DNA from: Planctomycetota bacterium
GTDB taxonomy: Bacteria > Planctomycetota > Planctomycetia > Pirellulales > Pirellulaceae
DNA: 64,000 nucleotides
Assembly: GCA_016872775.1 (NCBI GenBank)
Contig: VGZA01000018.1
Coordinates: 1 to 64,000 of the forward strand
Direction of reading: 5' to 3'
The notes beneath the pieces were generated by a model that saw only the letters and a list, made by a program, of their open reading frames with translations, had not been told where the DNA came from and searched no databases. The stretch's first letter is position 1; every line of letters begins with the position of its first letter. This document shows positions 1 to 64,000 of the stretch, in pieces. The translations under genes were made by a program, and so were the position numbers.

Positions 1-1
1 G

Positions 2-2581
2 CTTGTTGCAGTGCTTGTTGCAGTGCTTGCCATCGGTGCCGCAAGGCTGGAAGCCACAGAGACAGCGCCCATCGATGGCGAACAACTGTCCGAGACCCCC
101 GCTGGCAACGTCTCACCCGAGCCCGACGGCGCGAACCCGCAGATCGCCACTGCCGACCGCCGCGCGCGCGACGCGCGCGTTTTTCGGCACCGCGTTGACC
201 CGCATTGGTTCGCGGACAACAACCGGTTCTGGTACCGCAATCAGCTGCCGGAAGAACGACGTGAATTTGTCGTCGTGGACTGCCTGCTCGGGACGCGCGA
301 GCCCGCTTTTGATCATGCGGAGGTGGCCCGTCAGATTGGCGGAGAGACTCGCCCCGACCAACTGCCGGTCTTCCACCTTCGCTACTCCGCCAATGGTCAG
401 AGTGTGCGCCTGATCGGTCGTGGAGCGAGCTGGGAATGGGATCCGGTCGAAAAGCGGTTGAGCAAGATGGACGAAAATGCAGACCCCGCGATCGATGAGG
501 AACGGCTGGTCGCCGAGCTGAATATGCGGCCCTCGTCGCGAACGGGCGAGGAGACGGCGATCACCTTTGACAATCGGCTGGAAGCAGCCGTGGAGATCTT
601 CTGGCTGGAGCCGGGCGGCGCCCGCACTTCTTATGGCAAGCTCCCGCCAGGTGCGCGACGTCAGCAGCATACCTTTACGGGGCACCGATGGCTGGTGCTC
701 AAAGAAGACGGTGAATCTCAAGGAGTCTTCGAAGCGATCGAGTTCGGTGGCACGGCGATCCTCGACGGCACGCCTCCACGCCGCTCGGGTCGGCGTAATG
801 GAGACTCCCGCACTGGCAATGGGCAGGAAGGCACCGATCGCGGCCGGCAGTCCCCCGACGGTAAGTGGTCCGTACTGTTGCGCGATCATAACCTGGTGCT
901 GGTGGCAAGTTCGAACGGGGAAGAGCGCGTGCTCAGTCGGGACGGCTCCGTCGACAACCCGTACGACGAGTGGAGTTGGTCGCCCGATTCTCGCACGCTG
1001 GCGAGCTTCCGACGCGAGCCGGGCGAGCGCAAGGAAGTGTATCTCGTTCAATCATCGCCGGACGGAGGTGGACGCGCTCGCCTGCAATCCCGCCCTTACG
1101 CCCAGCCCGGCGACCGGTTTCCAACGTATGAGCTCAACATCTTCGACGTGGAAAGCTGCCGGCAATACAAACCGGCCGTCGACCGTTTCGAGCACGAGTG
1201 GCAGAAGCCACAGCCTCGCTGGAGCCCGGACTCCAGCCGGTTGCGGTACTCGCAAGTCGATCGCGGCCATCAGCGTTTTCGCGTTCTCGATCTGGAGGCG
1301 GCGACCGGTAGCGTTCGTGCGCTGGTGGACGAGCGTACCGAGACCTTCCTATGGACGGCACACACCGAGGGCAACAACCTCCCGATTGTCCAGTGGTTGC
1401 AGAAATCCGACGGTTTGATTCACGTCTCAGAACGCAGTGGATGGCGCCATCTCTACTTGATCAACGCGGCAACCGGCGAGGTCAAAAATCCGATCACGAG
1501 CGGCGAGTGGGTTGTACGTGGCTTGGACCGTGTCGACGAGGAGACCGGACAGGTCTGGTTTCGGGCCAGCGGCTGTGTTCCGGGCCAGGACCCATACCTG
1601 ATCCACTACGGTCGAGTCGGATTGGACGGCACCGGTCTGGTCTGGCTGACTGCCGGGGATGGAACGCACACCGTGCAGTATTCCCCGGACGGCCGCTTCC
1701 TGATCGATACCTATTCGCGCGTCGACGCTGGCCCGACGACGGAACTTCGGCGGATCGAGGACGGCAGGCTGCTTGTGCCGCTGGAGACCGCCGATCTGCG
1801 GCCGTTAAAGGCCATTGGCTGGGAACCTCCGGAGGTCTTTCGGGCAAAAGGTCGCGATGGCGTTACCGATATCTGGGGAATCATCTGCCGGCCACGTAAC
1901 CTCGACCCCAATCGCAAATACCCAGTGATTGAAGAGATTTATGCGGGGCCTCACGATTCCCACGTACCCAAGGCATTTTCGCCGCAGACCCGCTACGAGT
2001 CATTGATCGAGCGAGGCTTCATCGTGGTGAAGATCGATGGCATGGGGACCGCCAATCGTTCCAAAGCGTTTCATGACCGCTGCTGGAAGAATCTCAAGGA
2101 TGCCGGCTTCGAGGATCGGATCTGCTGGATTCGTGCTGCGGCGGAGGCCTATGCCTATTTTGACCTGGAACGCGTGGGGATCTACGGCGGGTCGGCAGGC
2201 GGGCAAAACGCCGCGGCAGCCGTACTGTTTCACCCCGACTTCTATCGAGTGGCTGTCGCGGGATGCGGCTGCCACGACAATCGGCTCGATAAAGCATCCT
2301 GGAACGAACAATGGATGGGGTATCCGGTGGGACCCGAATACGCGCTGAACTCGAATATCGACAATGCGCATCGACTCGACGGCAAACTGCTGTTGATTGT
2401 CGGAGAACTAGATACCAACGTTCCGCCGGAATCGACGTTACGGTTCGCCGACGCCTTGATTCGACACAACAAGGATTTCGAAATGCTCGTCGTCCCCAAT
2501 GCGGGGCACGGCATGGGCGGTGCCTATGGCGTCCGACGGATGCATGAGTTTTTCGAACGGCACTTGAAACCGGGAGGATAG
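2..2581 (+). CDS. S9 family prolyl oligopeptidase / dipeptidyl-peptidase IV-like serine protease, 5' end cut off
   Basis: Secreted serine peptidase that would release N-terminal dipeptides or cleave short peptides after proline or similar residues. Numbering from the GTG at 11, the N-terminal half (about residues 250-600) has repeated WSPDS/YSPDG-type blades of a DPP-IV propeller, and the last 230 residues form the alpha/beta-hydrolase domain. The catalytic triad is visible: Ser728 in GGSAGG, Asp801 in GELDTN and His833 in NAGHGMGG. The frame is open to the window edge and begins with a hydrophobic LVAVLVAVLA stretch that looks like the middle of a signal peptide, so the true start probably lies outside the window. 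The extreme 5' end is two tandem copies of a 12-base unit, giving the repeated LVAV. Family identification is secure; substrate is unknown. Confidence 0.9.
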   Translation, partial: LVAVLVAVLAIGAARLEATETAPIDGEQLSETPAGNVSPEPDGANPQIATADRRARDARVFRHRVDPHWFADNNRFWYRNQLPEERREFVVVDCLLGTREPAFDHAEVARQIGGETRPDQLPVFHLRYSANGQSVRLIGRGASWEWDPVEKRLSKMDENADPAIDEERLVAELNMRPSSRTGEETAITFDNRLEAAVEIFWLEPGGARTSYGKLPPGARRQQHTFTGHRWLVLKEDGESQGVFEAIEFGGTAILDGTPPRRSGRRNGDSRTGNGQEGTDRGRQSPDGKWSVLLRDHNLVLVASSNGEERVLSRDGSVDNPYDEWSWSPDSRTLASFRREPGERKEVYLVQSSPDGGGRARLQSRPYAQPGDRFPTYELNIFDVESCRQYKPAVDRFEHEWQKPQPRWSPDSSRLRYSQVDRGHQRFRVLDLEAATGSVRALVDERTETFLWTAHTEGNNLPIVQWLQKSDGLIHVSERSGWRHLYLINAATGEVKNPITSGEWVVRGLDRVDEETGQVWFRASGCVPGQDPYLIHYGRVGLDGTGLVWLTAGDGTHTVQYSPDGRFLIDTYSRVDAGPTTELRRIEDGRLLVPLETADLRPLKAIGWEPPEVFRAKGRDGVTDIWGIICRPRNLDPNRKYPVIEEIYAGPHDSHVPKAFSPQTRYESLIERGFIVVKIDGMGTANRSKAFHDRCWKNLKDAGFEDRICWIRAAAEAYAYFDLERVGIYGGSAGGQNAAAAVLFHPDFYRVAVAGCGCHDNRLDKASWNEQWMGYPVGPEYALNSNIDNAHRLDGKLLLIVGELDTNVPPESTLRFADALIRHNKDFEMLVVPNAGHGMGGAYGVRRMHEFFERHLKPGG

Positions 2582-2835
2582 CGTCTTCCATAGGGATGGT
2601 GCGGCGCGGCGATCCGTCAATCGTCCAGAATGCGGCGGGACTACGCCAAGACTTTGCCCCCGACAATCCAGGTTACGCCCGCGCTGGAAAATGGAATTGG
2701 ACCGAGCCGGCCGGCTCGAACAGAACTTTGATAGACATTGGAACCGATAACAGTTCATCTAGCGGTTGTGCGAACCAGTTTACCTATCGAGTTTCCAGAC
2801 GGATTATTGAGACCTTCAAAGGGGAGGGTAGTTCC

Positions 2836-4386
2836 ATGAATCAGAATTCTCGTCGTGAATTTTTGGGTGAAATCGGGCGTGGAATGTTGCTGGCGGGACT
2901 GGGAACCTCTTTGGCATCGGAGCTTGGCCTGGCGAACGTTGCGGCGGCAGGCGAGGATCGCGCGCTGAGTTTCGGCAAACTCGAGCCGCTGGTGGCGATG
3001 ATACAGGAGACCGAGCCGGCGAAGTTGACGGCCGAACTGGTAAGTCACTTGAACAACGGCACGAACCTGCGGACGCTGGTCGCGGCAGGCGCGCTTGCGA
3101 ATGCGCGCACGTTTGGCGGTCAGGATTATGTCGGCTTTCACACGTTCATGGCGCTGGCGCCGGCCTACCGCATGGCGCAGGAATTGCCTGCCGCGCAGCA
3201 GCCGCTTCCGGTCCTGAAGGTCTTGTATCGCAATGCGAATCGGATCCAGGAATTCGGGGGTCGCAAGAACGAGATTCTGCACGAGGTGGCCGAGGAAGCC
3301 CCGCCGGCCGACAAGGAAGTCGGTGTTCATTTGCGGGAGGTGGCACGCACTGGTGATGTCGAAAAAGCGGACCGCACATTCGCCGCGGCGATGAAAGCGC
3401 CGATTGGCGAGGCATTCAATCACCTGCAATTCGAAGTTCAGGATGAAATCGACGTGCATCGCGTGGTGCTGGCATGGCGCGCCTGGGATACGCTGGACCT
3501 GGCGGGGCGCGAGTGGGCCCATTGCCTGCTGCGGCAGTCAATCCGTTATTGTGCCAATACGGAAAAATCGATGATCGAACGAGGTCACGCTCGCTCGCCG
3601 GTGCGAACCGTGCTCCCCATGTTGCTCGACCAATACAAATTGCTGGGCCGGGAGATGGGAACCAAAGTGGGCGACGACGCCTGGCTGCGGCAACTGGCGC
3701 AAACCATCTTCCGCGGCACGCGCGAACAGGCCGCCGATGCCGTGGCGCAGGCGATCGCGGAGGGGTACAACCAGGAGGAAATCGGTGAAGCGATCTCGCT
3801 GGCGGCCAACCTGCTTGTGCTCCATGATCCTGGCCGACCGGAACAAGGGGCAAACGCGGACAAGCCAGTCGGGAGCTGCCACGGCGATTCGGTCGGCGTG
3901 CACGCATCGGACGCCGCGAATGCCTGGCGAAATATCATCCGGGTAAGTACGCCGCGCAATGTCATCGCCAGCCTGATTGTCGGCGCGTACCATACGGGCG
4001 GTCAAAGCGGTCGTTCCAATCCGCAGCCGTACCCGTTCACGGAGCACCTGGCCGAGGTCAAATCGGAAGATGCCCGGACTTTACTGGCGGAAACCGAGAC
4101 GGCGATCCGCGCGAAGGAGCAGTTCCGGGCCGCGGCCTTGATCGCCCGCTACGGCGCTCTCGGACTTCCGGCTCGGCCCGTATGCGACCTGCTGCTGAAA
4201 TTTGCGACCAGCGAAGATGGAGCGTTACACGCCGAGAAATATTATCTGACGGTTCGTTCCGAATTTGATTCCATGCGGTCGTCGATACGCTGGGGACAAC
4301 TCGTCGCATTGGCACGGGTGTCCGCCAGCGAATACGGACACCGTTCGGCCGGTTACGAGGAAGCCAGAAAACTTCTGAAGGTTTGA
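2836..4386 (+). CDS. Tat-exported protein of unknown function (516 aa)
   Basis: I do not recognise a named family. The start at 2836 is chosen because a GGGAGG ribosome site lies at about 2822-2827 and the product then opens with a twin-arginine signal, SRREFLGEIGRGMLLAGLG, followed by an Ala-rich cleavage region. An in-frame extension to 2596 would bury this signal. The mature part is mostly helical and carries several conserved-looking His/Cys/Asp clusters (GFHTFMALAP, HCLLRQSIRYC, GSCHGDSVGVHASDA, GAYHTGGQSG), which suggests a metal- or cofactor-bearing exported enzyme; this is inference. It stands between the S9 peptidase and the convergent DUF1501 gene, 17 bases from the latter's stop. 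Confidence 0.75.
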   Translation: MNQNSRREFLGEIGRGMLLAGLGTSLASELGLANVAAAGEDRALSFGKLEPLVAMIQETEPAKLTAELVSHLNNGTNLRTLVAAGALANARTFGGQDYVGFHTFMALAPAYRMAQELPAAQQPLPVLKVLYRNANRIQEFGGRKNEILHEVAEEAPPADKEVGVHLREVARTGDVEKADRTFAAAMKAPIGEAFNHLQFEVQDEIDVHRVVLAWRAWDTLDLAGREWAHCLLRQSIRYCANTEKSMIERGHARSPVRTVLPMLLDQYKLLGREMGTKVGDDAWLRQLAQTIFRGTREQAADAVAQAIAEGYNQEEIGEAISLAANLLVLHDPGRPEQGANADKPVGSCHGDSVGVHASDAANAWRNIIRVSTPRNVIASLIVGAYHTGGQSGRSNPQPYPFTEHLAEVKSEDARTLLAETETAIRAKEQFRAAALIARYGALGLPARPVCDLLLKFATSEDGALHAEKYYLTVRSEFDSMRSSIRWGQLVALARVSASEYGHRSAGYEEARKLLKV

Positions 4387-4403
4387 GAATCAGCCAACGG
4401 GCA

Positions 4404-5834
4404 CTACGACAGGATTTCCCGAATCGGGGCGCCGCCATGACTGATCGACATCGGGCGGCCGACCGCGTCATAAACCGGGGTCTCATGGTCGATCCCCAGC
4501 AGCTTGTAGATCGTGCAACAGATGTCCGAGGTACTGACCGGATTGGAAGCCGGGTAAGCGGCCTGCGCGTCGCTGGCGCCGTGAACCGCTCCTCCCTGGA
4601 TTCCCGCGCCGGAGAACAGCATCGAATAACAAAAAGTCCAATGATCCCTCCCGGCATTCTTGTTGATTTTCGGCGTTCGCCCAAAGTCGCTCATGACGAC
4701 CACCAGGGTTTCATCGAGTAATCCGCTGTCCGACAGGTCCTGCATGAGCGCGTTGTAGACGGCATCCAGGTAGGGGAGGTTATAGTCCTTCAGCAGCTTG
4801 AAGTTCTGCGAGTGTGTGTCCCAGCAGTGAAGCTGCAGCTTCAAACGCTCCCAGTAACAATCCCAGGTGACATTGATGAAACGTACGCCCGCTTCGACAA
4901 GCCTGCGTGCAATCAGCGCGCTTTGGCCAAAGAGCGTGGGCGTGTAACGCTCGCGAATCTGCGGATCGACTCGGTCCAGATCGAACGCGTCACGGACTTT
5001 CGACGATGAGATCAGGTTCCAGGCCCGTTCTCGTTGCCGCGTCCACGATCCCTCATGGGCCGACCGGTCCACACGTTTTCGCTCGGCGTCCAATTGCTGC
5101 AACAGACTCTGACGGCCGTTCAACCGGTCGAGCGTCATCTCCTGATCGAGGTGCGTGTGCGGGATTTGCGGTATGCCACGCAGCGGTTGCGGGCTGTATT
5201 CCTGTTCCGGCGGCTTGTCGACGTACGGGGCACACGCCGTGTAGAGCGGATCATATTGCGAACCAAGAAATCCAGCCGTGGGGCCGGGGCGACGGATCGA
5301 CTGCCCCCATCCCAGATAACAAGGCATGTAGACGTAGGCCGGTGAATCGGCTCTCGCGCCGTTGAGGTACTCGCAGACAGAACCCATGCTCGGGGGATGG
5401 GTTCGTTTGAGATTGCCGAGATCGGTTTCCGGAACCTCCCAACCGGTATAGCTCGGGATGCAGTTGTGGCAGCCAGCCCGGTGATTGATCGAGCGGACAA
5501 TGGCCGAACGGTTCATCCATTTGGCGTGCAACGGGAGGTGTTCGCTGATCTCGATTCCCGGGGCATTTGTGGCGATCGGATTGAATTCGCCTCGGACTTC
5601 GGACGGCGCATTCGGTTTCAGGTCATACATATCCTGCCAAGGAGCGCCGCCGAGCAAGTACAGGCAGATGACACTCTTGGCCTTACCATTCCAAGGATGT
5701 ACTCGTTGCTGTTCGGCCTGCAGTAATTGGGGCAAGCCGAACCCGCCCAGTACCGAAAGGGTGCCCACCCGGAGCGTTTCCCGGCGGGAAATGCCGTCAC
5801 AAAACCGTCGCCGGCTGCCAAGCATGGTCAACAT
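4404..5834 (-). CDS. DUF1501 family protein (Tat-exported, sulfatase-like fold)
   Basis: Member of the DUF1501 family, abundant in planctomycetes and related to alkaline-phosphatase/sulfatase-fold proteins; the reaction is not known. Family features seen: a twin-arginine leader (SRRRFCDGISRRETLRVGTL), the early LLGGAPWQDMYDLKPNAP motif, FDLDRVDPQIRERY, the metal-site-like VMSDFGRTPKINKNAGRDHW block and the C-terminal DICCTIYKLLGID stretch. Length (about 476 aa) is normal. The longest frame opens with a TTG at 5849; ATG at 5834 is preferred and ATG at 5825 is also possible. These genes usually sit beside DUF1549/1553 cytochrome-like partners, but no such partner is present here. Confidence 0.9.
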   Translation of the reverse strand: MLTMLGSRRRFCDGISRRETLRVGTLSVLGGFGLPQLLQAEQQRVHPWNGKAKSVICLYLLGGAPWQDMYDLKPNAPSEVRGEFNPIATNAPGIEISEHLPLHAKWMNRSAIVRSINHRAGCHNCIPSYTGWEVPETDLGNLKRTHPPSMGSVCEYLNGARADSPAYVYMPCYLGWGQSIRRPGPTAGFLGSQYDPLYTACAPYVDKPPEQEYSPQPLRGIPQIPHTHLDQEMTLDRLNGRQSLLQQLDAERKRVDRSAHEGSWTRQRERAWNLISSSKVRDAFDLDRVDPQIRERYTPTLFGQSALIARRLVEAGVRFINVTWDCYWERLKLQLHCWDTHSQNFKLLKDYNLPYLDAVYNALMQDLSDSGLLDETLVVVMSDFGRTPKINKNAGRDHWTFCYSMLFSGAGIQGGAVHGASDAQAAYPASNPVSTSDICCTIYKLLGIDHETPVYDAVGRPMSISHGGAPIREILS

Positions 5835-5864
5835 GATTATCTCAAGCAAGGAGATGGTTAAGTA

Positions 5865-7496
5865 CTAATCGTAAGACTGCAGATAATGGTTGTGGCGAAT
5901 CTGGGGCTCGAACGCGTACAGCTTCGCGTTTCTCAAGTGAAAACGCAATCGGATCGGCCGCGCCTGTAGCAGCTGACAATCCGGGTTGTCGTTCCATTTT
6001 AATACGTGCCGAACGCTGTCGGTGGTGATCGGCGTGCAGTCGGCAACGCCAAATCCGTCGATGGCATTTCCCTCGGCGTCGATCGCTTCGACGGTGAGCG
6101 AGCCGCCCGACGCGTCCGCGTTCACCACCAGCGTGTCACCGAGGAATACCAGTGGCTTTGTGGTCAGCGTGCCTGGTTCTTCGCCGGCGTTGACCGAAAT
6201 AAAGCCGTCGAGCCGTAAGGTCGCCAGCCCGATACCGCTGTCGCGCGCGTCCTTGTGGTAAGTGTGCCAATGGCGTCCCGTAATGCCAGTGTAATAGAAA
6301 CGGATTTCGTCGCCGACAATCAACGGCGGGTGATGCGGGTAGATCTGGCCCCAATCCCAGTCTTTGCGAAATTCACCGTAGGGGAGAAAAGTGGCCTGCG
6401 TGGCGCTCTGCTTCCAATCGCGCTCGCCCCGCAGCTCGGCCGCGGAGATCGCTCCATCGTGAAGCACCCGCTGCCACGTGACTCCATCCCGGCTGAAGGT
6501 CAGTTGATTATTGACGCGATCCATCCAGGGCTGGTCCTCGGGAATCGGCTTGATCGTTTCGCCGTGATAGGTGTTGAGCACGCCGATGTAGACGCCGTGA
6601 TACGGCATCGCGCCCATTGTGTAGAGTTCCGTGGCGAAAGGCGCGTCCAATTTGCTCTTTCTAAGTACCGTGACCTTGGGCGACCAGTGGAGGAAGTCCT
6701 CGCTTTCGATGCGACTGATGATCCTGACGTTCGGCGGGCCGAAACGGAGGTAGGCGACGAAACGATTCAGCCGCCCGTCCCAATAGGGTGCGATCTGAGT
6801 GTCGCTGTACGGGATCAACGGGTTCTTTGGTTCCGGACGCCATTGAATCCCATCGGCCGAAGAGGCGACGCAACTTTGCAGTGAACTCGACTGGCCCGTC
6901 GGTTTGCCGAGATACATCATCTTAAATCGGCGATCGGGGTTTTTTTCCGCCGAGTCGATCATCACGCCAGCCCCGCCCACCCATGGCTCCCTGGGATCAA
7001 AGATCGCCCAGTTATTGCCGGCCCGCGGATCGGTGATTGGCTTCTCCCAGCGGATTCCATCCGGCGAAGTGACATAGCCCAACGATCCGGCAGCATCTTT
7101 GTCGTCAAGCCAGATCTGGTACCAGATCTTGTAAAGTCCGTCCCGCTCGTCGCGGACCACCGCTCCGTAACCAAACGGTGAAGAGAGTTTTTCCTCCCAG
7201 GGCTTGTCGCGGCGGACGAGCGGATTCTGCGGATGCTTGACGGGCTGGTTAAGAACTTTTCTCGTGTTGAGCAGCGATTCGATCACATAGTTATCGATGA
7301 ACAGCTGCTTGCCTTGCAGCACGATCGCCTTGCCGACGATCTCGTCATCCAGATCCTTAAACATGCCAGGCGGCGCCTGGCGGTGTTGAGCAACTGCTGC
7401 CAACTGCGGTGCCAGCATCATCAGGGCAACTGCCCCGAGAGAAACAAATCCTCTCGCGAAATATTTCCGCGGGTTCGAAGCGACTGTTGGTTTCAT
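5865..7496 (-). CDS. Secreted five-bladed-propeller glycosidase-like protein (GH32/43-type fold), copy 2
   Basis: Probably an exported carbohydrate-active or sugar-binding protein. ATG at 7496 gives MKPTVASNPRKYFARGF followed by a hydrophobic signal segment (VSLGAVALMMLAPQLAAVA). The body has repeated blades with the signatures YVTSPDGIRWEKP, SSADGIQWRPEP and FSRDGVTWQRV, typical of GH32/GH43/GH62-like five-bladed propellers, and a C-terminal jelly-roll-like segment (LRFHLRNAKLYAFEP). The upstream gene's TGA ends one base before this ATG, so the two are translationally coupled. The C-terminal RLKFHMNRARLHAM of that gene matches this one's ending, marking them as diverged tandem paralogues. 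No catalytic acid pair could be assigned with certainty. Confidence 0.75.
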   Translation of the reverse strand: MKPTVASNPRKYFARGFVSLGAVALMMLAPQLAAVAQHRQAPPGMFKDLDDEIVGKAIVLQGKQLFIDNYVIESLLNTRKVLNQPVKHPQNPLVRRDKPWEEKLSSPFGYGAVVRDERDGLYKIWYQIWLDDKDAAGSLGYVTSPDGIRWEKPITDPRAGNNWAIFDPREPWVGGAGVMIDSAEKNPDRRFKMMYLGKPTGQSSSLQSCVASSADGIQWRPEPKNPLIPYSDTQIAPYWDGRLNRFVAYLRFGPPNVRIISRIESEDFLHWSPKVTVLRKSKLDAPFATELYTMGAMPYHGVYIGVLNTYHGETIKPIPEDQPWMDRVNNQLTFSRDGVTWQRVLHDGAISAAELRGERDWKQSATQATFLPYGEFRKDWDWGQIYPHHPPLIVGDEIRFYYTGITGRHWHTYHKDARDSGIGLATLRLDGFISVNAGEEPGTLTTKPLVFLGDTLVVNADASGGSLTVEAIDAEGNAIDGFGVADCTPITTDSVRHVLKWNDNPDCQLLQARPIRLRFHLRNAKLYAFEPQIRHNHYLQSYD

Positions 7497-7497
7497 A

Positions 7498-9213
7498 TCA
7501 GTTCTGTTGGGGTGAGGAATCGTTTGACGGATCGGAGCGATAAGCGACCTCGACAGGAGACAGGGGCCGCACTTGATCACTCATCGTCATCGCATGTAAG
7601 CGGGCGCGGTTCATGTGAAACTTAAGCCGAATCTCCCGGCCGAGCAATTGGCCAAGGTCGGCGTGATTCGACCAGCGCACAGGATGGTCGAGAGCGTCCC
7701 CTTGGATTTCCCGCGACTCGGCGAGCGTGAAGCCGGGGATCGGTCCCCATTCGCGTGTCAGCGCTTCGACTCGGATCGAACCTTGATTCCAGGTGGCCGC
7801 ATTCAGGAACAGATGCGGATGGGCGACGACGAACGGTCGGGTGAGCACGCGGCAGGGCTCGGCATCGGGGATTCCGGTTTCCAGCGAAGCGAACCGGTCG
7901 CGCTTGAGCGTCGCCAGCGCCACTCCGCCGCTGTAATGAGGCGACGCCGATTCGTCGGCGTCGTGGGGAAAGTTCAGAGCCGCGTAATAGACATAGATCG
8001 TGTTGTCGACGACGATCGGCTGCGGCTGCGAGCAGGCCATCGCCATGAAGTCGTAATAACCCAACGGCCCCGAGGCGATGAACGGCGTGCCGCGGCAAAC
8101 GCGCGTGAAATGGACGCCATCGCGGCTCGTCGTCAGATGAATGTCGATTGGCTGGGGCCGCCGCAGGTGAAAAATGCTTGCGTAACCGACGTAGGTCGCG
8201 CCGAACTTGTGGCAGCCAAACTGGTAGAGTTCCGTGTCGGCCGGATCATCTGCGTTCATGGCAAGGATGAAACGATGGTTACGCCATGCTTGTAAATCGT
8301 CGCTTTCCGCATAGGCGTAGGCGCGGTTGTAACGGTCAATGGGCGATCGGTTGCGATCGCTTTCATTGGCGATCATCCGCTCGCTGAACTCGGGAATGAT
8401 CCGCCGGTAAATGACCCATTTGTGTTTCGACGCGTCGAACATCAGGTGCATCAGGCAGTCGTCTCCATTGCCGGCGACATCGTGCGGCGTCTGCCAGAAC
8501 GGCGATGCCGCACAGGACCAGTGCACGCCATCGGGTGACGTCGCAATATGTGCCCCGCGTCGGTGATCCTGAACGATCGCCAGCGCGACGTAAGTTTCCG
8601 ACTTGTCGCGCGGATCTGGGTGTTTGTTGACGCCCCAGAAAAATGCTTTCTTTCCCTGGGGTGCGATTGCCGTGGTCGGGACAACGTACTTTTCAGGCCC
8701 GTACGAAAAACGCGTCGTGGATTGGGGGATCATGTCGCTGGCGAAGACGACGTTATGGTCGCGTCTCCCCGCCACTTCGCACGCGCCCAAGTCGGGCCGT
8801 TCCCATGCGATGCCGTCTCGGGAACTGTAATAGAGCATCCAGCCGGCGTTCCCACCCACGAAACCGGCCTTCGCATCGCTGCCAGCGCGAGCCCACATCT
8901 TGAACAGCTTCGCCTCGGAATCGTACATCGTTGTGTACGGCTCGATATATGTTCCCTCGCACCATCGCTCCGGTCGGATCACGGGATTCAACAGATGTTT
9001 CCTGGCCGGGTGCAATTTCCTCGACACACCCGGCGTCGCCTCCAGCAGCTGGTTATCGAGAAACAACTCCGTCATGAACGTCGGCCGGTCGGCCGATTGG
9101 CTGTGGTCGTTCCCCGGCGCGGCGGGGTCATCCGCGGAAGCCGCTCGAAAATTTCCCAGGGCCGCACTCGCGATTCCAGCTGCCTGAAGGAACTGACGGC
9201 GATTCGATTTCAT
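7498..9213 (-). CDS. Tat-exported five-bladed-propeller glycosidase-like protein, copy 1
   Basis: Upstream partner of the preceding propeller gene. The 571-aa product begins with a clear twin-arginine signal, MKSNRRQFLQAAGIASAAL, ending near AASAD. The body carries the same blade signatures (YYSSRDGIAWERPD, ATSPDGVHWSCA, TTSRDGVHFTRV) and the C-terminal IRLKFHMNRARLHA block. This copy is exported by Tat whereas the other copy has a leader without twin arginines, so the two may reach the periplasm by different routes. Likely role is attack on or binding of an oligosaccharide; the sequence does not show which. Gene order and 1-base spacing indicate one transcript read leftward. Confidence 0.75.
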   Translation of the reverse strand: MKSNRRQFLQAAGIASAALGNFRAASADDPAAPGNDHSQSADRPTFMTELFLDNQLLEATPGVSRKLHPARKHLLNPVIRPERWCEGTYIEPYTTMYDSEAKLFKMWARAGSDAKAGFVGGNAGWMLYYSSRDGIAWERPDLGACEVAGRRDHNVVFASDMIPQSTTRFSYGPEKYVVPTTAIAPQGKKAFFWGVNKHPDPRDKSETYVALAIVQDHRRGAHIATSPDGVHWSCAASPFWQTPHDVAGNGDDCLMHLMFDASKHKWVIYRRIIPEFSERMIANESDRNRSPIDRYNRAYAYAESDDLQAWRNHRFILAMNADDPADTELYQFGCHKFGATYVGYASIFHLRRPQPIDIHLTTSRDGVHFTRVCRGTPFIASGPLGYYDFMAMACSQPQPIVVDNTIYVYYAALNFPHDADESASPHYSGGVALATLKRDRFASLETGIPDAEPCRVLTRPFVVAHPHLFLNAATWNQGSIRVEALTREWGPIPGFTLAESREIQGDALDHPVRWSNHADLGQLLGREIRLKFHMNRARLHAMTMSDQVRPLSPVEVAYRSDPSNDSSPQQN

Positions 9214-9411
9214 CGGATGGTATCTCGAGGAGGTTGCTGGTGGGACGCGGCTGCGTGCCCGGCGCTGGGAAGCATTTTCCCGAGTCTTCGCGGGTCGAGG
9301 TCCCTTGAGTCTAACCGTCGCCGGGCTACAATCAACCGCGGAGCAATTCGGTCGTCATCGGCGGAAGTTGATGTCGGGTCTCCAGGTCCCATTCGCGTGA
9401 GTTGATTACCG

Positions 9412-11658
9412 ATGAGTTGTCGAACGGCATACCTTTGTCTGGGCATTGCGCTGCTGATTCTCCAGGGTCCGGCCAAAGTGTCCGGCCAGCAGAAGTTCGG
9501 TTCGCTTCGGGCGGACCGCATTTTGTTTCTGGGGAACAGTCTCACCTTGCACGGCCCGAAGGCGGAGATCGGCTGGACGGGGAATTGGGGCATGGCGGCG
9601 ACATCGGAGGATCGAGATTTCGTTCACCGGCTCACCGCAGCGATCGCGAGCCGGTCTGGCGGCCGACTGGTTCTCGAACCGGCAAGCCACGAGAACATCG
9701 AGTCTGCCGCAAATGTGCTCAACATCGCGGATATTCTGGAACGCGGGTACGCGACCTACGAGACCGCCAGAATCCGTAAACAGCTCGAATCGAAGGCGGA
9801 TATCGTCGTTCTGCAGTGCGGTGAAAACGTACTGTCGCAGGGCTTCGATGCGGAGGCATTCTACAACGGCCTGCGCGCCCTGCTGAACGACCTGAAAGCA
9901 TCGGGTAATCCGCAGATCTTCGTGACCAGCCACATATTATGGGCAAACCCAGGGATGGATGAGATCAAACGGAGGGTCTGCGCCGAAGACCCAACGCATC
10001 GGACTTTCGTCGACATCAGCGCCTACCAGGCGGATATTGCCACGAATGGTCCCGTGGGACATCCCAGCGACACGGGCATGAAACTGATCGCCGATACCTT
10101 GTTCGCCGCCATCGCCAGGAAGGCCGAAATCATCGAGTTATCGAGCTCCCATTTGGCCGCGGTAAACCGGCGGCGGCGCATCTACGTCAACGATGATGTC
10201 GGCTACGATGCGGTGGCGATGGGGCCGAAGTTGACGGCAATCACGCCTGAGGAGTGGATCGCCGCGCGATTCAGTGTCTTCGACCAGCCGGGCAGCCAGG
10301 TCGACTGCGTGGGTTTTTGCCTGGATGAAGGCAACATCGCGGCCTATCCCAGCAAGATCATTCCGGAACTGCAGTACCCGACACTGCTTCGCTGGCGCGG
10401 CGACGGAGTCGACATTGCACAACGAATCGTCGAGGAGGGCCATCGCCGCAAACTGGAACTGTTCTGGGAGCATCGGATTAATGGCGCCGACCGCGAAGTG
10501 GATGTGATGACTCCCGCCCGCATTGCGCTGAAGGATGAGCATCCCGAGTGGCTGATTGCGGGTGGTTGGTGGAAGCCGGGCTTGTGGAATTTCGCGATTC
10601 CAGAAGTGCGACAGCATAAGGTCGCCGTTTTGCGGGAAGTCGCCGAACGGTATGACCTGGATGGGATCAACCTGGACTTTGGTCGCCATCCGCCGGTGCT
10701 GCCGATCGGGCAGCAATGGGAACATCGCGAGGCACTCACCGACTTCGTACGGCAGGTGCGGCGGATGTTGCAAGGTGTGGCTGAGCGGAGGGGGCGGCCG
10801 TTCCTGCTCTCCGTGCGCGTCGCCGATACGGTTCCCGGCTGTCATTTCGACGGGATGGACATCGAATCGTGGGTACGCCAGAACCTTGTCGACATCGTCA
10901 TTCTCGGCACGCGATCGATTCAGGTCGATCTCGCCGGTTTCCGGCGTGTTGCCGCGGGTAGTCATGTCAAGTTGTATCCCTGCATCGATCAGCATCATTC
11001 ACCGGACGGTTATCATGCTGTCGCAAACCCGGAGTTTCTGCGCGGTGTGGCCGCCAACTGGTGGCAGCAAGGCGCGGATGGAATCGCCACGTTCAACTTC
11101 TGGAATGAGCTGCCCGAAGCGGGAAAGCGGATCGGTTCGTCCGGACCGATATTCGACGGCCAGTCCGTGCATGCGCTCGTCTACAAGGAGATCGGCGACC
11201 CGAAACAACTATCGCCGCTTGATAAGTGGTTCGTCGTTTCTCGCCGCTATGGAGGCGGATTCTATGATCGGCTGGGGAACCGCTGGAACGACTACACCAA
11301 TCTGAACCATCAGGCGCCACTGCCTTTGGAGCTCGGCGCCGATCCGACCTGGGTCGAGGTATCGCTGGCCGACGACATTGCAGCCCAGGCGCAGCGGGTC
11401 GAACGGCTCGAACTTCGCCTGGAATTCTCCGCGAATGCCCGACCCGAAGGAATTGCGGTCAAGTTCAACGGAATCCCGTTACAGCCTCAAAAGCAGGAGG
11501 GCAACGTCTGGCTCGCGAAGCTCGCTCCGCAACAGACCGCCGTGGGGCGCAATTTGCTTACCGTGGATGGCGCCGCGGCGGCAATGCGCGCGCCGGCCGT
11601 CTCGCTCGAAAAAGTCGAGGTTCACGTCAAGTACCGGCCGGATCATCGCGAGCATTGA
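9412..11658 (+). CDS. SGNH hydrolase / TIM-barrel glycosidase-like fusion protein (748 aa)
   Basis: Two modules in one secreted protein. Residues 1-25 are a signal peptide (LCLGIALLILQGPAKVSG). Residues about 35-240 look like an SGNH esterase: block I FLGNSLTLHGP, a VLQCGEN stretch matching block III, and GHPSDTGM supplying the Asp/His pair. Residues about 250-630 resemble a family-10-like glycosyl hydrolase TIM barrel (GFCLDEGN, LFWEHRINGA, DGINLDFGRHPP, LSVRVADT, WWQQGADGIATFNFWNEL), and the tail is a small beta domain. A deacetylase plus glycosidase acting on one decorated polysaccharide is a reasonable inference. The ATG at 9412 has no strong ribosome site but is the only start that keeps the signal peptide. 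Transcribed divergently from the propeller pair. Confidence 0.8.
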   Translation: MSCRTAYLCLGIALLILQGPAKVSGQQKFGSLRADRILFLGNSLTLHGPKAEIGWTGNWGMAATSEDRDFVHRLTAAIASRSGGRLVLEPASHENIESAANVLNIADILERGYATYETARIRKQLESKADIVVLQCGENVLSQGFDAEAFYNGLRALLNDLKASGNPQIFVTSHILWANPGMDEIKRRVCAEDPTHRTFVDISAYQADIATNGPVGHPSDTGMKLIADTLFAAIARKAEIIELSSSHLAAVNRRRRIYVNDDVGYDAVAMGPKLTAITPEEWIAARFSVFDQPGSQVDCVGFCLDEGNIAAYPSKIIPELQYPTLLRWRGDGVDIAQRIVEEGHRRKLELFWEHRINGADREVDVMTPARIALKDEHPEWLIAGGWWKPGLWNFAIPEVRQHKVAVLREVAERYDLDGINLDFGRHPPVLPIGQQWEHREALTDFVRQVRRMLQGVAERRGRPFLLSVRVADTVPGCHFDGMDIESWVRQNLVDIVILGTRSIQVDLAGFRRVAAGSHVKLYPCIDQHHSPDGYHAVANPEFLRGVAANWWQQGADGIATFNFWNELPEAGKRIGSSGPIFDGQSVHALVYKEIGDPKQLSPLDKWFVVSRRYGGGFYDRLGNRWNDYTNLNHQAPLPLELGADPTWVEVSLADDIAAQAQRVERLELRLEFSANARPEGIAVKFNGIPLQPQKQEGNVWLAKLAPQQTAVGRNLLTVDGAAAAMRAPAVSLEKVEVHVKYRPDHREH

Positions 11659-11877
11659 GGGCCGGTTTTCCAAGTCTTGGGCGTGGCGATGCGCCGTGCG
11701 AACAACGGTTTCCCGTCAATCGCGTCGTGGCAGCGGGTTCCACGCATCCGCGTTCGAGATTATTCTAATACGTTGGAAATGCAGGCCCGCGCCCTGGACA
11801 CGGGACGACCGCCTTCCGAGGTGAACTGATTGAGCCATGACATTCGCTTATCGCCAGAGCCTTGAAACGGATCGCCC

Positions 11878-13269
11878 ATGATTGTTCGACCAGATCGTCC
11901 CGCGTCGGTCGCGATCGTCGGGGGGGGGCCGGGTGGGCTGATGACCGCCTATCTTCTTCAGAAGAAGTCGGCCGTACCGTTGCGCATAGCGCTATACGAA
12001 TCGAGCGGCCGTTGCGGAGGCAAAGTCATGACTCCCCAGTTTGACTCCGCGCCGGTGCGATACGAGGCGGGAGCGGCCGAATTCTATGACTACTCGAACT
12101 GCGGCGCGGGTTCCGGCGCGGGATGCGCTGACGATGCGCTCAAGGAATTGATCGCCGAATTGGGGCTCTCGGTTTCGCCCATGGGTGGTCAGTCGGTCGT
12201 TATGGGCGAGCGTTGGCTGGCGAACCTGGACGATATCGAGTCCCATTTCGGGTTGCGAGTTCGGCAGTCGCTGGAAACGTTTCATGGCCAGGCACGCGAC
12301 CGCTTATCGCCCTGGGAGTTCTATTGTTCGGGCGGAATGGAGGCAACCCCCGTTGACCGGCCGGGCCGGAGCTTCGAGTCTTACCTGCGGCAGTCGATCC
12401 ACGGCCCGCAGAGGAAGATCGTCGAGAATTTGATCCACAGCGACCTGGCGACCGAGCCCTCGGCGACCAGTGTCGAATACGGGCTGCAGAACTATTTGAT
12501 GAACGATCCAGCCTACATGCGCCTGTATGCCATCGACGGCGGCAACGAGCAACTTATTGACCGCCTGCGGGACCGCGTGGCGGCTACGTTTCGGCTTAAC
12601 GAACCGGTGCAGGAAATTCTGCCCGGCGCCCACGGTCGATTTCGAGTCCGCTCTAGGCCCGATGGAGAACCGCGGGAAAGCGAGTACGATTTTGTGATTG
12701 TCGCCGTTCCGCATGACGCCCTTGGCGGAATTAGGTTCGGCGGAGCACGTTTGTCCGTGGCCATGGCCGCCCATCGCGACCGGTATGACCACCCGGCTCA
12801 CTATTTGCGCATTACTATCCTCTTCCGACGACCGTTCTGGCGTGGCATAATGGTCGATTCGTATTGCATGCTTGATCGGTTCGGCGGCTGTTGTCTTTAC
12901 GACGAGTCGTCCCGGTCGATTGAACCCGGCTGGGGTGTGCTCGGATGGCTCTTGGCCGGGGAACAGGCTCGTCAAAGTGCGGTGGTGCCTGACGACGTAT
13001 TGATCGGCCAGGCGCTCGACAGTTTGCCTCGACGACTGGGCAATGCGAGGAAGTGGTTTCTGGAGGGGCGCGTTCACCGTTGGATCGGGGCGGTCAATGC
13101 GATTCCCGGCGGGGTCGCGCCACGGAGCTTGGATCGGCGCCACCAGGTCGATCCGGAGGTCCATTCACGATTGTTTGTCGTCGGGGATTACCTGTTCGAC
13201 GCAACGCTGAACGGCGTGCTCGATTCGGCGGACTACGTCAGCGACTGGGTGGTTGCGGAACTTCATTAA
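11878..13269 (+). CDS. FAD-dependent amine-oxidase/protoporphyrinogen-oxidase-like oxidoreductase
   Basis: The N-terminus has the dinucleotide-binding fingerprint VAIVGGGPGGLMTAYLL followed by an acidic beta-strand end (IALYESSGRCGGKV), as in flavin-containing amine oxidoreductases, phytoene desaturases and HemG/HemY-type enzymes. The C-terminus holds the second FAD contact, FVVGDYLFDATLNGVLDSADYVSDW. Length (463 aa) is usual. Substrate cannot be read from sequence; no haem or carotenoid gene is adjacent. The next gene may start inside or just after its end, so they are probably cotranscribed. Confidence 0.85.
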   Translation: MIVRPDRPASVAIVGGGPGGLMTAYLLQKKSAVPLRIALYESSGRCGGKVMTPQFDSAPVRYEAGAAEFYDYSNCGAGSGAGCADDALKELIAELGLSVSPMGGQSVVMGERWLANLDDIESHFGLRVRQSLETFHGQARDRLSPWEFYCSGGMEATPVDRPGRSFESYLRQSIHGPQRKIVENLIHSDLATEPSATSVEYGLQNYLMNDPAYMRLYAIDGGNEQLIDRLRDRVAATFRLNEPVQEILPGAHGRFRVRSRPDGEPRESEYDFVIVAVPHDALGGIRFGGARLSVAMAAHRDRYDHPAHYLRITILFRRPFWRGIMVDSYCMLDRFGGCCLYDESSRSIEPGWGVLGWLLAGEQARQSAVVPDDVLIGQALDSLPRRLGNARKWFLEGRVHRWIGAVNAIPGGVAPRSLDRRHQVDPEVHSRLFVVGDYLFDATLNGVLDSADYVSDWVVAELH

Positions 13270-13294
13270 TCGAAAGTGCATTAATCGGTTCAGC

Positions 13295-14263
13295 ATGCGG
13301 ATTTACTCAAACCAAAGACCGGACCCTACCTCGGCCCCACAAGTAACTTCCGATCTCGAAGTCGTCGCGCGTGTTTCGTCCGATCGGCTTGACGAGGCGC
13401 CAGCTCCTGGCGTCTGGCCCCAAGGCACCGAATTCCTCCGCATCGCTCTGGTCACCGACCCGCCGGCTTCCGCCGACTGCCTTGACCGATTCGAAGTCGC
13501 CGGTCGAAAAGCGGTCGTCATGGAACAATTTCGCGATTGCGCGCTGGCGGAAAACGTGCCGCTGCCCGCGCCGGTCATGGATGACAGAAATTGGGCGGTG
13601 ATTAAGGTTCCTCACGAGTCCCACGACAATCAGGATCTGATTCTGCAATTGCAGGCCTGGTCCGACACGTTCGTCTGCCATGAACCCGGAGGGCCGGTGC
13701 GGAGTATCCTCCTGACCATGCAGGGCGCCAGCATTCTCTACCGCCCGGGCTGGATTGCCGTCGTCGCGGACGCCGATCGGTTGCCGACGGTGACGCGCGC
13801 GATTCTCGAAGCGGCGTACTTCGAATCCGAGTTATGTTGCATCGAGTCATCCATCGACGGCTTGTGGAACAATGTTCAGGCGGACGCCGCCGCGGCATTT
13901 GAATTCGGTCGACGGCAATTATCCCGCCGCGGGGAACTTGCGGAGCGATTTCAGTCCGTGTTCATGCTGCGGATGCGACTCGCGCGGCTGGCACCCCACG
14001 TGCATGTGCCGCACGTGTTTCCGCCAACGCTGGCCAGCCAGATCGCCGAGCGGCTGCGCGAACGAACCCGGATGGTCGATCGCCTGGAACTGGCCAGCAA
14101 CAAACTGGTGGCCCAGGAACAGGTCTACGAGATGTGCAGCCACCGCGTGAACGAGTACGTGCTGACGCGTCGCGGCCACCTCCTGGAATGGGGCATCATA
14201 GCGATCCTCCTCGCTCAATCCGCGCTCTGGATCTACGAACTGATCGCCAGCTCCAGCCGTTGA
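13295..14263 (+). CDS. Rmd1/YagE (DUF155)-like protein with C-terminal membrane anchor
   Basis: About 322 aa from ATG at 13295; an upstream in-frame ATG at 13253 would overlap the oxidoreductase stop. The C-terminal region resembles the Rmd1/YagE family: a helical stretch (RTRMVDRLELASNKLVAQEQ), then SHRVNEYVLTRRGHLLEW and one hydrophobic helix (GIIAILLAQSALWIYEL). In that family the charged LEW-hydrophobic tail is the most conserved part. Function of the family in bacteria is unknown. The resemblance is by eye and moderate, so a lineage-specific membrane protein is the alternative. Confidence 0.6.
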   Translation: MRIYSNQRPDPTSAPQVTSDLEVVARVSSDRLDEAPAPGVWPQGTEFLRIALVTDPPASADCLDRFEVAGRKAVVMEQFRDCALAENVPLPAPVMDDRNWAVIKVPHESHDNQDLILQLQAWSDTFVCHEPGGPVRSILLTMQGASILYRPGWIAVVADADRLPTVTRAILEAAYFESELCCIESSIDGLWNNVQADAAAAFEFGRRQLSRRGELAERFQSVFMLRMRLARLAPHVHVPHVFPPTLASQIAERLRERTRMVDRLELASNKLVAQEQVYEMCSHRVNEYVLTRRGHLLEWGIIAILLAQSALWIYELIASSSR

Positions 14264-14489
14264 TCCCTGCGATTCTACCCGGGGTTGGACGATGTCCGAT
14301 CGATGCGCGAGCCGTTGGCATGTCCCGGCGCGTCAAGTTTGACGGTTACGTCGACCTTACGGCATCTGCCGCGGTGGCAGCTGGAAATGTTTGCCTGCCG
14401 ATACCGGTAACCTAGATTTGGGAGTTGCCGGACCCATGATCGACGCGGGTCTTGGCGGGCCGAATCCTTGTAGAATTCCGAGATTGATC

Positions 14490-14810
14490 ATGAAAGTTCG
14501 TTCGCGACGCTGTGCATTCTCCCTGTTGGAATTGATGGCCGTGATTACGATGATTGGCGTGGTCGCCGCGGTGACGATGTTCCGGCTGAATGCGATTGAC
14601 CGTAAAGCCGCCTGTGAAACGGTGATCAAGCAGAATGTAAATCTGTTGCAGAGCGCCGTGGAGCGCTACCGCTACGAAAAGAATGTCTTTCCGGCGGCGA
14701 TCGACCAGTTGGTGGCCGATGGCTATTTGCCGACCGTACCGGCGGAGCCGGAATTCTTCAAGTATGGCTACGACCCGTCTTCGGGCGTCGTTTCGTATTC
14801 GTTGAGGTAG
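14490..14810 (+). CDS. Type IV pilin-like / pseudopilin protein (106 aa)
   Basis: Short prepilin: a basic leader MKVRSRRCA, then FSLLELMAVITMIGVVAAVTMF, the N-methylation/transmembrane helix with Phe+1 and Glu+5, then helix NLLQSAVERYRYEKNVFP and the compact C-terminus typical of GspG-type pseudopilins (DGYLPTVPAEPEF, YGYDPSSGVVSYSL). The residue before the cleavage point is Ala rather than the usual Gly. It stands alone, without gspE/F/D next to it; the gspF/gspE pair lies 5 kb away on the other strand. The stop codon runs straight into a perfect inverted repeat. Confidence 0.85.
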   Translation: MKVRSRRCAFSLLELMAVITMIGVVAAVTMFRLNAIDRKAACETVIKQNVNLLQSAVERYRYEKNVFPAAIDQLVADGYLPTVPAEPEFFKYGYDPSSGVVSYSLR

Positions 14811-14834
14811 TAGCTCGAAACGTGTTTCGAGCTA
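14811..14834. repeat. Perfect inverted repeat after the pseudopilin gene
   Basis: The 24 bases directly behind the TAG of the pseudopilin form a perfect dyad, an 11-base arm (TAGCTCGAAAC) on each side of two bases. No T-run follows, so it is not a standard intrinsic terminator; it could still slow transcription or protect the 3' end, or be a member of a palindromic repeat family. Confidence 0.6.
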
Positions 14835-15018
14835 CGAACCCGCCTGTGACGATTATTTTGGCTGTACCAGCCATTCGGAAGTTACCAGAAATCCCGGTCC
14901 TGACGGTCGTATCACGGAATCGAGGACGCATGAACATTCCGTTCGGTTCGTGCCGATCGAACGTATTATCCCAGGGCGGCGGATCCATCCCGACAAAACC
15001 CAATGGAGTGGGCCGACG

Positions 15019-16059
15019 ATGCAATCTCGATGGAAGCGATGGGCGCAACGGAGTCTGGCGGCGGGCATTCTTGGATGGTACGCGCCGGCGATCGGAGCCG
15101 TTGATTTCTGGCAACCGGAGGCCCGTTCCCCGTCGGACCTGCCACGCAGCGAACTGGTCGTCGTTGATCGATGTGACAGCGACTGCTGCGCCGATTCGGT
15201 CTCGGATTGCTGGCGCGACAATCTCCAGGTCTGGCTGGGTGGGGAAGCGTACAAGGGGCTGGGAGACACGAAGCAGCCTCCAGCTCTGGTCGCGGGATAC
15301 ACTAACAACGCGGGAATTGTCAGCGGCGGAAATACCAGCTTCGGGCTGGGCGAACGGCCGGTGCGCGGTCAATTTGGCGCAAGCTACGGCGTGTACGACG
15401 TGGCCGGCAGAGACACCGTCAGTCGATCGTCATCCGAACAGCAGGTTTACGCCACGCTGGGCATTTATCGGCGGGGCGACGTCGAGTGCCATGAGCACCT
15501 ATCGTGGGGCTTGGTTTACGATCATTTCTGGGGGCATCAGTACGGAATGGCCGCCGATCAAGTCTATCTTGGCCAGGTCCGCGGAATCGTCGGCTATGCC
15601 GTGAACGAGTGTAATGAAATCGGGTTCTGGGGTACTGCGAGCGCCGGCCGGGATTCGATTCAATCTTCAGCGCTCGCCGGCGTGGTGCCGTTGCTGTTGC
15701 AGACGACGACTGTTCGTGCGGCCAACCAGTTCAATACCTATTGGCGCCATAACTGGGAATTTGGCGGTTCGACGATGGCCTATGTCGGGCTCGCCGACAG
15801 TGCGGATGTTCAAGATTGGATCGTGGGCGTTCTGGGGCAGGCGCCGCTGAGCGACCGCGTGGCGCTCTACAGCAACGTGACTTTTGCCTTACCCGGGTCA
15901 GGGCCGGGCGTGCTGGGTGCCAACGAGCTGCAATGGAATTTCAGCCTGGGCCTGAGTTACTCGTTCGGCGGCAAAGCCTGGAGTTCGAATGTTTCCGGCA
16001 ATGCGGACTCCCCGCTGCTGCCGGTCGCCAATAACGGCTCCTTCATGATCACCAATTAG
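15019..16059 (+). CDS. Planctomycete outer-membrane beta-barrel-like protein (346 aa)
   Basis: ATG at 15019 is chosen because it gives a signal peptide (basic MQSRWKRWAQR, then LAAGILGWYAPAIGA); the frame is open further upstream. The mature part opens with a Cys-rich segment (VDRCDSDCCADSVSDCW) and then alternates polar and aromatic strands (LQVWLGGEAYKGLGD, QFGASYGVYDVAG, YATLGIYRR, GFWGTASAGRD, WNFSLGLSYSFGGKAW) as in a beta-barrel. It resembles planctomycete proteins annotated as DUF6666 or hypothetical surface proteins; that family name is from memory. Function unknown. It stands alone downstream of the pseudopilin. Confidence 0.7.
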   Translation: MQSRWKRWAQRSLAAGILGWYAPAIGAVDFWQPEARSPSDLPRSELVVVDRCDSDCCADSVSDCWRDNLQVWLGGEAYKGLGDTKQPPALVAGYTNNAGIVSGGNTSFGLGERPVRGQFGASYGVYDVAGRDTVSRSSSEQQVYATLGIYRRGDVECHEHLSWGLVYDHFWGHQYGMAADQVYLGQVRGIVGYAVNECNEIGFWGTASAGRDSIQSSALAGVVPLLLQTTTVRAANQFNTYWRHNWEFGGSTMAYVGLADSADVQDWIVGVLGQAPLSDRVALYSNVTFALPGSGPGVLGANELQWNFSLGLSYSFGGKAWSSNVSGNADSPLLPVANNGSFMITN

Positions 16060-16093
16060 GCGGTCCGCAAGGCCGATGAACTGAACGCTGCCG

Positions 16094-16139
16094 CCGTGAC
16101 AGTGGCTTCCAGCTGCTGCTGTGCCGCGGCAGTGGCTTC
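16094..16139. repeat. Dispersed 46-base intergenic repeat, copy 1
   Basis: A 46-base stretch with the core CTTCCAGCTGCTGCTGTGCC flanked by two copies of a GGCAGTGGCTT-like unit. A second copy with about 41 of 46 identical bases lies at 24885-24930, also between genes. Internal duplication plus intergenic position suggests a small dispersed (REP-like) element. Confidence 0.6.
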
Positions 16140-16166
16140 GGATCGAAGCGCCATTGGCTTCGCGGT

Positions 16167-17858
16167 TCAGTCCTTGCGATCGAGGTGCCCGGACTTGCCA
16201 ATTGCCCGCAACAGCCGCAGTCCCACGAGGATTGCCACGGTGCAGCCCATCAGTCCCAGGAACGAAAGATCGCGCAAGCCAAAGGGGTTCTCACTGTCGG
16301 GAAAGAGCAGGGGTGGTACTTTCTGACTGAGCAGCAACGAGGAACCAAGGAAGAGCGCGCTGGCGAGCATCCCCAGGACCAGTCGATTCACGGAGGGGCC
16401 CAGCCCACGGTGGTCGAGATGTACGTCAAACTTGCCGGTTTGCACCTGGTCGAGGATTTCCAGCATCCGGCCGGGCAGGATTTCGGCCAGATGTTCCACC
16501 TCCATGTAGATGCGGCGCAGCTTGCGCCACTGCCGCGCGGGGGACAGGCGCCGCAGCATCAGCTTGCGATGGAACGGTTCCATTACCTCCAGCAGGCTGA
16601 AATCGGGATGCAGCGCCTTGGTCGTGCCTTCCAAGGTCACCAGCGTCTTGATCAACAGGCTGACCTGCGAAGGCAGTGTGATATGGTATTTGCGGATGAT
16701 CTCCACCATGTCGTTCAGCGCGCCGGCGACATCGAACTGCCGCAGGGACAGCGTGGCGTATTGTTCAACGAAGTCGGCCACATCGACGCGCATCGCGGCT
16801 TCGTCGAGATCCGGTGGCACGGTGCCAACCCGCTTGATCAAGGTGGTCAGCATGACCACGTCACGTTGCACGATTGCCAGCAGCATCTCCTCGATATCCT
16901 CGCGCAACCGTTCTTCGATCCGGCCGACCATGCCGAAGTCCAGTAGCCCGATCACGTTGCCCGGCAGCACCAGGATGTTGCCGGGGTGGGGATCCGCGTG
17001 GTAAAAGCCCTGCGTGAAGATCATCTGAAGGTACAATTCGGCGCCAAGTCGAGCGATTTGCGCCGGATCGTAGCCTTGTTCAAGCAGCGCGGTGTTGTCC
17101 CTCAGCGAGATGCCCGAGAGCCGCTCCATCGTCAGGATCCGCGCCGTACAGAAATCGGTATGCGGCTTCGGAACCCGCACGGACGGATTGTCCGCGAAAC
17201 TGGCATTGAATTGCTGCAGACTGCGTTCTTCGCGGCCAAAATCCAGTTCGCGACGCAAGGTTCGCGCCATTTCCGCGGCGGTCTGTACCGGCCGGTAGCG
17301 GGCAAGCTCCGGGATCCGTTCCGCCAATTGGGCCAAAGTCGAAATAACATCCAGGTCCTCCTGCACGATGCGTTCGATGCCATGGTGCTGCACCTTGACG
17401 ACCACTTCCTCGCGGGATCGAAGTCGGGCGCGGTGCACTTGGCCAACGGACGCCGAGGCCAGAGGCACCGGATCGAATTCCTGGAAGAGCTCCTCGATCG
17501 GCTGGCCTAACTCCTCCTCCACCATGCGAACGACCACATCCGCTGGGTCGGCGGGTACGTTCGATTGCAATTGCTGCAACTCCGCCGCGAGTTCTTTGCC
17601 GATCAAGTCGGGGCGCGTCGAAAGAAGTTGCCCCAATTTGATAAACGTCGGTCCCAAGTCGGTCAGCGCCAACCGAATGCGTGCCTCGCGGGTGTGGCGA
17701 GCAAGGATTTCGCCGTCCCGATTCTTCAATTGATCTTTGGCGAAATCGATGTTGGTGTGGCTCAGCCAGTCCGCCAGTCCGTAGCGGCTCAGCACCGCGA
17801 CAATTTCGGTGCCGCGTTTGACGTTGCGAAAAATATGCGGGATGGAGGAGATTTTCAT
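16167..17858 (-). CDS. ABC1/AarF/UbiB family atypical kinase
   Basis: Member of the UbiB/ADCK atypical kinase family, which supports quinone synthesis or lipid homeostasis at the membrane. Family signatures are all present: FIKLGQLLSTRPDLIG (the KxGQ inhibitory motif), the Ala-rich loop ASASVGQVHRA, the ATP lysine in VVVKVQ, HADPHPGNIL and LLDFGMVG. Two hydrophobic helices close the protein (LVLGMLASALFLGSSLLL and FLGLMGCTVAILVGLRLL), the membrane anchor of the family. The N-terminal MKISSIPHIFRNVKRGTEIV is also typical. Length 563 aa is normal. No ubiquinone or menaquinone gene is adjacent. Confidence 0.93.
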   Translation of the reverse strand: MKISSIPHIFRNVKRGTEIVAVLSRYGLADWLSHTNIDFAKDQLKNRDGEILARHTREARIRLALTDLGPTFIKLGQLLSTRPDLIGKELAAELQQLQSNVPADPADVVVRMVEEELGQPIEELFQEFDPVPLASASVGQVHRARLRSREEVVVKVQHHGIERIVQEDLDVISTLAQLAERIPELARYRPVQTAAEMARTLRRELDFGREERSLQQFNASFADNPSVRVPKPHTDFCTARILTMERLSGISLRDNTALLEQGYDPAQIARLGAELYLQMIFTQGFYHADPHPGNILVLPGNVIGLLDFGMVGRIEERLREDIEEMLLAIVQRDVVMLTTLIKRVGTVPPDLDEAAMRVDVADFVEQYATLSLRQFDVAGALNDMVEIIRKYHITLPSQVSLLIKTLVTLEGTTKALHPDFSLLEVMEPFHRKLMLRRLSPARQWRKLRRIYMEVEHLAEILPGRMLEILDQVQTGKFDVHLDHRGLGPSVNRLVLGMLASALFLGSSLLLSQKVPPLLFPDSENPFGLRDLSFLGLMGCTVAILVGLRLLRAIGKSGHLDRKD

Positions 17859-18013
17859 CGCATTTTCGATTCTAGTCGCCCGGAATCGGCTTGGCTATTC
17901 AAACGAAGCGGCTGTCGGCGCCCCCGTGGCTTGACCGAGGCCTCCAAATCGACCAGATTAGCCTTCGCGCGAACACGATCGAAGGAAAAAGGAAGAAGGC
18001 AAAAGGTGCACTC

Positions 18014-19300
18014 ATGAATCGATTCCTCTGGTTTTCAAGCTGGATGGTGATTGGCTTGACTTGCGAGCTGGCATGGGCGGAGAACTGGCCGCAATGGCGG
18101 GGACTTGGCGGCAACGGCATCAGTCAGGAAACGGGATTGCCGGCGGAATGGGCCAACGCAAAGAACGTGGTCTGGAAGCTGGACCTGCCAGGGCCGGCCG
18201 GATCGACACCGGTAATCTGGGACGACCGCATTTTTCTGACTTCGATCGAGGGCGACGATCTGTTGCTGATGGCCGTGTCGACGGCAGCAAAACGACTCTG
18301 GAAGCAAGTGGTGTCCAAGGGCAACAAGGACGTGCGCAGCGACGAAGGAAATTCGGCGTCCGCTTCTCCCTGCACGGACGGAAAATATGTCTGGGCATTT
18401 TTCGCGAACGGAGTTCTGGGTTGCTACGCGGCTCAGGATGGTCGGGAAGTCTGGAAACTCGACGTCCAGGACCGGTATGGTCCGCTGCAAATTCAATTCG
18501 GCATGACCTCCACGCCGGTGCTCGACGGCGATACCCTGTACCTGCAATTGATCCATGGCGATGGCAATCCGTCGACGCGCGAAGCACGCATTGTCGCGCT
18601 GGATAAGGCGACCGGAAAGGAACTCTGGCAGTCGGAGCGGCCGAGTCCCGCGCATTCGGAGTGCGAACATTCGTATGCTTCGCCGACGATCTATCGCGAC
18701 GGCACGTTCTCCGCGTTGCTCACCCATGGCGCCGACTATCTTGTCGCCTACGGTCTGCGGGACGGGAAGGAAATCTGGCGCTGTGGCAATCTGAATCCGG
18801 CGGGATCGTACAATCCCACGCTGAGGTTTGTCGCTTCGCCGGTAGTCGGGGAGGGAAAAATCGTTGTGCCTTCGGCCAAGAATGGACCTGTATTCTGCCT
18901 GAAGCCGCAACTGGCTGGGGACGTTACCGACCAGGAATCGGCCTACCTCTGGAAGCGCTCTGCGGGGACTCCGGACGTGCCGTCGCCGCTGATTCACGAC
19001 GGACTGGTGTATCTATGCCGCGAAAACGGCAACCTGGTTTGTATCGACGCGGAAAGCGGCAAGGAATACTATGAGAAACGGACGTTTCCCGACCGTTATC
19101 GCGCATCCCCGGTATTTGCCGACGGCAAGATTTATGTCATGGGCCGCAAAGGCGTCGTCACAGTGATCAGGGCCGGCAAGGAATACGAGCAGCTGGCACA
19201 GAACGAGATGCAGGAGGAGATTTCGGCGTCGCCGGCGATCTCCAACGGCCGCATCTATCTGCGTACGTTTCAGCGACTCTACGCGATCGGCATGCGCTGA
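18014..19300 (+). CDS. Secreted PQQ-like beta-propeller repeat protein
   Basis: 428 aa from ATG at 18014, which gives a signal peptide (MNRFLWFSSWMVIGLTCELAWA) just before ENWPQWRG, the standard opening of planctomycete PQQ-repeat proteins. Repeated propeller blades follow (LLLMAVSTAAKRLWKQ, LGCYAAQDGREVWK, IVALDKATGKELWQSE, LVAYGLRDGKEIWR, LVCIDAESGKEYYEKR), the W-docking motif of PQQ/quinoprotein-like domains. The fold is a propeller; whether PQQ is bound or a redox reaction is catalysed is not shown. No BamB partner is near, and N-terminal WPQWRG proteins of this sort are usually stand-alone. Confidence 0.88.
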   Translation: MNRFLWFSSWMVIGLTCELAWAENWPQWRGLGGNGISQETGLPAEWANAKNVVWKLDLPGPAGSTPVIWDDRIFLTSIEGDDLLLMAVSTAAKRLWKQVVSKGNKDVRSDEGNSASASPCTDGKYVWAFFANGVLGCYAAQDGREVWKLDVQDRYGPLQIQFGMTSTPVLDGDTLYLQLIHGDGNPSTREARIVALDKATGKELWQSERPSPAHSECEHSYASPTIYRDGTFSALLTHGADYLVAYGLRDGKEIWRCGNLNPAGSYNPTLRFVASPVVGEGKIVVPSAKNGPVFCLKPQLAGDVTDQESAYLWKRSAGTPDVPSPLIHDGLVYLCRENGNLVCIDAESGKEYYEKRTFPDRYRASPVFADGKIYVMGRKGVVTVIRAGKEYEQLAQNEMQEEISASPAISNGRIYLRTFQRLYAIGMR

Positions 19301-19306
19301 AGTGTC

Positions 19307-19321
19307 TGCCCCGAAGGGGCA
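19307..19321. repeat. Short hairpin between PQQ-propeller gene and gspF
   Basis: TGCCCC-GAA-GGGGCA, a perfect 6-base stem with 3-base loop, 6 bases after the PQQ-propeller stop and in the convergent spacer. No T-run, so only a possible bidirectional transcription barrier or repeat. Confidence 0.4.
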
Positions 19322-19439
19322 CGACAAACCTGCCCAGGGTCCAGTCCGTCGAGCCACCCGACCGAAACCGAAACGGTGAGCAATCGTGGCGATCGAATCG
19401 TACCCTCGGGCCCCATCGGGCCGTCGCAGCGATCGACTG

Positions 19440-20642
19440 TCAGTGTCCGGCGGCGCGACTGAGCGAGAAAATCGGCAGCATGATCCCCAATCCGATGGCA
19501 CCGACGATCAATCCCATGACGGAAATCATGATCGGCTCGATCACGCTGGTGGCGGCCTTCAACGACGTTTCGACCTCCCGGTCGTAGTACTGGGCGACTT
19601 TGTTCAGAACGAGATCCAACTTGGCGGTCTCCTCGCCGGCGTTGATCATCTGCACCAGGGTGCGGGGAAACAGCTTCGATGCACGAAGCGATTCCGCGAC
19701 GCGATTTCCCTGGATCACCTGATCCCGGACCTGGAGCCAGGCCTGTTCGAAGTGGTAATTGTTCGCGATTTCGGCACACAGCTCGATGCTCTCGAGCAGG
19801 GAGACGCCCGCATGCAGCATGGCACCCAGGGTGCTGATGCAGCGGCTGATCACGACCTTGCGGTAGGCGGGTCCGAGTATCGGCAAGTGGATCCAGAGTC
19901 CGTCTAAAAATTTGCGACCCGTCAGCGTACGGCGGCCGAAGTAGCAGGTCGCGACGAGCATCATCAGCGCCGCCAGCCAGGCTGGCCAGTAGCTGGTCAG
20001 CGCATCGGAAAGTGCCATCATGATCATGGTGGGTCGGGGAAGACGCAACCCCTTCGTTTTGAACAACGGCAGGAACTTCGGCAGGATATAGGCCAACAAG
20101 AACACCGTGGTTCCAACGGCCAGCACGACCATGATCAGGGGATAGGCCATCGCGGCGCGCACCCGGCTCTGCGTATCGAGTTGTCCGCGCAGGTGATTCG
20201 CAACCCGTTCGAGCATCGCGCCCAGAGTACCGGTCCGTTCACTGGCCTTGATCAGCGAGACAAACGTTCGGTCAAAGCAGGCCGGGTAACGACCCAGCGC
20301 GACCGAGAGATCTTCTCCACCCTCCACGCGATTGCGCAAGTCGATCAGCATCGACCGCAATCGAGGGTTATCGGTCTGCTCATAAATGCCCTGGAGTGCT
20401 CCGGACAGGGAGATCCCCGTGTCGACCATCACGGCCAACTGGTTGGCCACGTAGACGATATCCGACTTTTTGACGCGGCGCGAAAACAGCGACAAGGCCG
20501 AGTCGTTGTCCGACTCGCACAGCTCGACGACATGCCGTTCGTCTCGAGCGAGCATCGCGGTTGCTTGTTCGCGGTCCTCCGCGGCGATGGTACCGTGGTG
20601 GTTCTTACCCATGTTGTCCCGGGCGCGATAATCGAAACTCAT
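19440..20642 (-). CDS. gspF: Type II secretion / type IV pilus inner-membrane platform protein (GspF/PilC family)
   Basis: Polytopic platform protein of a type II secretion or pilus-like machine. It has the duplicated T2SF domain, each half with a helical cytoplasmic part and hydrophobic helices (VVLAVGTTVFLLAYILPKFLPLF, YWPAWLAALMMLVATCYF, ISVMGLIVGAIGLGIMLPIFSLSRAAG). The motifs VDTGISLSGALQGI, ASERTGTLGAMLERVANHL and NAGEETAKLDLVLNKVAQYYDREVE are family marks. Its ATG overlaps the stop of the upstream ATPase gene by four bases (ATGA), so the pair is translationally coupled. Length 400 aa is usual. Confidence 0.93.
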   Translation of the reverse strand: MSFDYRARDNMGKNHHGTIAAEDREQATAMLARDERHVVELCESDNDSALSLFSRRVKKSDIVYVANQLAVMVDTGISLSGALQGIYEQTDNPRLRSMLIDLRNRVEGGEDLSVALGRYPACFDRTFVSLIKASERTGTLGAMLERVANHLRGQLDTQSRVRAAMAYPLIMVVLAVGTTVFLLAYILPKFLPLFKTKGLRLPRPTMIMMALSDALTSYWPAWLAALMMLVATCYFGRRTLTGRKFLDGLWIHLPILGPAYRKVVISRCISTLGAMLHAGVSLLESIELCAEIANNYHFEQAWLQVRDQVIQGNRVAESLRASKLFPRTLVQMINAGEETAKLDLVLNKVAQYYDREVETSLKAATSVIEPIMISVMGLIVGAIGLGIMLPIFSLSRAAGH

Positions 20643-22375
20643 TCGCGTTTTTCTCCCCCATACCCAACCATTTCGCCGGCGATCTGCACGACCTCCTCGA
20701 TAGTTGTCAGTCCCTCGCGCACTTTACGGAATCCATCCTGGCGCAGGGTGATCATGCCCTGGCTCAGCCCGATGCAGCGCAACTCGACCACCGACTTGCC
20801 GGCCACAATGGCGTCGCGCAACTCATCGGTGACCACCACGATTTCGTGGACGCCAAGTCGCCCGGAGTAGCCGGTGTTTCGGCAACGGCGACAGCCGGCA
20901 CCCTTATAAAAGCCATCCATTTCGAATCCCATGTTTTCGATCGCCTTGCGGAGCGGTCGCGGGGGCTGGTACTCCTGTTTGCATTTCGGGCAGACGCGGC
21001 GGATCAGCCGTTGCGCCAGAATCATGTTCATCGCCGCGCCGATCAGATACGGTTCGACTCCCATATTGATCAGCCGGGTGATGGCCGATGGCGCGTCGTT
21101 GGTATGCAGAGTGCTGAAGACCAGATGGCCGGTCAATGCCGCTTGAATCGCGGTGCGAGCGGTCTCTTCGTCGCGCACCTCGCCGACCATGATCACGTCG
21201 GGATCCTGTCGCAACAGCGTCCGCAACGCCTTGGAGAATGTCAGCCCCACCTTTTCCTGAACCTGGAACTGGTTGATCATCGGCAGATGATATTCAATCG
21301 GATCCTCGACGGTGCAAACGTTGTTTTCCATCGAGACGATCTCATTGATCGCGGCGTACAGCGTCGTCGATTTGCCGCTGCCGGTCGGACCAGTAACCAG
21401 CACGATCCCATTGGGGGCGGTAATCGACTGCTGGAACAGATTGAGAACATCCTCGCTGAATCCCAGGTCGCGCAGATTGAGGGAGACGTTGCGGGTGTCC
21501 AGCACGCGGATCACGGTTTTCTCGCCGCGACTGCCGGGAAACGTGCTGACGCGCAGGTCGACTTTGCGGCCGTCCAGCATCACGTGCACGCGCCCGTCCT
21601 GCGGCAGACGTCGCTCGCTGATGTCCATGCCGGCCATGATCTTGATGCGGCTGGTCATCGCTCCCAGGAGGCGGCTAGGAATCTCCAACGCCTTGTACAA
21701 CCGGCCGTCAATCCGAAAGCGGATTCTCAGGCAGCGATCGGCCGGCTCCACATGAATATCGCTCGCGCCTTCCTTGACCGCCTGATAGATTACGTAATTC
21801 ACAAGCCGGATCACCGGCGACTGTCCCGCCACTTCCTCGATGTCGCCGATATCCTCGATTTCCGTTTCGATCAGCGTGACGTCAGCCTGCTGCGAATCGT
21901 CGATGATGTCGTCGATGACAAACACCTTGGAGTCCGGCAGGGTCGTGAACATCCGCCGGATATCCTTCGGCGAGGTCGCCACGATCTGAACCTGTTTGCC
22001 GGTCAGGCATTTCAGCTCCTCGATCAGAAACAGGTTGGCCGGTTCCGTCACCGCCACGGTCAGCGTGTCGCGGACACAGAACAGCGGCAGCACCAGGTTA
22101 CGTTCGATATAGTCGCGTGGTATCGCCTCCAGGACCTTGGTGTCCTGCAGCCGTGCTTCGAGCTTGGCGTAGGGCACGTGGTACTCTTCGGCCAGCGCTT
22201 CGATCACTTGGTCTTCCGAGCAAAACTCCAGGTCGACGAGAATCTCGCCTAACAGCTTGCCGCGTCCGCGTTCCCGCTGGAATTCGAGCGCGGACTGCAG
22301 CTGCTCCAGCGAAAGATGGCCGCGTTCCACGAGCAGGTTGCCGAGCCGTTTGCTGGACTTTTGCGTGGCGATCAT
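20639..22375 (-). CDS. gspE: Type II secretion / pilus assembly ATPase (GspE/PilB family)
   Basis: Hexameric ATPase that powers the GspF platform. N-terminal MshEN-type domain (RLGNLLVERGHLSLEQLQSAL), catalytic domain with Walker A GPTGSGKSTTLYAA, the Asp box, Walker B and the His box (TGHLVFSTLHTNDAPSAITRL), and the tetracysteine zinc site CPKC...CRRC near residue 490. ATG at 22375 is preferred because it starts directly at the N-domain; the frame is open to 22423. The cluster has no secretin and no pseudopilin beside it, so the rest of the machine must be encoded elsewhere (a lone pseudopilin is at 14490). Confidence 0.93.
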   Translation of the reverse strand: MIATQKSSKRLGNLLVERGHLSLEQLQSALEFQRERGRGKLLGEILVDLEFCSEDQVIEALAEEYHVPYAKLEARLQDTKVLEAIPRDYIERNLVLPLFCVRDTLTVAVTEPANLFLIEELKCLTGKQVQIVATSPKDIRRMFTTLPDSKVFVIDDIIDDSQQADVTLIETEIEDIGDIEEVAGQSPVIRLVNYVIYQAVKEGASDIHVEPADRCLRIRFRIDGRLYKALEIPSRLLGAMTSRIKIMAGMDISERRLPQDGRVHVMLDGRKVDLRVSTFPGSRGEKTVIRVLDTRNVSLNLRDLGFSEDVLNLFQQSITAPNGIVLVTGPTGSGKSTTLYAAINEIVSMENNVCTVEDPIEYHLPMINQFQVQEKVGLTFSKALRTLLRQDPDVIMVGEVRDEETARTAIQAALTGHLVFSTLHTNDAPSAITRLINMGVEPYLIGAAMNMILAQRLIRRVCPKCKQEYQPPRPLRKAIENMGFEMDGFYKGAGCRRCRNTGYSGRLGVHEIVVVTDELRDAIVAGKSVVELRCIGLSQGMITLRQDGFRKVREGLTTIEEVVQIAGEMVGYGGEKRE

Positions 22376-22481
22376 AGGCGACGTGGTGGGGATGGAGATG
22401 CTCGCTCGTCCGATCGTGAACATCCGACGAGGCGAGCCAAGGCGGGGAAGGGGAAGTCAACGAGGGGCGTCCAACGACGGT

Positions 22482-22808
22482 TCAGACAAAGCTCTTGACC
22501 GCGTCGATGACGCTTTCAAATACCTCCAGTTGTTGATCGATGCGCGTAAGTTCCAGAATCTTGCGGTTGGTCTTGTTGGTTGTGGAGATCTTCAAGTCTC
22601 CATGCAGCTCCCGCAGCGCCTCCTGAGCGGAGACGAGCGCGGTGAGTCCCGAACTGTCGATCGATTCGGTCGAGTCCAGTTCCACGATCACCTTGCAGCA
22701 ATCCTGGGATGTAACGAACTGCTCGAATTGCGTCGCGTTGTCGTCGGTCAATTCCTCCGGAGTATGTACTACGACGACTTCGCCGAAAATCTCCGTGGGT
22801 AGTTTCAT
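22482..22808 (-). CDS. STAS domain protein (anti-anti-sigma factor-like)
   Basis: 108 aa from ATG at 22808. A single STAS domain: beta-strand VVVVHTPEELTDDNA, then VIVELDSTESIDSSGLTALVSAQEAL, where the DSSGL motif carries the serine phosphorylated in SpoIIAA/RsbV proteins. It lies in the same direction between the gspE gene and a receiver-sensor kinase pair, with about 100 bases to gspE, so it probably belongs to that operon as a regulatory switch. The partner kinase is not obvious; the nearby histidine kinase is of the two-component type and not an RsbW-like one. Confidence 0.88.
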   Translation of the reverse strand: MKLPTEIFGEVVVVHTPEELTDDNATQFEQFVTSQDCCKVIVELDSTESIDSSGLTALVSAQEALRELHGDLKISTTNKTNRKILELTRIDQQLEVFESVIDAVKSFV

Positions 22809-22827
22809 GGTTGAGCCCTGGCTCGGT

Positions 22828-23238
22828 TCAGGTTGTGCGGATACCGGCGGTGCTATCCGCCGACACGGATTCATTTCCTAGTAACAATTCCACCCTGCGC
22901 AGCAGGTCTCGCGGGCTGAACGGTTTGTTGAGCACCGCCAGAATGTTGAAGCGCTGCCGCAGTTCCTCGTGGGGCAACTCGAACCATTTGCCCGTCAGCA
23001 TGATCACCGGGATCCGCGAGGTTTCCGGCGTCTCGTGGATCCGCTGGGCGAGCTGGATCCCCGTCATGAGAGGCATCTGGCAGTCGGTAATCACCAGATC
23101 GGGATGACTCGTCTGGATCAGCTCCCAGGCCTCCTGCCCATCCTGGGCACAGCGGACAGTGAAACCCGCGCGTTGGAACTTGAGCTCCGCGGCTCGCAGG
23201 ATATGCGGTTCATCGTCACATACGATCAGATCCTTCAC
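22828..23238 (-). CDS. Single-domain response regulator (CheY-like receiver)
   Basis: 136-aa receiver with no output domain. Acidic pocket CDDE at residues 7-10, phospho-acceptor Asp52 in LVITDCQMP, and the invariant Lys105 in VLNKPFS are all present. The product must act through protein contacts, like CheY. It overlaps the stop end of the sensor kinase gene by four bases and lies 19 bases before the STAS gene, so kinase, receiver and STAS protein are likely made together and may control the adjoining secretion ATPase/platform pair. Confidence 0.92.
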   Translation of the reverse strand: MKDLIVCDDEPHILRAAELKFQRAGFTVRCAQDGQEAWELIQTSHPDLVITDCQMPLMTGIQLAQRIHETPETSRIPVIMLTGKWFELPHEELRQRFNILAVLNKPFSPRDLLRRVELLLGNESVSADSTAGIRTT

Positions 23239-24755
23239 CGTTCACCTGCCTCACAAACAACTTGTGCCTGGGCTTCGCGAAACTCGCTGGTTCCCCGTCC
23301 GGCATTCGGCAGCGAGACACGGAAGATACTCCCTTTGCCCAGTTCGCTGCGCAAGGTCAGTCGCCCGCCGTGGACGTCCTCGACGATGTGCTTGGCGAGC
23401 GGCAATCCCAGTCCGGTTCCTTGGGCCATGTTCTTGTCTTTTTTTACACGGTAGAACTTCTCAAAGACCTTCTCGCAATCGTCCTCGCTCAGCCCGACGC
23501 CCTTGTCCTCGACTTCGAAATAGACTTCTGAGTCATCGACGCGGCTGCGCAACGTGACTTTGCCACCCTGGTTGGTGTACTTGATCGCGTTCGACAGCAG
23601 ATTGATCGCAGCTTGCAGCAACATGTCCCGGTCCGCATGCACGCCGACATACAACTGGCTCAGGTCCGACACGAGGCTGATCTGCTTCTGCTGCGCGCTG
23701 GGAGCGACCACACCGATCGCTTCGTTCAGCAATTCGTTCAGCGACCGGGCTTTCTTCTGCACGTCCACAACGCCCGCCTCGATCCGGGCCAGATTCAGCA
23801 GGTTCTCGACCAGCCGCTGCAGTCGTTCCGCCTGCGCGTTGATGACGTCGAGAAACTCCTCGCGCTGGGCCGCGTTCTCCGCATCGCCGTCCGCCAGCAG
23901 TTCGACGTAGGCCTTGATGCCGGACAGCGGCGCCTTCATTTCGTGGCTGACCGCTGAGACAAACTCGGCGTTGCGCTTTTGAATCACTTTCTCGGCCGAA
24001 ATGTCGGTGAGCACTGCCACGGCGCCCTGGAGGTTCGACTGGCCCGACGCATCTTCGTTTCTCAAGCCACGGCAAGCGACGCGATAGGTTTTCGTCGAGC
24101 CCGACGATTCGCCAAGCACGACCTCCGCCATCCGTTGATTGCCGCCCTTGCGACGACGGGTCTCCATCAGCATCGCAACCAGCGTTTCACAACGCACTAG
24201 GCTCTCCAACGCGCGCGTCTCGGCCTGTCCCAAGTCGAAGCCAAGGACACGTTCCGCGCAGGGGTTGCAAAGCACGATCTCGTCAAAATGGTTGATGGCC
24301 AGCACCGGTTCGTTCAGGCCGGCAAGGATCGCCTGCAATTGTTCCAGTTCGGATTGCGCGCGGTGGCCCCGCACTTCCGCCAGTCCACGGGCCTGTTCCA
24401 ATTCCAGCCGATGACGCTCCATCCCCATCAGGACTTCGTGCGCCTGCCGGAATACCTGGGTGACTTCCGCGTCGCTGATCGCTTCGCAGTCAATTCCCTC
24501 CGCAGACGTGATCAACTCGCGATCGCACAATTGGTCGAGACACCGTTTGATGACGCGGCGATCCCGGGTGGCTTGATTCGACAATCGCATTACGACAATC
24601 GCCATTGCGAACACATTCACTGCCGTGACGGTGAGCGACGAGGGCCAGGCTCCCAGGCCCAGTCTGCGTTCCGCGATCCAGCCCAGCCCCAACGACAAAC
24701 TCGTGGCAAGAAGGAAAGGCGTAGCGATCAACCGTAATGTCGCTGGAGTTACCAT
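23235..24755 (-). CDS. Membrane sensor histidine kinase with PAS domain
   Basis: 506 aa. Two membrane helices at about residues 8-27 and 41-58 with almost no periplasmic loop, a linker helix, a PAS domain (about 138-250), HisKA with phospho-accepting His271 in VSHEMKAPLSG, and HATPase_c with N389 (INLLSNAIKYT), DKGVGLSEDD and GTGLGLPLAKH. The missing sensor loop suggests it reads a membrane or cytoplasmic signal. Start overlaps nothing upstream; the next gene leftward is the receiver, joined by a 4-base overlap, so the two are cognate partners. Confidence 0.93.
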   Translation of the reverse strand: MVTPATLRLIATPFLLATSLSLGLGWIAERRLGLGAWPSSLTVTAVNVFAMAIVVMRLSNQATRDRRVIKRCLDQLCDRELITSAEGIDCEAISDAEVTQVFRQAHEVLMGMERHRLELEQARGLAEVRGHRAQSELEQLQAILAGLNEPVLAINHFDEIVLCNPCAERVLGFDLGQAETRALESLVRCETLVAMLMETRRRKGGNQRMAEVVLGESSGSTKTYRVACRGLRNEDASGQSNLQGAVAVLTDISAEKVIQKRNAEFVSAVSHEMKAPLSGIKAYVELLADGDAENAAQREEFLDVINAQAERLQRLVENLLNLARIEAGVVDVQKKARSLNELLNEAIGVVAPSAQQKQISLVSDLSQLYVGVHADRDMLLQAAINLLSNAIKYTNQGGKVTLRSRVDDSEVYFEVEDKGVGLSEDDCEKVFEKFYRVKKDKNMAQGTGLGLPLAKHIVEDVHGGRLTLRSELGKGSIFRVSLPNAGRGTSEFREAQAQVVCEAGER

Positions 24756-24884
24756 GCCGGCTGTAGTTGAGGAATGGAGGGTAATACGGAACCTGATTCG
24801 GCAAGCAACAATAGGTCAGGTTCGTCGCATTGTCCAAACATCGACGAGCCAGGCGGTATCACCCGAATAATCGGCGCGACACGA

Positions 24885-24930
24885 CCGTGGCAGAGGCTTC
24901 CAGCCGCTGCTGTGCCGTGGCAGTGGCTTG
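24885..24930. repeat. Dispersed 46-base intergenic repeat, copy 2
   Basis: Second copy of the element at 16094-16139 in the same orientation, with core CTTCCAGCCGCTGCTGTGCC and about 41 of 46 bases identical. It lies 2 bases before the end of the small membrane-protein gene, at the 3' side of both neighbours. Confidence 0.6.
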
Positions 24931-24931
24931 C

Positions 24932-25462
24932 TCAGGGAGTTGTCGGGGCCGAATTGTCCGACAGGCGGGCCGCGGCCTCGGCAGATCGAGGCGGCTTGGG
25001 CTTGCGGTCGAAAAACCTCATTGCGCCACCCAGCCCCACGATCGTGGTCGCCAGCAGCAGATTCACCGTCAGCCAGAACCTGGCATTGGCGCGCATCCGT
25101 TCCGCCAGGGAACTGCGGCCCACCAGCGACATTGCGATGTGAAGAACCGGCAAAGCCAGTAGGATCTTGATCGCCAGCAGAATCCGATACGCCGTCGGCT
25201 GCTCGAAACTCAGCTGGCTCTCGTTCATGGCGAAGTTCGTGAGGCCGCTGAACAGTAATAGCGCTGCCGCGGCGATCACCCATCCCGACCAGCGCGCGCG
25301 CAAGCCCGCGCGCAACCGGGCATGGGAGGCCTCATCGAGTTCCGCGGCGGCCGCCGCGGGGAGCAGCGCGAAACGCATGAAGATGGCGCCCCCCATCAGT
25401 CCGATCGCGCTCAGAATATGGCACCATCGCAAAACCAGCGTAATCAGGTAAGTCGTTTCCAT
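24932..25462 (-). CDS. Small four-helix integral membrane protein, function unknown
   Basis: 176 aa from ATG at 25462 (an in-frame ATG at 25489 would add nine residues). Four hydrophobic helices are evident: TYLITLVLRWCHILSAIGLM, GWVIAAAALLLFSGLTNFAM, ILLAIKILLALPVLHIAMSL and FWLTVNLLLATTIVGLGGAM. RWCHILSA near the first helix and the arrangement recall CopD-like or DUF2269-like membrane proteins, some of which bind haem or copper through helix histidines; His residues are present in helices 1 and 3. This assignment is tentative. The Pro- and Lys-rich tail would be cytoplasmic. Confidence 0.7.
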   Translation of the reverse strand: METTYLITLVLRWCHILSAIGLMGGAIFMRFALLPAAAAAELDEASHARLRAGLRARWSGWVIAAAALLLFSGLTNFAMNESQLSFEQPTAYRILLAIKILLALPVLHIAMSLVGRSSLAERMRANARFWLTVNLLLATTIVGLGGAMRFFDRKPKPPRSAEAAARLSDNSAPTTP

Positions 25463-25640
25463 GATCAAGATCGTCCCGCTATGCGTCACCGGCTCTCGAA
25501 GAGATTCTCTGGCAGAATTCCCCAGAAGGTTTCCCCAGTAGGTTTACGCTTGGAGCGTATCGTAAGCTTGCCTGATTGCACAGCGGGCGTCGACCAATTC
25601 CCAACCGTTTGCAGCAGCTCGAACGCGGTCCAACACCCCT

Positions 25641-27050
25641 ATGATTTCGCCTTCCTCGCGCCCCATCGCCGTCCCACCATCCGAAACGGAGGCAGCGCAA
25701 GTTTGCGCAAACGCGCGATTGCAAAAACCAGGCCAATTTGCAAACAGGACATCGCTTGCGGAAAACGCCGCCCGAATCCGCTTTGTCGCCGCGTTGGTCG
25801 GCCCGCTATTTGTCGTCGGCATGATCGCCTGGTTCATGCCGTTTGACGATCTGCTCGATCGTTCAGGGACGCCGCTCGGCGGCGACTACCTGATGCTTTA
25901 CATTGCCGGACAGACTGTCCGCGATGGCCAGTCGTCCCATTTGTATGACGACGCGGCACAAGTGGTACGGATGCTGACGGTCATTCCTGGCATCGATCCC
26001 GACACCTGTCGCCTGCCGTATCGTTATCCACCGCTTACGGGGTTGCTGATGGCGCCGCTGGCGATGTTGCCGTTCGGCGGGTCTTTTCTGGTCTTCACTC
26101 TGGCGTCCTCGGCCGCGGGCATTTGCGCGGTACGCACGCTGGTGAAGGTGGCGTTTGACACGGATGCGGCGGGATCGGAACCGCGGTCGCGATGGCTGCG
26201 CCCGGCACTTTATTGGATCGGTTCCTGGCCTGTGGTGCTGGAGACCTTGGCGGGTGGCCAACTCACTCTGTTTGGTCTGGCGATTCTGGCCCTAGGCCTG
26301 CTGCAGCTGAAGCAAGGCAATCCGATCCGAGCCGGACTGATCCTGGCGCTGGCGGCTTACAAGCCGAATCTGATGGCCCTTTTGATACTCGGAATCGTCG
26401 TCCGATATCCCCGTGCCGCAATCGGAATCGCCCTGGGCAGCGCTTCCCTTGTCGCCCTGCAGGCGGCGCTTGCGGGCTGGTCCAGCCTGACCGCCTACGG
26501 GCAACTTGGCGCGCGGCTGGCGCTGCAGACATGGAGCCTGGAAACGCCCTACTGGAAAGTCCATGGACTTGCGGGATGGGTGCAGAAGTTGCTGCCGGGT
26601 TACGAAAGGCCTCTGCTGCTCTTGACGGGCGCGGCCGGCAGCATTGCCGTGGCCTGGTTCTGGCGTCGCCGTCCGGCAGCTCCGACATTTGCTCCTGCCG
26701 TCAGCTGCCTGCTTCTGATCAATGCGATTTGCAATCCTTATCTCCCGATCTATGACCTCGCCCTGCTGGCCGCGATTCCCTGTCTGCTCGCCGGGACCGC
26801 GGCCGGCCTGAAGTTCGACCATCTCCCGGGCGCCGCTCCGTTCGTGTTGGCTGCGGCGTACTTCGGGCCGCACTTGTCGCAGGCGTTCGCACCGATGGTG
26901 GGACTGCAGCTGCTTCCCGGGCTTTTGATCGTGATCCTGCTCTACTTGCTGCGAAACCCGGTTCCGAATTCGACGCAGCGCTGCTATCCTGCTGGGAAAG
27001 CGGACCGCGGCCGGCACGATCGGCATCTTTCGACTTCGATCGATTCTTGA
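25641..27050 (+). CDS. Glycosyltransferase family 87 (DUF2029) membrane protein
   Basis: 469-aa polytopic protein with about ten hydrophobic helices. The first periplasmic loop carries PLGGDYLMLYIAGQTVRDG, matching the GT87 family pattern in which an Asp just after the first helix is part of the active site, and YRYPPLTGLLMAPLAMLPF matches the conserved YPP motif. GT87 members are polyprenyl-phosphate-sugar-dependent mannosyl- or arabinosyl-type transferases. Which sugar and acceptor are used cannot be inferred. The start at 25641 leaves about 40 polar residues ahead of helix 1; a later start is possible. pgi follows 89 bases on. Confidence 0.85.
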   Translation: MISPSSRPIAVPPSETEAAQVCANARLQKPGQFANRTSLAENAARIRFVAALVGPLFVVGMIAWFMPFDDLLDRSGTPLGGDYLMLYIAGQTVRDGQSSHLYDDAAQVVRMLTVIPGIDPDTCRLPYRYPPLTGLLMAPLAMLPFGGSFLVFTLASSAAGICAVRTLVKVAFDTDAAGSEPRSRWLRPALYWIGSWPVVLETLAGGQLTLFGLAILALGLLQLKQGNPIRAGLILALAAYKPNLMALLILGIVVRYPRAAIGIALGSASLVALQAALAGWSSLTAYGQLGARLALQTWSLETPYWKVHGLAGWVQKLLPGYERPLLLLTGAAGSIAVAWFWRRRPAAPTFAPAVSCLLLINAICNPYLPIYDLALLAAIPCLLAGTAAGLKFDHLPGAAPFVLAAAYFGPHLSQAFAPMVGLQLLPGLLIVILLYLLRNPVPNSTQRCYPAGKADRGRHDRHLSTSIDS

Positions 27051-27139
27051 TCGGGCGCGATGCGCCTTCGCCGCGAGGCCTTACGGATCGGGAAGACGTT
27101 CCCGGCACCATACTCCCCAGCCCCCAAAAAGTAATCGTC

Positions 27140-28645
27140 ATGCACCATGGAAGTTTTCAAGAGCCGCTCTTGGCAGCCGGTATCTGCCTCGACCTGAGGC
27201 GGCTGCGCCTCCCCGCTAACCTCACACGCCTGCACACCGAGTCGATCGAGGGAGCCTTTCAACAGATGGCCGCGATCGAGGCGGGTTCGGTGATCAATGT
27301 CGACGAGGGCTGGCAGACCGGACATTACTGGCTTCGCGATCCCGAGCTCGCACCCAGCGATTATCAGCCCGAGATCGTCGGCACGCGCGAACGGATACGC
27401 GAATTTTCCTTAAGCACGTTCGCGCCCCGATTTCGTCAAATACTTTGGATTGGAATTGGCGGATCGGGACTTGGGCCGCAGATGCTCTACGACGCCTTGC
27501 GAATTCCCGGCAAGACGCCGCGAATGACCTTCTTCGACAATACCGATCCGCGAGGAATGGCCCGGGCCATGCAAGAGATCGAGGCCGCGGGGGGACTGCG
27601 GGAATCGCTTGTCGTCGTGGTTTCCAAGTCGGGGGGCACCCGCGAAACACGCAACGGGATGCTTGTCGCCCAGCAGGCGTTCGAAAGCGTGGGACTGCCG
27701 TTTGCACAACACGCGGTGGCAATTACCAAGCCCGGCAGCGAACTGGATCGCGCGGCGACGGCGCAACATTGGCTGGGGCGATTCCCGATGTGGGATTGGG
27801 TTGGAGGGCGTACGTCGATCACGTCCGCAGTCGGCGTCCTGCCGGCCGAATTGCTGGGATTCGACGTGGAATCGTTTCTGCAAGGGGCGCGGGAAATGGA
27901 CCGCGCGACCCGGATCCGCCAGCCGCTTCGCAACCCGGCGATGGCCATGGCTCTGGCCTGGCTGCATCAGACGCAGTCGCGAAACCAATACAATATGGTG
28001 GTGCTGCCGTATTGCGATGCCCTGGGACTTTTCGGAAAGTATCTGCAGCAGCTGATCATGGAATCGATCGGCAAAGACGAGCACGGTCTGTCCGTATTCG
28101 GTAATAAAGGCTCGACCGATCAACATTCGTTCGTTCAGCAGTTGCGGGATGGCCGCCGTGACTTCTTCGCCGCGTTGATCAAGGTTGAAGACCTGGGAGC
28201 GGACTGGGAAGTGGAAGACGGAATTACGGTCAATGACTATCTGGCCGCATTTCTGGAGGGAACGGAACAGGCGTTGGCGGACGCCGGTCGTCCGTCGCTT
28301 CGGATCACACTCCCACGATTTGACGCCTACGCTCTGGGAGCGCTGATCGCACTGTTCGAACGCAGCGTCGGGTATTTCGCGGCATTGATCGGTATCAATG
28401 CTTACCACCAGCCGGGAGTCGAGGCGGGCAAGAAAGCGGCCGACTCGCTGATCGCTCTGCAACGCAGGCTCGTGGCACGGCTGAAAGCGACTCCAGGAAG
28501 CGCCCATTCCGCACAGGAACTTGCCAAGGCGGAATCGGCGACGCCGTGTCAGGTTCGAGATATTCTGCGGCGGCTTTCACAGAAAAAGGGGCGAAATATC
28601 TCCTGCGATTCCGTGGGGAACTTCCGGTACGCGGCGGAGGCCTGA
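27140..28645 (+). CDS. pgi: Glucose-6-phosphate isomerase
   Basis: Interconverts glucose 6-phosphate and fructose 6-phosphate. Two SIS domains are seen: WIGIGGSGLGPQML and VVSKSGGTRETRNGM in the first, DWVGGRTSITSAVGVLP in the second, and the classical QHSFVQQLRDGRRDFF block with the catalytic region around ESIGKDEHG. ATG at 27140 is chosen because the alignable start begins there; an in-frame start at 27047 would add 31 unlikely residues. The last 45 or so residues (SAQELAKAESATPCQVRDIL, then RLSQKKGRNISCDSVGNFRY) look like a winged-helix fold appended to the enzyme. Confidence 0.93.
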   Translation: MHHGSFQEPLLAAGICLDLRRLRLPANLTRLHTESIEGAFQQMAAIEAGSVINVDEGWQTGHYWLRDPELAPSDYQPEIVGTRERIREFSLSTFAPRFRQILWIGIGGSGLGPQMLYDALRIPGKTPRMTFFDNTDPRGMARAMQEIEAAGGLRESLVVVVSKSGGTRETRNGMLVAQQAFESVGLPFAQHAVAITKPGSELDRAATAQHWLGRFPMWDWVGGRTSITSAVGVLPAELLGFDVESFLQGAREMDRATRIRQPLRNPAMAMALAWLHQTQSRNQYNMVVLPYCDALGLFGKYLQQLIMESIGKDEHGLSVFGNKGSTDQHSFVQQLRDGRRDFFAALIKVEDLGADWEVEDGITVNDYLAAFLEGTEQALADAGRPSLRITLPRFDAYALGALIALFERSVGYFAALIGINAYHQPGVEAGKKAADSLIALQRRLVARLKATPGSAHSAQELAKAESATPCQVRDILRRLSQKKGRNISCDSVGNFRYAAEA

Positions 28646-28681
28646 CGACCGCGGTCGCAACGAACGATTCCCTCCGAATCG

Positions 28682-29902
28682 TCACGACGATCCCGTTAGC
28701 CCGCTCAGCCGCTCCAGTACCTCTTCAGGCCGAATGGCGCTCTTGAATAGCATCGGCGCCGCGGGCAGCGGCGGCAGGCGATGGACCGTCGACTCGGCCA
28801 CCGCCAGCAGGATTGGCGTGTCACGAAATAACTGCAGCGTCTCCGCCTTCGATTGCAGGTACTCCGGCGTCCAGAAACCGACGACCTCCAGCAGAACCTG
28901 CGTGCCCGAGTCGTGACGGAGCACGAAATCGGGAATGAAAACGCGCTGGCCGCGGGAGAGAATTTCCGCCTCCCGTTCCAGCCGCCAGCCGTCGCGCGGT
29001 TCCGTTCCCCAGCGTCGCGCAAACTCGGCCTCCAGATCGGAATCGAATTCCTCGGGAGCCGGCGCCGGACTGCGCAGCCGATCGGCGGCGGCGAGCCGCA
29101 GCTGCAATGCCTGAGCAATCCTCGGAATTCGAATGGTCGCCTGCATGCGCCAGTCTTCGCAAGCAATCAACCCGGACAGAAATCGGGCCATCGCCACGCC
29201 GTAGCGTCGTGTCTCGCGGAGCACGGAGGCCGGACCGTCAAAACGCAACTCATACTCTCCGTCCGGGAGACGCTGGATCGAATGCATCAGGCGGGCCAGC
29301 TTGGCGTAGCGCACGATCGACTTCAAATCGCGCTGCGCCCAGACAACCATTTCGAGCGCGCGAAACAGCGCTACCTGCACCTGCGCGACGTTGTAGCGGG
29401 CGAGCAGCGCCGAGGCAGAATCGTATCCCCGAAACTGGTTCAAGACGTGAAACTCGATCACGTCCGCAAACAGATGCGTTGAAATCCAGTCCCAGGGACG
29501 TTCGAGCGCGGTGGCGATTTTCTGCTTGACGACCGGCTCGGAATGTTCGTACAACCGGTCGACACTCGAAACCAACGGATGGTATCGCGCCGCCAACTGG
29601 AAGACCCGCTGGCGCAGCTTCACCGCTTCCCCCGCTTTGTCGCTGGCATAATCGCTGGCGTCGTCCAACAGCTTGCAGAATGCGGTGATCCGTCGCGTCG
29701 GGCAATCCTCCACGTCCGCAAAAATGTCCTGCACCGCGAAATGAAGATCGCGACGAACCTTCCCGATCCCCTGCCGGTACACACCTAACATCCGCTCGGC
29801 GTAACCCAGGTAACCGGCGTGCGTCGATTGCATCAGCCGATCCGGGATCAGTAATCCCCTGGCGAAATCGTACTCCTGAATCCCCATTTCCGAGGTAAGC
29901 AT
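28682..29902 (-). CDS. DUF790 family protein, Bax1-like nuclease
   Basis: 406 aa from ATG at 29902. The long helical part belongs to DUF790, the family of archaeal Bax1, an endonuclease that works with XPB helicase in repair. The C-terminal end has a PD-(D/E)xK-type nuclease core: VFIPDFVLRH (Asp), VLLEVVGFWTPEYLQSK (Glu ... Lys). A start far upstream at 30307 would be read antisense through the neighbouring SDR gene and is rejected. Its ATG is two bases after the SDR stop, so translation is coupled. Bax1 genes normally sit beside an XPB helicase; none is in this window. Confidence 0.8.
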   Translation of the reverse strand: MLTSEMGIQEYDFARGLLIPDRLMQSTHAGYLGYAERMLGVYRQGIGKVRRDLHFAVQDIFADVEDCPTRRITAFCKLLDDASDYASDKAGEAVKLRQRVFQLAARYHPLVSSVDRLYEHSEPVVKQKIATALERPWDWISTHLFADVIEFHVLNQFRGYDSASALLARYNVAQVQVALFRALEMVVWAQRDLKSIVRYAKLARLMHSIQRLPDGEYELRFDGPASVLRETRRYGVAMARFLSGLIACEDWRMQATIRIPRIAQALQLRLAAADRLRSPAPAPEEFDSDLEAEFARRWGTEPRDGWRLEREAEILSRGQRVFIPDFVLRHDSGTQVLLEVVGFWTPEYLQSKAETLQLFRDTPILLAVAESTVHRLPPLPAAPMLFKSAIRPEEVLERLSGLTGSS

Positions 29903-29904
29903 TC

Positions 29905-30693
29905 TCAGGGCCACTCCGGGGGCATATCCGGCTGCTGCCAGGCACTCATGCCTCCATCGACCAACAGCATCTGCCCCTGCACATGCTCCGCCTGATCGCT
30001 CAGCAGAAACACGGCGCTGCCGCCGCAGACATCCGCATGAGGGACGACGCCGTTCGGGGTGTGCAGTTCCATCCAGCGCGCGAACCTCTTGTCGCGGTCG
30101 ATGATCGCCGTCAGCGGCGTGCGGACCAGGCCCGGTGCCAGGCCGTTGACGCGGATCCCCTGAGGTGCCAGGGCGACACAAAGCGACTTGACCATCATCT
30201 CGATGGCGCCTTTGGAACTGTCGTAACAGGTGTGCGTCGGCTCGGCGAGTCGTCCGTTTATCGATCCGATCAGCAAGACCCTGCCCCGGATCCCTTCGTC
30301 GACCCAACGTCGGGCGAATCGCTGCGTAAGGAAATAGGGCGCCGCGACATTCAGCCGCATCGTGTGCTCATAGGTCGCGAAGTCCATTTCCAGGAACGGC
30401 CGGTCGATGTACGTGCCGGCGTTATTAACGAGCAGGTCCAGGCGAGGGTAGATGCCGGTAGCCGCCTGGAACAACGCATCGACCGCCGTCGTCGTCGGTC
30501 CCGCCAGATCGCCTTCGACAAACTCCGCTCGCACGCCGTGCCGACGGCAATTCGAAAGCACCTGCTCCGCTTCAGGATTGCGCTGCCGGCCGTGCACCAG
30601 CACGTCGGCGCCGGCCGCCGCCAACGCCTCGACGATCGACCGGCCTACCCCCTTGGTCGAACCGGTGACTAGCGCGGAATGTGCAGCCAACAT
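29905..30693 (-). CDS. Short-chain dehydrogenase/reductase (SDR)
   Basis: 262-aa classical SDR. Cofactor motif TGSTKGVG at residues 10-17, DLLVNNAG at 86-93, catalytic triad Ser144, Tyr157 and Lys161 (YDSSK), and the C-terminal PGLVRTPLT loop. The replacement of the usual Asp/basic residue after strand 2 by HGRQRN suggests NADP(H) preference. The substrate is unknown; it resembles FabG-like or glucose dehydrogenase-like oxidoreductases. The stop is followed after two bases by the DUF790 start, an odd pairing that suggests a shared transcript. Confidence 0.9.
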   Translation of the reverse strand: MLAAHSALVTGSTKGVGRSIVEALAAAGADVLVHGRQRNPEAEQVLSNCRRHGVRAEFVEGDLAGPTTTAVDALFQAATGIYPRLDLLVNNAGTYIDRPFLEMDFATYEHTMRLNVAAPYFLTQRFARRWVDEGIRGRVLLIGSINGRLAEPTHTCYDSSKGAIEMMVKSLCVALAPQGIRVNGLAPGLVRTPLTAIIDRDKRFARWMELHTPNGVVPHADVCGGSAVFLLSDQAEHVQGQMLLVDGGMSAWQQPDMPPEWP

Positions 30694-30776
30694 CGCGTCT
30701 CCTCACCCGAAATCATCTGCTCAGGCAAGTGAGTATCCCACGCTGTGGCGCAGGCCGCAAGGCGAGGCCCAGGCGC

Positions 30777-30847
30777 GGGGTCGGGAGTTTTTGGCGCCAA
30801 CAACCTTACCATCAGAATCATCGCCAACACCAAAGACTCCCGACCCC
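30777..30847. repeat. Inverted repeat in spacer between SDR and yifB genes
   Basis: Two 12-base arms, GGGGTCGGGAGT at 30777-30788 and its exact reverse complement at 30836-30847, separated by 47 bases; imperfect pairing extends the arms to about 20 bases (outer C/G, inner TTTTGG against CCAAAG). The 226-base spacer 30694-30919 holds no other feature that I can support. It looks like a palindromic repeat element or a miniature element rather than a terminator. Confidence 0.55.
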
Positions 30848-30919
30848 GTGCCGGCCGAAGGCACCGCCGAACGATCGCCAGCCGGCCTCGCAAATCCCGC
30901 TCGATTCCCCTACCCTCGA

Positions 30920-32458
30920 TCATTTCCAGAACTGCCGATCGAGCATGCGGTAGTTGACCGCCTCTTGAATGTGCTCCACGCGAATCTCCGCGGTCGCGTC
31001 CAGGTCGGCGATGGTACGGGCGACGCGCAACACTTTGTCGTGGGCGCGCGCGGAGAGTCCCAATTCGTTGACGCTGACCATCAACAGTTTCTGGCACTCG
31101 TCGCTCAACCGGCAATACTGGCGTATCTGGCGAGTCGTCATTTGCGCGTTGTGGCGCGTGCGTGAGTGCGCCAAACGAAGTTTCTGCGCTTCGCGCGCGG
31201 CCAATACCTGTGCACGCATGTCGGCGCTGCTCGTTCCCGTTACCTCGACGCTCAACTCCTTGAACGGTACCGCCGGCACTTCAATGTGGATGTCGATGCG
31301 ATCGAGCAATGGGCCGCTGATTTTCGACATGTAGCGTTCGATCTGCGGCACGCTACAGTCGCAACTGCGACGCGTATCGCCCCGATAGCCGCACGGACAA
31401 GGATTCAGCGCCGCGATCATCATGAACGTCGCCGGAAATGTCGTGCTGTTCAGAGCGCGGGAAATCGTGACGACCCCGTCCTCCAGCGGCTGCCGCAGCA
31501 CCTCCAGCGTCCGACGGTTGAACTCGGGCAATTCGTCGAGGAACAGGATGCCGTTGTGGGACAGGCTGATTTCGCCCGGAGAAGGCGCACTGCCACCGCC
31601 CACCAGTCCGGCGTCGCTGATCGTATGGTGTGGCGAACGAAACGGTCGTTTCGCCATCAACGGCTGGCCCGGCAGCAGCCGGCCCATCGCGCTGTAGATT
31701 CGCGTCGTCTCGATCGACTCCGCAGGAGTCAACGGCGGCAGGATCGATGGAACGCGCTTCGCCAGCATCGTTTTGCCCGATCCCGGTGGACCAAGCATCA
31801 ACAGATTGTGGGCCCCCGCCGCCGCGACGGTAATCGCGCGCTTGGCCATCTCCTGACCTCGAACATCGCTGAAATCGTCCTCGTAACTGCTGTGCTCCTG
31901 AAACAACTCCGCCAGCTGCGACGGCGTCGGCTCCAGGTCCATTTCACCGGCGAAAAACGCGACTGCCTGCGACAGGCTGGAGACCGCGACGATCTCCACC
32001 TCCTCCACGACCGCCGCCTCGGAAGCGCTGTCGGTCGGCACCACCACTCCGCGCAATCCGAGTCGTTTCGCCGCCGCCATTGCCATCGACAACGCCCCCT
32101 TGACCGGCCGCGTTGCGCCCTCCAGCGAGAGCTCGCCCACGACCGCGTACTGCTCGAATCGATCCGAACTCAACTGGGAACTGGCCGCCAGGATGCCCAG
32201 CGTAATCGGCAGATCAAACGAAGCGGCATTCTTGGGCAATTCGGCCGGGGCCAGGTTGATCACCACGCGATCCTGCGGCCGCACGAATCCCGAATTCACC
32301 ATCGCCCGCTCGACACGATGCGTGCTCTCCCGTACCGCCGCCTCCGGCAATCCGACCAGCACCGTCTTGGGGATTGCTCCGGGCGATACGTCAACCTCGA
32401 CTTCGACCGGCAATGCCTCGATGCCCAAAAGCGAAAAAGTCTGAAGTTTGGCCAGCAA
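30920..32458 (-). CDS. comM: YifB/ComM family Mg-chelatase-like AAA+ ATPase
   Basis: 512 aa. N-terminal Lon-substrate-like domain (VEVEVDVSPGAIPKTVLVGLPEAAVRES), central AAA+ chelatase domain with Walker A LGPPGSGKTMLAKRVP, Walker B FLDELPEF, sensor motif and the MG-chelatase C-terminal part (NPCPCGYRGD and MSKISGPLLDRIDIHIEVP). ComM orthologues act as branch-migration helicases during natural transformation and recombination; in non-competent lineages the role is less clear. Ends with VNYRMLDRQFWK. No competence gene is adjacent. Confidence 0.95.
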   Translation of the reverse strand: MLAKLQTFSLLGIEALPVEVEVDVSPGAIPKTVLVGLPEAAVRESTHRVERAMVNSGFVRPQDRVVINLAPAELPKNAASFDLPITLGILAASSQLSSDRFEQYAVVGELSLEGATRPVKGALSMAMAAAKRLGLRGVVVPTDSASEAAVVEEVEIVAVSSLSQAVAFFAGEMDLEPTPSQLAELFQEHSSYEDDFSDVRGQEMAKRAITVAAAGAHNLLMLGPPGSGKTMLAKRVPSILPPLTPAESIETTRIYSAMGRLLPGQPLMAKRPFRSPHHTISDAGLVGGGSAPSPGEISLSHNGILFLDELPEFNRRTLEVLRQPLEDGVVTISRALNSTTFPATFMMIAALNPCPCGYRGDTRRSCDCSVPQIERYMSKISGPLLDRIDIHIEVPAVPFKELSVEVTGTSSADMRAQVLAAREAQKLRLAHSRTRHNAQMTTRQIRQYCRLSDECQKLLMVSVNELGLSARAHDKVLRVARTIADLDATAEIRVEHIQEAVNYRMLDRQFWK

Positions 32459-32562
32459 GAAGCGCCTCCCCGTGCTTGCGCGATGCCCCGCACGAGGCCA
32501 TTATTCGCATGGCCACCACAATAGTCAAACAATGTTTTCCACACGAGGGGGTGTGCGAAGTT

Positions 32563-32613
32563 GCGGGGGCTTTCAGCCCCGCAATCGCAATGGCTGGGGG
32601 CTGGAAGCCCCCA
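32563..32613. repeat. Pair of G/C hairpins in the yifB-selO spacer
   Basis: Two adjacent stem-loops: GGGGGC around a TTTCA loop closed by GCCCC (about 32563-32582), and GGGGGCT-GGA-AGCCCCC (32596-32612) with a perfect 7-base stem. The similar arm sequence in both suggests one duplicated palindromic repeat. The gap 32459-32651 otherwise contains nothing that I can support. Confidence 0.5.
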
Positions 32614-32651
32614 CCACTCTCATGTCGCAAAGGACTTAATGCCGCACGTCG

Positions 32652-34109
32652 TCAGGTACCGCAAAACGTCCGATAGCATTTGCCGCCGGCGTCAAACGGT
32701 TGGCGATAGGCTTCGATTCCAGGTCGCTCGTTGTACGGATCGGCGAGCACCTGGATCAGATTTTCGAAGAACGTGAGATCGCCTTCCTCCGCCGCCGCAA
32801 GCGCCTGTTCCACGTGGAGATTGCGGGGAACAATTACCGGGTTCCTGCGGTGCATCCGCTCGATCGCCGCCGGAACGGAGATTTCCTGTCGCCCAAGCCG
32901 CTCGCGCCAGCGCTGGTGCCACGGCGCGTATTCGCGAGCCGCGATGTCGTCGGCGCGTGGCGGATCGTCAGCGATTCGGCGCCAGGTATTCGTGTAGTCC
33001 GCCGAGTGGCGATGCATCCAATCGAGCAGTTCCTGCGCCAGCGCCGCATCCTCCGGTTCCGCATTGAACAGGCCAAGTTTCGCTCGCAGCTCCTCCAGCC
33101 AGCGGCGTTGGAATTGATCCTGAAACGACCCGATCATCGCACTGGCCATTTCCAGGGCGAGCGCCGGCTGCGGATCGATCAGTGGCAGCAGAGTCTCGGC
33201 AAAGCGGGCCAGGTTCCATTGGGCGATGCGCGGCTGGTTGTCAAAAGCGTAACGTCCTCGATGATCGATCGAACTGAAGACGGTATGCGGATCGTAACTG
33301 TCGAGGAAAGCGCAGGGGCCGTAGTCGATCGTCTCGCCGGAGATCGCCATGTTGTCGGTGTTCATGACGCCATGGACGAAACCGACGCCGAGCCAGCGCG
33401 CGACGAGTTCGGCTTGCCGATCCAGTACCGCTTCGAGAAGACGCATGCAGGGATTATTCGCTTCCAGGGCATCCGGATAGTGCCGCCGGATGGTGTAATC
33501 GACCAGAATGCGCAGGTTTTCCAGATCGGATTTGGCGGCGAAATGTTCGAAGGTCCCCACGCGGATGTGGCTGGCGGCGACGCGAGTCAGGACCGCTCCC
33601 GGCAACGGTCGGTCGCGGTAAACTGCTTCGCCCGTAGCGACGACGGCGAGGCTTCGCGTGGTGGGGATTCCCAGGGCGTGCATCGCTTCGCTGATCAGAT
33701 ATTCGCGCAGCATTGGTCCCAGTGCGGCGCGTCCATCGCCGCCCCGCGAATAGACGGTGCGGCCGGATCCCTTGTATTGAAGATCGAAGCGACCGCCGTC
33801 GGGAGCCACGATTTCGCCCAGCAGGATTGCGCGGCCGTCACCGAGCGTGGTGAAAGAACCGAACTGGCAGCCGGAATAGGCCTGGGCGATCGGATCACAG
33901 CCCGGCGGCAACTCGTTCCCGCAGAAAAACGCGGCCCACTGCGATCCGCCGACGGCTTGCGGATCGAGGCCCAGTTGATGGGCCAATCCCTGATTCAGAA
34001 CGACGAGTTGCGGTGCGCGTACCGTCGTCGGATTATGCCGGTGGTAAAAGGGGGCCGGCAGGCGCACGTAACTGTTATCGAAATTCCAGGAAATACTCGA
34101 CGCCGCCAT
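32652..34109 (-). CDS. selO: SelO family protein adenylyltransferase (YdiU/UPF0061)
   Basis: 485-aa pseudokinase that transfers AMP to protein hydroxyls. Visible family marks: N-terminal WNFDNSYVRLP, LGDGRAILLGE, YKGSGRTVYSRGGDGRAALG with the ATP contacts, STRSLAVVATGE, the catalytic VNTDN-like GVMNTDNMAI and the metal-binding TIDYGPCAF. The C-terminus is CGT, with a Cys third from the end, the place where the eukaryotic homologue has selenocysteine. Length is standard. Transcribed alone. Confidence 0.94.
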   Translation of the reverse strand: MAASSISWNFDNSYVRLPAPFYHRHNPTTVRAPQLVVLNQGLAHQLGLDPQAVGGSQWAAFFCGNELPPGCDPIAQAYSGCQFGSFTTLGDGRAILLGEIVAPDGGRFDLQYKGSGRTVYSRGGDGRAALGPMLREYLISEAMHALGIPTTRSLAVVATGEAVYRDRPLPGAVLTRVAASHIRVGTFEHFAAKSDLENLRILVDYTIRRHYPDALEANNPCMRLLEAVLDRQAELVARWLGVGFVHGVMNTDNMAISGETIDYGPCAFLDSYDPHTVFSSIDHRGRYAFDNQPRIAQWNLARFAETLLPLIDPQPALALEMASAMIGSFQDQFQRRWLEELRAKLGLFNAEPEDAALAQELLDWMHRHSADYTNTWRRIADDPPRADDIAAREYAPWHQRWRERLGRQEISVPAAIERMHRRNPVIVPRNLHVEQALAAAEEGDLTFFENLIQVLADPYNERPGIEAYRQPFDAGGKCYRTFCGT

Positions 34110-34789
34110 GCGATGGCCACTCCGGATTCACCAATTCTGGATCGCGACTCCAACTGGACTCCAGCCCGACTCCAGCCAGGCGATCGGTTCGCAAAGTCGC
34201 GAAAAGAGTATTATCGGGATTTCGGATTGAACGGACAAGCCTCTCTTGCGCGGCGTGGCCGAGAGGTGGGGATGCAAGCAACGGACGCCCGCCGACTTTC
34301 GCGACGCATGCCTACTCGACAATTCCGCGAAGCGTGCGCTGGCTGGGAATATTCTGTGCGTTGATCCGAACGTGGGATTTCGATCCGATCGACAACTTGC
34401 GACTGATGATACCGGCGTTGATCGAACTAGTGCCTTAGGGAGATCCATCATCCGCATCCCCTTCGTCGCGTTGCTCGTCCGCTTCCCAGTCTTCGTCGTC
34501 ACCAATGTCGGCTTCGGTGTGTTTGAATTTTACTTCGGCGTTAGGACCGTAGATAATTCCCGAGATGTCCAGATTCGCTTGTCGGGTTGATTGCGTCGAA
34601 TTGACGCGCCCGCGGCGTATGTGAGATCGATTCGATGGAGAATTCGAGTCGAGAAACGACCACGGACCCGTCACAATGACGAGTCCGTGGAAGAGCAGTC
34701 TTGGATTTTTTGGGACGGACGTCTTGTCCGTCCGAGAAGGTTCAGACGGACAAGCTGTCCGTCCTGCAGTTTTGATTTCAGACAGGCAC
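34110..34789. other. 680-base gap with repeat hairpins and a possible acidic gene remnant
   Basis: No intact gene that I can support. On the minus strand the stretch about 34435-34590 reads as an acid-rich tail (SGIIYGPNAEVKFKH then GDDEDWEADEQRDEGDADDG), which has the look of protein-coding DNA but has no credible start; it may be the end of a lost gene or chance. Two tandem hairpins occur at 34713-34762. The part 34110-34430 shows nothing recognisable. Confidence 0.4.
34713..34762. repeat. Tandem hairpins with GACGGACAAG-type arms
   Basis: GGACGGAC-GTCTT-GTCCGTCC (34713-34733, 8-base perfect stem) is followed 12 bases later by ACGGACA-AGC-TGTCCGT (34746-34762, 7-base perfect stem). Both share the ACGGAC/GTCCGT arm, so this is a duplicated palindromic element. 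It lies just past the 3' end of the outer-membrane protein gene that is read toward it and could also act as a transcription barrier. Confidence 0.55.
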
Positions 34790-35893
34790 TTACCAGCGGC
34801 ACTCGATGCGGGCGACGAACCCATCAAAGGTCATCTTGTCCGTTATATCGACGAAATTGTTTGTTTGCACCCCTTTGATCCATTCGTCCGTCTGCACCAC
34901 GTTCAACCAGGAATTAAACGTGTAACCGACGGTTGCTCGCCAATTACCGCAGCAGCTGACCCATCCCCCACCGACTTCCAGGTCGAGCATCGTGACCAGT
35001 CTTCCCGCAGTCCAGGCGGTATCGACTCGAATGACGTTATTCGAGTGAGTTTGATCATAGTCGGCACGGAATTCCCCCGGTATGAAGCTCGCGTAGGTCT
35101 TTCCATAGACCATGAATCCGTTGCTGGTGTATCGTTCTCCTTCTAATCCCAAACGGATACCAGCACCGTAGAAGTCGAGATCGGTGGTAACATTGTGGGT
35201 GCCGTTGAACTGGAAGGTGGAATTGAATGCCTGTTCCATCTGCGCCAACCGCAAACCGACAAGGTAGTTGATTTTGTAGTCGAAGTCGTAGGCAATCAGG
35301 TTGCGATAATCGAAGTCGATCATTTCATACTGGATGGTCTGGGAGCCTGAGGCTGTCAGTCCATCCAGAGCACCGCTAAACGTGCTGGGGTGGGCGACCA
35401 GTGATCGCACGACAAGGGGAGCATTCACTGTGACTGCATCGCGCGTGTTCCCTTCAAAGTTCGTGTACTGCACGCCGAACGACGAGCATTCATCCAGGAA
35501 CTTGCCGAAGCCGACGAAGAACCCTGGCTGGAAGTCGAGATCGAGCACGCGCACTGGCCCGGCTTGAACCGCGACAGCGCCCGGTGCGATCGGCCCATTC
35601 GCCGGGACGGCGTAGGCGATTTCCGCGTCGCGAGGACGCAAGTACATAAATCCGCCGTAAGCATAATTGCAAGCGGTCCATCCTTCGACGGCGCAGTCGT
35701 TGCATCCGTCCTGTTGATGCGCGGCGGCAGCGCTATATCCCACCGGAGAGACTCCATAGGGTGTCGGCCCGATCATCGATCCCATCTGTGGCGCGGATTG
35801 GGCTGGGTACGGAATATTCTGCGCCTGAGCGTCAGGTGCGATTCCGAACAGTCCGGCCACAAATGCGACAATAAGAACAAAGCGTTTCTTCAT
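34790..35893 (-). CDS. Lpg1974-type pore-forming outer-membrane protein
   Basis: 367 aa. Signal peptide MKKRFVLIVAFVAGLFGIAPDAQA and an unusually good ribosome site AGGGGGA 7 bases before the ATG. A Cys-bearing N-terminal segment (GCNDCAVEGWTACNYAYGGFMYLRPRD) is followed by an amphipathic strand pattern (LDLDFQPGFFVGFGKFL, GVQYTNFEGNTRD, YDFDYKINYLVGLRLA, LDLEVGGGWVSCCGNW, ATVGYTFNSWLNVV) and a C-terminal aromatic residue (ARIECRW), as outer-membrane barrels have. The pattern matches planctomycete proteins assigned to the Legionella major outer membrane protein family. Probably a porin. Confidence 0.8.
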   Translation of the reverse strand: MKKRFVLIVAFVAGLFGIAPDAQAQNIPYPAQSAPQMGSMIGPTPYGVSPVGYSAAAAHQQDGCNDCAVEGWTACNYAYGGFMYLRPRDAEIAYAVPANGPIAPGAVAVQAGPVRVLDLDFQPGFFVGFGKFLDECSSFGVQYTNFEGNTRDAVTVNAPLVVRSLVAHPSTFSGALDGLTASGSQTIQYEMIDFDYRNLIAYDFDYKINYLVGLRLAQMEQAFNSTFQFNGTHNVTTDLDFYGAGIRLGLEGERYTSNGFMVYGKTYASFIPGEFRADYDQTHSNNVIRVDTAWTAGRLVTMLDLEVGGGWVSCCGNWRATVGYTFNSWLNVVQTDEWIKGVQTNNFVDITDKMTFDGFVARIECRW

Positions 35894-36120
35894 GGGAAGT
35901 CCCCCTGTACGCTATTACCCCCAATTACAAATCGACCCTTTTGTTCGGCAAATCGAGATGAATTGGAATCCTCGGACAAGTCAGCATTACTTTCCCAGGT
36001 GCCGCCGCTTCCCAGGCTTAACACGGGCCGGCCATTGACTATTCGGTCGCCGCTGGGGCTGTTAGTCTTTTACCCATTCCCGATCGGCCGTGAATTTGCA
36101 AATGCTGGAGGATCATATCG

Positions 36121-37878
36121 ATGCAAGGAACTCGATCGCGTCGCGGGGCAAAGGGGCTGTCCGGTCTCTGGGTCTGCTGGCTGTTCTGCTGGCAGATGTT
36201 GACTGGGGCGTCAGCGTTGGAGCCGATTCCGGAGCGACTGGTCGTACTTACCTTCGATGATTCGGCCAAGACCCATTTTACGAACGTCCGATCGTTGCTA
36301 TTGGAACTGGGGTTCGGTGCTACATTCTTTGTCACCGAAGGGTTCGATTTTCGCGAAAACAAAGGCGATTACATGACCTGGGAGGAGATCGCTCAACTGC
36401 ACCGTGACGGTTTTGAGATCGGCAACCATTCACGCGACCATCTGGCGATGACCGCGCAAAACCTGGCAGACTATGACGTACAACTCGCGGCGATCGACGA
36501 CGCATGCCAGCGTCATGGGATTCCTCGGCCCGTCAGTTTTGCTTATCCAGGCAATGCAATCGACCGCAACGCTCTGGCGGTGCTGCGCCGGCATGGCATT
36601 CGGTTTGCGCGACGCGGCGGAGCGCCGGAATTCGACTACAAGTCGGGAAGGGGAGTCGCCTACGAACCGAGGCTCGACGACCCACTGCTGATACCGTCGG
36701 CGGGAGATGCGCGACCGGACTGGACATTACAGGACCTGGAACGCGCGGTGTCGTTGGCACGTGGCGGACGTGTGGCGGTGCTTCAATTTCACGGCGTTCC
36801 GGATACGGCGCATGACTGGGTGACGACACCGTTGGGATTGTTCGAGCAGTACATGCGGTATCTCCAACGTTCTGGATTTCGTGTTATCGCAATGCGCGAT
36901 CTTGCCAGGTATGTGGATCCCGACATCCACCCGTCCGATCCCTGGGGCCCGATTGAAGACCGGCGCGAGCGGCTCGCTAACAGTCTGCCGTTGGAAGAGA
37001 TACGGGAGCCTCAAGGTGAGGCAGAAACGAGTTACTGGCTGCGGGTCATGGCCGATCACGGCTTTTCCAGGGTGGATATTCAGGCTGCAACCGGCTGGTC
37101 GATGGAGCGAATCGAGCGAGAACTTCGCAGTGCCGACGTTGTGTTGACCGGAACGACCGCCAATCGCGCCGATTCGATTCATGTCCTGCCGTACCCAGGC
37201 GGTCGCCATCCGCGCGCGGCCTTTCTGGACGGGGCGATTCGCCCGCAGCGGGAGACCAAGGTCAGCGTCTTTCCACCCTGGGACGATGGCGGATATGTCG
37301 TCGTTGATGTTCCCGAGGCGATCTGGATCGATGCCGTACCGAAGCGGCAACTCTTGTACCTGGCTCACACTCATATCCCGACGCTCTGGAGCAAGAACGG
37401 GCAGGCGATGGAACCGCTGGAATGGCAGCGAGGAGAACCGAACCGGCTGACGATGACGCGCACCTTGCCCAACCGGGTTCGGATCAACACGGTCGTGAGC
37501 TATGACCGTCAGTCACTGCGCATGGAACTGGAACTCCATAACGCAACGTCCCAGATGCTTACGGGTTTGGTCGTGCAGAATTGCGTGATGCTCGCGGCAG
37601 CCCGGGACTTCGCGTCAGTAGAGCCCAAACGGATCCGCATCGAAAAGTCACTGATCGCTTGCGGCAATGCCGATGGCAATCGCTGGGTGATCACTGGCTG
37701 GCGACCGACGGTCCGCACCTGGGCCAACCCACCTTGTCCCTGCATCCATTCCGATCCCCAGATTCCCGACTGCCCACCTGGCGAGTCGCGCAGCGTTTCT
37801 GGCTGGCTCTCCTTTTACCGCGGTGATGACATCGAAAGCGAACTCCAGCGGCTATCGGAACTCCGCTGGGCTCCCTGA
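36121..37878 (+). CDS. Secreted polysaccharide deacetylase (NodB domain) with large C-terminal region
   Basis: 585 aa. A ribosome site GGAGGAT precedes the ATG by 7 bases, and residues 1-33 form a signal peptide (GLWVCWLFCWQMLTGASA). The NodB domain (about 40-260) shows motif 1 VLTFDDSA with the catalytic Asp and metal Asp, motif 2 IGNHSRDH with metal His, motif 3 FAYPGN and motif 5 VAVLQFHGVPD. The last 300 residues include a jelly-roll or galactose-mutarotase-like segment that I cannot assign. It would deacetylate an N-acetyl or O-acetyl polysaccharide outside the cytoplasm. Confidence 0.87.
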   Translation: MQGTRSRRGAKGLSGLWVCWLFCWQMLTGASALEPIPERLVVLTFDDSAKTHFTNVRSLLLELGFGATFFVTEGFDFRENKGDYMTWEEIAQLHRDGFEIGNHSRDHLAMTAQNLADYDVQLAAIDDACQRHGIPRPVSFAYPGNAIDRNALAVLRRHGIRFARRGGAPEFDYKSGRGVAYEPRLDDPLLIPSAGDARPDWTLQDLERAVSLARGGRVAVLQFHGVPDTAHDWVTTPLGLFEQYMRYLQRSGFRVIAMRDLARYVDPDIHPSDPWGPIEDRRERLANSLPLEEIREPQGEAETSYWLRVMADHGFSRVDIQAATGWSMERIERELRSADVVLTGTTANRADSIHVLPYPGGRHPRAAFLDGAIRPQRETKVSVFPPWDDGGYVVVDVPEAIWIDAVPKRQLLYLAHTHIPTLWSKNGQAMEPLEWQRGEPNRLTMTRTLPNRVRINTVVSYDRQSLRMELELHNATSQMLTGLVVQNCVMLAAARDFASVEPKRIRIEKSLIACGNADGNRWVITGWRPTVRTWANPPCPCIHSDPQIPDCPPGESRSVSGWLSFYRGDDIESELQRLSELRWAP

Positions 37879-37975
37879 ACTTGCTTTCTTGCACGCTCGC
37901 GCTAATAACCATCTGTTCCGCAATCGGCTCTGTCACTCCGCGTTTCTCCGTGAACTCCGTGGTAATCTCCAGGAA

Positions 37976-38875
37976 CTAACCGTTGGTCGCGCACGGCGGG
38001 TTATCCGGATCGAGCAGCAGGGGAAAAAACGCGCCGCCCATCGGAGTTCCGGACGGGACGGGAGGAACTCCTTGCAAGAGCGACTCGTTGGAGTCCGAGA
38101 GTGTGCCGTCGCGGAACATGTTAACGACGACCGCTCGACGGGGGCGATCGGTCTTGTTCTCGTACGAACCATGGATCAGCAAGGGGTGGTGGAAAGCACA
38201 CTCGCCCGCCCGCAGTTCGATCGGAACCGGCTGGCGAAAACGGTCCCACTGCTCGTCGGACAGCACCTCGCGGATCGCCTCCATGTTGCCGGCGAGGCCG
38301 GTGATCGGCAGCAGATCCCAGCGATGGCTGCCCGGGATATACTGCAGGCAGCCGTTGTCGCGTTTGCTATCGTCGAGCCCGATCCAGCAGGTGAGATGTC
38401 CCAAAGGTTTCGTCCGCGTCCAGTAAGAATAGTCCTGGTGCCAGGCGACCACTCCGCCATGCCGGGCCGGTTTGCAGAACAGTTGATCGTGCCAGAAACG
38501 CACTCGGCCCCCCAGCAGTTGCGAAGCCGGCATCGTCAGCCGCGGCGCCCAGAGGATGTCGTGGAAGCCTGGCGTGATCCGCCAGGCGCCCAGAGCGTGA
38601 AACAGCACATGATCCGGATTGTTCGATTCGTTGGAGTGATATTCATACCAGAGTTCGCGACCGGCGTGGTCGGGGTTGAAGAGCGGTGCTAGTTCCTCGC
38701 GCAGCTGACCGATCTGGAGGTCGTCGAGAATCCGGATGCCGGTGACATAACCATGCTCGTGGTAAAACGCCACCTGTGCGTCGGTGAGCCTCATCGAATC
38801 CCACTCGCCCCGATCGCGCGGCAGTGAAAACGTGGTCCCGACAAATCCTTGCCGTTGCGACAAGTCCGCTGTCAT
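37976..38875 (-). CDS. Phytanoyl-CoA dioxygenase family protein
   Basis: Fe(II)/2-oxoglutarate-dependent oxygenase, 299 aa. The start at 38875 is chosen because a strong AAGGAGG site lies at 38884-38890; the frame is open to 38974. The iron facial triad is visible as WHQDYSYWT (His-x-Asp) and the distal His in LIHGSYENKTDRPRRA, with the 2-oxoglutarate-binding Arg following. N-terminal TDAQVAFYHEHGYVTG is standard for the family. The substrate is unknown; no related pathway genes are adjacent. Confidence 0.9.
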   Translation of the reverse strand: MTADLSQRQGFVGTTFSLPRDRGEWDSMRLTDAQVAFYHEHGYVTGIRILDDLQIGQLREELAPLFNPDHAGRELWYEYHSNESNNPDHVLFHALGAWRITPGFHDILWAPRLTMPASQLLGGRVRFWHDQLFCKPARHGGVVAWHQDYSYWTRTKPLGHLTCWIGLDDSKRDNGCLQYIPGSHRWDLLPITGLAGNMEAIREVLSDEQWDRFRQPVPIELRAGECAFHHPLLIHGSYENKTDRPRRAVVVNMFRDGTLSDSNESLLQGVPPVPSGTPMGGAFFPLLLDPDNPPCATNG

Positions 38876-39138
38876 CTGCAGGTCCTCCTTCGGCGCGTAG
38901 TGGATGCTCGACGTCTGCCGTTCGCCATCCTCAGCGCATCCGTCCTGTTGCACCCCAAGCGTCGGTAGATTCAACGATCGTCAAGGCACCTAGTATCGTA
39001 TCACCGGTCGGGATGGCGCAAAATGGGAGCGGTCATGCGATCATACCGGAGGCCGCGTGCCACCGCTCCTGGATCCGCACCGTCATTGGGAAGTGTCGAG
39101 AAGTTGGTGCGAGGCGCGTCCTGCGATTTAGGTTGGCA

Positions 39139-39290
39139 ATGCCAGAAGATTGTTATTCGTTCCAAGCCGTCTCCGTCGAGGAATTGTACGCCCAACTCGC
39201 CGCCAGCCGTCCGAGTGGGCTGACCGACGCGGAAGCGGACGAGCGTCGGTGACTTACGGGCCGAAATCAACTTGCGCCGCGGCACCGCGG
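39139..39290 (+). pseudogene. Remnant of a P-type cation ATPase N-terminus
   Basis: From ATG 39139 the frame reads MPEDCYSFQAVSVEELYAQL and on to SGLTDAEADERR, the usual start of a cation-transporting P-type ATPase N-domain. It is then cut by TGA at 39250, after which the same frame goes on with LTGRNQLAP, the expected (Y)GxNQL continuation. Nothing of the remaining ATPase is found downstream, so this is a short decayed fragment. The gap 38876-39415 holds no other supportable gene. Confidence 0.5.
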
Positions 39291-39415
39291 TCTTTGCCCG
39301 TACGACCCCCGAGCCCGATTTGATGCGGCGTCCGCCGCGACTGCGCGACGCGCGCCTGCGCGATCTGGCTCACAAGCGGCTATCGGGAAGATTGCGTCGA
39401 GTTTCGGGATGACCT

Positions 39416-40015
39416 TCACTGGTCGCGCGAAGCCGGGTTCGTACCCAGTTCGCGGTACTGGGGATCGGCCAGGCCAAAAGCGTCGGCGACGCGGTTGAAA
39501 AATGCAAACATCGCCACGACATAGACCGCTTCCGCCAACTGCGCGTCGGTCCACCCGCAGTCCCGCAGGCGCTGAAGGTCTTCGGCCGCAATTTGATGCG
39601 GTTGAAGTGTCAGCTTGCGAGCGAACTCGAGCAGTGCGTGTTCGGCCGAGGCGAGTTGGGCGTGATCGAGGTCCGCTCGGGCTATGGCGTCGACCAGCTG
39701 GGTGTCGGGTTCCTGCAACTGCAGGAAATAGGCATGCGAACCGGTTCAGTAGGGGCAGCGGTTGAGACCCGAAACAAACGTTGCCAGCATTTCCTTGATA
39801 CGTCGCGTCAAATGGCCATCACGAAAATGAACGCGATCGCTGAAGTCGATGACGCAACGCAGGAAATCGGGCCGCTGGCCAAAACATTTGAGTATGTCGG
39901 GGATCAGCCGGCGGCCCGGGTTGCGTTGACGCCATTCGTCATAGACCGCCGCCAGTTCGCCTTCGGCCTCCGATTCCGAATACCATTGCAGGAACGGCCT
40001 GGACGGATCCGGCAT
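39416..40015 (-). CDS. AhpD-like peroxidase-related protein with predicted selenocysteine (CxxU)
   Basis: Carboxymuconolactone-decarboxylase/AhpD-fold protein, 199 codons. The first 89 codons end in GLNRCPY, an in-frame TGA follows at 39748-39746, and the same frame then continues THGS-like as TGSHAYFLQ through LEFARKLTLQPHQIA, GWTDAQLAEAVYVVAMFAFFNRVADAFG to a TGA stop at 39416. Together they align as one family member with active site C87-P-Y-x90-xxx-H94, where position 90 is normally Cys. A perfect stem-loop with a G in the loop follows the TGA. The simplest reading is selenocysteine at residue 90; a nonsense mutation is the alternative. The ATG is one base after the stop of the upstream CRTAC1 gene (TGACATG), so it is coupled into that operon. 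No selA/B/C/D gene is in the window. Confidence 0.75.
39710..39727 (-). promoter_or_regulatory. Candidate bacterial SECIS element
   Basis: On the coding (minus) strand the RNA reads UUCCUGC-AGUU-GCAGGAA: a perfect 7-base stem and a 4-base loop with G at its second place followed by U. The loop begins 25 bases after the TGA, inside the 16-37 base range reported for bacterial SECIS elements. This is what SelB needs to decode UGA as selenocysteine. Confidence 0.65.
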
Positions 40016-40016
40016 G

Positions 40017-41927
40017 TCAATTCGCCTCGCGCGGTTGCTCGATCACGTGCAGCTTGTCCACTTCCAGACCACCCAATTCCTGCTGCTGTCCTCCAGGCCA
40101 GCGGACAATGACTTTGTCGACCGACATCGATTCGCCAAGTCCGAACGTCAAAGGCAGTTCGGAGTGGGAGAGATAGCTGCGGCAGGGATTGACATACCGA
40201 GGCAATATCTGGTCGCCGACGTGGACATCGACGGACGCTCCGATCGCGTCGCGGTTACTGGTAGTGCCGATCAGCTTGATCCGCAGCCAATGACGATTCA
40301 GTGCGGTTTCGTTGCGCAGCAAGCGAGGTACGGATCCACTTCCCGCAATCAACAGGTCGAGGTCACCGTCGTTGTCGATATCGGCAAACGCCGAACCGCG
40401 TCCGACCATGGGCGCGGCAAGGTCGGCGCCGCAATTGGATGGGGGAACGTTTAGAAACTCCGGCTTGCTGCGTGGTCCACAATTCCAGTACAAGCGCGGC
40501 GGCTGTTCGTAGTGCTGCGTCTCCTGCACAGTATTGATGTTGTCGTTCAGGTGCCCGTTGGCCGCCAGCAGGTCGAGTCGACCGTCGAGGTCCACATCGA
40601 CGAAGAGAACGCCGAACGTCAGGTACAATCGGGTCGCGGGCCCCAGGCCGGTGGCGGTGGCGGCATCGAAGAAATGCAGGGGTGACTTCGGCGACATGTA
40701 GAACGCCGTCATTTCGTTAGCGAAATTGCCGATCGCAATCGTCCAACAGCCGTCGTTACGTGGGCGGGCCACGTCGATTCCCATCGCTCCCCGCGCATCG
40801 CCGCGACCGTCATAGGCGATGCCGGCGTCGCTGGCGATCTCCCGGAACTTGCCATTGCCCAGGTTGTGAAACAGAAAATTCTGGACCGTGTCGTTGGCGA
40901 CGACCAGGTCGATAAATCCGTCGTTGTCCAGATCGGCCGGTACGACACCCATCGTCTTGGCCACGGGGACGCCGGTATCGGGATGTCGGACCTGCAAACC
41001 GCTCTGCTCGCTAACGTCAGTGAATCGGGGACCGTCGTTGCGATACAGGTAAGGAAAAGTACCTCGGAACATCAGCGGCGGACCGTACGATCGGGTCTTG
41101 CCGTCCAGCGTCGTATGGATCGAGAGATCGATTTCACGGGACCATTGAATGTAGTTGCCCACGAATAGATCCAGATCGCCGTCGTTATCGAAATCAAACC
41201 AGCAGCAACTTGTTCCCCACTGGTCGTCCGCACCGGCGACTCCCATTTCCTCGGTCACGTCGCGAAAACGGCCGCGTTCATTATGGAACAGATAGTCTTT
41301 TCCGACGGCCGACACGAACAAATCGACGAAACCGTCGTTGTCGTAGTCTCCCACCGCCATGCCCATCCCATACATCGTGAGATTAAGTCCGGCCTGCGCC
41401 GTGACCTCGCTGAAATTGCCTAGTCCATCGTTCGCGAACAATGCCAGGGTCGGCTGTGGATCGACCGGCACGTTGGTCCAGGGCCAATCGCATCCGTTAA
41501 TCAACAGGATATCCGTATCACCATCATTGTCGTAATCCAGAAACGCGCAGCCGCCTCCCATCGTTTCCGGCATCAGCTTTTCACCACGCGCGCCGGTAAA
41601 GTGAGTGAACCGCAGCCCGCTTTCCTCGGTGATATCGGTGAATTTCATTCTAGGGATCTCAATCCGGCTGGTGTCGCGACTGACCGGCGCCTTGAGCTCC
41701 GATTGCTGGGTGATCACCGGGGGGGCGGGTCGCTTGAAATACCAGATCGCGACCGCGACGACCGCGACCAACGTCAGGATCGCGCCCAGGGAACTCCAGA
41801 ACGCGATGCCGATCACCGCATCGTCCTGGCGTTCCTCTTCGGCGTCTCGATTCTGCTCCGAATCAGGTTCGAATTCCTGAGCCGCCGCGGAATGGCGGGT
41901 ACGTTGCGTTTCCGTTTTGCGGCTCAA
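40017..41927 (-). CDS. CRTAC1 family FG-GAP/VCBS and ASPIC/UnbV protein
   Basis: 636 aa. One membrane helix near residues 42-66 (FWSSLGAILTLVAVVAVAIW) anchors a periplasmic body. Seven or so FG-GAP/VCBS repeats are visible by their DYDNDGDTDILL, DYDNDGFVDLFV, DFDNDGDLDLFV, DLDNDGFIDLVV, DVDLDGRLDLLA and DIDNDGDLDLLI calcium-binding loops, followed by the ASPIC/UnbV domain (HWLRIKLIGTTSNRDAIGASVDVHVGD). Such proteins likely form calcium-stabilised propellers at the surface; an enzymatic role is unproven. It overlaps the cytochrome gene upstream by 4 bases and leads into the AhpD-like gene after 1 base. Confidence 0.92.
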   Translation of the reverse strand: MSRKTETQRTRHSAAAQEFEPDSEQNRDAEEERQDDAVIGIAFWSSLGAILTLVAVVAVAIWYFKRPAPPVITQQSELKAPVSRDTSRIEIPRMKFTDITEESGLRFTHFTGARGEKLMPETMGGGCAFLDYDNDGDTDILLINGCDWPWTNVPVDPQPTLALFANDGLGNFSEVTAQAGLNLTMYGMGMAVGDYDNDGFVDLFVSAVGKDYLFHNERGRFRDVTEEMGVAGADDQWGTSCCWFDFDNDGDLDLFVGNYIQWSREIDLSIHTTLDGKTRSYGPPLMFRGTFPYLYRNDGPRFTDVSEQSGLQVRHPDTGVPVAKTMGVVPADLDNDGFIDLVVANDTVQNFLFHNLGNGKFREIASDAGIAYDGRGDARGAMGIDVARPRNDGCWTIAIGNFANEMTAFYMSPKSPLHFFDAATATGLGPATRLYLTFGVLFVDVDLDGRLDLLAANGHLNDNINTVQETQHYEQPPRLYWNCGPRSKPEFLNVPPSNCGADLAAPMVGRGSAFADIDNDGDLDLLIAGSGSVPRLLRNETALNRHWLRIKLIGTTSNRDAIGASVDVHVGDQILPRYVNPCRSYLSHSELPLTFGLGESMSVDKVIVRWPGGQQQELGGLEVDKLHVIEQPREAN

Positions 41928-44809
41928 TCTCCACCTCCGACAGGTGCTGGTTTACGGTCATCTTCCGGATTCTGCGGCAGTCCCGGCGCTCCCGGACGGT
42001 GCAGCGGATAAATCACTAACGGCTCCGCGGCCACGTTCGCGGCCGGGTACTTCTGTCGCGCCAAGGCGATCGCGCGATCCCGCGCATTATCGTCCGGTTT
42101 GTACCGTTCGTGTAACTCACGGTGCCGGGCGCTCTGCTGCGAATCGTCCAATTCACGATAGAGCAGGTGTAGATTGTAATGTGCCGTGACATTTTCCGAA
42201 TCGATTTTCAGCGTGCGCTGAAACTGTTCCGCCGCCTGCCGCAACAAGACTTCCCGCTGTCCACGTTCGTCGTCCCCTGAAAACTGTTTGGCCCGCTCGA
42301 ACAGAGTGATTCCGAGTTCATTGATCACTTCGTAGTCCAGGCTGAAGTCGAATTTGCGTTTGCCCATTTCGGCGGTGTGATCTTCGAGCACAGCGCGGAA
42401 ATTCGCTTCGGCCGCTTCCAAGTCTCCGGTCTGACGATTCAGCAGTCCGCTGAGCCAGGAGATGGTCCAGGGCGGCGCGGCCGGGTCCCGAAACGAAGCG
42501 GCGCGGCGGATGGCGTCTGCGGCCTTGTCGACCTCACCCTCAATGTTCAAAATCCGCGCGAGATTCAAGGGACCGTCGTACCGTCCCAATTGCTCGACCC
42601 GTTCAAACGCCGCGGCCGCCTGGCGGATTTCACCCTTCGGTCCACCCTGGCCCTCGAGGAACAACCCGATTCCGTAGTCATTCCAGCGTTGCCACTCGGG
42701 TATTTCCGGCGTCGGGTTATCGACCGAATGATTCAACCCTTCGATCGGGAACAGAACGCGGTCCGCAGCCAGGGTAGTGATCGGCAGGCGATTGACATAC
42801 TCCCGGTCGGGTTCCGCGTCGCGAATCGGCTGCTTGCGCTCGGCTGCCGACTTGTTCACGAACTGCATGTACTCCTGGTCGAACTTCCGGTACTGAAGTT
42901 TGACCTCCACCGTGAGCGGTTCGGAGAGATCCTCGGGAACGCGCAGATCGAGATGGGCGACCTGGGCCGCTCCCGGTGGTATCTGATGGTTATACAGCGG
43001 CACGAAAATATCTTGCGGGTTGCGGCGGTTGATGCGGTTACCGTCGCGGTCGAGCATGAACACATTGACAAAGTGCGTCCAGGGATCGACCGCTCCTCGC
43101 TCGTCCATTCCACCCAATCGGCCAATGACCCGCTCGCCCGCCTTGACGGTGACGTCCAGCCAGAGTTCGTTGGAATCGACGGTGCCTTGCGTCAGGGGAT
43201 GGCCGACTTTCAACGTCCGGATGACCGCCTCGATCAGATAGCGTGCCCCGGGTCGCAGCGCCGGAACGTGGGGCCGCAACGGCGCGGTCAATGTGCCGTC
43301 GATCGTACCGCCTTCTTTGACCCCCAGGATATCGAGCCGCACAACGTTCTTGAGAAATTCCTGATGGCGTCGGACCGTGGCCTCGTCATTCAACAGGTAA
43401 GGGATTCCGGTGTTGGCGGCGGGGAATAGATGGTCGTGGACGGTCAGTTTTCCGGTACCATCAAAGTCTTTGGCGCCGAAATCGTTCGATTCAGCCAGGG
43501 GCATATGGCACTGCGAGCAATTCGTCTTCGCCTGTTCCGGGTAATAAAAGCTGCGTGCGCCGTGCCCTGAGACACCGCTCAACAAATACGAGTCGTAGTG
43601 ATTCTGGCCGCGGAGGAACTCCTTGTAATGATTCAATTCCTTCGGCAGGGAAACCTTGTGGCAAGTGGAGCAGAACTCGGCCGATTTGTGAAAATCCTTC
43701 AGAAATGTCCTTTTGTGGAAAGCCGGTTTGGCCTTGATCATCTGGTTGTTAATGTACTGCAGCAGCGGGTTGGTGCTGGTCGCGAAAGGATAATGTTCAG
43801 GGTGTTCGAGCGTGTAGTCGCCATTGCCGACCGTCGAATTCACGGAGGTCATCGCGTGACAGACCGTGCAGGTGATGCCGGCCTTTGCGGTGACGTCGTT
43901 TTCAACGTCGTACTCCGGGTTGTCAAACCCGCCGGTCAGGAATGGCACCGGGTCGTGGCAACCCGCGCACCACCGCGATGCCTTCACGTTCCCGTCACGT
44001 TTCAGGGCGACCTGCCGCGTTTCCAGAACGCTGGCGAGATACGCCGGATTGTTGAACGAGCTGAACCGGTGGGCGCTGTGGAACCAGCCACTATAGACAT
44101 CTTCGTGGCACTTCTTGCAGTAGTCATCCATCATCAGTACGTCGGCAGGGACGAAATTCCCGTTGGACGTGCGCGCCAGCGACGGTTCGAAGTACTTCAT
44201 GCCCTCGGCGGAGCGGCGGGCGTTGCTGAGCCGCGGGTCATGCATCTTCATCGCGATCATGCCGGCGACGACCAGCCCGACGATGGCCGCGAACGACACC
44301 CCCAATCGCCACCGAATGCGCTGACCGGCAAGCCGGTGCAGCCAGTACAGCCAGACCGCCAAAAACGGGCTGATTACATGCGCCCAATAGACCAGGCTGC
44401 GCATCCAGTCGACCTGCAGTTGGAAACCTCCGAATTGGACCAACCCCAGGCCGGACAGCAGCACCACGATCGAAATCACGAAAAGCGCATAGCCGATCCG
44501 AATCGCTCGCTTGTTCTTGCGTTGGCGCGACGTGATCAGGTGAATCGTGCCGAACAGGACAAACGGCGTTATCAGCAACAGGCCGAGTCCCAGATGAAAC
44601 AGAAACATAACTTGATAAAACTGGTCCTGGAGCGATTGGCGGGACAGCCATTCCGCGGCGGTGATGCCGCCCAGGTACGCGGAGTTGGCGACCAGCATCG
44701 CGACTAGCGCGAAGACGAGGTAAAGAAGAATCCGCAGGCGGGGTCCGACAGCCGGTGTATACGTTCGGGCTCGTCCGATCCGCGCGGTCGACGGGGACGT
44801 AGAGTTCAT
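41924..44809 (-). CDS. Membrane multiheme cytochrome c with TPR domain (961 aa)
   Basis: N-terminal half-dozen hydrophobic helices between residues 26 and 188 (e.g. ILLYLVFALVAMLVA, FLFHLGLGLLLITPFVLFG), then a cytochrome c554-like domain with five CxxCH haem sites: C231-H235, C281-H285, C314-H318, C380-H384 and C431-H435. Residues about 520-700 form a beta-rich part and the C-terminus is tetratricopeptide repeats (LAAAEANFRAVLEDH-type helices). It should sit in the inner membrane with hemes outside, moving electrons to or from a surface partner; direction is unknown. The 4-base overlap with the CRTAC1 gene and the next gene's 1-base gap place it in an operon with the selenoprotein. Confidence 0.88.
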   Translation of the reverse strand: MNSTSPSTARIGRARTYTPAVGPRLRILLYLVFALVAMLVANSAYLGGITAAEWLSRQSLQDQFYQVMFLFHLGLGLLLITPFVLFGTIHLITSRQRKNKRAIRIGYALFVISIVVLLSGLGLVQFGGFQLQVDWMRSLVYWAHVISPFLAVWLYWLHRLAGQRIRWRLGVSFAAIVGLVVAGMIAMKMHDPRLSNARRSAEGMKYFEPSLARTSNGNFVPADVLMMDDYCKKCHEDVYSGWFHSAHRFSSFNNPAYLASVLETRQVALKRDGNVKASRWCAGCHDPVPFLTGGFDNPEYDVENDVTAKAGITCTVCHAMTSVNSTVGNGDYTLEHPEHYPFATSTNPLLQYINNQMIKAKPAFHKRTFLKDFHKSAEFCSTCHKVSLPKELNHYKEFLRGQNHYDSYLLSGVSGHGARSFYYPEQAKTNCSQCHMPLAESNDFGAKDFDGTGKLTVHDHLFPAANTGIPYLLNDEATVRRHQEFLKNVVRLDILGVKEGGTIDGTLTAPLRPHVPALRPGARYLIEAVIRTLKVGHPLTQGTVDSNELWLDVTVKAGERVIGRLGGMDERGAVDPWTHFVNVFMLDRDGNRINRRNPQDIFVPLYNHQIPPGAAQVAHLDLRVPEDLSEPLTVEVKLQYRKFDQEYMQFVNKSAAERKQPIRDAEPDREYVNRLPITTLAADRVLFPIEGLNHSVDNPTPEIPEWQRWNDYGIGLFLEGQGGPKGEIRQAAAAFERVEQLGRYDGPLNLARILNIEGEVDKAADAIRRAASFRDPAAPPWTISWLSGLLNRQTGDLEAAEANFRAVLEDHTAEMGKRKFDFSLDYEVINELGITLFERAKQFSGDDERGQREVLLRQAAEQFQRTLKIDSENVTAHYNLHLLYRELDDSQQSARHRELHERYKPDDNARDRAIALARQKYPAANVAAEPLVIYPLHRPGAPGLPQNPEDDRKPAPVGGGD

Positions 44810-44968
44810 GACGCGATTTCCTGGTGAGCGGGCGGTTCGTTGAGAATGGAACGCGACCCGGGCCGCTCATGAATGGAGCCGAACGTTGAAAAGTCCGCTC
44901 GTTCGTGGCGCGTCCCGGAGTGTAGCGGAGCGGTCCGGCGGACAGACGTTGGTTCGCCGGAGCGATCG

Positions 44969-45436
44969 CTACTTTGGCGGCCGTTCCAGGCGTCGCAGAT
45001 GGGCACTCGTTTCGGAAAAGTCGGGAATCGCCCAGCGGGCCGAGGCCCGATCCCGTTGTGAAACGACGTCCAATGCAAGTAAGGCGAACTGATCGGTGAT
45101 TTTTTCAGCGCCCCACGGCGTCGTTCCGTCAGGCGCGGAGGGCTTCGACTGGCATTGCGGGCCATTGCAAGGCAGGCGCGGCACACTCGACTTATATGCG
45201 TCGATGCCGAGTAGTCCCGCTCGGGTCCGCAGCAGCAACGAACCGCCCGGTTCGGCGGCCTCGGAATTCTCCCCGTTTGGCGGGATGTACGTGTGAAAAT
45301 CGCCACAACCGGCGTTCGCTTTCGGTGAGAAGCACGCCAGCAAGAATCCCAAGAACACCGCGGTCGCTATCGACGACATCGCTGCGCGAACCGGTCCAGT
45401 TCGCCGCAGAGATCGTTCTGAAAGCATGGACCACAT
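44969..45436 (-). CDS. Small secreted Cys-containing protein, function unknown
   Basis: 155 aa. A second in-frame ATG at 45427 is equally possible. A signal peptide is clear (ATAVFLGFLLACFSPKANA), followed by GCGDFHTYIPP and later LPCNGPQCQS, a Cys pattern also found in other small planctomycete secreted proteins. A WAIPDF motif closes the chain. No family name can be given. It lies in the minus-strand cluster between the large UnbV protein and the multiheme cytochrome, with gaps of 58 and 159 bases, so joint transcription is likely but not certain. Confidence 0.6.
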   Translation of the reverse strand: MWSMLSERSLRRTGPVRAAMSSIATAVFLGFLLACFSPKANAGCGDFHTYIPPNGENSEAAEPGGSLLLRTRAGLLGIDAYKSSVPRLPCNGPQCQSKPSAPDGTTPWGAEKITDQFALLALDVVSQRDRASARWAIPDFSETSAHLRRLERPPK

Positions 45437-45494
45437 AACTTAAAGGCTAACAGGGTTTTGCGTGAATCAGTTTTTCTATAATAACCGTCCGCGG

Positions 45495-48400
45495 CTAGGG
45501 GTCAACAGAATCCTGAAAACCCCGCGCATTGTCGCCCGCCGCGCCGTCGAATCGACGCCAGAATTGGGCTGGCGACTGTTGTCGAGTCTGAAAACGCTTG
45601 AGGTAATCGAGATATTCGGGGCTCTTCAAAAAATCGCTGTCTCCATCGGGATAATCGCGCATCGCGGCAAACGGCATCGGTTCTACGGTCTGTCCGGTAA
45701 CAGTGTTCAATAGGCAGTCTTTCTCCCAGCCGGTGTTGTGCAGCAGAAAATCGCGGGTCCAGCCCGGCGGCGGGTCCGGCAGGGCTTCAAACTCCAGCGC
45801 GATTTCGTCTCCCGCTCCAAAAACGGCCAGTCGATCGTCGGTGCGCTCGAGCAGTTCGCGGACGTCGCCGTAGCGTGTAAATCGGCCTCGCATCGGCGGC
45901 CAAAGCGGTCCGGGATGGACTCGATGGTAATTGAACGCTTCTGGACTGTCGGGCGACTGCTCCAAAGGTTCGCAGAATCCGCGAAACCGCAGATCGGCCC
46001 GCAACATGCGCGCCGTTGCGACTCGCGTCTCTACCGGCTCATCGTCCACCGTAAAGAAAATTTCATCCCATCGCAAAGCTGCCGAAGTGCGAATTCGAAC
46101 CCGGTAGTCGTCGGCACGGAATGCCGTGGAAAGATCGACAGCGATCGTTTTCGTCTTGCCGCTGGGGAACCCCATGAACGGTATCGACTCCACCCAATCA
46201 CCCTGCTCGTCAGGAACCCAGACCGACGGCGGCACGGGTGCTCGCAGCGTGGGATCTTGAGCGATCTGAACATTCAAGTTGCAGTCCGTGGGGTAGATCC
46301 AGCCGGTAAGAAATAATGTGATTCGCGAAGGCGACGACAACGGTCCGAAATCCAATTCAATGTAGTGCTCCTCCGCCAGTCCTTGGCGGAACGTGCGATC
46401 GAATGGACGACAATAGACCCCGTCCTTTGCCCGAATCAGCGGCAGGATATCGCGCCCCTTGGAATCGGTTGCGTTGACGGGTGTGCGACGCTGAACCACG
46501 GTGTGGATTCGATACTCGGAAATCGACGGCGGTCCGACCTTTTCATTGGAGTAGATTTCCGTCCCTTCGGGGTGATCGACCGCGATCAACTCGACCTGGT
46601 CGAAATAACTGGCCTCCCAGAGTTCTTCCGTGATCCGCAGTCGATACTGCCCGTCTTGAGGCCGCAATTGCCGACCTTCGATTTTCAGGTACTCCCAGGG
46701 GCGATCCGGGATCATTGCGCCGCCGCCCGCCTGAAGACCAAGCGGCGCGTTCCAAAGCAGGTCGGTGCAGAAGACAAACCGGTCTCCATCCCAGGTGTAC
46801 AGGAAAGGACAGGAGGTCAGCAGCTTCTGCTGCTCTTGCACCAGTTGATTTGCGTTCGGATGCACAACCGACTGCGGGACGCCGTTCGGGAAGATCACAC
46901 GCGCGATGGCCGACGGGCTGGCCGTACCAAGTCCGAAATGGGTCAACGGCCGAGTTACAACCTGGGCCAGGTAGCGATTTGGTTCCCGAATTTCGATCGT
47001 GGAACCGATTGCCAGGTGGTTAACGCGCCCGACTTTTTCTTCGTCGCGCCCCTGCAACCGAATCGCAATCCAGGCGCGCTGGTTGCTCCCGCGGTTTTCC
47101 AACAGCGAGACACCCTTGCCGGTCACGACCACCAGATCAAGGTCGCCGTCGTCGTCGAGGTCGCCGAAATCGACATTTTCTATTTCCGATTCTATTTCCG
47201 AATCCAGATCGATACGCAATGGGGCGCCGAATCCGGTGGCGGTCTCCGCGCCGCGGAATACCAGCACCTGCTTTCCCTGCCAGCCGACGATATCCAGCGT
47301 GCCGTCGTTGTCGATATCAAGGATCGACTCGCCACGCAACGCCGTGGGCTCGCGGTCCAAACTCTTGAACGGCGAGATCACGGGGGCCCGAGTCACCGTG
47401 CGCAGCAGTTGAAAACCGTTTGAGTTGCTGGCGATCAGGTCCCAGGAGACGTTGCCATCGCTTTCCAACAACGCGATGCGTTCGGCCTCTTTCCAGCCCT
47501 CCCAATCGGTCGCACGCCAGCGGAAATGGCCGTGCCGCAAGTTTTCCAATACACCTCGGCAGGCCGGCGTGCTCCCCGCTACGAGAATGTCGACATCCAC
47601 ATCCCGATCCCAGTCGACCGCCACGAGCGATCCGACCCGCCCCTCGTAATTCGGCAATTCGGACCAATGCGAAATATCCTCGAATCGGAGTTCGCCGCGA
47701 TTGGACCAAAGCCTCAGTCCGCGTTGGGTAGCCAAGACCACGTCCAGGTCGCCATCATGATCGAGATCGGCCAAGACTGCCTGGTGTGTGCTGCCGATTT
47801 CGGCAACCTCAGCAGCGGGCGTTACGAGCTCCAATTTGCGCGTCTGCGAGTCCGGGTCGAACTGGTTGCGCAAGACGCGAAATCCTGTGGATCCATAGAT
47901 AAGGAGATCCGGATCCGCGATTTGCAATTGGGCTGCCGCATCTGAATCGGGTTTTGGCGGGCCGCCAGCCGCATCGACCTTGCTCAACATCGCTCGATCG
48001 TCGCGGTCAAGATCCGCCAGCAGCATTCCGGCAGCTTCGAAGTCCAGATCGGCAGTACAAAGCTCCACCCAATGGCCGTCAGTCCCACGCGTCCAGACCA
48101 GCACGCGATGCCGCTGCAGCAGGACCAGATCCAACCGCATGTCCTGATTCATGTCAATCGACTGCACCGCCACCAGCGGATCTCCATCCACGGAAATTTG
48201 GCTCATCTCGGGTATGAATTGCAGATCGGGTGCGTTCGCGGTTTCGGCCTTTCGCGGCTCCGCCGCTCGCTGGACAGAAACCAGATGGGGAACAACGAAC
48301 TCGAGCGGATTCGGTGCAATTCGTCGGGAGTCCGCCCGGCAGATCTCGGTGGGACGAATGTTGTTTGCAAGACGCGTTGCGGTGATTTGGAACTCTTCCG

Positions 48401-49241
48401 ATTGGTAATCGCTGAGTTGCTGTTCGATTTCGGTCAAAAGCCGTCGGATATTGGCCGCGGGAGTGGGACCTTCCAGATGAGGTTGGAGGGTGCGAGCGAT
48501 CGCTGGCACGACATCGCGGACCCGCGCGTCGCCCATCCGCGCCAGCGCTACCATGAAATCGAGTTGAGCAAACACATTGTCGGGGGCGAGCGTAAATGCG
48601 CGTTCGATTGCATCCATTGCCTCCGGGGTCATCGGCCCGTCCAGGGGCGGATCGATCGTACGAAAACGTTCGTACGGGTAAACGGGATTCTGGGGATCAA
48701 AGGCTTCCGCGCGCTGGAACGCCCCCGCGACCTCCGATGCGACATCCAAACTCGGATCGAACTCGTTCAGTTTCAGCAGATACCTGGCTTGAAGGTAATG
48801 ACCGATCGCCGAATCGCTTCGCAGTCGCAGGAACGCGCCGATGGCCGTTTCGGCATCCGCGAGTGATTCTTCCGTCGGCGTATCCGCTTCCAGTCCCAAC
48901 ATGGCGCAAACCGCCAGATTCTGGATTGCCGCGGGCTCGTCAGGGAGCTGAACCAACAACGACTGAAACGATTCTCGCGCCTTCGCCAGTTCACCATTCT
49001 CGAGCTGCGCAACGGCCGTCAGATGCAGCGCTTCCAAGGCGTCGAAATCCGCCGCCGGCAACGCCCGTGCAACTCCCTCCCGGCCGATCGGAACCTGCTG
49101 CGAATGATCGGACCGCCAAACCAGATAACCCACAACGATGATCACCGTGGCCAGCAACGCCAGAATCAATCCCAGCCGGCTTTTCCCCGTTCGGACCGAT
49201 CGTGACCCGGCAGTTGGGGCGTGCATACGATGCCTCTCCAT
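45495..49241 (-). CDS. Large TPR / FG-GAP / UnbV membrane-anchored protein (1248 aa)
   Basis: One N-terminal membrane helix (LILALLATVIIVVGYLVW, about 25-42) anchors a periplasmic chain. Order: TPR-like helices (about 60-320), FG-GAP/VCBS repeats (DQDMRLD-, DLDHDGDLDVVLA, DWDRDVDVDILVA, DIDNDGTLDIVGW and DLDDDGDLDLVVV loops), an ASPIC/UnbV domain (WIAIRLQGRDEEKVGRVNHL), then a 450-residue C-terminal part rich in beta strands (CPFLYTWDGDRFVFCTDL, SYFDQVELIAVDHPEG) that I cannot assign. First gene of the minus-strand cluster, so a promoter probably lies in 49242-49494. Likely a surface or periplasmic scaffold. Confidence 0.88.
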   Translation of the reverse strand: MERHRMHAPTAGSRSVRTGKSRLGLILALLATVIIVVGYLVWRSDHSQQVPIGREGVARALPAADFDALEALHLTAVAQLENGELAKARESFQSLLVQLPDEPAAIQNLAVCAMLGLEADTPTEESLADAETAIGAFLRLRSDSAIGHYLQARYLLKLNEFDPSLDVASEVAGAFQRAEAFDPQNPVYPYERFRTIDPPLDGPMTPEAMDAIERAFTLAPDNVFAQLDFMVALARMGDARVRDVVPAIARTLQPHLEGPTPAANIRRLLTEIEQQLSDYQSEEFQITATRLANNIRPTEICRADSRRIAPNPLEFVVPHLVSVQRAAEPRKAETANAPDLQFIPEMSQISVDGDPLVAVQSIDMNQDMRLDLVLLQRHRVLVWTRGTDGHWVELCTADLDFEAAGMLLADLDRDDRAMLSKVDAAGGPPKPDSDAAAQLQIADPDLLIYGSTGFRVLRNQFDPDSQTRKLELVTPAAEVAEIGSTHQAVLADLDHDGDLDVVLATQRGLRLWSNRGELRFEDISHWSELPNYEGRVGSLVAVDWDRDVDVDILVAGSTPACRGVLENLRHGHFRWRATDWEGWKEAERIALLESDGNVSWDLIASNSNGFQLLRTVTRAPVISPFKSLDREPTALRGESILDIDNDGTLDIVGWQGKQVLVFRGAETATGFGAPLRIDLDSEIESEIENVDFGDLDDDGDLDLVVVTGKGVSLLENRGSNQRAWIAIRLQGRDEEKVGRVNHLAIGSTIEIREPNRYLAQVVTRPLTHFGLGTASPSAIARVIFPNGVPQSVVHPNANQLVQEQQKLLTSCPFLYTWDGDRFVFCTDLLWNAPLGLQAGGGAMIPDRPWEYLKIEGRQLRPQDGQYRLRITEELWEASYFDQVELIAVDHPEGTEIYSNEKVGPPSISEYRIHTVVQRRTPVNATDSKGRDILPLIRAKDGVYCRPFDRTFRQGLAEEHYIELDFGPLSSPSRITLFLTGWIYPTDCNLNVQIAQDPTLRAPVPPSVWVPDEQGDWVESIPFMGFPSGKTKTIAVDLSTAFRADDYRVRIRTSAALRWDEIFFTVDDEPVETRVATARMLRADLRFRGFCEPLEQSPDSPEAFNYHRVHPGPLWPPMRGRFTRYGDVRELLERTDDRLAVFGAGDEIALEFEALPDPPPGWTRDFLLHNTGWEKDCLLNTVTGQTVEPMPFAAMRDYPDGDSDFLKSPEYLDYLKRFQTRQQSPAQFWRRFDGAAGDNARGFQDSVDP

Positions 49242-49494
49242 GGTCGCAGTTCCAAGAAAATGGGCGATTCAACATACCCGGCAGGCGAGATTCTGTGAGC
49301 GCCAGTAACCGGGTTGGGAGTCGGTTTCGATACGAACGTGCGCGTCGGCAAGTTCGCTCCAAACTACAAACTTCCGCCACGCTGCCCACTTGGACCGCAA
49401 CGGCGGAGACGGCCGCTTTTTCGCGGGCGCTGAGCGGATATCATATTCCAATGAAGGAACAGCGACCGTACGTCCCTGAGCAAAGAGGTCCGCA

Positions 49495-50541
49495 TTGCCC
49501 CTGCCGATCGTGTCCGAATTCTTATCCGAAACACCGCTTCCGCAGCTAAAGCCACTTTGGATCGGTTCGGTACTCGTCGACCCGCCCGTGCTGCAGGCGC
49601 CGATGGCCGGCTTCACGAATTTCGCGTTCCGCCAAATTGTCAGGGAATTTGGCGGCGCGGGCCTGCAGGCCACCGAGATGGTCAATGCGCGCGGCTTCGT
49701 TTGGATGGATCAACACGAAGCTGAGCACCCCGACCGGCTATGGGGGGTCCAGGATGAAGCGCGGCCATTGGCCGTGCAAATCTGGGATAACGACCCGGAA
49801 ACACTGGCACAAGTCGGGGCCCGATTAGCGCACGAATATCGCGTCAGCGTCGTCGACATTAATTTCGGCTGTCCAGTAAAGCAGGTCACCCAAAAAGCCC
49901 ACAGCGGCTCGTACTTGCTCCGATTTCCCGATCGCATGGGGCGGATCATCGAACGTGTCGTCGAAGCTTGCCGTCCCACACCGGTCACCGCCAAAATTCG
50001 ACTTGGCTGCACCCGCGACCGAATTGTAGCCAACGAGGTAGCGCAGGTCGTCGAATCGGCGGGCGCTTCCGCATTAACGGTGCACGGCCGGACCGCTCAA
50101 GACTACTTCGCCGGTCAAGCCGATTGGGACCGGATCGCCGCCATCAAGCCGTTCTTGAAGAAAATCCCACTCATCGGCAACGGAGACCTCGATTCTCCAG
50201 CACGCGTCCTGGACGTTTTCCGGCGCTACGATGTCGACGGGGTGATGATCGCCCGGGCGTCCTTGGGCCGTCCCTGGCTCTTCCGACAAGTCCAGGCCGC
50301 GCTTGCCGGAAAGCCGATCCCACCCGATCCGACCTTGGCGGAACAGCGCGACTGCATGTTGCGCCACTACGAATTGGTCTGCGCGCGTTTTGGGGAACAG
50401 AAGGGCACCGTCCTGATGCGGAAATTTGCCTGTAATTACGCCGTCGGAATGCCGGGCGCACGGAGTTTTCGAGCCCAGGTCGCCCAGGTCGCGGACCGTC
50501 GACACTTCCTGGAAGTCGTCGCATCCCACTTCCCGAGGTAG
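49495..50541 (+). CDS. dusB: tRNA-dihydrouridine synthase (DusB/NifR3 type)
   Basis: FMN enzyme that reduces uridine to dihydrouridine in tRNA D-loops. Typical marks: APMAGFTNFAFRQIVREFG, the DINFGCPVKQVTQKAHSGSYLLR block with the conserved GCP cysteine, KIRLGCTRD, LTVHGRTAQDYF and DLDSPARVLDVFRRYDVDGVMIARASLGRPWLF. The C-terminal helical tRNA-binding domain includes MRKFACNYAVGMPGA. The ATG lies in a GC-rich leader without a strong ribosome site. It reads toward the SUF island. Confidence 0.94.
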   Translation: MPLPIVSEFLSETPLPQLKPLWIGSVLVDPPVLQAPMAGFTNFAFRQIVREFGGAGLQATEMVNARGFVWMDQHEAEHPDRLWGVQDEARPLAVQIWDNDPETLAQVGARLAHEYRVSVVDINFGCPVKQVTQKAHSGSYLLRFPDRMGRIIERVVEACRPTPVTAKIRLGCTRDRIVANEVAQVVESAGASALTVHGRTAQDYFAGQADWDRIAAIKPFLKKIPLIGNGDLDSPARVLDVFRRYDVDGVMIARASLGRPWLFRQVQAALAGKPIPPDPTLAEQRDCMLRHYELVCARFGEQKGTVLMRKFACNYAVGMPGARSFRAQVAQVADRRHFLEVVASHFPR

Positions 50542-50646
50542 ATGACAGCATCCCACGGTGTGGCCAAGTCTGTCACCTGGAGGACGGGCTAGGGGCTACC
50601 CTCACCCATGGTACACAACGTCCTTACCTATTTTTCAAATATATGG

Positions 50647-50675
50647 TTGTTAAATATGTGTAAAGTCCCTATATT
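50647..50675 (+). promoter_or_regulatory. Sigma-70-type promoter ahead of the SUF island
   Basis: TTGTTA at 50647-50652 and TATATT at 50670-50675 are separated by exactly 17 bases, in an AT-rich pocket that stands out from the GC-rich surroundings, about 137 bases before the sufR-like start. The long leader leaves room for regulator binding; no clear palindrome could be assigned as operator. Confidence 0.55.
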
Positions 50676-50812
50676 GTTTCGAATGAGTGAGTAGCATAGG
50701 TGGCCAGGGCAAGTCACGCCGCTGTGTAACGCAGGTCCGTGCCACCCAAGCCATTCGGGGCAAAGGATTTACGTGATTTAGGGTTACGACGGCCGAACCA
50801 GGTGACAACGCA

Positions 50813-51433
50813 ATGACTGACGCATTACCCGCAGACGTTGGATTATTAGACCTGTTGCGGAAATCGGGCCCTCTATCGGTTGCCGAACTCGCGCAGGCGA
50901 TGGAGGTAACGGCGACAGCGGTCCGTCAGCGATTAGTTCGCTTAATGGATCAAGGTTGTGTACGCCGGTCGGCGATTCGAGCCAAGCGGGGTCGACCGAG
51001 TCATCGTTACGAACTGACGCCGTTGGGTCAGCGTCAAACGGGCGCCAATTTCGCCGATCTGGCGATTGCCTTGTGGCAGGAGATTCGCGCCATTAAGGAT
51101 CCCGAGGTTCGGCGGGGATTGTTGGAACGGGTCTCGAAACGGCTGGCGGCGACCTACGCCGCGCAGATTCAAGGTGTAACGCTTGAGGAGCGGATGCAAT
51201 CGCTGGCATCGTTGTTTGCGACGCGGAAGATCCCCCTGGAGGTTGAGCGACGCGACCAATTGCCCGTATTGCACGTCCTCGCATGTCCCTATCCCGAGTT
51301 AGCGGAACAGGATGCGGGGATTTGCGCCATGGAGAGATTGTTGTTTGCCGAGTTATTGGGCGACCGGATACGGCTTGACGAATGCCGGCTGGACGGGGCG
51401 CGGTGCTGTACATTTCATCGTGGAGAGAATTAA
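50813..51433 (+). CDS. sufR: SufR-like Fe-S winged-helix transcriptional regulator
   Basis: 206 aa. N-terminal winged helix-turn-helix (LLDLLRKSGPLSVAELAQAM, VRQRLVRLMDQGCVRR), a dimerisation part, and a C-terminal cysteine set C158, C171, C191, C198 and C199. The C-x12-C pair with a third Cys 28 residues on is the arrangement known for the [4Fe-4S] ligands of cyanobacterial SufR. It should repress or tune the suf genes that follow according to cluster supply. First gene behind a good promoter; the next gene starts 158 bases on. Confidence 0.85.
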   Translation: MTDALPADVGLLDLLRKSGPLSVAELAQAMEVTATAVRQRLVRLMDQGCVRRSAIRAKRGRPSHRYELTPLGQRQTGANFADLAIALWQEIRAIKDPEVRRGLLERVSKRLAATYAAQIQGVTLEERMQSLASLFATRKIPLEVERRDQLPVLHVLACPYPELAEQDAGICAMERLLFAELLGDRIRLDECRLDGARCCTFHRGEN

Positions 51434-51591
51434 CGGCCGGGGGCTGATTTCCGGCCTGGCAAGTGATGTTTGCGGTGGACGGAAACCGGGAGGGAACGGC
51501 TGTGGGCCGGCGTCTGGAGAAATCGATGCAAGCTGTTTATGCTATCGAGTTCTTCTGGTTTGGCATGGTTCGCAGGAATGGAAGGTAAACA

Positions 51592-52215
51592 ATGACACAA
51601 CCCTGGATTGAAGGTCGATTTGAAGAGAACGTCTTTGTGACGTCGGTGGAGCAGGCGATTAATTGGGCTCGGCAGTCGAGTGTCTGGCCGATGACGTTTG
51701 GTTTGGCCTGTTGCGCGATTGAAATGATGGCGACGGGTGCCAGCCGCTACGACATCGATCGTTTTGGCGCGGGCGCTTTTCGCGCCACACCTCGCCAGGC
51801 TGACTTGATGATTGTCGCCGGGACGGTGACGTACAAGATGGCAAGTCGCGTACGCCGACTCTACAACATGATGCCTGATCCGAAGTTCGTGATTGCGATG
51901 GGCGCCTGTACGGTCGGCGGAGGCCCTTACTTCAAGTGGGGGTATCACGTCGTGAAGGGAGTCGACCTGGTGGTACCGGTCGACGTTTATGTTCCAGGTT
52001 GCCCCCCACGTCCTGAAGCACTGTTGGAAGGATTAATGAGGATCCAAGACAAGATTCAGGGCCATCGTATCGCCAAGCGAAAAGCTGCCGGCAGCCGTTT
52101 TCTGGAACTGGGGGACAAACTCGAGGACGAGCTTCCCGTTCCCCACCACAGTGGGCATCCGGAAGTCGACGAAACGTACCGGCCGCTTACCGACCATCAG
52201 AAGATTACGGGATAA
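51592..52215 (+). CDS. nuoB: Orphan NuoB-like NADH-quinone oxidoreductase subunit (complex I 20 kDa type)
   Basis: 207 aa with all four ligands of cluster N2: the tandem C40-C41 in [12 protein letters not shown]106 in [12 protein letters not shown], and C137 in [11 protein letters not shown]. In complex I this subunit carries the last cluster before quinone. No other nuo gene is present here; it stands between the sufR-like gene and sufC, in the same direction, with a GGAAGG ribosome site. A C-terminal extension past residue 160 ([20 protein letters not shown]) goes beyond the usual end. It may have been kept near suf because it needs cluster loading, or may serve a different complex. Confidence 0.85.
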
Positions 52216-52236
52216 GAGTTCGAGAATTTTGGGGAG

Positions 52237-53091
52237 ATGATTGGAATCAACATGGCGACTGACCTGCTGACAATAACGGACCTGCATGTTTCCGTCGACG
52301 ACAAGCCGATCTTGCGCGGGGTGAATCTGCGGATGCAGCGCGGCGAGACGCATGCGTTGATGGGGCCCAACGGTTCCGGAAAAAGCACGCTTGGCCTGGC
52401 TTTGATGGGCCATCCGAAATACGTCGTCACGCAGGGGGCAATCGAACTCAACGGCGTCGACCTGCTGGCCATGGAAGCCGACGCGCGGGCGCGGGCAGGA
52501 ATTTTCATGGCGTTTCAGCGGCCGGTGGCGATTCCCGGGGTCAAGATGGCGGATTTCCTTCGTCACGCCACGACCAACGTTCGGTTTCCGGATCGCAAAG
52601 AGGGAGAACAGCTGATTCCGATGAAAGATTTTCGCAAGGAACTGCGAGCGAAAATGGACCACTTGCGGATGGACGTTGAATTTGCCCGTCGCTATGTCAA
52701 TGACGGCTTTTCGGGCGGCGAGATGAAACGGGCCGAGATCCTGCAGATGGCGATGCTGCAGCCCAAATTCGCGATTCTGGACGAAACCGACAGCGGACTG
52801 GACGCGGATGCGGTGCGTCTGGCGAGCGAGAGCATCGCGGAGATCGGACGCAATAACATGGGTCTGCTGATCATCACCCACCACGACAAACTACTGGAAC
52901 ACAACCCGCCCGATTTCACCCACGTGATGCTCGGCGGACGCATCGTCGAAACGGGCGGTGTCGAACTGGCCGCGGAACTTTACTCGCAAGGTTACGATCG
53001 CATCCGCCGGACTTATCCGGAGGCCGAGGCGGAGAACCGGGCGATGCTCGATCACGACGAACCGCAGCTCAGTGCGGTCGAGCGTGAATAG
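52237..53091 (+). CDS. sufC: Fe-S cluster assembly ATPase SufC
   Basis: ABC-type ATPase of the SufBCD scaffold. Walker A MGPNGSGKSTLGLAL, signature SGGEMKRAEILQM, Walker B AILDETDSGLDADAV and the H-switch ITHHDKLLE are all present; the family-typical MGHPKYVVTQGAIELNGVDLL also. Two possible starts: ATG at 52237 right behind GGGGAG (too close) or ATG at 52252 with better spacing (279 aa). It is the first scaffold gene of the island. Confidence 0.95.
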   Translation: MIGINMATDLLTITDLHVSVDDKPILRGVNLRMQRGETHALMGPNGSGKSTLGLALMGHPKYVVTQGAIELNGVDLLAMEADARARAGIFMAFQRPVAIPGVKMADFLRHATTNVRFPDRKEGEQLIPMKDFRKELRAKMDHLRMDVEFARRYVNDGFSGGEMKRAEILQMAMLQPKFAILDETDSGLDADAVRLASESIAEIGRNNMGLLIITHHDKLLEHNPPDFTHVMLGGRIVETGGVELAAELYSQGYDRIRRTYPEAEAENRAMLDHDEPQLSAVERE

Positions 53092-53180
53092 GCCGTGGTT
53101 GCAGGGCCGCGCGGCAGCTCACCGTGGCTGCTGTACTTCGAATGCATTGAGATAACACGAACTTCAGAAAGCCCGACCGT

Positions 53181-54584
53181 ATGACAACCGACTTGCTGAC
53201 GGATCCGATTGGCGAAATTAACAAGTACAACTTTCGCACCGAGACGACACCAGTGTTTCGGGCCCGCAAGGGGCTCGATGCGAACATCGTAAGCCAGATT
53301 TCGGAGATGAAAAACGAGCCGGAGTGGATGCGCGATTTCCGGCTGCGAAGTCTGCGGATTTTCGAATCGAAACCGATGCCACACTGGGGTGGCAACATCG
53401 GGATCGACTTCCAGGATATCTACTACTATTTGAAACCGACGGATGGGCAGAGCCGCACCTGGGACGATGTACCGCAGGAAATCAAGGACACGTTCGACAA
53501 ATTGGGGATTCCCGAAGCCGAACGCAAAATGCTGGCGGGCGTGAAGGCCCAGTTCGAAAGCGAGGTCGTTTACGGATCGCTTAAGGACGAACTGGCAAGC
53601 AAGGGCGTAATTTTCCTCGACACCGATTCCGCGGTGCGGGATCATCCCGATCTGGTCCGGGAGTATTTTTCCACGATCATTCCCCCCGAGGACAACAAGT
53701 TCGCCGCTTTGAATTCGGCGGTCTGGTCGGGTGGTTCGTTTATCTACATCCCCAAGGGCGTGAAGATCGAATTCCCGCTGCAGGCTTATTTTCGGATCAA
53801 CGCCGAGAATATGGGGCAGTTCGAGCGCACTTTGATCATCGTCGACGAAGGGGCGGAGGTGCACTACGTCGAAGGTTGCACGGCGCCGATGTACAGTTCG
53901 GAGAGTTTACACTCGGCGGTCGTCGAGATCGTTGTCAAGCGCGGTGGTCGCTGCCGCTACACGACGATCCAGAACTGGGCCAACAACATCTACAATCTGG
54001 TGACGAAGCGCGCCGTGGCTTTCCGCGATGCGACGATGGAATGGGTGGATGGCAATCTTGGAAGCCGTTTGACGATGAAATATCCAGCGGTGTATCTGCG
54101 GGAGCCGGGAGCGCGGGGCGAGATTCTTTCGATCGCCTTTGCGGGCGCGGGCCAGCACCAGGATGCGGGCGCCAAACTCGTGCACTGCGCCCCCCACACG
54201 ACCGGCCGGATCGTGTCGAAGTCCCTTTCCAAGAACGGCGGCCGGAGCAGTTACCGCGGACTGGTGCGCGTGGAAAAAGGTGCCGAGCATTCCAAGTGCA
54301 ACGTGGTCTGCGACGCGCTGATCCTTGACCCGCGCAGCCGCAGCGATACCTACCCCTACATCGAAATCTGCGAACAGAATGTCTCGGTTGGGCACGAGGC
54401 CAGTGTTTCCAAGATCGGCGAGGAGCAGCTGTTCTATCTTATGAGCCGCGGGCTGACGGAGCCGGAAGCGAGCACCATGATCGTGAACGGCTTCATTGAA
54501 CCGCTGGTCAAGGAACTCCCGATGGAGTACGCCGTCGAGATGAATCGGTTGATTCAACTGCAGATGGAAGGTTCCGTCGGTTGA
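53181..54584 (+). CDS. sufB: Fe-S cluster assembly scaffold SufB
   Basis: 467 aa. Full SufB signature: N-terminal [49 protein letters not shown], the beta-helix region and the core [20 protein letters not shown] leading to [23 protein letters not shown], which holds the residues of the SufB-SufD cluster site. Followed by sufD after 62 bases, in the same direction. This is the part of the complex on which nascent clusters form. Confidence 0.96.
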
Positions 54585-54646
54585 TAGCGGCCAATTTTTC
54601 CCGCCCCACCATTTTCCGCATGCTTGTCCGTGACTGACGATCCGCA

Positions 54647-55999
54647 ATGACGACCGCCTTGCAACCCTTTGGCTTTGACACCGATTCCTTCGAGGCATTT
54701 TTGGCGCAGCGCGCCGAGCCCGATTGGCTGCTTTCGATGCGGCGGCAGTCGTGGGACACCTATAGCAAGCTGGCGTGGCCGACTCGCGACCATGAGGAAT
54801 GGATCCGAACGGACATCCGCACGTTTCGCATCGAGAACTTTCGGCCTCCGATCCAGGCACCGCCTGCGTCCGTGGCGCCACCGGGCCTGTTGACGCGGGA
54901 AGTGGAATTGGCAGGGGCCTGCGTTTCGATCAACAGCCATTCCACGTCCCATTGGCTGGCCCCGCAACTGGCATCCAAGGGCGTGTTGTTCGGATCGCTG
55001 CCGGAACTGCTCGCTGACAATGCCGATCGGCTGCGTCCCCATCTGGAACGACAGATTGTTTTGCCGGGGTACGACAAATTTGCCGCGTTGACGTCGGCTT
55101 TCTGGATCGGCGGTCAGCTGCTTTTTGTACCCCGCGGGGTACGCGTCGAGCTTCCGTTGCATTCGCTGGCCGCGCTGACCGCTGACGGCGTCGACCTGCA
55201 GAAGACGCTGGTTATTCTTGAGGAAGGGGCCGAGGCGACAATGCTGAGTGAAACCGCCTCGCTTTCCGTCGATGTCGAAGCAGGGAACGTCGTTGGTTCC
55301 GCGCCGGCCGAATCCCGCGGCCTGCACGCCGGTATCACCGAAATCGTCCAGGGCGCCGGATCCCGTTTGCGCTACGTCAACCTGCAGAACTGGGGAACCG
55401 GTGTCTGGCATTTCGCCCATCAGAAGGCCCGACTGGAACGGGACGCCGGCCTGCAATGGACGCTGGCTGCGCTGGGCGGTAAGACCGCCAAGGTCAATCA
55501 GCAGGTGGAACTTGCGGGAAAGCGGTCGGAATGCCAGGTGAACGGAGTGATGTTCACCGAAGGTCGACAGCATTTTTCCTACCACACCCTGCAGCACCAT
55601 CAGGCCCCGGAAACCAGAAGCGATTTCCTGTACAAGTCGGCGCTGCAGGACAAGTCGCGCACCGTCTGGCGCGGCATGATCAAGGTCGATCCCGCGGCGC
55701 AGAAGACCGACGGTTATCAACGAAATGACAACCTGTTGTTGTCGGATACATCCCGCGCCGATTCGATCCCTGGATTGGAAATTGAGGCCGACGATGTGCG
55801 GTGCACCCACGGATCGACGTCCGGCAACGTCGAGGAAGAACTGATCTTCTATGCCTGCTCGCGCGGTTTGACTCGGCGCGAGGCGGTGCGATTGATTGTG
55901 ACCGGTTTCTTCCAGCAAGTCTTGGATCGGATTACGATACCTTCGGTCCGCGACGCGCTGGTGAATGCGATCGCGCAGCGGGTGCGCGAGTACCGTTGA
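54647..55999 (+). CDS. sufD: Fe-S cluster assembly protein SufD
   Basis: 450-aa paralogue of SufB. It has the SWDTYSKLAWPTRDHEEW N-terminal helix region, KFAALTSAFWIGGQLLFVPRGV matching SufB's hinge, the NGVMFTEGRQHFSYHTLQHH region and the RCTHGSTSGNVEEELIFYACSRGL ending, whose His is the SufD cluster ligand. The complex SufBC2D is therefore complete in this island. SufS and SufE/SufU do not appear, so the sulfur donor is encoded elsewhere. Confidence 0.95.
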   Translation: MTTALQPFGFDTDSFEAFLAQRAEPDWLLSMRRQSWDTYSKLAWPTRDHEEWIRTDIRTFRIENFRPPIQAPPASVAPPGLLTREVELAGACVSINSHSTSHWLAPQLASKGVLFGSLPELLADNADRLRPHLERQIVLPGYDKFAALTSAFWIGGQLLFVPRGVRVELPLHSLAALTADGVDLQKTLVILEEGAEATMLSETASLSVDVEAGNVVGSAPAESRGLHAGITEIVQGAGSRLRYVNLQNWGTGVWHFAHQKARLERDAGLQWTLAALGGKTAKVNQQVELAGKRSECQVNGVMFTEGRQHFSYHTLQHHQAPETRSDFLYKSALQDKSRTVWRGMIKVDPAAQKTDGYQRNDNLLLSDTSRADSIPGLEIEADDVRCTHGSTSGNVEEELIFYACSRGLTRREAVRLIVTGFFQQVLDRITIPSVRDALVNAIAQRVREYR

Positions 56000-56088
56000 A
56001 CGAATTTCATCATCGTCGGATGCCGGACTGCTGCCCTGAACCGAACGCGGGATCTTGAAGTCGATTTTTTTAACGGGAACAGGCAGGC

Positions 56089-56412
56089 ATGAGCGAGTTC
56101 AAGGTCGTTGCACGGCGAAGCGAGATTCCTGACCCGGGCCGCAAGTTGATCGAGGTCGACGGCCGGCTGGTCGTCCTTTGTCGCATCGGCTCCGAAGTTT
56201 TCTGCCTCGACGATGTTTGCACCCACGACGGCGGACCGCTCGGGAGCGGCGAGTTACAAGGTTACGACTTGATCTGCCCGCGGCACGGCGCCCGATTCGA
56301 TATTCGCACGGGCTGCGCTCGTACCATGCCGGCAACCGAATCGACTCGCACCCATCGGGTCAAGGTCGAAGGGGATCAGATCCTTGTCCAATGGGCCGAC
56401 GATGATTCCTAG
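56089..56412 (+). CDS. Rieske-type [2Fe-2S] ferredoxin
   Basis: 107 aa. Rieske motifs CTHDGGPLG (C44, H46) and CPRHGARFD (C63, H66) bind a [2Fe-2S] cluster as in dioxygenase ferredoxins and NirD. Compact length with no membrane segment means a soluble electron carrier. Such ferredoxins are frequent in suf operons. The stop at 56412 runs into the ribosome site of the next gene. Confidence 0.92.
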   Translation: MSEFKVVARRSEIPDPGRKLIEVDGRLVVLCRIGSEVFCLDDVCTHDGGPLGSGELQGYDLICPRHGARFDIRTGCARTMPATESTRTHRVKVEGDQILVQWADDDS

Positions 56413-56422
56413 GGAGGCTGCG

Positions 56423-56740
56423 ATGGCGCTACAGGAAGATCAGATTCGCGAGGAACTCAAAAAGGTCGTCGACCCGGAGCTCTTTGTCAACATTGTCGAC
56501 CTGGGATTAGTCTATGTCGTCGACCTGCTGCCGGTCGACGATGGACGGACCAACATCAAGATCCAGATGACGATGACCAGCCCGATGTGTCCCGCCGGAC
56601 CGCAGATGATCGCCAATGCGAAATCGGTCCTGGGTCAACTCGAGGGCGTCGCTGAGGTGGAGGTCAGGATCGTGATGGATCCACCCTGGACTCCCGATCG
56701 GATGACGGAAGTGGCCCGCGATCATCTGGGAATTTTTTGA
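56423..56740 (+). CDS. sufT: SufT-like DUF59 (MIP18) iron-sulfur maturation protein
   Basis: 105 aa from ATG at 56423, just after an AGGGAGG site (56411-56417) that overlaps the ferredoxin stop. DUF59 signature: EELKKVVDPELFVNIVDLGL, the MTMTSPMCPAGPQM loop with the reactive Cys56, and VRIVMDPPWTPDRMT. Members pass or insert clusters into target proteins. It closes the suf part of the island; the next gene starts 10 bases on. Confidence 0.92.
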   Translation: MALQEDQIREELKKVVDPELFVNIVDLGLVYVVDLLPVDDGRTNIKIQMTMTSPMCPAGPQMIANAKSVLGQLEGVAEVEVRIVMDPPWTPDRMTEVARDHLGIF

Positions 56741-56749
56741 GCGTTTCCC

Positions 56750-57772
56750 GTGCGAATTCTAGTCTACGAATTCGCGACCGGTGGAGGCCTGTTCGCCCTG
56801 CGCGGTTCGATGGAGGAATCGACGAGCTGGTTGCGCGAAGGGCAGGCGATGGTCCACGCGGTCGCGGAAGACTTCGCGGCGCTCGATGATTGTCAGGTGC
56901 TGGTTTTCCGTGACGCACGACTCGACGCGTCGACACTTCCACCGAACGCGGTCCCCATCGAATCGGCGCACGCGGAAGAGGATCAGTTGCGCCGAATTTC
57001 GGCGCAGGTCGACGGCGTGGTTTTGATTGCTCCGGAGATGGACGGCCTGCTGCTGCAACGCATTGGCTGGATTGAAAACGGCGGCGCTCGCTTGCTGTCG
57101 CCCGGTTCCGAATTCTGTCAGCTTGCGGCATGCAAGCGGCGAACGGCGGATTGGCTGGCTGCGGGCGGGATCCGCGTGCCGAATGCGGCCGCATGGAGAG
57201 TCTCGGAATCGTTTCCCGATACCGTTCCATTTCCGCTGGTGATCAAGCCGCCTGACGGCGCGGGGGCCGTCGATACCTTTCGCTGTGACACGCCGGCGGA
57301 CGTGGAGTCGGTCCGCGGGTGTCGCCGTGAATGGCGCGTCGAGGCATTTTGTGATGGTCTGGCGGCAAGCGTATCGGTGCTTGCCGGCCCGGACCGGACG
57401 ATCGTCCTGCCGCCGTGCGCGCAGCGATTGTCCCGGCGCGGTTCGATCGGCTACCTTGGCGGACGGCTGCCGCTGCCGGATGTCCTGGCCGCACGCGCCC
57501 GGCGACTCGGCGAACAGGTCGTGCGGCGAATGCCAAAGACAACCGGTTATTTCGGCATTGATCTGGTGCTGGGTCCGGCGGAATCGGGCGAGCGGGATTT
57601 TGTGCTGGAGGTCAATCCCCGCTACACCACGTCGTATGTTGGCTTGCGCCGCGCGGCCCCCTGGAATCTCGCCGAGATTCTCTGCCGTTTGGTGCGAGGT
57701 GAACCGGCTCCGTTGCCGGATCGCTATGATCCGGTAGAATTCGATGCCGACGGCACCGTTCGTCGAATCTGA
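56750..57772 (+). CDS. mfnD: ATP-grasp ligase resembling tyramine-glutamate ligase MfnD
   Basis: GTG start. N-terminal MRILVYEFATGGG and an ATP-grasp core (FPLVIKPPDGAGAVDTFRC, HFV-like metal region, YFGIDLVLGP and DFVLEVNPRYTTSYVGL, which carries the Glu/Asn metal ligands). MfnD joins glutamate to tyramine in methanofuran synthesis; ATP-grasp genes of this kind sit beside mfnE/mfnF-type genes in methylotrophs and planctomycetes. Specific function is inferred from the neighbouring two genes and not from residues. Ten bases after sufT. Confidence 0.75.
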   Translation: MRILVYEFATGGGLFALRGSMEESTSWLREGQAMVHAVAEDFAALDDCQVLVFRDARLDASTLPPNAVPIESAHAEEDQLRRISAQVDGVVLIAPEMDGLLLQRIGWIENGGARLLSPGSEFCQLAACKRRTADWLAAGGIRVPNAAAWRVSESFPDTVPFPLVIKPPDGAGAVDTFRCDTPADVESVRGCRREWRVEAFCDGLAASVSVLAGPDRTIVLPPCAQRLSRRGSIGYLGGRLPLPDVLAARARRLGEQVVRRMPKTTGYFGIDLVLGPAESGERDFVLEVNPRYTTSYVGLRRAAPWNLAEILCRLVRGEPAPLPDRYDPVEFDADGTVRRI

Positions 57773-57807
57773 ACTTCACGCATCACGGACCCCGGGATCG
57801 GTTGACG

Positions 57808-58821
57808 ATGCACTGGCTGGGCGTCGATATCGGCGGCGCGAATATCAAGCTCGCGGACGGTCGAGGCTTCGCTGCCTCACGCCAATTCGCGCTGTGGCGT
57901 CATCCCGACCGCCTGGCCCAGGTGCTGCGCACGGCGATCGCCGAAGCGCCGCCCTCCGACCATCTGGCGATCACCATGACCGGCGAACTGGCCGATTGCT
58001 TCGAGAATCGCGAACAGGGCGTACAACGAATTCTGGATGCAGTGCTGCAGGGTGCCGACCGCAGGCATGTCCGCGTCTATCAGACCGACGGACGATTCGT
58101 CGCGCCGACAGTTGCTGCCCACCAACCTCGACTTGTCGCCTCGGCCAACTGGCTGGCCTTGGCCCATTTCTGCTGCCGATTTGTCGCCGGCAGCGACGCA
58201 ATCCTGCTCGATATCGGCTCCACCACGTCGGACCTGATTCCGATCGAACGCGGGCAACCGATGCCTGCGGGTCGCACTGATCTGGAGCGATTTTTGAACG
58301 GAGAACTGGTTTACACCGGCGTGGAGCGCAGTCCGGTCTGTGCTTTGGTCGATCACGTCCCGTATCGCGGTAAGAAATGCCCCGTCGCGCAGGAACTGTT
58401 CGCCACGGCGGGCGACGTCTACCGGATCCTGGGAAAGCTGGCTTCGGCACCGCAGGAGACGAATACCGCGGATCAGCGCCCCGCGACCCGAGACCATTCG
58501 CTTCGAAGGCTCGGGCGCATGATTGGAGCCGAAGGCGACGCGTTCGGGGACAACGACGCTCGCGACGTCGCGGAATTCGTCGCCAGCAGCCAACTGCGGT
58601 TACTTGCGGAGGCGTTCGGCCAGGTACGGAATCGTATTGGGCGTTCGGTCACTAAAGTAATTGTCAGCGGGCAAGGCGAGTTCCTGGCTCGAAAACTGAT
58701 TTCCACGTGCATCCCCGACGCCAAGTCGATCTCGCTGGGCGAACAGATAGGAGTACTGCCGTCGCAATGCTCTCCGGCGCACGCGGTGGCGGTGTTGGCC
58801 CGCGAAGCGATCGAGCCATGA
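57808..58821 (+). CDS. mfnF: Hydantoinase/oxoprolinase-like H4MPT-linked C1-transfer protein (MfnF-type)
   Basis: 337 aa from ATG at 57808; an in-frame TTG at 57802 is less likely. It opens with LGVDIGGANIKLADGRG, an ASKHA phosphate-binding loop, and continues with AITMTGELADCF, ILLDIGSTTSDLIPIERGQP and the C-terminal TKVIVSGQGEFLARKL. This is the pattern of the tetrahydromethanopterin-linked C1-transfer pathway protein in which MfnF couples the methanofuran furan ring to tyramine-glutamate. The last bases overlap the next gene by 4 (ATGA). Confidence 0.82.
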   Translation: MHWLGVDIGGANIKLADGRGFAASRQFALWRHPDRLAQVLRTAIAEAPPSDHLAITMTGELADCFENREQGVQRILDAVLQGADRRHVRVYQTDGRFVAPTVAAHQPRLVASANWLALAHFCCRFVAGSDAILLDIGSTTSDLIPIERGQPMPAGRTDLERFLNGELVYTGVERSPVCALVDHVPYRGKKCPVAQELFATAGDVYRILGKLASAPQETNTADQRPATRDHSLRRLGRMIGAEGDAFGDNDARDVAEFVASSQLRLLAEAFGQVRNRIGRSVTKVIVSGQGEFLARKLISTCIPDAKSISLGEQIGVLPSQCSPAHAVAVLAREAIEP

Positions 58822-59444
58822 GCGAACATCAACCGATCCGGATCGCCAAAATCGGCGGCAGTCTGCTCGATTATCCGTTGTTGCCGGTGCGGTTCCGCGA
58901 CTGGATCGGGAGCAAAGCGCCCGCCCGCAACCTTGTGGTGGCGGGTGGGGGACCGTTCGTTGAGTCGGTTCGGGAAGCCCAACCTCGATTCCACCTGTCC
59001 GATGCCGTTTGCCACGTTCTCTGCATGGAACTGCTGAACGTTACAGCGCGCCTGCTGTACGAGATTCTCGCACCGTCGGTGCCCTGCGTATGGGTCGGCA
59101 CGGAGCCGAAACTGCGGCAATTCCTGAACGACGATGCGGACGTGCGGATCGGCATCGCGGCGACCGGTGAATTGCTCAACCAGATCGGCGATCGGGCGGG
59201 GGAAGGCATTCCGGCACTGCCGGAGAGCTGGGAAGTCACCTCGGATTCCCTGGCGATCCGGCTGGCGATCCAACTGCGGGCCAAGGAACTGGTGTTACTC
59301 AAGTCGGAAAATTGTCCCGGACATGATTGGATGGAGCGGGCGGCGCTCGGCTACGTCGATCGTCTTTTTCCGTACCTCGCCGTCCGTTTTGGCGGGCAGA
59401 TTGGAGCTGTCAATCTGCGGGCCGATCCGTTCGTCGGATCGTGA
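58818..59444 (+). CDS. mfnE: Amino-acid-kinase family protein resembling MfnE
   Basis: 208 aa, start at 58818 overlapping the mfnF stop by 4 bases. KIGGSLLDYPLL and LVVAGGGPFVESVREA are the amino-acid-kinase glycine loops, and SDSLAIRLAIQLRAKELVLLK is the nucleotide site. MfnE phosphorylates the aminomethylfuran precursor before MfnF uses it. Together with mfnD and mfnF it forms a three-gene block for the furan-tyramine part of a methanofuran-like cofactor, implying formaldehyde or formate C1 chemistry in the organism. Confidence 0.8.
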   Translation: MSEHQPIRIAKIGGSLLDYPLLPVRFRDWIGSKAPARNLVVAGGGPFVESVREAQPRFHLSDAVCHVLCMELLNVTARLLYEILAPSVPCVWVGTEPKLRQFLNDDADVRIGIAATGELLNQIGDRAGEGIPALPESWEVTSDSLAIRLAIQLRAKELVLLKSENCPGHDWMERAALGYVDRLFPYLAVRFGGQIGAVNLRADPFVGS

Positions 59445-59612
59445 TCGGTCGAAGATCCCGACCGTGCCACCGTTGCGCAGGCGGCCCTTTTGCGTTCGGC
59501 AATCGGCGTTTTTTCGAACTCACCCGACTGGGGGATGGCCATCCCCTGTGCAACTTGCAATACTCACTTCCAACACAAACTTCTACATGAAACCCGTAAA
59601 CGGAGCCCGCCC

Positions 59613-60245
59613 ATGACAATTCGAATCCTGGTAGTCGATGATCATGAACTGGTGCGATTGGGTCTCCGCAGCCTATTCTCGGGAACGGATATTCACATTA
59701 CCGGGGAGGCGTCCAACGCCGACGACGGCATTGCCAAAGCGCTGAAGGACCGGATTGACGTCGTGCTCTTGGATGTGCGCATGACGGACGGCGACGGGTT
59801 GAACGCCCTGGGGAGAATCAAGCTGGAACGGCCGGACCTGCCGGTCGTGATTTTGTCCGGGTATGACAATCCAACCTACGTTGCCCGCGCGGTCGCGTTG
59901 GGCGCTTCCGGCTATGTTCTCAAAGGCGAATCGCGAAGCGCTTTGATCGACAGCGTTCACAAGGCGGCGGCGGGCGAAGTGGTCTTCACTCGTGAAGGTC
60001 TAAGGCGCGTCACGGGCGCTTTGGCGACCCCCCGTTTGAATTCCGACGTGGAGGTACCGTTGACGCAGCGGGAAAGCGAGGTATTGAAGCAGCTTTCCCA
60101 AGGCGCTACCAACAAGGAAATTGCCAAGACGCTGCACATCAGTTATGAAACGGTCAAGGAGCACGTCCAACACATCTTGCGCAAGATTGGTGTCTCCGAT
60201 CGGACCCAGGCCGCGGTTTGGGCGGTTCGCAAAGGGCTTACCTGA
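59613..60245 (+). CDS. NarL/FixJ-type response regulator
   Basis: 210 aa from ATG at 59613. Receiver: acidic pair VVDDHE, phospho-acceptor Asp54 in VVLLDVRM, Lys104 in YVLKGES. Output: LuxR-type helix-turn-helix (PLTQRESEVLKQLSQGATNK, then SYETVKEHVQHILRKIGVSD). No sensor kinase is next to it; the closest kinase-like DNA is the decayed hybrid kinase at 61.7-62.4 kb. The next gene starts 5 bases after the stop. Confidence 0.95.
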   Translation: MTIRILVVDDHELVRLGLRSLFSGTDIHITGEASNADDGIAKALKDRIDVVLLDVRMTDGDGLNALGRIKLERPDLPVVILSGYDNPTYVARAVALGASGYVLKGESRSALIDSVHKAAAGEVVFTREGLRRVTGALATPRLNSDVEVPLTQRESEVLKQLSQGATNKEIAKTLHISYETVKEHVQHILRKIGVSDRTQAAVWAVRKGLT

Positions 60246-60249
60246 AGCA

Positions 60250-61602
60250 ATGTCAAAACCCACAGACGTCCGTATTCGCGAGGTTGACGTTACCACGGAC
60301 AAGTATGTTTATCGCGCTCCGGTCAAGTTTGGCGGGCGCGTGGTGACCGACGCGGAAGTTGTCAACATCACGGTGCAGGTCGAAACGCGCAGTGGCTGGG
60401 TCGGGCGGGGGTTCGGCTCGATGCCGATGGGGAACGCCTGGGCCTGGCCGTCCAGGTCGCTGACCGGCGATCGGACCTTGGAAGGGATGCTTCAATTCGC
60501 GCGGCTGGCGGTTCGAACTGCTCGGGATCTCGACGAGTATTCCCACCCTTTGGATCTCACACGCAACCTCGCCACGGGACATCGGTCGATCGCCGATCAG
60601 ATTGCCAGGGAACTCGATTCGGTCGAACCGATGCCGGTCCTGGCGCAGCTGGTCGCCGCAAGCCCGCTGGAGGCGGCGATCCACGACGCCTACGGCAAGG
60701 CGCTGCAGCGAAATTCGTTTGACCTTCTCGGACGGGAGCATGTCCGAGCCGACTTATCCCATTACCTGACCGACGAGTTTCGCGGCGAATATCTCGACCA
60801 ATATACCTTGCGGTCGCCAAAGCCGCGGATGCCGTTGTACCATCTGGTCGGAGCCCTCGATCCTCTGACACCTGCGGACCTGGCGACGCGACTCAACGAC
60901 TCGTTGCCCGAACTGCTTGGCGAGTGGATTGTCCACAACGGACTGACGCACTTGAAAATCAAAATGGCGGGTGATGATCTGCAATGGGACGTCGAACGGG
61001 TGCTGGCGGTCGATCGCGTTTCCGAACAGACGCAGGCACAGCGGGGGTGTGCCGAGTGGTTCTATTCGGTTGATTTTAACGAGAAGTGTTCCAGCGTCGA
61101 TTATGTCCTGGAATTCCTGCATCGCGTGCGGGAAAGTTCGGCGCGCGCATTCGAGCGGATCCAGTACATTGAGCAGCCGACCCATCGCGATCTGCGATCG
61201 AATCCAGGTAATCGCATGCACGCCGCCGCGAGCATCAAGCCGGTCGTGATCGATGAATCGCTGGTCGATTTGGAGTCGCTGCAGCTGGCACGCGAACAGG
61301 GTTATTCCGGGGTGGCATTGAAGGTCTGCAAGGGTCAAACCGAAGCGTTGTTGATGGCAGCGGCCGCGCTGAAGTACGGCCTGTTTCTCTGCGTTCAGGA
61401 TTTGACCTGCATCGGAGCCTCGTTTCTGCATTCGGCCAGCATAGCCGCGCGCATTCCACGGATCGCCGCAATTGAGGGGAATGGACGGCAATATTGTCCG
61501 GCCGGGAATCGGGATTGGGATCAGCGGTTCCCATCGATGTTCCGCATCGCCGACGGCACCGTCGGCACGTCGTGTCTTACCGGCACGGGACTCGGCTATT
61601 AG
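60250..61602 (+). CDS. Enolase-superfamily enzyme (mandelate racemase/muconate lactonizing type)
   Basis: 450 aa from ATG at 60250, five bases after the NarL-type gene, so probably cotranscribed. N-terminal capping domain followed by a TIM barrel with the superfamily ligands: THLKIKM (Lys-x-Lys base region), VDFNEKC (metal Asp), YIEQPT (metal Glu) and VVIDESLVD (metal Asp/Glu). Acid-sugar dehydratases, racemases and dipeptide epimerases share this fold; I cannot say which reaction it performs. A regulator directly upstream may control it. Confidence 0.82.
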   Translation: MSKPTDVRIREVDVTTDKYVYRAPVKFGGRVVTDAEVVNITVQVETRSGWVGRGFGSMPMGNAWAWPSRSLTGDRTLEGMLQFARLAVRTARDLDEYSHPLDLTRNLATGHRSIADQIARELDSVEPMPVLAQLVAASPLEAAIHDAYGKALQRNSFDLLGREHVRADLSHYLTDEFRGEYLDQYTLRSPKPRMPLYHLVGALDPLTPADLATRLNDSLPELLGEWIVHNGLTHLKIKMAGDDLQWDVERVLAVDRVSEQTQAQRGCAEWFYSVDFNEKCSSVDYVLEFLHRVRESSARAFERIQYIEQPTHRDLRSNPGNRMHAAASIKPVVIDESLVDLESLQLAREQGYSGVALKVCKGQTEALLMAAAALKYGLFLCVQDLTCIGASFLHSASIAARIPRIAAIEGNGRQYCPAGNRDWDQRFPSMFRIADGTVGTSCLTGTGLGY

Positions 61603-61699
61603 CACGATTGGTCTTGGTCCTATTCATCGTGATCCTATTCGTGGGCGTGCGGCGTCGAAATGGCGCCGGTCATTTTGCCCCTACGGCAATCGGGGAACA

Positions 61700-62362
61700 A
61701 CTTCGCCGCCGGATTCCGGAAAACGCCGGCCGGAAGAACCTGCCCGATCTCCTGATCTCATCGAACGTCGCCAGCAACGACCTGGAGCTTGCCCGCGAGA
61801 TCGGCGTGGCACGCGTCATGAACAAGCCCGTGATGCCGTGGAGTTGCTGGAAGAGATTGCCCTGGCGCTGTGTCGGGCGGCCAGCCGATCGCACCAATAG
61901 CGGCGGAATGCGGCCGAATGCGACGGAGCCAACCCCGGAGGATCCTGCTGGTTGAGGATAACATCGTGAACCGCCGAGTCGCGCTCGGCGTGCTGCAAAG
62001 CCGGGCGCGAAGTGCACACGGCACAGCATGGTGCGGAGGCGCTGGACCGCCTGGCCGTGATGGAATTCGCCCTGCTTCTCATGGATCTGCAGATGCCGGT
62101 GATGGATGGCTACGAGGCGACACGGCAGATCCGAGCCGGCGAACATGCCAGCGGCGGGCACGTGCCGATCGTGGCGATTACCGCCGAAGCGCTGAAGGAC
62201 GACCGCGAACGTTGCCTGGTAGCCGGCATGGACAACTACCTTTCCAAACCGGTCGAACCTGATCAGCTGCTGCGCGTCGTCGAACTCTACCCGTCTATCT
62301 GCCTGACCACATCGGACGCGGCCCCGATCGAACATCCTCTTCCCGACGCGCCCTCGAACTAG
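61700..62362 (+). pseudogene. Decayed tail of a hybrid sensor kinase (two receiver domains, frameshifted)
   Basis: Three reading frames are needed to follow one protein. Frame a: LPDLLISSNVASNDLELARE and VARVMNKPVMP, the second half of a receiver. Frame b: VELLEEIALALCRAA, the missing helix of that receiver. Frame c: RRILLVEDNIVNRRVALGVL, the start of a second receiver, which returns to frame b as KAGREVHTAQHGAEALD and on through LLLMDLQMPVMDGYEATRQI (phospho-acceptor Asp) to MDNYLSKPVEPDQLL. The kinase core is absent. The fragment from 62012 could be read as an intact short receiver but lacks the acidic N-terminus. Confidence 0.6.
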
Positions 62363-62382
62363 TTACGGGTTACGGTCGAAGA

Positions 62383-62519
62383 GGGGAACGGGGAACGGTG
62401 GAAGAGGTGAATAGAGAATGGTGGACGAGGGTGGCGGGTAGGCGAGAGTTTCAAACCAGTTTTTTTGACTTCGTATTAACCCTGTAACGGCCGTATCCGG
62501 CCGTTGTTCCCCGTTCCCC
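62383..62519. repeat. Inverted repeat and nested hairpin after the kinase remnant
   Basis: Arms GGGGAACGGGGAAC at 62383-62396 and its reverse complement near 62506-62519 enclose about 110 bases. Inside the right part lies a perfect hairpin AACGGCCG-TATC-CGGCCGTT (62486-62505). The gap 62363-62631 holds no gene; the arms and the hairpin look like nested palindromic repeats. Confidence 0.55.
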
Positions 62520-62631
62520 CTATTCCCGCCTTGCTCTTCGCGGCCTGATTTTCTAATATCCCGCCCGCGATTCCCGTCCATGGGGATCCTGGCCGCCGGA
62601 AGGTTACGGGAGGGATTAACAAAGCGAAGCC

Positions 62632-64000
62632 ATGGGTGTTTTGCTGAGCAAATCGAGGTGTCGGGGCCGAACGGTCCCTTCCTGGCTGCTGGCCTGGTTG
62701 GCGCATGGCATCTGCACGGGATGCGTAGTTTCACCCATGCCCGGTTTGTTGCGCCTCGACACAGCTTCGCTCATCCATGGCAACAACGATCCGCCATCCC
62801 AGACCGCGGCGACCAGTTTGACGGGAGGTCCGGTCGCCAGCCCAAGTAGTCCCACAGCGTCGGGCCGCCAGGATAGCGCTGGCGCGCCGGGATTCCCCGC
62901 CGAAAACGACGCGGGCGGCTCCCCCGCTCGAACCGCACCACAGCGACCCATGACGACCGATCCGATGGCAACGGCACCCGGGCAGGCGTCCAGCGCCCGC
63001 AGCCGTGAGGAGTTGCTGCGCGAGATCGAGTTGCTGCAGCGCGAACTGCTTTTCTCGAGCGACGCTTCCTCGCTCCTGGCTGTCAAGCAACTTGCCGCAT
63101 TGCGTGACCTGCAGCGCAGCGGGCTTTCGAGTGACGGCGGCACCGAAACGAACCCGTCCAGCGAAATCGTAATGTTGCGGCCAACCTCCTCGCAAACCCG
63201 CCCGCAGCAATCGCCTCCTTCCATACCGCCGGCGATTCCGTTTCACGACAGCGACCGCATCACCCGAAGCCAAATTTCCACGACCGCGGACCGATCGCAG
63301 TCTCTTGAATCGAACGTCCCGCCCCCCATTGCCACAGCATCCTTGGTGACAAAGCCGGTCGAGGCAGATTCACCCGACACGATCCGTTCCGACTCCAACC
63401 GGTCCGACTTGAACCGGTCCGACTCGCGACTTTCCGATGGAAGCCCGGCACGCACCGACCCCGAGGATCGCAAAGACCCTCCTTGGCACATACGACTACA
63501 ACAGGCGATGGACGGACTTGAACGCGAACTTGCCTCGAGCGAAAGCGGTTTGACCGAAATCGAACGCCACCGACTCGAAGTGCAACACCGGCTGCTGCAG
63601 GTCGCGATTGGACAGCGCGAGCAAGCGCTGAAAGAGATCGCGCGGATGCCGATCGAGCAGCGCGAATACTGGAAGCACCAGATGCGAACGCTGCTTCTGC
63701 TGCTGGATGAACATGCGACACCATCGCAAGCTCGCCGCGCAGCGCTGGCCCTGCGAGAACTTCAAGCCGCCACAGAACATCTCGCGTCGCAAAGTTCCCT
63801 GGACCTGCACAATCTGACTTTTTGCAGTCGCGTCGATGGATTCGGTACGCTGACGGAGTTTGCCAAGACCGAATTTGCGCCTGGTCAGGAGATCCTTCTC
63901 TATGTGGAGATTGACCATTTCCGATCGGAAGCCGATTCGGGAGGCAATGAGCTCGGACGGCGAAACAGCCGGCGTTACGAGACGGAATTGCGCGGCAGCT
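62632..64000 (+). CDS. Large secreted coiled-coil protein of unknown function, 3' end cut off
   Basis: The frame opens at ATG 62632 and runs without a stop to the window edge (456 codons). Residues 1-35 resemble a signal segment (SWLLAWLAHGICTGCVVSP). Then comes a Pro/Ser/Thr-rich linker, a helix (REELLREIELLQRELLF), a second low-complexity linker with a repeated RSDxN unit (about residues 245-265), and coiled-coil helices (GLERELASSESGLTEIERHR, EQALKEIARMPIEQREYW). The last part (HNLTFCSRVDGFGTLTEF, FAPGQEILLYVEIDHFRSE) looks like a beta-sandwich domain that I recall in other planctomycete secreted proteins without a name. Function unknown. Confidence 0.75.
   Translation, partial: MGVLLSKSRCRGRTVPSWLLAWLAHGICTGCVVSPMPGLLRLDTASLIHGNNDPPSQTAATSLTGGPVASPSSPTASGRQDSAGAPGFPAENDAGGSPARTAPQRPMTTDPMATAPGQASSARSREELLREIELLQRELLFSSDASSLLAVKQLAALRDLQRSGLSSDGGTETNPSSEIVMLRPTSSQTRPQQSPPSIPPAIPFHDSDRITRSQISTTADRSQSLESNVPPPIATASLVTKPVEADSPDTIRSDSNRSDLNRSDSRLSDGSPARTDPEDRKDPPWHIRLQQAMDGLERELASSESGLTEIERHRLEVQHRLLQVAIGQREQALKEIARMPIEQREYWKHQMRTLLLLLDEHATPSQARRAALALRELQAATEHLASQSSLDLHNLTFCSRVDGFGTLTEFAKTEFAPGQEILLYVEIDHFRSEADSGGNELGRRNSRRYETELRGS

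Follow-up and report, generated by a model that had tools for sequence, protein, structure and literature searches.

In the 64,000-nucleotide stretch of DNA analyzed here (the window), a gene seemingly broken by an internal stop codon almost certainly yields an AhpD-type peroxidase, the stop being read as selenocysteine. Taken as a whole, the explanation in which we place very high confidence is that the gene codes for a probably cytoplasmic AhpD-fold thiol/selenol oxidoreductase of the TIGR01926 CxxU kind, with selenocysteine at residue 90 and an insertion that would depend on SelB and on a hairpin located behind the TGA codon. An apparent pseudogene becomes, on this account, a likely full-length selenoenzyme, and any annotation stopping at the TGA would lose the second half of the enzyme, including part of its active site.

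On the reverse strand, positions 40015..39416 hold 199 codons in one frame followed by a final TGA, the sole internal TGA being codon 90 (Table 1). Re-reading this interval confirmed what an earlier note on this DNA had described, namely a single frame that crosses the TGA without frameshift and joins to a 199-residue chain. The site reads C87-P-Y-[TGA90]-T-G-S-H94, an AhpD-type CxxC-x3-H motif in which the TGA stands, as that note had also recognized, for the second cysteine before the conserved histidine. Standard translation splits the gene into two ORFs of 89 and 100 residues, which is what would be seen if it were a pseudogene, i.e., a Cys-type AhpD gene interrupted by a nonsense mutation or by a sequencing error.

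Table 1. Features of the Sec-AhpD gene and of its neighbors, in window coordinates.
Feature	Position	Strand	Remarks
Predicted selenoprotein gene, TIGR01926-type AhpD-like (CMD domain) peroxidase-related enzyme	39416..40015	-	199 residues, Sec 90, final stop TGA
In-frame TGA, predicted selenocysteine 90, last position of CxxU	39746..39748	-	Same residue in 55/55 TGA homologues read (this gene counted)
Cys87, putative resolving partner in CxxU	39755..39757	-	Invariant in A3 (40 sequences)
His94 of CxxUxxxH	39734..39736	-	Invariant in A3 (40 sequences)
Glu75, probable equivalent of the proton-relay Glu of AhpD	39791..39793	-	Invariant in A3 (40 sequences)
Bacterial SECIS hairpin, 7-bp stem, AGUU loop (39720-39717), loop 25 nt behind TGA	39710..39727	-	Rules, covariation, likeness to the FwdB hairpin
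FG-GAP repeat protein with UnbV_ASPIC domain	40017..41927	-	1-nt gap between its stop codon and the start codon of Sec-AhpD
Cytochrome c554-like multihaem protein with TPR repeats	41924..44809	-	4-nt overlap with next gene
Large FG-GAP repeat protein	45495..49241	-	Upstream, 685 nt before the cytochrome gene

Homologues were collected with the window gene as query and a cut-off of E 1e-20 or better. Among 199 genomes of the host's family (the window's own counted), 33 have a homologue, of which 32 carry the in-frame TGA and one (G113) does not. Across 392 genomes of the phylum, a homologue was found in 49, at 51 places, 46 with TGA (two of them also with TAG) and five without any stop; the host genome (G000) and G113 belong to both sets. 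The motif was read in 59 loci, a set without three of the family matches and without the phylum matches that gave no locus. TGA occupies exactly this residue in 55 of them, Cys in three (L034, L059 and L060) and Gly in one; outside this set, the fifth stop-free place of the phylum, in G246, reads CDFC by eye. The cysteine that the earlier note expected at position 90 in homologues was hence encountered in L034, L059 and L060. The TGA homologues are 31-61% identical to the window protein (itself excluded), and in an alignment of 40 of the 59 homologues (A3, with Sec written as C), Glu75, Cys87, Tyr89, residue 90 and His94 are invariant.

Within the phylum, TGA forms outnumber Cys forms among close homologues (E 1e-20), which is the less expected situation; distant Cys relatives are missing from these counts because of the cut-off applied with this gene as query. 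In this group of probable planctomycetes, homologues this close have selenocysteine more often than cysteine in their AhpD-like active site, the Cys forms belonging to lineages in which no selA was found. Nine pairs of relatives were compared behind the TGA. In eight of them, most differences fall on the third codon position, while L030/L032 has 7, 0 and 6 differences at codon positions 1, 2 and 3; as judged from these sequences, the downstream half is under protein-level selection. Relatives with a normal stop or without the downstream half, which the earlier note would have counted against a selenoprotein, are not what was found: the half is kept, and apart from one copy with Gly the site is either TGA or Cys. 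The Gly copy (L062, G244:C173), whose genome contains selA as well as a second copy with a TGA, may represent a decayed copy, a sequencing error or a changed function. A scan of genome contigs gave one relative, a Sec-AhpD in a record titled as Acidobacteria (QIBC01000031.1, L055), which falls in the tree among sequences of the window's phylum and would be either a transfer or a misbinned contig.

The earlier note had named selA, selB, selC and selD as the genes to look for, and the absence of selB or selC as evidence against its reading. All four were found in the same genome, a 5.85-Mb assembly of 99.91% completeness whose contig 18 opens with the 64-kb window. This genome gives 99 matches to PSD1, a domain typical of planctomycetes, versus 0 in 14 control genomes, which points to a planctomycete host. 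The whole SelB protein scores 360.1 bits (cut-off 242.25) and its gene is directly followed by selA (538.3 bits), while the tRNA-Sec gene (selC, anticodon TCA, 66.9 bits) sits on the same contig, ~12.8 kb behind selA; ARAGORN detected no tRNA within the 64-kb window and none in the 4-kb selB locus. A stand-alone selD is present elsewhere in the genome (381 bits; L013:1393-2445 (-), G000:C28), where it adjoins a frame resembling, by eye, a catalase-peroxidase. In a protein of 793 residues (L126:1707-4088 (-), G000:C13), a pyridine nucleotide-disulfide oxidoreductase domain is joined to another SelD domain (261.5 bits).

A second selenoprotein candidate of this genome is an FwdB gene (TIGR03129, 498.9 bits, cut-off 327.8; frame 2010-3350 of L131, G000:C34), with a TGA in its UHGP motif (L131:2997-2999 (-)). 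Its hairpin has the AGUU loop seen in the AhpD gene, a stem of 7 bp as well and an equal spacing of 25 nt, and a Sec form of FwdB is reported from another planctomycete in the available text of PMC4807772.

Reassignment of TGA to a sense codon (e.g., Trp), or a selenium-free readthrough, would equally account for the open frame, which stays open under any code with a sense TGA. It is nonetheless extremely improbable, as 1) the gene itself and its upstream neighbor both terminate in TGA, 2) TGA-free homologues have Cys (three of the four read, the fourth having Gly) and never Trp, and 3) table-11 frames of the neighboring genes give full-length family matches.

Selenocysteine insertion is further supported by the hairpin located behind the TGA. 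Its stem, TTCCTGC/GCAGGAA (39727-39710), encloses an AGTT loop and starts 18 nt past the TGA; the perfect 7-base stem, the AGUU loop and the 25-base distance from TGA to loop reported earlier all proved correct. As given in the available text of PMC13188914, bacterial SECIS elements have a loop of 3-9 nt, a stem of 4-16 bp, a G within the first two loop bases, a distance of 16-37 nt from the UGA and an energy of -7.5 kcal/mol or lower. The window hairpin conforms to these rules, with a loop of 4, a stem of 7, a loop beginning with AG, a distance of 25 nt and an energy of -9.6 kcal/mol. The rules are passed by 41 of the 55 TGA homologues, including 23 of the 25 in the window gene's clade, and by none of the three Cys homologues; among the 14 TGA homologues failing the strict rules, the two from the window's clade do so by energy alone. 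The Gly copy L062, which gave no motif match, stands outside these counts.

Among the 1580 TGA trinucleotides of the window (both strands), 85 pass the SECIS rules, 31 have a SECIS-type hairpin that equals or exceeds this one in stability, and 25, this one counted, have a perfect 7-bp Watson-Crick stem in a comparable range. The hairpin alone is therefore a 2-5% event; adding the exact site, the open frame downstream and the conservation in relatives, the whole lies far beyond chance, and the earlier view that a chance nonsense mutation is unlikely is well founded. A pseudogene is very improbable, since the TGA occupies one residue in all 55 TGA homologues despite identities of 31-61%, the downstream half is selected at the protein level, the hairpin is conserved and the genome contains the Sec machinery. 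The selenoprotein reading draws its support from these machinery genes, from the TGA at the same residue in homologues and from the SECIS rules.

Conservation of the stem was analyzed in 54 of the 55 TGA rows (A2, 50 distinct sequences) and in 24 of the 25 rows of the window's clade (A1), L048, which runs into Ns, being left out of both alignments. Across the 54 sequences, 82.7% of the stem cells are paired versus 64.8% in shuffles, 56 cells are altered on both stem sides versus 29.3, and the covariation score is 0.461 versus 0.211, each value being matched by 0 of 500 shuffles. The number of pairs altered on both sides and the number of further pair types are unexceptional (142 and 26 of 500 shuffles as high, respectively). 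The true stem register exceeds all slid registers on every measure except pairs changed on both sides, for which there is one tie. In the window's clade alone, 93.9% of the cells are paired versus 92.7% in shuffles, one pair is altered on both sides, a value reached by 104 of 500 shuffles, and pair types show no excess (500 of 500 as high); covariation is weak there because the stem hardly varies. The wider covariation could partly be a by-product of amino-acid changes. Among 26 rows, the 23 with Leu over the loop all use the codon TTG, versus 115 of 451 in the rest of these genes. Rfam, searched at gathering thresholds over the whole window, returned no match, which speaks neither for nor against the hairpin.

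In the host's family, selA is present in 29 of the 32 TGA-form genomes versus 77 of the 166 genomes devoid of the gene (Fisher p 1.7e-6, kinship ignored); beyond the family, the TGA-form genomes in which it was sought are G262 and G244. None of the four Cys-form genomes (G113, G453, G486 and G246) has selA, and in G113 there is neither a selB match over the cut-off nor a tRNA-Sec. In three TGA-form genomes, all from a single genus (G002, G101 and G168), neither selA (at 1e-60) nor a selB above the cut-off was found; tRNA-Sec was found in G002, which is 99% complete, and in neither G101 nor G168. Since selA, selB and selC sit within ~12.3 kb in another genome of this genus (G068), missing contigs could explain the absent genes and are the likely reason why these three genomes appear to be without selA. 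In a tree of 55 of the 59 rows (the partial L047, L048, L054 and L082 dropped), the three Cys forms make up one clade (100/100) within an 11-row group containing eight Sec forms (89/85). The Cys clade stands on the tree side holding 23 Sec forms, in a bootstrap that had not settled. This fits a replacement of Sec by Cys. Relatives without selA apparently have Cys where Sec would be, and a hairpin outside the SECIS rules.

Regarding its family, the protein matches Pfam CMD (43.2 bits) and, with Sec written as C, belongs to NCBIfam TIGR01926 (119.2 bits, cut-off 81.8), with which it shares the CxxC/U-x3-H site and the AhpD-type helical fold. It does not belong to NF041238 (AhpD_rel_CFYUT (seleno)protein), a Sec-bearing family with a related AhpD domain, its 59.2 bits lying below the cut-off of 175. 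The AhpD fold proposed earlier is backed by a confident structure model (mean pLDDT 91.9) and by fold comparison, with matches to 6k40, 2oyo, 2pfx, 3c1l and 2prr at Z 22.4-23.5. The first of these (Z 23.5) is an AhpD from D. radiodurans that we take to be the DR_1765 protein of PMC8945050. Together with 2oyo from D. geothermalis, it shares the fold and the CxxC-type site at ~30% identity, but has Cys where the window protein has Sec. As no signal peptide is visible by eye, the protein is probably cytoplasmic.

As reported in the available text of PMC8945050, a D. radiodurans mutant of an AhpD-like protein is sensitive to H2O2 and is partly rescued by the wild type, whereas variants of its two cysteines give a far weaker rescue. 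On the basis of these rescue data and of AhpD chemistry, we infer that the window protein may act as a peroxidase or disulfide reductase in which Sec90 is the attacking residue. In such a mechanism, SelB with Sec-tRNA(UCA) would recognize the hairpin, located 25 nt behind the UGA, and Sec would be put in at residue 90 rather than termination occurring, an insertion deduced from the machinery genes and the signal that are both observed. By analogy with AhpD-like enzymes of the Cys type, the Sec90 selenolate, activated by Glu75 and His94, could then reduce a peroxide or a disulfide. Cys87 would resolve Sec90 to a selenenylsulfide and some thiol donor would regenerate the enzyme. In this scheme, Glu75 would take the part of the proton-relay Glu of AhpD.

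The selenoprotein may instead have a non-peroxidase job, reducing disulfides or removing halogens reductively in the manner of the AhpD-fold debrominase Bmp8. Bmp8 is among the fold neighbors (Z 17.6, 16% identity) and a deiodinase-like gene lies upstream of AhpD in L094 and L118. We regard such a function as unlikely, the five nearest solved relatives being named AhpD, peroxidase-related or antioxidant defence proteins and the deiodinase-like neighbor occurring in two of 38 loci, with none in this window.

For the peroxidase-type selenoenzyme that we favor, it is well supported that the window gene adds a member to an already catalogued AhpD-like selenoprotein family, the kind itself not being new. 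The earlier note had stated that CxxU AhpD-like proteins exist, and TIGR01926 itself is catalogued: Table 1 of a 2026 review (PMC13188914) lists an AhpD-like protein of this model, with a CxxU motif (MCB9421940.1), as predicted with high confidence. This entry shares the family model, the CxxU motif and the single Sec with the window protein, a likeness of MCB9421940.1 that is by description. The same accession also appears under COG2128 YciW in PMC9312934. Earlier AhpD-like CxxU families or AhpD-like selenoproteins are described in the available texts of PMC1088965, PMC2398784, PMC1794560 and PMC9312934. Among them, the GOS selenoproteins AhpD-like 1 (COG2128) and AhpD-like 2 (pfam02627) have a CxxU motif like the window protein (PMC2398784), and the Sargasso Sea AhpD-like and CMD families have both CxxU and a hairpin behind the UGA, as here (PMC1088965); both sets come from marine environmental reads. 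Planctomycetes are not mentioned in the main texts of PMC13188914 and PMC9312934, nor is AhpD in the main text of PMC4807772, whose supplementary selenoprotein candidates of two planctomycetes may include an AhpD-like one. Among the papers retrieved on AhpD-like/CMD selenoproteins and planctomycetes, no title names the enzyme of this clade.

In the window, Sec-AhpD is the last gene of a tight run formed by the cytochrome, UnbV_ASPIC and Sec-AhpD genes, with a 4-nt overlap followed by a 1-nt gap. A scan for sigma-70 promoters and terminators gave fewer sites than in shuffles and has no bearing on an operon. A cytochrome homologue stands beside AhpD in four of 38 loci versus none of 34 other loci, and UnbV_ASPIC in six of 38 (one a short piece) versus none of 34, a statistically weak link given that the comparison loci cover fewer bases (148 kb versus 452 kb). 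Also recurring near AhpD in the 38 loci are FG-GAP (four, counted with a 501-residue piece of the 1248-residue large protein as query), RnfD-like (two) and deiodinase-like (two) genes; in G021 (L087), the region upstream of AhpD contains a homologue of the large FG-GAP protein. The link of Sec-AhpD to its cytochrome, UnbV and FG-GAP neighbors is suggestive only. The UnbV protein has an N-terminal hydrophobic stretch (by eye) and would be outside the cytoplasm, so direct contact with Sec-AhpD is not implied. It is rather improbable, although conceivable, that Sec-AhpD constitutes the selenol part of an electron-transfer module that recurs in this phylum in reshuffled form (cytochrome c554-like/TPR, FG-GAP, UnbV_ASPIC, RnfD-like or deiodinase-like), which it would shield from peroxides or feed with electrons, possibly including reductive dehalogenation.

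The deiodinase-family proteins encoded upstream of the AhpD gene (L094:4757-6043 and L118:4456-5697) are found in one Sec-form and one Cys-form genome. The L094 protein matches NF038285 and has EF hands, the L118 protein is its 56%-identical homologue, and in L094/L118 a Cys is seen by eye at the presumed Sec site.
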